Source: Endomicrobium sp. (GTDB taxonomy: Bacteria; Elusimicrobiota; Endomicrobiia; Endomicrobiales; Endomicrobiaceae). Taken from it: DNA of 38,797 nucleotides. Within the stretch, counting starts at the first letter, position 1; the number at the start of each line of letters is the position of its first letter. The notes beneath the pieces were generated by a model that worked only from the letters and a program-made list of their open reading frames with translations, was not told the DNA's origin and did not search any database. Made by a program: the position numbers and the translations under genes. The DNA lies in NCBI GenBank assembly GCA_031264325.1, contig JAISEE010000034.1, positions 1 through 38,797 of the forward strand. Direction: 5' to 3'. Shown one piece after another: positions 1-38,797 of this stretch.

Positions 1-234
1 TTCTCTAAAGTGACACCTTCTCTAAAGTGACACCTTCTCTAAAGTGACACCTTCTCTAAAGTGACACCTTCTCTAAAGTGACACCTTCTCTAAAGTGACA
101 CCTTCTCTAAAGTGACACATTCTCTAAAGTGACACCTTCTCTAAAGTCACACCTTCTCTAAAGTGACAACTTCTCTAAAGTGACACCTACTCTAAAGTGA
201 CACCTTCTCTAAAGTGACACCTTCTCTAAAGTGA
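1..234. repeat. 17-bp tandem repeat array, unit TTCTCTAAAGTGACACC, 13 full copies plus a 13-nt partial copy; probably extends left of the window
   Basis: Direct reading: unit repeats head-to-tail from base 1; single-base variants in copies 7, 9, 10 and 12. Confidence 0.98.
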
Positions 235-450
235 ATGATAATTGATAATTTTTAAAGTAAAATATAAACTTGATTTAAAATAGTTTATATTTATAAATAT
301 AAACTTTAAATATAATTATATTTAACTTTAATGTTAATAACTTTATAAAAAATTCATCGTACTTAACATAATATATATTATCGGACATAAATATTTTCAC
401 ACAAAAAAATAAATGTCAAATTTTTATTCTTAGTTTTTAAAACCAAAAAG

Positions 451-524
451 AAATAGATAGAAAAAAAGAAAGAAATAGATAGAAAAAAAGAAAGAAATAG
501 ATAGAAAAAAAGAAAGAAATAGAT
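451..524. repeat. 22-bp tandem repeat, unit AAATAGATAGAAAAAAAGAAAG, 3 copies plus 8 nt
   Basis: Direct reading; period 22 at 451, 473, 495, 517; ends just before the asd stop codon. Confidence 0.95.
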
Positions 525-530
525 TTATTT

Positions 531-1550
531 TTATATCAATCCATTTTTTATAAGAGTTTCTGCTATTTGTACCGCATTTAAAGCAGCACCTTTAAGCAAA
601 TTATCTGAAACAACCCAAAACGTCAAAGCATTATTTTTAGTTGAAATATCAGCTCGTATTCTTCCTACATATGTAGTCTGTATATTTTCAGCAAATAAAG
701 GCATAGGATATTTTTTACTTTCTTCAAGTTCGTCAATCAATTGAATGCCTTCGGCTTTTGATAACAACTCTCTGGCTTTTTGTGGCAAAATAGGTTTTTC
801 TGTTTCAATCCAAACATTTTCGGAATGAGAACGGAATACAGGTACTCTTACACACGTTGCACTGACTCCTATTGAATTATCTCCCATAATTTTTTTAGTT
901 TCATTAGCCATTTTCATTTCTTCTTTTGTATAACCATTATCTGTAAAAACATCTATTTGTGGTATTAAGTTAAATGCGATTTGGTATTGAAATTTATTAT
1001 TAGTTATAGGCTTTTTTTTAGCCCAAGCTTTTATTTGTTCTGTAAGTTCATTAATTCCCTTTTGCCCAGCTCCTGAAACAGATTGATATGTTGAAACTAT
1101 AACTCTCTTAATTTTTGCAAAGTCATGAATAGGTTTCAATGCTACAACCATCTGGATGGTTGAACAGTTAGGATTTGCTATAAGTTTTTTATCTTTTTTT
1201 AAGTCATGAGGATTTACTTCAGGAACTACCAATGGGATATCTTTTTTCATGCGCCAAGCGCTAGAGTTGTCTATTACAAAACAACCGTCAGCTGTAAAAT
1301 AGGGAGCAAACTCTTTAGAAACCGATGCTCCTGCACTAAAAAGAGATATGTCTATACCCTTTCCATTTTTTTTAGTGAGCAAGTCAACTGTTATTTTTTT
1401 ACCATTATATGTTAATTTTTTGCCCATAGAGCGTTCAGAAGCTAAAAATTTTATACTTTCAATAGGAAAATTTCTACTTTCAAGCATTTTTATCATTTCA
1501 AGCCCAACTGCGCCTGTCGCACCGACAACTGCTACTTTAAATTTTTTCAT
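531..1550 (-). CDS. asd: aspartate-semialdehyde dehydrogenase
   Basis: ORF 339 aa; N-terminal VAVVGATGAVG nucleotide-binding motif, NPNCSTIQ active-site Cys motif. Confidence 0.95.
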   Translation of the reverse strand: MKKFKVAVVGATGAVGLEMIKMLESRNFPIESIKFLASERSMGKKLTYNGKKITVDLLTKKNGKGIDISLFSAGASVSKEFAPYFTADGCFVIDNSSAWRMKKDIPLVVPEVNPHDLKKDKKLIANPNCSTIQMVVALKPIHDFAKIKRVIVSTYQSVSGAGQKGINELTEQIKAWAKKKPITNNKFQYQIAFNLIPQIDVFTDNGYTKEEMKMANETKKIMGDNSIGVSATCVRVPVFRSHSENVWIETEKPILPQKARELLSKAEGIQLIDELEESKKYPMPLFAENIQTTYVGRIRADISTKNNALTFWVVSDNLLKGAALNAVQIAETLIKNGLI

Positions 1551-1609
1551 TTTTATCCTCGTGTAAAATAAAAACTACTTTACTTTTTATTAAAGAATAA
1601 AATCTTTTA

Positions 1610-2671
1610 TTAAATATAAGAGGCTATTAAATCACCGACTTCTGTTGTTGAAAGTCCCATTTTGCCTGCAGACATGCTTTTAATTTTACCTGATTCCAAA
1701 GCTTTAGTTATGGCATTATCTATATCTTTTGCTGCTTCTATTTCACCAAGAATATCCAACATCATTACTCCCGCGTTAATTGCAGCTATAGGATTAATAA
1801 TGTTTTGTCCTGTGTATTTAGGAGCAGAACCACCCATGGGCTCAAACATAGATACGCCTTCTGGATTAATATTTCCACCTGCAGCTACACCAATTCCACC
1901 TTGAATCATTGCTGCAAGATCTGTTATGATATCACCAAAAAGGTTATCTGTAACAACTACGTCAAACCATTCTGGATTTTTTATAAACCACATGCAGATA
2001 GCATCAACATTAGCATAGTCGCATTTTATTTGAGGGTACTCTTTTGCTATATCATTAAAAGACCGTTGCCATAAATCTGAAGCATAAGTTAATACATTGG
2101 TTTTTCCACAAAGTGTAAGTTTGTTGTTTTTTGCTCTTTTTTTTGCAAATTCAAAAGCGTAACGAATACATCTTTCAACACCAAATCTAGTATTTATAGA
2201 TTCTTGTGTAGCCACTTCATATGGTGTGTTTTTTCTTAGGAAACCACCTGCGCCAGCATATAAACCTTCTGTATTTTCGCGAATAATTACCATGTCTATG
2301 TCTGAAGAGTTTTTATTTTTTAATGGTATTTCAACATTAGGATATAGTTTTACTGGACGCAAATTTATATATTGATCTAATTCAAAACGAAGTTTTAAAA
2401 GAATTCCTTTTTCAAGAATTCCTGGCTTCACATCAGGATGTCCTATAGCTCCAAGGTACATAGCGTCAAATTTTTTAAATTCTTTAATCATGTCCTCAGG
2501 AAGAACTTCTCCAGTTCTTAAATATCTTGCTCCGCCAAGATCATAATTTACAAATTCAAATTTAAAATTTTTCTTATTTGCAATAGCTTCTAAAACTTTT
2601 ACCCCTTCTCTTATTACCTCAGGTCCTGTGCCATCTCCATGCAAAAGAGCTATTTTATATGCCTTTAACAT
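1610..2671 (-). CDS. leuB: 3-isopropylmalate dehydrogenase (isocitrate/isopropylmalate dehydrogenase family)
   Basis: ORF 353 aa; [36 protein letters not shown] motifs; located within leu operon. Confidence 0.9.
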
Positions 2672-2740
2672 TTTACCTCACCCTCTCCTATTTTATTTAT
2701 AATTAAAATTTATCTCTTATTTTCTTTACTAGAGTTTATA

Positions 2741-3232
2741 CTATTTTTTAATATACTCCAACAACCCACCAGCCCTAATAATTTTTTGCATAAATTCAGG
2801 AAATGAGTGCGATTGATAGGTTTTATTTTTGGTTATATTATATATAGTGCCTTTATTTAAGTTTATTTCTATTTCTTCACCATTTTTTATTGACTTTACA
2901 GCCTCCTCAGATTCTAAAATAGGAAGGCCTATATTTATTGAGTTTCTAAAGAATATTCTTGCAAAAGAATATGCTATTACAGCAGACACGCCTATAGCTT
3001 TAATTGATATAGGAGCATGTTCTCTTGAAGAACCGCAACCAAAGTTATTTTCAGCTACTATTATGTCGCCTGGCTTAACATTTTTAACAAAATTTTTATC
3101 AATGTCTTCCATGCAGTGTTTTGCAAGTGTTGCATGGTCTGTTGTATTTAAGTATCTTGCAGGTATTATTTCATCTGTATTTACATTGGAACCATATTTA
3201 TGAACGTTTCCTTTTAGTATTATGTCTAGCAT
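2741..3232 (-). CDS. leuD: 3-isopropylmalate dehydratase small subunit
   Basis: ORF 163 aa; [23 protein letters not shown] motifs. Confidence 0.95.
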
Positions 3233-3257
3233 ATTTTTTCCTTTCCAGATAGTATAT

Positions 3258-4523
3258 TTACTTTATCTCATCAGGCGTTGCAATGTATCCTTTTATTGCC
3301 GATGCAGCAGCCACGGCTGGGTTTGCCAAAAATACTTGAGACTGAACATGTCCCATTCTGCCAATAAAATTTCTATTTGTCGTTGAAACACATTTTTCTC
3401 CTGAAGCAAGTATCCCCATATGTCCACCTAAACAAGGTCCGCATGTAGGGGCAGAAACAATGGATCCTGCATCTATAAATATTTTAAGTAATCTTTCTTT
3501 TAGTGCTTGAGAATAAGTTGCAGGTGTTGCTGGAATTATTATAGCTCTTACATTAGGATTTATTTTTTTTCCTTTTTTTATGACCGAAGCCGCAATTCTT
3601 AAATCTTCAATCCTACCATTGGTGCAAGAACCTATCACAACTTGGTCTATGTACGTTTTTTTAATATCTTTAACTGCTTTTGCATTAGATGGCAAGAAAG
3701 GCAATGCAACTTGAGGCAGAATTTTGCTACAGTCTATTTCATAAGTTTTTAAATAGATTGCGTCTTTGTCGCTTTCATAAAATTTGTATTTCCTTATCGC
3801 TTTTTTTATTACATATTTTTCAGTTATTTCGTCAGGTGTAAATATGCCGTTTTTTCCACCAGCTTCTATAGCCATATTTGCTATTGTAAATCTATCAGCC
3901 ATATTGAGCTTTTTGCATATCGGCCCAGCAAATTCCATAGAATTATAAAGTGCTCCATCTACACCTATGAGGCTTATTATGTATAGAATAATATCTTTTC
4001 CGCTTACCCATTTGTTTAGTTTACCCTTTAAAATGAATTTAATTGAATTTGGAACTTTAAACCAAATTTTACCAGTAATCATGGTGGCAGCAATATCCGT
4101 TGAACCTACACCTGTAGAAAATGCTCCTAAAGCACCGTATGTGCAAGTATGAGAGTCTGCACCTATTATTATGTCTCCAGGAAGCGCTATGCCTTTTTCA
4201 GGGAGAATAGCATGTTCCACTCCAACGTTTCCGCCTTCAAAGTAATGTTTTATTTTATGTTCTTTTGCAAACTCTCTTGCAAGTTTAACATGCTCTGCAG
4301 ATAAAATATCTTTGTTAGGTGTAAAATGATCCATAACAAGTGTTATTTTATTTTTATCAAAAACTTTTTTTGCTTCAGATTTTCTAAATTCTTTTATAGC
4401 TAAAGGAGCAGTAACATCATTAATTAACGCAGTATCGACTTTAGGTTCTATAAATTCACCAGGCTCTACTGTTTTTTTTCTACAGTGAACGGCTAATATT
4501 TTTTCTGAAATCGTACTTCCCAT
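3258..4523 (-). CDS. leuC: 3-isopropylmalate dehydratase large subunit
   Basis: ORF 421 aa; [37 protein letters not shown] Fe-S motifs. Confidence 0.95.
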
Positions 4524-4525
4524 AT

Positions 4526-6073
4526 TTATTTCTCCTTTTTTATTTCAAAAGATTTTGCTTTGTTTAGTGCTTGTATATAAGCTTTTGCTCCAGCTTCTAT
4601 TATGTCTACTGAAGTTCCTTTTCCAGAATAAAGATTTCCCTTATATTTTACTTTTAAAAAAACTTCTCCCAGTGCGTCTTCACCTGAAGAAACTGCCCTA
4701 AGAGAAAACTCAATCAGCATGATATCCATTTTTACTATTTTATCTATAGCTTTATATAACGCGTCAATGGGGCCGCTTCCGCAAGCCGTTTCGCAAGTCA
4801 CTTTTTGAAATGTTTTATTTTTGTCATTTTTTTTATCTGATACTTTAGCAGTTGCGGTAGATATTCCTGCACATGAAGTTACATTTAAATATTCAAGAGT
4901 AAATATTTTATTGTCTGCTGTTGAGTCCTCTTCAATTAATGCAATAATATCTTCATCAAAAATCGATTTTTTTTTGTCTGACAAATCCTTAAACTTTTTA
5001 AATAATTTTTCAGATGCTTGAGTGTCAAGTTTATAGCCTAGATCTTTTACTTTCTTAAAAAAAGCATGCCTCCCAGAGTGCTTTCCTAAAACTAAAGAAC
5101 TTTCAGACATGCCAACATCTGTAGGACACATAATCTCATATGTTTCTCTTGCTTTAAGTATTCCATCTTGATGTATGCCTGACTCGTGAGCAAATGCATT
5201 TGCTCCAACTATAGCTTTATTTACTTGTACCAATATGCCAGTTAAACGAGACACTAGTTTACTTGCATTATATAATTCTTTTGTTTTGATTGAATGTGTA
5301 ATGTTATAATAACACTGTTTTACTTTTAACGCCATCGCAAGTTCTTCAAGCGAGGCATTCCCAGCTCTTTCGCCAATTCCATTAACAGTACATTCAACTT
5401 GCCTTGCACCGTTTTCTATTGCAGATAAAGAGTTCGCCACTGCAAGACCTAGATCATTATGACAGTGTACGCTTATTATTGCTTTGTCAATATTAGAGAC
5501 TTTTTTTTTGATTTCTGATATTTTATTTCCAAACTCTACAGGAATTGTATATCCTACGGTATCAGGGATATTAACTGTAGAAGCTCCTGCATCTATAACA
5601 GTTTCTACAACTTTACATAAGTAGTTTATGTCAGACCTTCCTGCATCTTCAGCTGAAAATTCAACATCTTTACATAAGTTTTTTGCATATTTAACGGCCT
5701 TTGCAGCCATGTCCAAAATTTCAAATCTTGTTTTTTGAAGTTTTTTTTCAATATGAAGGTCAGAAGTAGCTAGAAATATATGTATTCTTGGTTTTTTTGC
5801 ATACTTTATAGCATCCCAACATATTTTTATGTCTTTTTCTGTTGAACGACATAAGCCTGCTATAGATGAAGTTTTTATTTTTTGTGATATTGTTTTTACA
5901 GCTTCAAAATCCCCTACACTTGATGCCGGAAAACCTGCCTCTATAACATCTACGCCTAAAATCGTAAGTTGATCTGCAATAAGAATTTTTTCTTTTAAAT
6001 TTAAACTTGCACCTGGCGATTGTTCGCCATCTCTCAATGTTGTATCAAAAAATATTACTTTATCTTTTTTCAT
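4526..6073 (-). CDS. leuA: 2-isopropylmalate synthase
   Basis: ORF 515 aa; [38 protein letters not shown] motifs, C-terminal regulatory domain length. Confidence 0.95.
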
Positions 6074-6086
6074 GAAAATAACTCCT

Positions 6087-6117
6087 AGTAAGTAATTTTA
6101 AATTAAAATTACTTACT
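6087..6117. promoter_or_regulatory. perfect inverted repeat (15-bp arms, 1-nt centre) directly upstream of the leuA ribosome-binding site
   Basis: agtaagtaattttaa-a-ttaaaattacttact read directly; AGGAGT lies next to it at 6081-6086 on the minus strand. Confidence 0.75.
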
Positions 6118-7977
6118 TATTAACTAAGTCATCAGTACCTTAAAGTAGCTTCCTAATTGATATTGATAAATATTTTTTAATCATTTACATTAAAATCAAA
6201 ATACAATTTCTGCTTTATACGTCAAAAGGACATTCTTAAACAGTAGATTTGTCAATAAATAATTAAATAAAGTCTGAGCTTGTTTAATTTTCAACATCGC
6301 TTAATGTTTTAATTTTTATATAAACAAAACATAAAATAGCAAAATTATAATATTTAATTGTCAATTTTTTAATTTTACAATTTTATTACAGCTTTAAATG
6401 AATTTTAATCCGTTCCGTCTTTTTCTATCTCTGACAACCATGACATATTACTTTCACTGTTAACTTTTTGGGAATGTTTCTTTACTTCTTGCCATCTGTT
6501 TCTGCAAGAAGTAACGATTTATCAGTTAAATCATGTATGAAAATCTCAAACAACATTTTTTTATATTCCTATCAACTTCATAGGCTTATGACATATTTTT
6601 AATATGATGATTGTGAATAAAAAATCATTAATATCATGCAAAAAATTATTTCAGTCGAGACAAAATAATTTTTTGTTTTGTAATAATTTTACACTCGACT
6701 CTTTATAATATTCTTACATATCGTTCAAGTTATATGATTTTTAATATTTTATCACATTATTTATCAAACGTTATTACCAAATTATGCATATTTAAGCAAA
6801 ATATATACTCAACATTAAATATTATTATATATTAAATTGCTTTATTTTGCAAAAAAATTAACCTAAGTTGTGCTGAAATGTCAAAATTTGTTAAACATAA
6901 AAATACCATCTAGTAAATTAAAATATGAAAAAATCAAACATATATCACAAGCAGAAAAATTAATAAAATATCTTTCAGTTAGGCTTTTTAACTAGTCTAA
7001 CACAACCAGAACCTTTTAAGATAAAAATTGACATAAGAACTTGTTTTAAACCTTATACATTTGCAAAGTAATAGTTTTATCTTTTATTGCTTGAATCATC
7101 ATAAGATATGAATATTTATCAGTTTTTTAAAGTCTTGGGTTTGATAAAGAACAGTTCATCTTGTTTTCACTTTTTAATTTTTTTAATACTCTTTTATTAT
7201 TTATTATTTAAGTTTAGATTGTAATATTTTTTAAATTTTAAAAACATTTCTTAGTAGGTACATACTTAACCATAATCTAATGTCTAAATTGACTTGTTTG
7301 AACGAAAAATCTTCTAACTAAATACAAATAAATACATTTACTGTATGGGATTTTGACCGAGCTATATACAAAATACAAACAAAAACCGCATAATATTGCA
7401 TAATAACCATAGTCAAAAATAATATTTTAAATAACAAAGACAACAGTTTTTTAAAAATAAAAACATATAAAAAATTGATAAGATTTAATTATCACTGCAA
7501 AGCCAATTACGGCGTTGGATAGCAATATCTAAGTTTGACAATAAAATCTAAAAATCTAATTTGTTTCAAAGAGTAATTTTTTATATTACTTTTAGTAGAT
7601 TCTATTTTAATTTTTTGGGTATAAATTTAACTCAAATTATATTATATAACAGCTTATAAAAGATGTTTGTGAAAATATGATAATAATTTTTGCAAATATT
7701 TTAAAATTGATGAATTTATAAAGAATATTTTAAAAAATTGTTTGGTGAGTTTGTTTCAGTATTTAATTAGGCGAATATAAGAAAAATTATTGTTTTTTTT
7801 ACAAAAACTATCAATATGTGTGGCTCATAAGGCTATTATAATAATTACTAAAACAAACAAAAAAATAAATAAAGTTATGGCTAAGTAAATAATGGTTTAT
7901 CAAAAAGAATTATAGTAGAATTAACTAAAAGAGATTGATTATAGTCATATCTTTTTGATTGAAGTATCAATTTTATA

Positions 7978-8940
7978 TTAACGCAATATATTTAATAAAT
8001 TACTGAAATCCTTTAAAGTTGTCATACTGTTAACCTCACCGCGAATTTTTGTGGCGTTTGGAATATTTTTAATGTAATAATGTGCTACTTTACGCATCAA
8101 CATGAGTCCTTTTTTTTCGCCATAAAACTCAGTAGAATATATTACGTGTTGTTTTAGCCATTTAATTTTTTCTTTCTGCGTAGGCAAAAAACCTTTTTTA
8201 CCTGTTTTAAAGAACTCTTTGAGTCTTCTAAATATTGAATAATTGCCTATGGCTCCACGTCCTATCATTATTCCTGCACAGTTTGGAACTTTTAAAAATT
8301 CTAAAGCGGTTTTTTCATTAACTATACCACCGTTGCCAATAATTGGAATTTTTGCACCATCACAAGACTGGGTAAACGCATTTAAGTCTGGCGCGATTGA
8401 ATGTCTTTGAGATGTCGGTCTTGCATGTACTACAACCATTTTAATTCCACAATTTTGGGCTATTTCTATAATTCTAGGTGCTATGTTTTGTTTTGGTAGA
8501 AAACCTGTACGTATTTTAATTGTTACTGGAATTTTAACGTTTTTTACTACAGATTCTAAAATTTTTGAAATTAGTCCTTCATTTTCAAGAAGTTTTGCCC
8601 CTGCGCCTATTTTTGCAATTTTTCTAACTGGACATCCAAGATTTATATCCAAAATGTCTGCCCCTAAGTCTTGTACAATTTTTGCGGCCTCAGACATACT
8701 ATAAGAATCTCCACCGAAAATTTGAGCGGCAACAGGGCGTTCTTCATTTAAAATTGTTAAAAGTTTTTTTGTTTTTTTGTCTCCATAAACAAGAGCTTTT
8801 GCAGATATCATTTCGGTATATACAAGTCCTGCTCCACCTTGCTTTGCAAGCCGACGTAATGGACAACCTGTTAACCCTGCCATGGGAGCAAGAAATATAT
8901 TGTTATTAATCTCTATGTTTCCAATTAATAATTTATTCAT
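7978..8940 (-). CDS. dusB: tRNA-dihydrouridine synthase
   Basis: ORF 320 aa; APMAGLTGCPLRRL, DINLGCPVRKI, VVHARPTSQ, GNGGI, GIMIGRGAIGN motifs. Confidence 0.93.
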   Translation of the reverse strand: MNKLLIGNIEINNNIFLAPMAGLTGCPLRRLAKQGGAGLVYTEMISAKALVYGDKKTKKLLTILNEERPVAAQIFGGDSYSMSEAAKIVQDLGADILDINLGCPVRKIAKIGAGAKLLENEGLISKILESVVKNVKIPVTIKIRTGFLPKQNIAPRIIEIAQNCGIKMVVVHARPTSQRHSIAPDLNAFTQSCDGAKIPIIGNGGIVNEKTALEFLKVPNCAGIMIGRGAIGNYSIFRRLKEFFKTGKKGFLPTQKEKIKWLKQHVIYSTEFYGEKKGLMLMRKVAHYYIKNIPNATKIRGEVNSMTTLKDFSNLLNILR

Positions 8941-9090
8941 ATAACCCTAATCATAATAAATAATAATATTTTAAACTATATTTTAAGATTGTAAAAGTAA
9001 AAAAACAATCTCTGTAACTTTGCATATGGTTGATCAGTAAAGAATTTTTTTTGCTGATACACACCATATTTTAGATTAGTAATAAAAAAA

Positions 9091-10113
9091 CTACCAGTTT
9101 ACTAAGGATAGAGAAGGATTAGGCTTTAGTTGAATATTATTATAATTCAATCCACATTTTTTCTGTTTCAAGTATGCCGCATAACCTATTATTGCGGCAT
9201 TATCTGTACAATAAATAAACGATGGTATGAATATTTTTATTTTGTTTTTTTTGCCTTCTTGCATGAACATGCTTCTTATAAGAGAATTTGCGCTTACACC
9301 TCCTCCTAATACTATTTGTTTTAAATTAAATTTTTTTGCTCCTTCAAAAGCTTTAAAACAAAGTGTTTCTGCTATAGCTTGCCTGAAAGAAGCACAAATG
9401 TCGTTTAAATGTTGTTCTGTTTTTATTGAATTATTCTTCAAATAGTTCAGGAGGGCCGTTTTTATACCGGAAAATGAAAAATCCCAGCTTCCCTTTAAAT
9501 AAGGTCTTGTAAAATTAACTGTAGCAGGATTTCCTTTTTCCGCTCTTTTGTCTATTATGGGTCCGCCTGGGTACTCTAAGCCCAACATTTTTGCGGCTTT
9601 ATCAAAAGCTTCTCCTACGGCATCGTCTCTAGTGCCCCCGAGTATTTTGTATTTTCCAAAATCTTCAACTATCATAATCTCTGTATGTCCTCCTGATATT
9701 ATTAAGCTTAAAAAAGGAGGTTTTATTGATTTGTTTCCAATAAAAGCAGAGTATAAGTGTCCTTCCAAGTGATTGACTGGTATTAAAGGTTTTTTATAAA
9801 TGCTTGCCATTGTTTTTGCTGCTATTATACCTACAAGTAAAGCCCCTGCAAGTCCAGGACCTGCCGTAACAGCTATTGCGTCTATTTTTTTTGAAAAATC
9901 AGAAAAAGATATTTCTGATTTTTTTAAAGTTTCTACTATTACAGGATTGATATTTTCTAAATGTGCACGACTTGCAACTTCAGGGACTACACCGAAATAT
10001 TTAGCGTGTATTTTTATTTGAGAAGAAATAACCAAAGATTTTACTTTTGCTCCGTTTAAAATCACCGAAGCGGAAGTTTCATCACATGATGTTTCCAAAG
10101 CGAGTATATTCAT
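9091..10113 (-). CDS. tsaD: tRNA N6-adenosine threonylcarbamoyltransferase
   Basis: ORF 340 aa; ALETSCDETSASV, NHLEGH, ISGGHTE, LGGGVSAN motifs. Confidence 0.96.
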   Translation of the reverse strand: MNILALETSCDETSASVILNGAKVKSLVISSQIKIHAKYFGVVPEVASRAHLENINPVIVETLKKSEISFSDFSKKIDAIAVTAGPGLAGALLVGIIAAKTMASIYKKPLIPVNHLEGHLYSAFIGNKSIKPPFLSLIISGGHTEIMIVEDFGKYKILGGTRDDAVGEAFDKAAKMLGLEYPGGPIIDKRAEKGNPATVNFTRPYLKGSWDFSFSGIKTALLNYLKNNSIKTEQHLNDICASFRQAIAETLCFKAFEGAKKFNLKQIVLGGGVSANSLIRSMFMQEGKKNKIKIFIPSFIYCTDNAAIIGYAAYLKQKKCGLNYNNIQLKPNPSLSLVNW

Positions 10114-10397
10114 ATTTATCTGTGATCCTTTTTCAGTATAAAAGTAATATTTGAATAAATTTTGTTTATAAAATAAAACTTATAAGTCACAAAGTTGTCA
10201 GAATTACTTATTCTGCTTAATTCAATCTTCGCTGAACATACAAGATTTTTAAATAATTTTTCAAATTTTTTATTTTTGTATACCTGCTAAGTTCTATTAT
10301 TTTATAAAATTCACGCAACTTCGTTGAGTTAGAATTTTTTGCGAATTGTTTTAAAATATTTTTTCTGCTTTATATTATGAGAGACAAAAAAAAATAA

Positions 10398-10544
10398 TTA
10401 ATATTTTTTTGTCAAAATAACGCCAGTTGATATTTTTTGTTTATTTGTAGGCTGAGTTGTAAACAAAATGATTATGCCACAAATAAACAAAAATATTAGG
10501 TATATTCTAATCAAAATGTTTTCTTTTTTATTTTTATCTGACAT
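10398..10544 (-). CDS. 48-aa single-TM small ORF, possibly the N-terminal remnant of a decayed membrane-anchored protein
   Basis: ATG at 10544, stop at 10398; MSDKNKKENILIRIYLIFLFICGIIILFTTQPTNKQKISTGVILTKKY; AGGA upstream. Below the ORF-track cutoff. Confidence 0.4.
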   Translation of the reverse strand: MSDKNKKENILIRIYLIFLFICGIIILFTTQPTNKQKISTGVILTKKY

Positions 10545-10769
10545 CTAGTTTTCCTGCGTTATTTTTTCTTTAAGTCTTTAAGAAAATTCTATTGTTTTTT
10601 TTCTTTTATATTTTATAACTTTTGTGGCTTTATTTAAAACTTTATTTTTCAACTATATATTTTTTCTTTTATATTTATTTTTTGAAGAAAATATATTGTT
10701 TTGAGTATATAGTCTGACTTCTTTTCAATTAGTCATGGAATATATACCGAGAGAATTATGTCATTTTAA

Positions 10770-11640
10770 CATTTTTTTATTTAATTGATTTGTTGTTACC
10801 CCCCCTTTTTTTTAAAAAAAAATAATATTTTGTTATAGTAACCCTCAAAGTTGTGCCGTCTGCTAAAGGTATAATGTTTAAACCATTATACCTTTACACT
10901 TTTTAAAAGGCTTGGAACCTAATACCTAATATTATTTTTATAATTTTATAACTAGAAGTCTCTTATAAACCATCTGTAAAACTTCAAAAACTATTTCACA
11001 ACTGTTGGTCATCTTTTACTTATAAGGTTATTTATAAAAATATCTACTATAGTATAATATTTATTTTTTTGCAGACTTTGATTGTAAGAATAAATTTTGC
11101 GTTTCTAGTAAATAAGCTTAATAAATTTAATAAACTTAACTTATTTGTATTATATTAATTATGGAATCTAAAAATCTATTAGAATTGTAGGTTGTTTTGT
11201 GTAAATTCAAAATAAAAACTTTTCCATTTTTTATTTTTTTCTTTTATATATAAAAATCATAATCATAATAAATAAAATTAAAATTAAATTTTAATTTGTC
11301 TGCAATAAAGTTCTACGGTAACCACTAATTATAAGTAAATATTGCTTTTAACAATGTTTAATTTTTTCTTTGGCTTTCATAATTGCATCTCATGGGTTTA
11401 ATTGGTTCGTATATATGTTACCCTGTTTGTGGATTTACCATTAATTTTTATAAACCTGTCATTTTGAAGTATACCTGATAGGACTAGCTGCTATAAAATT
11501 ATTTTTGACATAATCATCTGAGACTTACACCGCTATATGCTCTTTCTCTGTTTCATTTTCATAATATATATATTTCCTCATAAGCTTTAATTTTTATAAA
11601 TTCCATATTATGATAAGATACGTCTATATAAATTAAAAAA
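10770..11640 (-). pseudogene. ctpA: degraded S41-family C-terminal processing peptidase
   Basis: Minus-strand fragments in order: QLVLSGILQNDRFIKINGKSTNRVTY (PDZ GDRIIKINGKST), FEFTQNNLQF (LDLRNNPGGL-like), then IIPLADGTTLRVTITKYY (IIPLADGSALRLTTAKYY-like); frameshifts and stops between. Lies directly downstream of envC. Confidence 0.75.
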
Positions 11641-11715
11641 ATAAAAAACAATAAACAGTTTTAAACGTAATCGTAATTATTCGATTTTTCAAAATATACA
11701 AATATATTAGTAAAA

Positions 11716-12846
11716 TTATTTATTACATAACCAGAGAAGAGGATTGTCAGGTATGTTATTTTTTCTTATTTCAAAATACAAGATAGCATCTTTTTCGCTT
11801 CCAATGTCAGCTATAATTTCTTCTTTTGACACCTTTTGGCCTTCTTTAACATATATTTTATTTAAAAAGCCATAAACGGAAGTAATGGCATTTCTGTGGG
11901 CTATTATAACAATTTTTCCATAAGAACGAAAAATTCCTGCAAAAACTACTTTACCTGAATTTATACTTTTAACTTTAGCATAGTCCGAAGAGTTTATTTT
12001 TATTCCATTATTTACTATATATGTGTCTAACTCAGGATGTTTAGTTTTGCCAAAATAAGAAATTACATTACCCATAACAGGCCAAATTAACGATTTTTCC
12101 ATTTTTATCTGTGAAATCGATGAGTATATGGTTGTTTCTTTTTTTTTAGAACTTTCAGAGTTAATTTTATTTATCAAAGTTTGCAATGCTTTTGCACTGT
12201 CATTTAAAGCCTTTATTTCTTTTTCCTCATGTCGTCTTTTATCCGAAGTTGTTTTAAGTATTTTCTTCTTTCCTTCTAACAATTTTTTATTTTGAATTAC
12301 GAATTCATTTTTTTTTTGTTTCAAATTTATAAAATTTTTCTTTGATCTTTCCAATTTTTGTATATCATAAGACAAACTTTCAACATATTTTTTTTCCTTT
12401 TCAAGTTTATTTTTACTATATTCTAAATATTTTAATCTTAATTTATATTCTATTGGGTCTTTAGCGTAAGATTTTAAAAGTGTCACTTTATGAAAAAGAT
12501 TTAACTCTTCAAGAATAATCTTATTCCAGTTTGATTTTTTTAAAGAAGCAGAATTGTAGTCCTTTGTAGACTTATTAAGATTTTTTAAAACGGACTCTAT
12601 ATTTTTTGAAATTTTTTTTAATTTTTCTTCAGTTTCTCCTATTGTTTTATTAATGCCTTTCAATTCTTTTTGGTAGATTTTTTCTTGCAAAACAAGTTTA
12701 TCTTTTTTAACCTGTTTTTCTCGTATTGACTGTTTTATATCGGAAAGTTGTTTGATTTCTGATATTTCAGCATAACCTATATAAACAAATATATTTAACA
12801 TAGATGATGCAATAATAAAAATCTTTAAAAAATTATATGTTTTCAT
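11716..12846 (-). CDS. envC: EnvC-like murein hydrolase activator: coiled coil plus degenerate M23/LytM domain
   Basis: ORF 376 aa; signal-like N-terminus, long coiled coil, C-terminal LytM fold (GKVVFAG...YGKIVIIAH...VKEGQKVSKEE...ILYFEI). Confidence 0.85.
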   Translation of the reverse strand: MKTYNFLKIFIIASSMLNIFVYIGYAEISEIKQLSDIKQSIREKQVKKDKLVLQEKIYQKELKGINKTIGETEEKLKKISKNIESVLKNLNKSTKDYNSASLKKSNWNKIILEELNLFHKVTLLKSYAKDPIEYKLRLKYLEYSKNKLEKEKKYVESLSYDIQKLERSKKNFINLKQKKNEFVIQNKKLLEGKKKILKTTSDKRRHEEKEIKALNDSAKALQTLINKINSESSKKKETTIYSSISQIKMEKSLIWPVMGNVISYFGKTKHPELDTYIVNNGIKINSSDYAKVKSINSGKVVFAGIFRSYGKIVIIAHRNAITSVYGFLNKIYVKEGQKVSKEEIIADIGSEKDAILYFEIRKNNIPDNPLLWLCNK

Positions 12847-12861
12847 TTTTTTGTATTTATA

Positions 12862-13626
12862 TCAGTGTCTACATTCTGTTTTGTCAAACATAACTCCAAA
12901 TACACAAGTAAACGATATTATTAGCAGTATTGTTGTTTTTGGTATCAATAAGTTGCAATTAATATACTTGCATACAGTCCAAAATAATAAAAAACCTAAG
13001 CTAGTCGATAAAAGGTATAAAAAAAAATTTTTTGCCTTTTTTAGCATACTTGATCTGGAAATATAGATCAAAACAAATTTTAAAACTAAAAACACGAAAA
13101 AAATTGAAATAATAATAAAATACATTTTTTTATATAACAATAATTGTTTTTGAATTTTTGCATAATGAAGAAAATCTGACGCATTAAATACTACTTCATC
13201 AACTCCTGTAATTCCTTCGATAGTACTTTTTATTCTAATCAAAAAGTCATTGTCTGGTATGGATTTCGGTTTAACAACAACATAAGCCTGTAGGTATTTT
13301 TTAAAATCGTTTAAATCGCTAGATAAAAAAACATTACTTAAAAACTCATTTTTTTCAATTATTTTGCTATAGACTTTGACGACATTTACATATTCTTTTA
13401 CAAGAATTGAATTTTCTGAATTCAAAATTTCTAATACTTTATTCTCATCTTTTGAATTTTTATCAAAAAATACAAATATATTGAGTCCTTCAGATAGAGT
13501 ATTTGCATAATCTTTAATTTGATAATAATGATTTATAATAAAAACAAAGAAAGCGCCTAAAAATACCAATGTAGATAATTTCAGCAATTCTGATATAGTC
13601 CATGTTATTTTTTTTTTGATGTTCAT
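12862..13626 (-). CDS. ftsX: FtsX-like cell division ABC transporter permease
   Basis: ORF 254 aa; N-terminal TM, periplasmic domain with GVDEV motif, C-terminal TM helices; adjacent to envC. Confidence 0.8.
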   Translation of the reverse strand: MNIKKKITWTISELLKLSTLVFLGAFFVFIINHYYQIKDYANTLSEGLNIFVFFDKNSKDENKVLEILNSENSILVKEYVNVVKVYSKIIEKNEFLSNVFLSSDLNDFKKYLQAYVVVKPKSIPDNDFLIRIKSTIEGITGVDEVVFNASDFLHYAKIQKQLLLYKKMYFIIISIFFVFLVLKFVLIYISRSSMLKKAKNFFLYLLSTSLGFLLFWTVCKYINCNLLIPKTTILLIISFTCVFGVMFDKTECRH

Positions 13627-14214
13627 AAACTCTCCACGTATTTTATCATTTTATTTATCCAAAATCATTATCATTATACCTTTTTTTGTATTCAACAGAT
13701 AATTTATCTAATAAAAAGCTGTTTTAAAAAATTTACATCAAAACATTTTCATTCATTTTTTGTATTTAAATAAATGTTTTTTTGAATTTCAACATTATTT
13801 ACAAAATTTTTGTCTTTAAAGTTAATGTGTAAATGATGATATATTAATAAAACCATTCCCATATTTTGTTAAGTGAGGCTATTTTAGTGTCGTCCTCTTT
13901 GAGGGTTTTTGTTGATAGTGTGAGTTGTTTTCTGGTAAAATTCGCTGTGTTCTCTATCATGTGGCATATGTGTGGCCGTGTTGGTTTAAATCGCAAGATT
14001 CATAGAGTGTATTATAAAATATTACATTATTTCTTTTATTATCTGGAAGAACTGTTAGTGTGCTATGTAAACTGTTTGTTAAATCAAAGATAATGACATC
14101 ACCCCATCTAAAGCAAAAATTTTGCTTACTTATAGAACAAACTCAGAAATAAATTTGAAAATTTTTATTAACTTTTCTATATAATATAGAAATTTCCCAA
14201 TTTAACTGATCAAA

Positions 14215-14485
14215 AAAATGTCTTCTTCGCTATCTTTTTTGTTACCTGAAGGAAGTAGAAATTTTGATTTTATCTGCATAAGAGCAGAAGTCATAACAAA
14301 AAATTTTCCTGCCATGTCTAACACTAAGATTAAGTTTTTTTTCTTAAATCAAGATAAGATAGATATTTCAGTTGTAATATCAATTATTTTTATCTCGCTA
14401 ATCTTAAAATCATTTTTTCTTGATAAGGTACAAATATAAGATCCAAAGGATCTTCAAAAGCGTCAAGGTGAATGCCGTATATCAT
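14215..14485 (-). pseudogene. scpA: degraded segregation and condensation protein A
   Basis: Minus strand: MIYGIHLDAFEDPLDLI (FEGPLDLL motif), KNDFKISEIKIIDITTE, YLSYLDL, then DMAGKFFVMTSALMQIKSKFLLPSG in different frames; directly downstream of trpS. Confidence 0.85.
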
Positions 14486-14498
14486 ATATCATAAACCT

Positions 14499-15491
14499 TT
14501 AAAATTTTAATGCCTTTCTGATTTCAGTCATGGTTTTTTGAGCACAGTCTTCAGCTTTTTGACAGCCTTCCATAATCACTTTTTCCAGATAAGCTTTGTC
14601 AGAAATAAGCTTCTTTCTTTTTCCAGATAAAGATTTCATAAACTCAGTAAGTATTTCAGTCAACTGTTTTTTGCATAACGAGCAACCTATCGATCCAACT
14701 TTGCAGTCTTTTTCCCTTTGTTTAAATTTTGAATATTTATCCGAATCTTCTGAAAGTATCTTATAGAATTTTATAACCACACAGCCATCAGGATGTCCTA
14801 AATCATTTTTTTTTATTTTTAAAGGATCTGTAAACATATTTTTTACTTTTTCTTTTATTGCATCACTGTTTTCACCAAGAAATATAGAATTTCCGTAAGA
14901 TTTTGACATTTTTCTCCCATCCGTGCCTGGTACTCTTGTAGATTTAGAAAGTTTAGCTTCAGGTTCAATAAAAATTTTGCCGTAAAAATTATTAAACCGT
15001 CTAGCTATTTCACGAGTAAGCTCCAAATGTAAAAGTTGATCTTCTCCAACAGGAACTAAGTTTGCTCTATAAAGAAGAATATCGGAAGCCATGAGTACGG
15101 GGTATCCCAAAAAACCATAATTATTTAAATTTTTATTTTTTATTTCTCTTACTTGATCTTTATATGTTGGACATCTTTGAAGCCATCCCAAAGGAGTTAT
15201 CATTGAAAGCATTAAAAATAGCTCACTATGTTGATGAATAGCGGATTGTTTAAAAATTACTGATTTCAGCGGATCTAACCCTACTGTAATCCAATCAGCT
15301 ATCATTTCAAAAGTATTTTCACTAATTTTAGACGTGTTAGCATACTCTGTAGTTAAAGCATGCCAATCTGATGCCATGTAGTAACAATCGCATTCTTCTT
15401 GAAGTTTAACCCAGTTGCGAAGTGTTCCAAAATAGTGACCTAAATGAAGTCTTCCTGTCGGGCGCATGCCTGACAATACTTTTTTTTTCAT
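14499..15491 (-). CDS. trpS: tryptophanyl-tRNA synthetase
   Basis: ORF 330 aa; GMRPTGRLHLGHYFG and KMSKS class I motifs. Confidence 0.96.
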   Translation of the reverse strand: MKKKVLSGMRPTGRLHLGHYFGTLRNWVKLQEECDCYYMASDWHALTTEYANTSKISENTFEMIADWITVGLDPLKSVIFKQSAIHQHSELFLMLSMITPLGWLQRCPTYKDQVREIKNKNLNNYGFLGYPVLMASDILLYRANLVPVGEDQLLHLELTREIARRFNNFYGKIFIEPEAKLSKSTRVPGTDGRKMSKSYGNSIFLGENSDAIKEKVKNMFTDPLKIKKNDLGHPDGCVVIKFYKILSEDSDKYSKFKQREKDCKVGSIGCSLCKKQLTEILTEFMKSLSGKRKKLISDKAYLEKVIMEGCQKAEDCAQKTMTEIRKALKF

Positions 15492-15529
15492 ATATATGCG
15501 GTTACGGTGTTGTTGTATTTGCTAAAAAA

Positions 15530-16177
15530 TTAATAAGAGGCTCCACTAAAAATTATAACAAAAAAATTAATGGTAGGATATAACAAATTCCATATTGCAT
15601 CTGAATATGATAGCAAAAGTAATAATACTGTTAAACAAATAAGAGGATTGATGTTCATGTATTTTGTCGCTATATCTCTAGGTATGAAAAAAGTTATAAT
15701 TTTTGATCCGTCTAAAGGAGGGATGGGTATAAGATTTATTATTGCAAGAATAACATTTATAATAAGCATTATATACAAAAACGATTGTATTGCGGCCCCA
15801 AACCCTGCTTCAAAGTTTGGAAATATCCTTATAAGACGAATTCCAAGTCCTGAAACTAAAGCAAGTAGTAAATTTGCAACTGGTCCTGCTAGAGAAACAA
15901 GAGATATATCTAATTTTGGATTTTTAAAATTTCTGTAATCTATTGGTACAGGCTTTACCCAACCGAAAAGGATAGGAAATTTTAAAAATAAAAGTATTGC
16001 TGGGAGAATAATGCTTCCAAACAACTCTATGTGAGATAGAGGGTTTAAAGTAATCCATCCCGTAAGTCTTGCAGTATCATCTCCTCTTAAGTGTGCAGCA
16101 TATCCATGGGAAATTTCATGAATAATAGTTGAGAAAATAAAAACCACAATATATATAAATACGGTTAGTACGGTCAT
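15530..16177 (-). CDS. site-2 protease family (M50) membrane metalloprotease
   Basis: ORF 215 aa; HEISH zinc motif, NLIPIPPLDGS motif, multiple TM segments. Confidence 0.92.
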   Translation of the reverse strand: MTVLTVFIYIVVFIFSTIIHEISHGYAAHLRGDDTARLTGWITLNPLSHIELFGSIILPAILLFLKFPILFGWVKPVPIDYRNFKNPKLDISLVSLAGPVANLLLALVSGLGIRLIRIFPNFEAGFGAAIQSFLYIMLIINVILAIINLIPIPPLDGSKIITFFIPRDIATKYMNINPLICLTVLLLLLSYSDAIWNLLYPTINFFVIIFSGASY

Positions 16178-16304
16178 AAATATCCTTAAAAAATATCAAA
16201 AATTTAACATAAAAATTTTATTATTTTAGTAGAATTTTGTCAATTTTTTTGTTGTTGTTCTGATTAAAAAATAAAAGTAAATAGAGAAAAACATTTTGAT
16301 AAAC

Positions 16305-16487
16305 TTAAATAAAAAGCTTAATATTTGTAAAAATAAATAATAAAACAGTTATCATAAGAGAAAAATTTATATCTCTCCTTTGTGGCTTCACTATAATGAC
16401 AAGATCTCTTGATAAAAAATTTGTTATCAGAGAGGAATAGATTTTGAAAAGTGAATGTTTACGAGTGTTTGTGACTTTAAACTTCAT
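16305..16487 (-). pseudogene. 60-aa fragment, possibly the N-terminus of an M23-family membrane-anchored peptidase
   Basis: FLSRDLVIIVKPQRRDINFSLMITVLLFIF resembles the (F)SR.LTVMIIPH....S TM start of M23 peptidases; no downstream domain. Confidence 0.25.
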
Positions 16488-16559
16488 AGTTATGATAAAT
16501 AAATTTTGAAGTTTTACTGAATATCATCATAAAAGCTTTATCGTTTTTTTCAAAAAAAA

Positions 16560-16839
16560 AAAACAGAAATGTCAACTGTTATCTTCAAGGTTCCTGTAGA
16601 AGTAAGTATGTTTCTGCACTTGTTAGATTTATCATTTTTAATTGCTATATTTTTAATTTCGGTATTTATTTTCGTATATTCTAAAATTGTTCGGGTAACA
16701 TAATTACGATCGATTAAATTTTTAGTTACTTAGCTATTATAGATTTAAAAGTACGTCACCCATGCATACAGCGTTAAATGCAGTATTTATACTTTTCTTT
16801 GCCTGCCAAAATGTCAAACAATTCTTGATCAAGTCTCAT
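16560..16839 (-). pseudogene. possible degraded TlyA-like rRNA methyltransferase (S4 plus FtsJ type)
   Basis: Minus strand: MRLDQELFDILAGK (S4-like start), then in another frame AVCMGDVLLN (IMxGDVLVN), then TYLLLQE / LKITVDIS (GFTDYLLQxGAxKVYAVDV). Confidence 0.45.
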
Positions 16840-16944
16840 TTTCTGTTTATGTAATGAGTGATGAGTAGGCATAATTTAATTTTTATAAAAAATTTAAATA
16901 TCCTTCGCATTTATATTCATTATCAAAATATGCCTCACTGATTC

Positions 16945-17187
16945 CTAAAAAATATTTATGGCTTTATAATTATCTTCTTTTTGATACAGGCCTGAAAATA
17001 AAAGTTCAACTTTTTTACAGATTATTTTTTTTGACAAAAAAATTTTTGATGAAACAGTTTTTATGTTACTTTTACTATCAGGTAATCTCCAAAGTTGAAT
17101 ACTCAACGATATCGTAGAAGTTTTTTGTGATGTCTTGTAGTTTACGAGATGCTTATTTTGCAGTATCGTTAAATCAAATCGTATCAT
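16945..17187 (-). CDS. 80-aa ORF of unknown function directly downstream of spoIID; may be a gene fragment
   Basis: ORF track; starts 7 nt after the spoIID stop, suggesting translational linkage; no confident family. Confidence 0.35.
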   Translation of the reverse strand: MIRFDLTILQNKHLVNYKTSQKTSTISLSIQLWRLPDSKSNIKTVSSKIFLSKKIICKKVELLFSGLYQKEDNYKAINIF

Positions 17188-17193
17188 TATTTA

Positions 17194-18321
17194 TTAGTTA
17201 ATTGTTTCTATTTTTGTTCCGGGATAAAAATGATAAAGAATTGTTGAATAACTTTTTCCATTTTCAGCCATACCTTTTGCTCCGTATTGACATAGACCTG
17301 CTCTATGCCCCCAACCTTTTCCACTAAAACAAATTTTATCATTTTTAACTTTTATAAAATTAAAAAAATGACTTTTTATTTTCCATGCATCAACATAAAG
17401 CCGAAATTTATAAGCATTTAATAAATACTTTCCGTTTGAATGTGTTATTTCCAATTGCTTTGTCGCACCAAAGGGTGTTTTTTCTTTAATTTTAATATCT
17501 TTTATTTTGCCTATTTTAAGTTTACTTCTTACAAAATTTTCATTTAAAACCTGCATCCATTTAACATATGGACTATTGTTGCAATAGTGACATTCTACTC
17601 CTTTTAAGTATGAAGGAGTTTCTTTCCAACCCCAAATGTATTTTGGATCTTCAGTATGACCTCCACATATGGCGTGAAAAACAGTCTGAGCTGGTTTTCC
17701 TTGATATGTTATGATCTCTCTATTTGTTTCTGAAACTATCTGATTTGTTTTTTTAGTTTCTGACCTTAGTCCGCTGTAAACTTGACAATGAGTTGTTGAA
17801 CATAAATCAAAACCTTGCGTAGAATGTCTGTTCAAATTAGATATAGCATAAGTTCTGCTTATAACAGCTTGAGCTTTTAATGCCTCTGCAGGCCAATCAC
17901 AACTTACTTCTTTTGGCAAAACACCTTTAATATAGTCTTCTACACATAGTACATTAATAACATTTATTTTTCCATCGGATTTTTTTAATACTAAACACCT
18001 TCTATATGGCTTAGAGTTTATAAAAATTACGCCATTTGAAGGTTCTATCTTTATAGGAAGAGAAAGATCATATTTGTCTATATGTACTCCTTTTTGAGAG
18101 CAAGAGATGTTAACTATCCCCTTTGTAAGCTTTAACCCTTTCCCTGTCGAATCATAGACAAAAAAATCTCCTGAACTTCCTACCATCACAGACATTTCGT
18201 TAAAAATAACTCCTATTCTTATATTTTTTTGAACATTGTCCAAGGCGTAGCCATTAGAAAAGAAAAAAAAGATTAAAAAAAATAATATTTTTAATAAAAT
18301 TGCCTTCTTCATATATTGCAA
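17194..18321 (-). CDS. spoIID: SpoIID/LytB domain protein
   Basis: ORF 375 aa; VLPKEVSCDWPAEALKAQAVISRTYAI, GKGWGHRAGLCQYGAKGMA motifs. Confidence 0.93.
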   Translation of the reverse strand: MQYMKKAILLKILFFLIFFFFSNGYALDNVQKNIRIGVIFNEMSVMVGSSGDFFVYDSTGKGLKLTKGIVNISCSQKGVHIDKYDLSLPIKIEPSNGVIFINSKPYRRCLVLKKSDGKINVINVLCVEDYIKGVLPKEVSCDWPAEALKAQAVISRTYAISNLNRHSTQGFDLCSTTHCQVYSGLRSETKKTNQIVSETNREIITYQGKPAQTVFHAICGGHTEDPKYIWGWKETPSYLKGVECHYCNNSPYVKWMQVLNENFVRSKLKIGKIKDIKIKEKTPFGATKQLEITHSNGKYLLNAYKFRLYVDAWKIKSHFFNFIKVKNDKICFSGKGWGHRAGLCQYGAKGMAENGKSYSTILYHFYPGTKIETIN

Positions 18322-18858
18322 ACTTTTCCTTATTTTTGTTATAAAATTTACTGTATACGCAATATTTTTGTATATTTTTTACATATAATACACTTTATAC
18401 ACCTTTTTATCTAATTGGAGAGCTTTTATTCTTATAAAATTAAATCGCAATATAAAAACTTTAGTTCCATAATTTATATACTAAAAATTTGTAATCTGTT
18501 TTATCAATCCATACTCTGATACTGACTTGAAAATAATAAGATCATAAAAAAATAAAAATCATTACTTTTTTCAAGTCTAAAATTATGCTATTTGCAGTTT
18601 TTGTCTTTCCAATATTTATAACTATAATAACTATAAATAAAATTTGGATTTTTGCAGAAAAGAGTTTAATTCTTTAATATACCTTTTTTGTATTTTTAAT
18701 CGTACTAAATACTCTCTAAATACTTGAGATTACATTAATAAAAATAATACTGTATATATTTTGTAAAATTTTTACAACAAAAGCCAAACTAAGGAGTACA
18801 GCATATATACAATAAAGTTTTATTTTTTTGAGTTAAGCGGATTATACATTTTATTTTT

Positions 18859-19881
18859 TTAAAATAGCTCTTTTGGAGAATTTTTTGGCATTTCAATTCC
18901 AAAATGTTTATATCCCGATTCGGTAACAACTCTTCCTCTGGATGTTCTAGCAATAAAACCAGACTGTATAAGATATGGCTCATATAAATCGGTTATTGTG
19001 TCTGGCTCTTCGGATATTGCTACAGCGATAGTATCAATGCCTACAGGGCCGCCGTTGAACTTATTAATTAAAATATTAAGAATAAGCCTGTCCATCTTAT
19101 CAAGACCATCATCGTCAATTTCTAAAGCATTTAAAGCTTCTTTTGCTATACCTAAAGTAATTTTACAGTTTTTAACTTCAGCAAAATCTCTTACTCTTTT
19201 TAATAGCCTGTTGACAATTCTAGGTGTTCCTCGGGAACGTCTTGCTATTTCTTCACTTGCAGTATGATCGATTGCTATATTTAGAATAAATGCTGAACGT
19301 TTAACTATATGTATAAGGTCTTTTATCCCGTAAAAGTCTAAGTGTTCTATAATGCCAAATCTATCCCTTAAAGAATTTGATAAAAGCCCTGCCCTTGTTG
19401 TGGCTCCAATTAGAGTAAAGCGTGGTATTGGAAGTTTAATGGTTTTAGCGGACGGCCCTTGTCCTATTATAATATCAAGTTCAAAATCTTCCATAACAGG
19501 GTACAAAGACTCTTCAACAAGATGGTTTACTCTATGGATTTCATCTATAAAAAATATGTCCCCTTTTGAAAGATTTGTAAGAATTGCCGCTAAATCGCCT
19601 ACTCGCTCTAATACTGGCCCAGATGTTATTCTAAGATTGCTGTTCATCTCTTTTGCAATTATATGAGAAAGAGTAGTTTTGCCAAGCCCAGGAGGGGCAT
19701 AAAATAAACAATGATCTAAAGCTTCTTGTCTATTTTTTGCCGCTTTTATAAAAACTTTAAGATTATTCTTAAGTTTTTCTTGACCTATAAAATCATTAAG
19801 GCTTTGAGGTCTTAAGGAATTTTCTATTATATCTTCACTATATGTTTTAATAGGTTCAACAATCCTTTCTACTTTGTCCAT
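18859..19881 (-). CDS. ruvB: Holliday junction branch migration ATPase RuvB
   Basis: ORF 340 aa; [41 protein letters not shown] motifs. Confidence 0.97.
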
Positions 19882-19884
19882 TAT

Positions 19885-20502
19885 TTAAAATTCCTGTAAA
19901 GATTTAGTTATTAAATTTTCCAAAGTTATATTTTTGCTGCTTTGTTCATATACTTTATTCACTGCAACTTTTGCTTGTTGTTCTTTGTATCCGAGAGCGA
20001 TGAGGCCGTCTATAGCTTCTAAAATTAATTTATTTTTAGTTAGATTTATATTTATCCATTTTTCCATACCTGATACCTCTATGTCTATTATTTTATCTTT
20101 TAAAGCTACTATAAGCTTATCTGCAGTTTTTTTTGTAAATCCAAAAACAGCATGAAGTATTGATGAATTTTTTGAAATTATAGCAGTTTTAAAATCAACA
20201 AGGGATTTAGAAATTTTATCTATGTATTCCATTGCTTTTTTGGAACCTATTCCAGAAACTTCGTCTTTTATTAAAATATACATATCTTTTTCTTCTTTAG
20301 TTAAAAAACCATATAAATATATAATCCCGCCGTACATTCCCATAACACTTTCAACAACATATATTTTTATTTGCTCCCCGATTTTGGGAAGTTTTGAAAA
20401 CACCGACAAAGCAACAATGACTTCATAACCTATACCACTGACATTAACCGTAATGTTATTTTTTGATTTAGACTCTAAAATTCCAGAAATGTAATCTAAC
20501 AT
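19885..20502 (-). CDS. ruvA: Holliday junction branch migration protein RuvA
   Basis: ORF 205 aa; start MLDYISGILESK, LIKDEVSGIGSKKA HhH motif; upstream of ruvB. Confidence 0.93.
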   Translation of the reverse strand: MLDYISGILESKSKNNITVNVSGIGYEVIVALSVFSKLPKIGEQIKIYVVESVMGMYGGIIYLYGFLTKEEKDMYILIKDEVSGIGSKKAMEYIDKISKSLVDFKTAIISKNSSILHAVFGFTKKTADKLIVALKDKIIDIEVSGMEKWININLTKNKLILEAIDGLIALGYKEQQAKVAVNKVYEQSSKNITLENLITKSLQEF

Positions 20503-20634
20503 AATATTCTTTTAAGTGACAACTAAAGTAAATTTTAAAACGAAAACTTTTGTTAAAAGAAAATTGAGGAAGTCTACTGTGAACTGTAAATAAGTGTAGA
20601 TTTTTTAAAACAAAAGCTTAAAAGTTTGCTATCT

Positions 20635-21111
20635 CTATCTTGTAGTAGTATTAATGTGGCATATTGCCATTGCCAATGCATCAGCTGCATCGTCAGGCTT
20701 TGGAATTTTTTCAAGCCTTAAAAAAGTTTTAACCATATGTTGTATTTGATACTTGTTTGCAGCACCGTAGCCTGTAAGGGCTATTTTAACACATCTTGGA
20801 TTGTATTCAGCTAAAGGAATTTTATTTATTGAGACAGTTAAAACTATTGCACCTCTGGACTGTCCTACAGATGCCACAGTTTTGGTAGCTTTTAAAAAAA
20901 ATAATTCTTCTATAGCTACGACTTCAGGTTTATATCTGTTTATAACAGATTGAAGTTTATCATGGATTGTATGGAGTCTTTCTATAAGCGGAACAAGGCG
21001 TGTCGTCTTGATGCAACCATACTGTATAGCGTTAATTTTATCTCTTGATAAAGCTTCAACAATCCCCCAGCCTGTAAGAGAAAGTCCCGGATCAATTCCA
21101 AGTACTATCAT
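20635..21111 (-). CDS. ruvC: crossover junction endodeoxyribonuclease RuvC
   Basis: ORF 158 aa; VLGIDPGLSLTGWGIVE, VAIEELFF, KPDDAADALAMAICH motifs. Confidence 0.96.
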   Translation of the reverse strand: MIVLGIDPGLSLTGWGIVEALSRDKINAIQYGCIKTTRLVPLIERLHTIHDKLQSVINRYKPEVVAIEELFFLKATKTVASVGQSRGAIVLTVSINKIPLAEYNPRCVKIALTGYGAANKYQIQHMVKTFLRLEKIPKPDDAADALAMAICHINTTTR

Positions 21112-21866
21112 TGTTTTCCTACTTTTTTCATTTCTTCTGAGGAAATATCAAAGTTTGCATAAACACTTTTAACATCTTCGTGCTCTTCTAAAGAATCCAT
21201 AAGTTTTAACATACATTTTGCGTCATCGCCTGAAAGAGCTATCTGAGTTTGAGAAACCATGCTTATTTCAGAAAAAGCTACAGTTATATTTTTTTCTTTT
21301 AAGGATTTCTTTGTGGTTTCCAAATTTGAAAAATTTGTTATGATTTCATATATATCGCTGTCGGCTTCGTTTTTAAAATCTTCAGCACCCGCTTCTAAAA
21401 CTGTATTCATAACAGTTTCTTCGTCAGTTCCAGCTTTTTTTACTGCTATATAACCTTTTCTGTTAAACATCCAACCTACACATCCAGCTTCACCAAGACT
21501 TCCTTTGTGGTTTGAAAACATTTTTCTTATTTCTGAAACTGTTCTGTTTTTATTGTCCGTAGTTGTTTCCACTATTAAGGCCACACCTGCTGGACCATAT
21601 CCCTCGTAAACTACTTCTTCATAAATCGCTCCATGTAGTTCGCCGCTGCCTCTTTGTATTGCTTTCTTTATATTATCTTGAGGCATATTTACTTCTTTAG
21701 CATCTACAATAGCTTTTCTTAAACGAGCATTATTTTCAATCTGAATGCCGCTTTCTTTTGTTGCAATTATAATTTCTCTTATAATTTTTGTAAAAACTTT
21801 ACCTTTTTTTATGTCAGTTGCTGCTTTTTTATGTTTAATACTAGCCCATTTATTATGACCTGACAT
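21108..21866 (-). CDS. yebC: YebC/PmpR family regulatory or translation factor
   Basis: ORF 252 aa; MSGHNKWASIKHKKAATDIKKGK; overlaps ruvC by 4 nt (ATGA). Confidence 0.96.
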   Translation of the reverse strand: MSGHNKWASIKHKKAATDIKKGKVFTKIIREIIIATKESGIQIENNARLRKAIVDAKEVNMPQDNIKKAIQRGSGELHGAIYEEVVYEGYGPAGVALIVETTTDNKNRTVSEIRKMFSNHKGSLGEAGCVGWMFNRKGYIAVKKAGTDEETVMNTVLEAGAEDFKNEADSDIYEIITNFSNLETTKKSLKEKNITVAFSEISMVSQTQIALSGDDAKCMLKLMDSLEEHEDVKSVYANFDISSEEMKKVGKQ

Positions 21867-22013
21867 AATTAAGTTTAACTCCTATTTATACAAATAACTA
21901 TAAATTATTTTGTTATACTAACATCAAAAAAATAAATCTATAAAAATTTAAAATTAGTCTGAACTGTTTTGTAAATAGCAAGAAGCGTTAATCATATATA
22001 TCACATATAACAA

Positions 22014-22430
22014 CTACATGCCTTTACGTTTTGTATCTAAACCTGACTTTAATTCTGTAATAGATTTTTTTAATTCAGTTTCTATAACTGACATATCAAC
22101 AAATTTTTTTCTCTTTTCTTTCATATCTTTTGCAAGTTTTACAGCCTGCTCTATCTTATGTTTATTAGCATTGTCAGAATTTACTGCAAACTCTGCTATT
22201 ACATTGATATTCTTATTTGTAACCTCTGCAAAACCACCTGTAATAGTTACCTTTTTTATGCTATCTGAAGACTTAAGTATTATCTCACCATGTTTTAAGT
22301 TAGTTACAAGCCCCTCATGTCCAGGTAAGACCGTTATTGTACCCTTTGCTGTAGGAAAAGAAGCAGAGTGTATCTCTCCTTTAAAAATAAACCCTTGTGG
22401 TGATAAAATTTCTATTTCAAAATTATTCAT
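22014..22430 (-). CDS. atpC: F1Fo ATP synthase epsilon subunit
   Basis: ORF 138 aa; ILSPQGFIFKGEI...LPGHEGLVT.L motifs. Confidence 0.94.
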   Translation of the reverse strand: MNNFEIEILSPQGFIFKGEIHSASFPTAKGTITVLPGHEGLVTNLKHGEIILKSSDSIKKVTITGGFAEVTNKNINVIAEFAVNSDNANKHKIEQAVKLAKDMKEKRKKFVDMSVIETELKKSITELKSGLDTKRKGM

Positions 22431-22455
22431 ATTTTTTTTGTTTTATATTTTAATT

Positions 22456-24689
<2,234 letters not shown>

Positions 24690-24715
<26 letters not shown>

Positions 24716-26231
24716 AATTGTTTACACTTTTAAATTCATTAATCTCTTTTTCAAGTTCAGCTTTCAATGCATCATCTATTTTTATGTTTGTTGATAATTT
24801 TTCTACAGTCTCTGGGTATGTTTTTTTAACATAGTCTATCATTTGATGTTCAACTTTTATAATTTTGTCAATATCTATATTATCAAGAAGTCCTGACGTG
24901 ACAGCAAAAATTGACAATATTTCAGAAACTTCATCGTAAGGCTTATATTGGGGTTGTTTAAGAATTTCTGAAATTCTTTTTCCTCTTTCTAGTCGTTTCA
25001 ATGTGTCTTCATCTAAATCACTTCCAAACTGCGCAAAAGCCTGAAGTTCTCTAAATTGAGAAAGTTCAAGTCTTACAGGGCCTGACAACTGCTTCATTGG
25101 TTTAGTTTGGGCCGCACTGCCAACACGAGACACAGAAAGTCCAACGTTAATAGCCGGTACTATGCCTGCGTTAAATAAATCAGCTTCTAAATATATCTGT
25201 CCATCTGTTATAGAAACAACATTTGTAGGAATATATGCTGACAAATCATTTCCTTGAGTTTCAATAATTGGTAGAGCTGTAATTGACCCTCCGCCTTTTT
25301 TATCTGACATTCTTGCAGATCTTTCAAGAAGTCTTGAGTGTAAATAGAAAATATCACCAGGGTAAGCTTCACGCCCTGCAGGTCTTTTAATTAACAATGA
25401 AATCTGTCTATATGCCCATGCGTGTTTTGTCAAATCATCGTAAACAATTAAAACATCTTCTCCTTTGTCCATAAAATATTCACCAATTGTAGAGGCTGCA
25501 AGAGGAGCAATGTATTGCATTGAAGCAGGATCAGAAGCTGTTGCAGCCACAATTATGGTGTACTCCATAGCTCCTTCTTCTTTTAACTTTGCAACTATTG
25601 AGGCTAAGTTAGACTGTTTTTGTCCAATTGAACAATATATACATATAACTCTTTTTAAACCTATATCAAACTTTTTTTGATTTATTATAGTATCTATGGC
25701 TATGGCAGTTTTCCCTGTGTTTCTATCTCCGATTATAAGTTCTCTTTGGCCTCTTCCTATAGGCGTAATAACATCTATAGCTTTAATCCCAGTTTTTAAA
25801 GGCGTATCAACTGAACTTCTTTCAATAATCCCCGGTGCTATTTTTTCAACTGAATAATAAGATGGATTGGTATGTTTAAGTTCGTTTCCGTCTATAGGTT
25901 CTCCAAGAGTGTTAACAACCCTTCCTATAAGTTTGTCCGAAACAGGAACATTCAAAACTTTTCCAGTTGACTTCACCTTCATTCCACGCGAAACGTGTCC
26001 AGTATTTTTAACTAGAACAATTGAAACAAAATCTTCATCAATGTTTAATACAAATCCTACAGAGCTATCATCAAACTCTATTTTTTCATAATACCCTGCA
26101 TTAGAAAGTCCTGAAGCTTTCACAATTTCATCACCAACACTTTCTACAACTCCAAAATTTATAAGTTCAGGATTTGTCTGAGTGGAATACAATTCTTTTT
26201 CAATTTTTTGTATTATTTCTTCTGGTTTCAT
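24690..26231 (-). CDS. atpA: F1Fo ATP synthase alpha subunit
   Basis: ORF 513 aa; IGDRNTGKTAIAIDTI, VIYDDL-like VYDDLTKHAWAYRQ, GREAYPGDIFYLHSRLLER. Confidence 0.97.
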
Positions 26232-26587
26232 TTCAGTCTCTCTTTTATGACATTTAAGATTATTTTTACTATCCCTGAAATGCTATAATCTAAAATGAAG
26301 TCGCTATATTTAAAACATACACCGGCGACAACATTTACATCATCACGCTTAAAAGTAATTTTCTTACCAAGAAATATTGTTTCTATTTTATTTTTATTAG
26401 CGTCACTAAGTTCTCCTGCAAAGGTTGCAAGAACATTTTTATCTTTTATCTCATCAGATAAAATGCGAATAAATGTCTTAACATCTTGCCTTGAAAAGTT
26501 TGAATAAATCCAATTTAAATTTTTTTCCGACAACTCATCATATTCAACTATTGACTTTGCAAGTTCTTTAATTTGTGATCTTTTCAT
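26228..26587 (-). CDS. atpH: F1Fo ATP synthase delta subunit (short)
   Basis: ORF 119 aa between atpF and atpA; C-terminal GVCFKYSDFILDYSISGIVKIIL matches the delta C-terminal pattern; N-terminal domain abbreviated. Confidence 0.85.
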   Translation of the reverse strand: MKRSQIKELAKSIVEYDELSEKNLNWIYSNFSRQDVKTFIRILSDEIKDKNVLATFAGELSDANKNKIETIFLGKKITFKRDDVNVVAGVCFKYSDFILDYSISGIVKIILNVIKERLK

Positions 26588-27077
26588 CTATCTTTTCCAG
26601 AGCACGAGACATTAACTTTTGCTTTTCTTCTTCACTAAATAGCTCTGACAAAACTTTAGATAAAATCTTGCTTGAAATATCAACAGATATTTTACCTATT
26701 TGTCTACTCATATTTTCAAACTCAATAGAGGCTTTATTTTTTGCTTCTTCTATAATTTGCTGTGAACGGGACTTTGCTTCAACTAATGTTTTTTCTTTTA
26801 CTTCGTCAGCAGATGTTTTAATTGACATCATTAACTTGTCTGCGTCAACTTTAGCATTGGCAATAATTTTTTTTCGTTCCTCAGATGCACTTTCCAAAAC
26901 AACTTTTGCATTTTCAACATCTTGCAGAGATTGTTCTATTTTACGCTTCCTCTCGTCAAGTATTCTCTTTAAGGGCTTGAATAAAAAATTTTTAAGAATA
27001 AGCACTATGATGAAAAAATTTATCAACTGAAACAAAAACAACTTAGTTTCTAAACCAAATTTTTGTATTATTTCCAT
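26568..27077 (-). CDS. atpF: F1Fo ATP synthase b subunit
   Basis: ORF 169 aa; N-terminal TM, FLFKPLKRILDERKRKIEQSLQDVENA. Confidence 0.95.
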   Translation of the reverse strand: MEIIQKFGLETKLFLFQLINFFIIVLILKNFLFKPLKRILDERKRKIEQSLQDVENAKVVLESASEERKKIIANAKVDADKLMMSIKTSADEVKEKTLVEAKSRSQQIIEEAKNKASIEFENMSRQIGKISVDISSKILSKVLSELFSEEEKQKLMSRALEKIDEKITN

Positions 27078-27098
27078 TTTATCTCTTTTAATTTTGAA

Positions 27099-27302
<204 letters not shown>

Positions 27303-28031
27303 TTATTTAGTGTGTTTATCTGTCATAATATGCATAGATGTCATAGTGAGCATCGCAAATACAATAGCTTGAATAATAGCAATCATAAGTTCAAGCCCTA
27401 TAAAAGGTAAAGGAAGTACAAGCGGACATAAGCTATACATTGTTGCAATAACATTTTCTCCTGCAAAAATGTTTCCAAATAGACGAAAAGAAAATGATAT
27501 AAATTTTGGAAATTCATTTACAAACTCTAAAATACCAACAAATAAAAATACTGGAAACATTTTAAAAGTTATAAATCTCATAACGTATGATTTTATGCCT
27601 GTTTGCTTAATACTAAGACAATGGGTGGCTACAACTGATGTAACCGCAAGTGCCAATGTTAAATTTAAGTCGCTGGTAGCAGCTCTAAAAAGAGCAACGC
27701 CATGATGTCCTGAAAAAAATGTGTAAAATCTTATAGATTCAAATCCTGGAACTTGAGGTACTAAATTTGAAATTACTATAAACAAGAAAAAAGACAATAC
27801 CCAAGGATATATAAAAGATGCTCTTTTTTCATCAATATTTTCGGTTGTTTTTCTAAAAAAATCTGAAATAGCTTCAATGATATTTTGTACTTTACCAGGC
27901 TTAAGAGCAACTGATTTTCCAACTATTAAAACTAAAATTATAAGAATTATATCTGTAATTAGTGTGGTAACTACTGTATTTGTTATAGGGAAATCCGCTA
28001 TAGTAAACAGTAGATCCGGACTGATATGCAT
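27303..28031 (-). CDS. atpB: F1Fo ATP synthase a subunit
   Basis: ORF 242 aa; SFRLFGNIFAGE conserved Arg helix; first gene of atp operon. Confidence 0.96.
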   Translation of the reverse strand: MHISPDLLFTIADFPITNTVVTTLITDIILIILVLIVGKSVALKPGKVQNIIEAISDFFRKTTENIDEKRASFIYPWVLSFFLFIVISNLVPQVPGFESIRFYTFFSGHHGVALFRAATSDLNLTLALAVTSVVATHCLSIKQTGIKSYVMRFITFKMFPVFLFVGILEFVNEFPKFISFSFRLFGNIFAGENVIATMYSLCPLVLPLPFIGLELMIAIIQAIVFAMLTMTSMHIMTDKHTK

Positions 28032-28077
28032 ATCAGTTCCTCTTCCTCTTTTTTATGTTAAGTGTATTCTTAAAGTA

Positions 28078-28109
28078 TATAAATATATTTAAATTTAAAT
28101 ATATTTATA
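28078..28109. repeat. 32-bp perfect AT palindrome in the atp operon leader
   Basis: tataaatatatttaaa|tttaaatatatttata read directly. Confidence 0.8.
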
Positions 28110-28118
28110 ATTTATATT

Positions 28119-28146
28119 TTAATTATAGTCAGTTAATTATAGTCAG
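28119..28146 (-). promoter_or_regulatory. tandem 14-bp duplication carrying two TATAAT boxes upstream of atpB
   Basis: Plus strand ttaattatagtcag x2; minus strand CTGACTATAATTAACTGACTATAATTAA. Confidence 0.55.
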
Positions 28147-28805
28147 TGTTGAAATATTCTATGAATTTTATCATTTATTTAACTATTTAACACGTTTAAA
28201 TCCGTTCAAAAGCATAACAATACTCTTTTTAGCATTTATATTTTAAGAATTCAACTCCAAAATTTTTAAATGCTTATAGATATAAATTTCGTTTTGTCAA
28301 ATTTTTTTGAAAACAAGTACCAAGTTGTTTATAGGTTTCTAGATAATCATTTTTTCGTATAACACTCCAACTTTCAACAAAAGCTATGAATATCCTTCAA
28401 TAGTCTTTTAAAATGCCATTTATAAAATAAACTAATAAAATTTTTCACGTTGAAATATATAGAATTAAGCATTAATCATATTATAAATATACTGGTAACT
28501 GGCAATGATAAAAGTTAATAAGTATGGCATTAAAAAATTAAATTTATTCCAAATGTATTACTAATCCTTTTTCGATATAAACGCATCAATTAGTTTTACC
28601 ATTTGATAGTTATGTTACTGTTAACAAACCTGTTTAAATATATTATCTTAAAACATACTATATTAATTATACAAAATTCAGAGTTAAATTTCAAAATTCA
28701 GAAAATTTTTTTCTACCAAACAAGCCATTATCGTCAGTTTTTTATTTATCAATAAAAAAACAATAAACTTATAAACATTAAATTTAAAATATTTCGACAT
28801 ATATT

Positions 28806-28988
28806 TTGGCATTAAATAAGGAGAATTATTTTATTTTACCGTATAAAAAATTGTGTTTCTCAATTCACAGGCATGAAAAAACAAATCTTGTATGCAATAA
28901 ATCTGCACTAAAACATTTCATGAGCAATTTGCCAGACAAAAAAACAACTATGATAGACTATAAAACAAACTTTAACAGGTTTTTTTAA
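28806..28988 (+). pseudogene. 60-aa fragment, possibly the C-terminus of an alpha/beta hydrolase
   Basis: NLVCNKSALKHFMSNLPDKKTTMIDYKTNFNRFF resembles the D.IV.N..A..FF..L..KDKT.IEY....H.F end of S33-type hydrolases; start is TTG and upstream domain is absent. Confidence 0.3.
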
Positions 28989-30345
28989 ATAATTTTTATT
29001 TATACTATTTTATATGTTTATAGAGTTTGTTTCTCTTCTATAAGTAAAATTAAATCTATTAAAAGCTAAAAACATAACTATAGGAAAGATAAGATGCGAA
29101 TTTTAAAAAAATCATACGAAAATAATAAAACAAACTGATTGACAAAAAAAATGGAAGTAATGCTAGACTACTAAGTAACGTGTCTGTCTTTTATATTTTG
29201 TATCCTAAAGTTAAAACAAAAAAAATTAAAGACAAGGGAAATTGTAAAACCTGTTATGTTTTTGTAATATCATAATGTCAAAATATTTATTTTCAGTATG
29301 AGCTTTCCATTAAACAAAGTTGTGTTTTAATGTGTTTCAATTTAATAAAAAGTATTAATGATTTTCTCAAAACGAATATGTGTTAATATATTAAAATAAA
29401 TGAACCCTTTCAGCACAATAGAGTTTATGTTTAATTATTTCTAAAATTGAAACCCACGTTAAATATTCTGGAGGACCAACTATTGTTTTTTTGCTTTATA
29501 TTTTTGTTATATATTATATTATATATAACAAAAATTGATAGAAATGAAACAATAAATATACATACATATATTTACATACATATTTACATATTATAGATTG
29601 TCAAAATATTGTCAATAATTTATTGTTGACCTTATTTTTATAATACAAGCAAGTGTATTTGAGTATATTTCATAGTGTAGTAAGAACGATAAACACTAAA
29701 GCAAAACCAAGTCATGTTACTTTTCTATATACCTTGATACCTTATATGACAAGGAGGGATATGCTAAAATCATAAGCCATAAAATAGCAAGGTAAATTTT
29801 TTTATAAAAAACATAAATAAAGTGAGATCTATAAGTTTCATCATATATAATCGAAAAGTTATTAAAGAAATTGTGTTTTTGTTAAAATTTAATTATTTAT
29901 CAATATAGTATAAAACTATGTCATAATATATAAATTTTTTAAGAAAATTGTTTAAGCTTGTAAGTTTGAAAGAAAAAAACGGAATGAAAAATAAACCAGT
30001 AGCAATAAAAGTAAAACTACGGATAAAATACAAATGGGTTTATTTTTAAATAAAACAAAATCGTCGCAATAAAAAAATTTTATACTTTTTTTAATAAATG
30101 CAATGACATTATATTTTCATTTATGTTAGAGTTCGTACTTAATGTGGAAAAATATAATTTTTGATACTTTTAAAATTTTTTTATTAAGTATTTATTTATA
30201 AAGTATTAGTAAAATGTTGATACAACACCTAAATATGTTTACTGATTAGCTTAACAGAAGCCGTATGATCTTTGGCAAAATTATAGTTATAGGCAAAGTG
30301 TTTATCATAATTAAAAACAATAAAATTGAAAGATAAGGATTTAAG

Positions 30346-30852
30346 ATGAAAAAACTTGTTTTTATAACTGCTCCCAAACTATTTAGAGACGAAGAGTATT
30401 TTACACCTAAAAAAATTATAGAAAAAGCAGGCATAGAAGTAATTACAGCAAGTATAAAAATAGGAAAACTCATAGGGCGATTTGGTTATAAAACTGTAAG
30501 TACAATCTTAATTTCTGATATTAAGTCTTCTGATTTTGACGCTATAGTTTATATCGGTGGCAATGGATCAAGTGTATTTTTTGAAAACAAGTACACATTA
30601 CAACTTGCAAACGAATTTTTTAAGCAAAATAAACCTCTTGCTGCAATATGTATCGCGGGTGTTATTTTGGCAAATTCAGGTGTATTAAAAGGCAGGAAAG
30701 CCACTGTTTACATTGATGGGAAAGAAGCTTTGGTAAGAGGCGGAGCTGATTACACAGGCAATTCTTTAGAAGTTGACGGAAACATCATTACTGCAAATGG
30801 ACCTAATGTTGTAGAAGAGTTCGGCAAAGCAATTGTAAAAGCAATAATCTAA
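30346..30852 (+). CDS. DJ-1/PfpI family protein
   Basis: ORF 168 aa; FRDEEYFTPKKIIEKAGIEV, VYIGGNGSS, AAICIAGVILANSGVLKGRKAT (nucleophile Cys elbow). Confidence 0.92.
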   Translation: MKKLVFITAPKLFRDEEYFTPKKIIEKAGIEVITASIKIGKLIGRFGYKTVSTILISDIKSSDFDAIVYIGGNGSSVFFENKYTLQLANEFFKQNKPLAAICIAGVILANSGVLKGRKATVYIDGKEALVRGGADYTGNSLEVDGNIITANGPNVVEEFGKAIVKAII

Positions 30853-30989
30853 AACACAGCGATATTGTCCTTCTATAACTGAAAAAGCCTTATACTGTAT
30901 CTGAATCTGATACAATGTTAAAAACAGTTATAAATAATATAAACTATACACAACACACATTTCCCACAAAATATATAACGCTTTTCACA

Positions 30990-31640
30990 TTCACGACTAG
31001 GGGTGTCAACTTTTATTATCGTAACATATCTCTCAAGTTTCTCAAAAAAATTTTACATATACTTATACTGTGTTTCATCAATTTGAATTGTCTTGCTCTT
31101 ATGTCCACCGTATTAATAAACCCATCTTGTCAAGCTACGCAAACAACACGTCATGCTTGTAACAACACCAGCCCATTGCTAAGTATGGTACCAGGGGAGA
31201 GGTTTATAACTTACTTCACAAGAACCCAAAGTACTATATAACGCTATAACAGCGCCATATCTTTCATGAGGTGTTTCTTACTTGACGCCAACTCACGCAC
31301 TGACACCAATAAATATTTCCAAACTTTACTATCTACTCATGACCCTTTATCCACACACTAAAAGCTTTTTCAATATGTCAAAATGTCAAACTATGAAAGA
31401 ACACCTTCCATTTATCTTTTCCAAATGCAATATCGCTATCTCGTTATTTGTAATATAATTTTATTTCTTTTGCCGTTGTATGTAACATCTAAATATTTAC
31501 TCATATACACTTACTTTATCTCTAACCCTTATCGCTTAGTTTTATATTTTCACACACTAAACATTTAACACTCCACGCTATTCACTTCGCATGCTCTTTC
31601 ATAAATACAGCATCGTTAAACTTCATCTATCTTTTCTTAC
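30990..31640 (-). pseudogene. candidate degraded transposase (IS1-like)
   Basis: Minus-strand frames: KCLVCENIKLSDKG (zinc-ribbon-like), MEGVLSF...AFSVWIKGHE (SFRSIAR...WIKKH-like), HKSKTIQIDETQ / ICKIFLRNLRD (K..T..IE..N..R.FLARLRR-like); many stops. Confidence 0.4.
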
Positions 31641-31974
31641 TCACTACTAGACATTTATCGATATATTTTCTTCGTATTTATAGTCATCATTATATTGCCT
31701 CTGTTGTTTATTGTGTCCCATTTTATTCTTGTTATCTCTTTATTTCTAAGTACCATATTTCTTTTTTGCAATACATTTTCTCTTACTTTTTTATCAGTTG
31801 ACTTTATTACTATCTTTATTTTTTATCCTTCTTAATAGTTCAAATATTTACTAGATGTAAAAAACTTTTTTGGAAAATTTATATGATATAAAACTATGGA
31901 TATGTAACAAAAATATGAAAATTTATGATAAAAAACAAATCATATATATATCATACAATGCAAAATACAAAAAT

Positions 31975-32796
31975 CGAAGAATACAAAAGAGTCTTAAAAA
32001 AATACATGGATAATTTGGAAAATAGGTTCTTAGCATAATTCTACCGCATGAAAATAATATTATGTTAATTAAATTTTGACTATTGGGTACCTAACGATAT
32101 CACTTGGCATAAATAAAATCCAATACAAACTTTTTAGATACTCGCTTCATAAATGCGACAGAAGCTTTTTCCTGGTGTTCAAAATTGAAAAATCATAAAA
32201 ATATACTTTTAATCATAAATTGATAAGCACAGTTTAACAATGGTGATAAATAAATGACCTCAGTCTGAAATATTAATTTATGTATTGTGGTAATAAAAGA
32301 ATTGAAGACAAAGACGGCAAAAAGGTCTATTCCAGACAAAAGAAGCCATAGAAATTTTAAAAGTGGCAACTCTTTCAACTACAAAACAAAACGACGTAGT
32401 TTTATGCCCCTTCTTTTTGGCACAGACATAACAAGCAGTCGCTAAAAGTTTTGTCATAAATTTATCAGCCTAAAAAATTGTATACAGATATAATAACAAT
32501 AACGAGAATAAAAAAAACATAAATAGTTTATTATCTAAAGGCAGTCTGGATTGAAACGCTTAAAAAAACAATAAAAATTTTTTTGTAAATCTCATTAAAA
32601 AAATATTATAGGTATAGGTGAATTTTTTATATACCCACTAAAAGATGTAGATATAATAAACAAACTAAAGCTTTATCAGGCGGTAATTTACATTATGAAG
32701 ATACTAACCGGCTATATCCATAAAATAGAAATTATTATTCAACAAGCATTGTCCCATGTAAACAAGTTGAAATTATGGTTGTACTTAAAACAATAA
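31975..32796 (+). pseudogene. degraded CcrM/HinfI-type adenine-specific DNA methyltransferase with C-terminal RAMA-like segment
   Basis: Plus-strand fragments in order: EYKRVLKKY; FDYWVPNDITWHK..NPIQ; KYTFNHK; NKRIEDKDGKKVYSRQKKP; EAIEILKVATLSTTKQNDVVLCPFF....QAVAKSFV; ALSGGNLHYED; GYIHKIEIIIQQALS..N...W. These mirror NDIIWHK.NP, KDKDGKK.H.TQKP, GDVVLDPFFGTGTTGAVAK, and GSIHK...QQA.SCNGW.YW. Confidence 0.85.
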
Positions 32797-33122
32797 ATTG
32801 CCATTGCTTGATGATTTGAAAATAAAGTATACAAAAATATATCATAACAAAGTACAAAATTTAATTTTTTTGTCATACTTTACTTGTGGGACTATCTTAG
32901 TGGCTATTGTCTTGTTTAAAATTTACCATAAAGTGTGTAACTCTATAAAAAAAATACTAAATATGTGATATCATTATGATTATTACAACTTTTTACAAAA
33001 AAAACTATCACTCAAAAAAACAAATGAAAATGATGACAAAAGTATTAAAATATTAATGTGGTCAAGCAAAAAATTGAACACAGTAATACAGTATATACAA
33101 ATTTCAAATTACATGAACATTT

Positions 33123-33150
33123 TTAACTGTTGATTACAATCAACAGTTAA
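33123..33150. repeat. perfect hairpin-forming inverted repeat, 12-bp arms, 4-nt loop
   Basis: ttaactgttgat-taca-atcaacagttaa read directly. Confidence 0.8.
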
Positions 33151-33310
33151 TGTAAAAAAAACCAAAATAAAATTATAAACAACAAATGAGTAATTTGATA
33201 AGACTTATAATGCTCAATAATTTTAAACTACTATCGTTTCTTGTCAGATGATATATATTAAAAACCATTACAACATCTCAATATTCAGAAACATAAAACA
33301 TATCAAACAA

Positions 33311-33381
33311 GCGGGCGATGGGATTTGAACCCACGACCTTCTCGTTGGCAACGAGACGTTCTACCACTGAACTACACCCGC
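33311..33381 (-). tRNA. tRNA-Gly (anticodon GCC)
   Basis: Cloverleaf: acceptor GCGGGTG/CGCCCGC, anticodon loop TTGCCAA in TCTCG/CGAGA stem, GGTTCAAATCC T-loop. Confidence 0.96.
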
Positions 33382-33399
33382 AAAAATACCTAATTAAAT

Positions 33400-33480
33400 G
33401 CTGAGGGCGGGATTTGAACCCGCAATCCAATTAGGACACGCCCCTCAAACGTGCGCGTATACCAATTCCGCCACCTCAGC
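33400..33480 (-). tRNA. tRNA-Leu (anticodon GAG)
   Basis: Class II cloverleaf: acceptor GCTGAGG/CCTCAGC, loop TTGAGGG, long variable arm, GGTTCAAATCC T-loop. Confidence 0.95.
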
Positions 33481-33495
33481 AAACGGTTTATTTAC

Positions 33496-33804
33496 TTACC
33501 TGGTTTTTACAGAGTCTTCTGTAGGGATACTTGGAAGTCGGCTTATAATAGATGTCATGCTTATATTTGTTGAAAGTTTTGTAAGCATCAAAGATGTAAA
33601 CAAAAATATACAAGCCATAATTATCGTCATTTTTTTTACAAAAGCCATCCCAGAAGATGCATTAAAAATTTGATCAGAACCACCTCCGACTCCAAAAATA
33701 CCTCCAATTCCTCCACTTTTTTTTGCCTGTAGAAGAACTATAAAAATTAATCCTATACATATTGAATAATGAGCAAACTTAAAAACAAAGAATAAAAAGT
33801 TCAT
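33496..33804 (-). CDS. secG: preprotein translocase subunit SecG
   Basis: ORF 102 aa; IFIVLLQAKKSGGIGGIFGVGGGSDQIF. Confidence 0.94.
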   Translation of the reverse strand: MNFLFFVFKFAHYSICIGLIFIVLLQAKKSGGIGGIFGVGGGSDQIFNASSGMAFVKKMTIIMACIFLFTSLMLTKLSTNISMTSIISRLPSIPTEDSVKTR

Positions 33805-33942
33805 AATATTGCTATTTTATAACAAAAAACTTGGTGTGTCAAATTGTTTTTACTTATTGTTGATGTTTTTGTAAGTTTTTATTATGAAAATATTTGGAAC
33901 GTTAATTGAAATGAAAACTGAAACATAGACATTATATTTATT

Positions 33943-35193
33943 TTATTTTTTATCTGGAAGAACGGTTATCCCGGGAAGATCTTTACCCTCTAAGAATTCT
34001 AAAAATGCCCCACCGCCAGTAGAAATGTGACTTATTTTTTTATCTATTCTCGCTTTTTTTGCAGCAGTGATAGAATCACCACCTCCAATAACAGATATAA
34101 CTCCTTTGTCTGTAACGTCAGCAACCACTTTCGCAATTTCAACAGTTCCTTTTGAAAATTCATCTATTTCAAAAATTCCCAAAGGTCCATTCCAAACTAT
34201 TGTTTTCGCCGATTTAATGATTTCAGCAAATTTTTCTATTGATTTAACTCCAATATCTACACCCATAAAACCGTCGCGTATAGCTTCATCAATAGTATTT
34301 TCTATAGTAGCATCTGAAGTCACGTTTTTTTTTATAAAATCAATTTTATTTGTAATGACATGATCGACAGGAAGTAAAAAGTTAACTTTCCTTTCTTTAG
34401 TTTTTTTAAAAATATCCAAAGCTAAATCAAGTTTATCATTTTCAACCAAAGACGCTCCCGTGTTTACGTCTTGAGCTTTTAAAAATGTGTAAGCCATAGC
34501 TCCACCAATGATAATAGAGTCAACCTTTTCTAAGAGATTTTTTATAATGCTTATTTTGTCAGAAACTTTTGCTCCGCCAAGAATTGCTAAAAAAGGTCTT
34601 ACGGGATTCTCAAGAATTTTTCTCAAAAATTTTAATTCTTTTTTAACAAGAAATCCTGTTGCAGCATCTTTAACATATTTAACAATACCTGTTGTTGAAG
34701 CGTGTGATCTGTGTACTGCCCCAAATGCATCTTGAATAAAAACTTCGCCCATAGAAGCAAGATCTTTGGCAAAAGTATCCATAGAAGATTTGTTTTTCTC
34801 GCCACTATCATTTTTGCTTTCTTCTCCAGGATGAAATCTTAAATTTTCAAGTAAAAAAATTTGTCCTGGTTTTAAATTTTTTGCCACTTTTTTAGACTCA
34901 ACACTTACACAGTTTTCGCTAACAAATTTAATAGATTTACCCAAAATTTTACCTAAACGAATGGCTATAGGTTTCAGGCTCATTTCAGAAACAACTTTGC
35001 CTTTTGGTCTACCTAAATGCGACATAAGAATTATCGAGGCGTTTTTTTTCAATAAATACTCTATTGTAGGAAGGGTCTCCATGATTCTCTTATCGTTTGT
35101 TATTTTAAAATTTGCGTCAAAAGGTACATTATAATCCACCCTAACTAAAACTTTTTTCCCTCTTACATCAATATCAGTAAGCGTCTTTTTCAC
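33943..35193 (-). CDS. pgk: phosphoglycerate kinase
   Basis: ORF 416 aa; VRVDYNVPFD, LMSHLGRPKG, ILGGAKVSDKI, VIGGGDSITAAKK motifs. Confidence 0.97.
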   Translation of the reverse strand: MKKTLTDIDVRGKKVLVRVDYNVPFDANFKITNDKRIMETLPTIEYLLKKNASIILMSHLGRPKGKVVSEMSLKPIAIRLGKILGKSIKFVSENCVSVESKKVAKNLKPGQIFLLENLRFHPGEESKNDSGEKNKSSMDTFAKDLASMGEVFIQDAFGAVHRSHASTTGIVKYVKDAATGFLVKKELKFLRKILENPVRPFLAILGGAKVSDKISIIKNLLEKVDSIIIGGAMAYTFLKAQDVNTGASLVENDKLDLALDIFKKTKERKVNFLLPVDHVITNKIDFIKKNVTSDATIENTIDEAIRDGFMGVDIGVKSIEKFAEIIKSAKTIVWNGPLGIFEIDEFSKGTVEIAKVVADVTDKGVISVIGGGDSITAAKKARIDKKISHISTGGGAFLEFLEGKDLPGITVLPDKK

Positions 35194-35351
35194 TTAAAAC
35201 CCCCAGTTTTGACTAAAAACCGCGCAGCGCAAAATTTAATACGCAAGTCACGGTCTTAATTATAATTTATGAGTTTTATTTTTATTTTACATTAAATAAG
35301 TATAATACTAAAATATAATTGTTAAAGCTTACTTAGTTATTATAAAACAAA

Positions 35352-36383
<1,032 letters not shown>

Positions 36384-36462
36384 TTAAGTTGAAAATATTA
36401 TATTAGAGAGCTAGGCCTTTACTGCAGTTTGTTTTAGATTGTTTTAGATAATATATAATATA

Positions 36463-36491
36463 ATAGTATAAAAATATGTTGATTTTGTCAA
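36463..36491 (-). promoter_or_regulatory. sigma70-like promoter for gap-pgk-secG
   Basis: Minus strand TTGACA-17 nt-TACTAT upstream of gap. Confidence 0.5.
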
Positions 36492-36511
36492 ACTTAGAAA
36501 ACAGATTTATT

Positions 36512-37156
36512 TCACCAAAGTAAACTTTTAACAGAAGGACAAATTTTGTTCAGTAGACAATTCTCATGATTTGGTTTTCTCGCTTTGCAAATTCTTTTTC
36601 CCAAAGCTTGTATAAGTAGAGAGAAGTTAATCCAATGCTGTTTAGGAATTATCATCATTAAATCTTTTTCTACTTTAACAGGATTTTTATGTTTTGTAAG
36701 CTTGAGTAAATTCGATATTCTTATAACATGCGTATCAACTGCAATTCCTTCTGTCTTACAAAAAGCATGCCCTAAAATGACATTAGCAGTTTTTCTTGCA
36801 ACTCCTGGAAGTTTAAGAAGTTCTATCATCGTTTGCGGAACTTTGTCATCATATAATCTTAATATCATTTGAGCAGATTTTATAATATTTTTGGCTTTGT
36901 TTCTAAAAAATCCTGCAGATTTTATACAACTTTCGAGCTTAGATATGTCTGCATTGGCGTAATCTTGCAGCCGCTTGTATTTTTTAAACAAGTCTTTTGT
37001 TATTCTGTTTACTCTTTCATCGCTACATTGAGCGGATAATATCACAGCAACAAGAAGTTCAAAAGGATTTGAAAATTTAATTGGACATTTTATATAACCA
37101 AAGACTTCTTTTAAATTTTTTATTATTTTTAAAACATATTTTTTATCTTTTTTCAC
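36512..37156 (-). CDS. nth: endonuclease III
   Basis: ORF 214 aa; LLKLPGVARKTANVILGHAF HhH, VDTHVIRISNLL; C-terminal Fe-S-like motif with one Cys replaced by His. Confidence 0.94.
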   Translation of the reverse strand: MKKDKKYVLKIIKNLKEVFGYIKCPIKFSNPFELLVAVILSAQCSDERVNRITKDLFKKYKRLQDYANADISKLESCIKSAGFFRNKAKNIIKSAQMILRLYDDKVPQTMIELLKLPGVARKTANVILGHAFCKTEGIAVDTHVIRISNLLKLTKHKNPVKVEKDLMMIIPKQHWINFSLLIQALGKRICKARKPNHENCLLNKICPSVKSLLW

Positions 37157-37939
37157 TTAATAGTCCCGTATGATACCGAAAATTTTGTTATGCATAGCTA
37201 AACTGTTTGCAACAAGCAAAGTTGTCTTAAATAGAGGGCTTTTATCACCGTTGTAATCGGAAATTATACCGCCTGCTTCTTTGGCTATTAAAATACCTGC
37301 AGCTATATCCCAAGGTTTTAAACCTTCTTCCCAAAAAAATTCAAAACGACCGCAAGCAACATATGCTAAATCTAAAGCTGCTGATCCAAGTCTTCTTACG
37401 CCCTGCACTTCATGTACTATATTGTCAAAATTTTTCATTACCCTTTTACTATCTTTTCTAAAATAATATGGAAAGCCAGTAGCCGCCAAAGATCTAATAG
37501 CATTTTGATTTTTTGAAACATTTATTCTTTTACCATTGAGCCAAGATCCTTTATTTTTTTCAGCTATAAAAATTTCTTTCATTACAGGCGCATAAATAAC
37601 ACCGGTAATAATTTCATCTTTATATTTTAATCCGATAGAGACACAAAACATAGGTAAACCGTGAACAAAATTTACTGTTCCATCTAAAGGATCTATAATC
37701 CAACAATAATCTTTATCTGTTTCTTTTATGCCATCTTCTTCAGCTAAAATTCCGTGTTCAGGAAAAATATCTTTAATTATCTTTATTATAGCCTTCTGAG
37801 CATTTTTATCCGCTTGTGTAACAGGATCTACTTCTCCTTTGTACTCAATATTTAATTTTCCGTTATAATGGCTAAGCAAAACATTCACTCCAGTTTTTGC
37901 CGCAGCTAAAGCTGTATTTGCATAAGATGAAAATTTCAT
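37157..37939 (-). CDS. suhB: inositol monophosphatase family protein
   Basis: ORF 260 aa; EEDG, WIIDPLDGTVNFVHGLP, KPWDIAAGILIAKEAGG motifs. Confidence 0.93.
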   Translation of the reverse strand: MKFSSYANTALAAAKTGVNVLLSHYNGKLNIEYKGEVDPVTQADKNAQKAIIKIIKDIFPEHGILAEEDGIKETDKDYCWIIDPLDGTVNFVHGLPMFCVSIGLKYKDEIITGVIYAPVMKEIFIAEKNKGSWLNGKRINVSKNQNAIRSLAATGFPYYFRKDSKRVMKNFDNIVHEVQGVRRLGSAALDLAYVACGRFEFFWEEGLKPWDIAAGILIAKEAGGIISDYNGDKSPLFKTTLLVANSLAMHNKIFGIIRDY

Positions 37940-38797
37940 TTTATCTCCTTATTTTTCAATATCAATTATTATAGTTGTATAATTCCAAATCTTTCGCCAG
38001 GTATCGCTAAATTTCATTATTAAGTTAATATTTTAGTGGTGAAATAAAACGTCAAATTTTTATTTTGTTTAGAGCGTTAAAACAAAAAGATTCATATCTA
38101 CCGATGAATATTATTTTTCAAAATGATTTAAAAATTTTATATTATCAGTGATTATGAGCTAAACATTTTTACCTTAAAACATAAGAATAATTTGTCTTAA
38201 ATTCAGAGTTTATACTATAAATATTTATCATTATCTGTCATCTATCACAAAAAAAACTCACTTGTATATTCCTGTATAGCTCGCACATGTCAAAACATTT
38301 AATAGAGATTTATTCATTCCTGTTTTCAAATGACACAACAAGAGTTTTATTATCTTTAATTAACAAAGCGAATATTCACATATAGCATGAGGCGTTCATA
38401 TTTTTAAAATACCTAAATTAATGAAGAAACTTATTTATTGTTAAACAATTTACGTTATTTAGAAAAAATTTCAGGACATTATTTTGTTTGATTTGTAAAA
38501 ATTATTTTTTGCTCATGCTTCAATTATATTTTAGCTCCACTTTTTTGATAAAAATTGTTTTAAAATTTGACATCCTTGAGTGATAGGTAAACAAACTAAA
38601 ATAATAAATGGAGCATCATTAATTATAACAGCTTGTACAGAGCTATATGTTTAGACTCAACTTTCACCAAAAATATTTAGGAAAGATAGAAAAAGCTGAA
38701 CAGCTATAGAAGCAAAAAATTCTTTATAAGCTCAGTATTTATATTTTTTACCTCTCTTCCATCTTCTCTTTCTTCCAAACATAAAACCTAAACCATC

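Follow-up and report, generated by a model that had tools for sequence, protein, structure and literature searches.

The locus downstream of trpS raises the question of whether its bacterium has lost the SMC-ScpAB condensin, or whether a working scpA gene only looks broken. Condensin is a ring-shaped machine in three parts that folds and separates bacterial chromosomes, and SMC-ScpAB is found very widely among bacteria other than those that rely on MukBEF. We find that the locus very probably holds a decaying scpA pseudogene, as part of the complete loss of SMC-ScpAB from an endosymbiont genome. The window (the whole stretch of DNA analysed, 38,797 bases) is one complete contig, C10, of a draft genome (G000) of 802 kb in 34 contigs that is scored 75% complete. 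The TrpS encoded in the window shares 88-90% identity with its counterparts in Candidatus Endomicrobiellum devescovinae and Endomicrobium sp., which indicates that the bacterium belongs to Endomicrobiellum, the endosymbionts of termite gut flagellates. This flagellate endosymbiont genus was described from termite gut metagenomes (PMC11257099).

An scpA relic between trpS and ftsX

A sequence-only reading had placed an scpA pseudogene right after trpS on the minus strand, and all the peptides it quoted are present between trpS and the ftsX-like gene, in a gene-free stretch of 872 bases (Table 1). When stops are read as X, one frame of 14001-14483 matches the Pfam SMC_ScpA profile (PF02616; E=1.6e-6, 28.7 bits, with a curated cut-off of 24.6 bits) over profile positions 5-69 of 232. 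We also wrote a frameshift-tolerant protein-to-DNA alignment for this analysis, with the intact ScpA encoded by a close relative, G007, as query. The alignment scored 314, compared to 29-51 for 10 dinucleotide shuffles, with identity in 95 of 165 columns (58%) over ScpA residues 1-159 (window 14485-14025), consistent with the earlier claims that the N-terminal half of ScpA is matched and that the gene is inactivated. The relic continues about 190 bases beyond the extent first proposed, 14215-14485, to ~14025. 'At least two' frameshifts was likewise too low a count: breaks lie near 14431, 14415, 14363, 14343, 14218 and 14037, and the relic further contains one or more in-frame stops and lacks ~10 internal codons. 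Alignments to seven relatives gave 5-6 frameshifts in all cases plus one stop, most with identical breaks and some with slightly moved ones. By sequence match, then, the relic belongs to the ScpA family, and it holds no open frame with both ScpA terminal domains, given 5-6 frameshifts, a stop and the absence of the C-terminal half.

Table 1. Features at the scpA locus (positions in the window)
Feature	Position	Strand	Remarks
M23 peptidase with coiled coil (EnvC/NlpD-like)	11716..12846	-	intact
ftsX-like gene	12862..13626	-	intact, downstream; without a Pfam match; name assigned from gene order and sequence reading
Collapsed remainder	13627..14024	-	in relatives, this interval spans ~1 kb and carries the 3' half of scpA plus the entire scpB
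scpA pseudogene	14025..14485	-	remnant of ScpA residues 1-159; SMC_ScpA profile, frameshift-tolerant alignment, codon-position pattern
trpS	14499..15491	-	intact upstream neighbour; 90% identical to G007 TrpS; purifying selection
M50 site-2 protease family gene	15530..16177	-	intact; 86% identical to G007

The gene order M50 protease-trpS-scpA-scpB, cited as recurrent in the sequence-only reading, is real in relatives; in G012 the intact order is trpS-scpA-scpB-ftsX-M23, with ftsX coming after scpB. In the ~400 bases before ftsX in the window, neither the 3' half of scpA nor scpB is recognisable, the DNA score being no better than those of shuffles. A candidate ScpB tail at ~13957-13884 (24 residues) scored 41-48 against three relatives, with shuffles reaching 40; it was gone with other relatives and at the DNA level, and we do not claim it.

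The mode of decay was read from substitutions at sites where G007, G028 and G034 agree and the window differs. Changes at codon positions 1, 2 and 3 of the relic number 28, 27 and 31 in 131, 138 and 120 sites, showing no codon-position bias (equal rates, p=0.47), compared to 16, 10 and 40 in 312, 318 and 273 sites for trpS (equal rates, p=1e-7), and the two patterns differ (p=0.003). The even change in the relic, set against mostly third-position change in trpS, points to neutral decay of scpA, at a site where all three relatives have an intact orthologue. Since the third-position excess of a living gene would persist under reading errors or programmed frameshifting, both are disfavoured, and on this evidence the relic is a product of neutral decay.

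It is barely conceivable that scpA is functional and only looks broken because sequencing or assembly introduced indels at homopolymers. The assembly is a metagenomic draft and several of the breaks do lie in A/T-rich sequence; however, the flanks consist of thirty genes, 25.4 kb of coding sequence, all unbroken, compared to 5-6 breaks in the 460 bases of the relic. Reading errors do not produce even change over codon positions, half of scpA is missing, smc has decayed too and relatives show similar decay. In practice, sequencing indels are excluded by the evenness across codon positions, the large deletions and the parallel decay seen in other species.

An 83-residue open frame within the relic, spanning part of the ScpA N-terminal domain, would allow scpA to be expressed through programmed frameshifting, or a short N-terminal peptide to be functional. 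We give this next to no credence: the pattern of substitutions is flat, the 5-6 shifts go in both directions and are joined by a stop, and the partner SMC is itself a relic. The C-terminal winged-helix domain of ScpA is required for ring closure, and here it is gone.

Other parts of the window are eroding as well. Relics of queA (16336-17125, minus strand, E=3e-11) and queH (18444-18836, minus strand, E=7e-15) flank an intact spoIID gene, and both are intact at the corresponding places in G007. These relics beside that of scpA show that the queuosine pathway is decaying too and that the scpA relic is one among several pseudogenes of the contig. Only 65% of the window is occupied by intact coding sequence; extended stretches that are poor in genes and mostly low in G+C (6074-7977, 10114-11715, 28032-30345 and 30853-33309) are probably older pseudogenes, and Pfam scans of six long gene-poor stretches gave no match in the frames scanned.

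The other condensin subunits and a possible substitute

The sequence-only reading had proposed looking for an intact scpA elsewhere and for smc, scpB or mukBEF. No intact scpA was found elsewhere in the 802 kb draft (75% complete), nor was any match to ScpB. With full-length G007 SMC as query, the only matches in G000 were fragments in several frames at C3:19307-19881. They belong to an smc relic (G000:C3:19307-19884) that immediately follows intact genes for KBL (90% identical) and GNAT (88% identical), in an order conserved with G007, whose smc is intact. The part of the relic that still aligns, residues 916-1153, is interrupted by 11 frameshifts, and deletions have removed most of residues 1-914. 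Condensin genes are thus broken at two separate loci, scpA and smc, and scpB is missing: neither partner of ScpA is encoded in recognisable, intact form. The best SMC_N match in G000, a 585-residue frame, and likewise those in relatives, were taken as other ATPases; it was not among the hits of the full-length SMC query.

The same reading had left open whether SMC-ScpAB was lost or replaced; the data support loss, and replacement by MukB or MksB finds no support. An intact SMC-ScpAB copy, or a transferred MukBEF/MksBEF system, in the unassembled part of the genome strikes us as very unlikely. By marker count the draft is only ~75% complete, and genes are often transferred horizontally in the genus (PMC11257099). 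However, a MukB-type ATPase that could serve as a replacement was found in 0 of the 42 genus drafts, themselves incomplete, with a profile that detected both control homologues, from E. coli and Corynebacterium glutamicum, and the other scpAB-less lineages have no second ScpA or full-length SMC that we could find.

The weight to be given to such non-detections can be gauged from rpoB, which was not found in 21 of the 42 genus drafts, G000 included. This is an essential gene, and its absence from half of the drafts makes non-detection of a gene weak evidence; our argument for condensin loss consequently rests on relics and closed-up gene junctions. The gene is missing even from drafts scored >90% complete (e.g. 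G007 and G014), and its absence is probably a gap of binning or assembly, but a systematic one.

Condensin loss and the fate of ParABS across the genus

Intact scpA and scpB are present in 25 of the 42 genus drafts, including the nearest relatives G007, G028 and G034 (ScpA of 287, 287 and 279 residues; smc open frames of 1158, 1164 and 1103 residues, respectively). All 14 genera of the family, and all 32 of its near-complete genomes, gave a ScpA match, and we therefore take intact as the ancestral state. Elsewhere in the genus, G004 and G024 carry multi-frame relics of scpA, scpB and smc, and G009 relics of scpA and smc. In G003 the trpS-ftsX gap has closed to 100 bases and smc is a relic, and the gaps in G033 and G039 are 110 and 204 bases, with no scpA or scpB in between.

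We built a tree on TrpS and FtsK, having dropped rpoB as a marker for its absence from half of the drafts. The condensin-less branches on this tree are G000, a G003-G004-G009 group beside the intact G012, G024, G039 and G033, and parsimony gives five changes once species in which the genes simply went undetected are set aside. With the positions of G024 and G039 uncertain and a long branch leading to G033, we take the tree to indicate that condensin was lost on at least four separate lines. Long TrpS/FtsK branches are common in condensin-less lineages (0.14 for G000 and 0.09 for G030, vs. 0.007 for G007 and 0.02 for G028), as if protein evolution had sped up alongside erosion. A Mann-Whitney comparison of genome size with condensin loss gave p=0.0003, a descriptive value uncorrected for kinship and draft completeness. 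One draft, G026 (4 contigs, ~200 kb, 66% complete), has no detectable scpA, scpB, smc, ParB, FtsK or TrpS and represents either a genome fragment or a case of extreme reduction.

Despite having no condensin, G000 has intact ParA, ParB, parS and FtsK. The ParA frame is open, ParB is open as a 297-residue frame, a perfect parS, TGTTTCACGTGAAACA, lies just upstream at C6:27687, and FtsK is intact as a 734-residue frame. Differences from G007 at codon positions 1, 2 and 3 number 18, 9 and 54 in parA, 24, 19 and 60 in parB, and 51, 48 and 118 in ftsK. This concentration of changes in third positions indicates that the three genes are under selection. ParB, the SMC loader, has thus outlived the SMC complex in G000. 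In G003, a frameshift splits parA into two frames (L183 2300-2993) and parB is intact; in G004, parB is reduced to a short relic (G004:C7:32849-33046). The broken parA and the parB relic place ParABS decay in species already without condensin, which suggests, from few cases, that condensin may be lost first and ParABS later. For the genus as a whole, we lean only slightly towards the view that condensin is the first segregation part to be lost, repeatedly and independently, and that a ParABS system without an SMC to load persists for a while and then decays.

A history consistent with these observations can be proposed for G000. Relatives show that the ancestor carried trpS, scpA and scpB side by side, with an intact smc at another locus. 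In a small population confined inside a flagellate, selection may have weakened until one condensin gene was inactivated; with the ring lost, the remaining two subunits would have been functionless and free to decay. Observed in G000 is that scpA has gained frameshifts and deletions at a neutral rate, scpB has vanished from its place and smc has been cut to its frameshifted remnant; ParA, ParB, the perfect parS and FtsK are still intact, with change in the genes mostly at third positions. Segregation of the small chromosome would now depend on ParABS acting at the origin and on FtsK acting at the septum, ParB would no longer load SMC, and ParABS may tend to decay next, as in G003 and G004.

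Comparison with other condensin losses

The process behind this loss, the erosion of genes in an endosymbiont, is nothing out of the ordinary, but the machine affected is unusually central and the relatives provide a useful series for comparison. Condensin is present in some species and absent from their near sisters, relics are found at every stage and ParB-parS is sometimes kept. The genus could therefore show what condensin is needed for in a small genome, the order in which segregation genes can be lost, and whether FtsK and ParABS change after condensin loss. If condensin is indeed lost first, the genus would offer a natural time series in which the duties of ParB, origin partition vs. 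SMC loading, could be separated from sequence.

A 2024 study of Endomicrobia reported no notable difference in DNA replication and repair genes (PMC11257099), and neither 'SMC' nor 'pseudogen' occurs in its main text. Because genes for chromosome organisation do erode, the statement of no notable erosion of replication and repair genes in Endomicrobiellum needs qualifying. The progressive gene loss described there for flagellate endosymbionts concerns the same genus, and condensin loss adds to it. In the literature searched, we found no report of condensin loss in Endomicrobia, nor of MukB loss in Buchnera.

Condensin loss in G000 is a clear new case, and comparable losses are known from other shrinking symbiont genomes. 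SMC-ScpAB has been lost in the Coxiella-like tick endosymbiont CLEAA and in Baumannia BGSS (PMC4494066), which, like G000, are obligately host-associated, have shrinking genomes and have lost the SMC complex together with further genes for chromosome maintenance. CLEAA has additionally lost ftsK, topoisomerase IV and dnaA, whereas G000 keeps FtsK and a complete ParABS system; unlike in CLEAA and Baumannia BGSS, the relics are still readable here and condensin has disappeared repeatedly, in several lines of a single genus. The effect of losing SMC-ScpAB is severe in B. subtilis (PMC4634966), while deletion of smc in Corynebacterium glutamicum is tolerated with mild effect, FtsK then becoming essential (PMC11898615). 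These C. glutamicum mutants resemble G000 in having ParB and FtsK without SMC; they are engineered and free-living, however, whereas the loss in G000 is natural and fixed.
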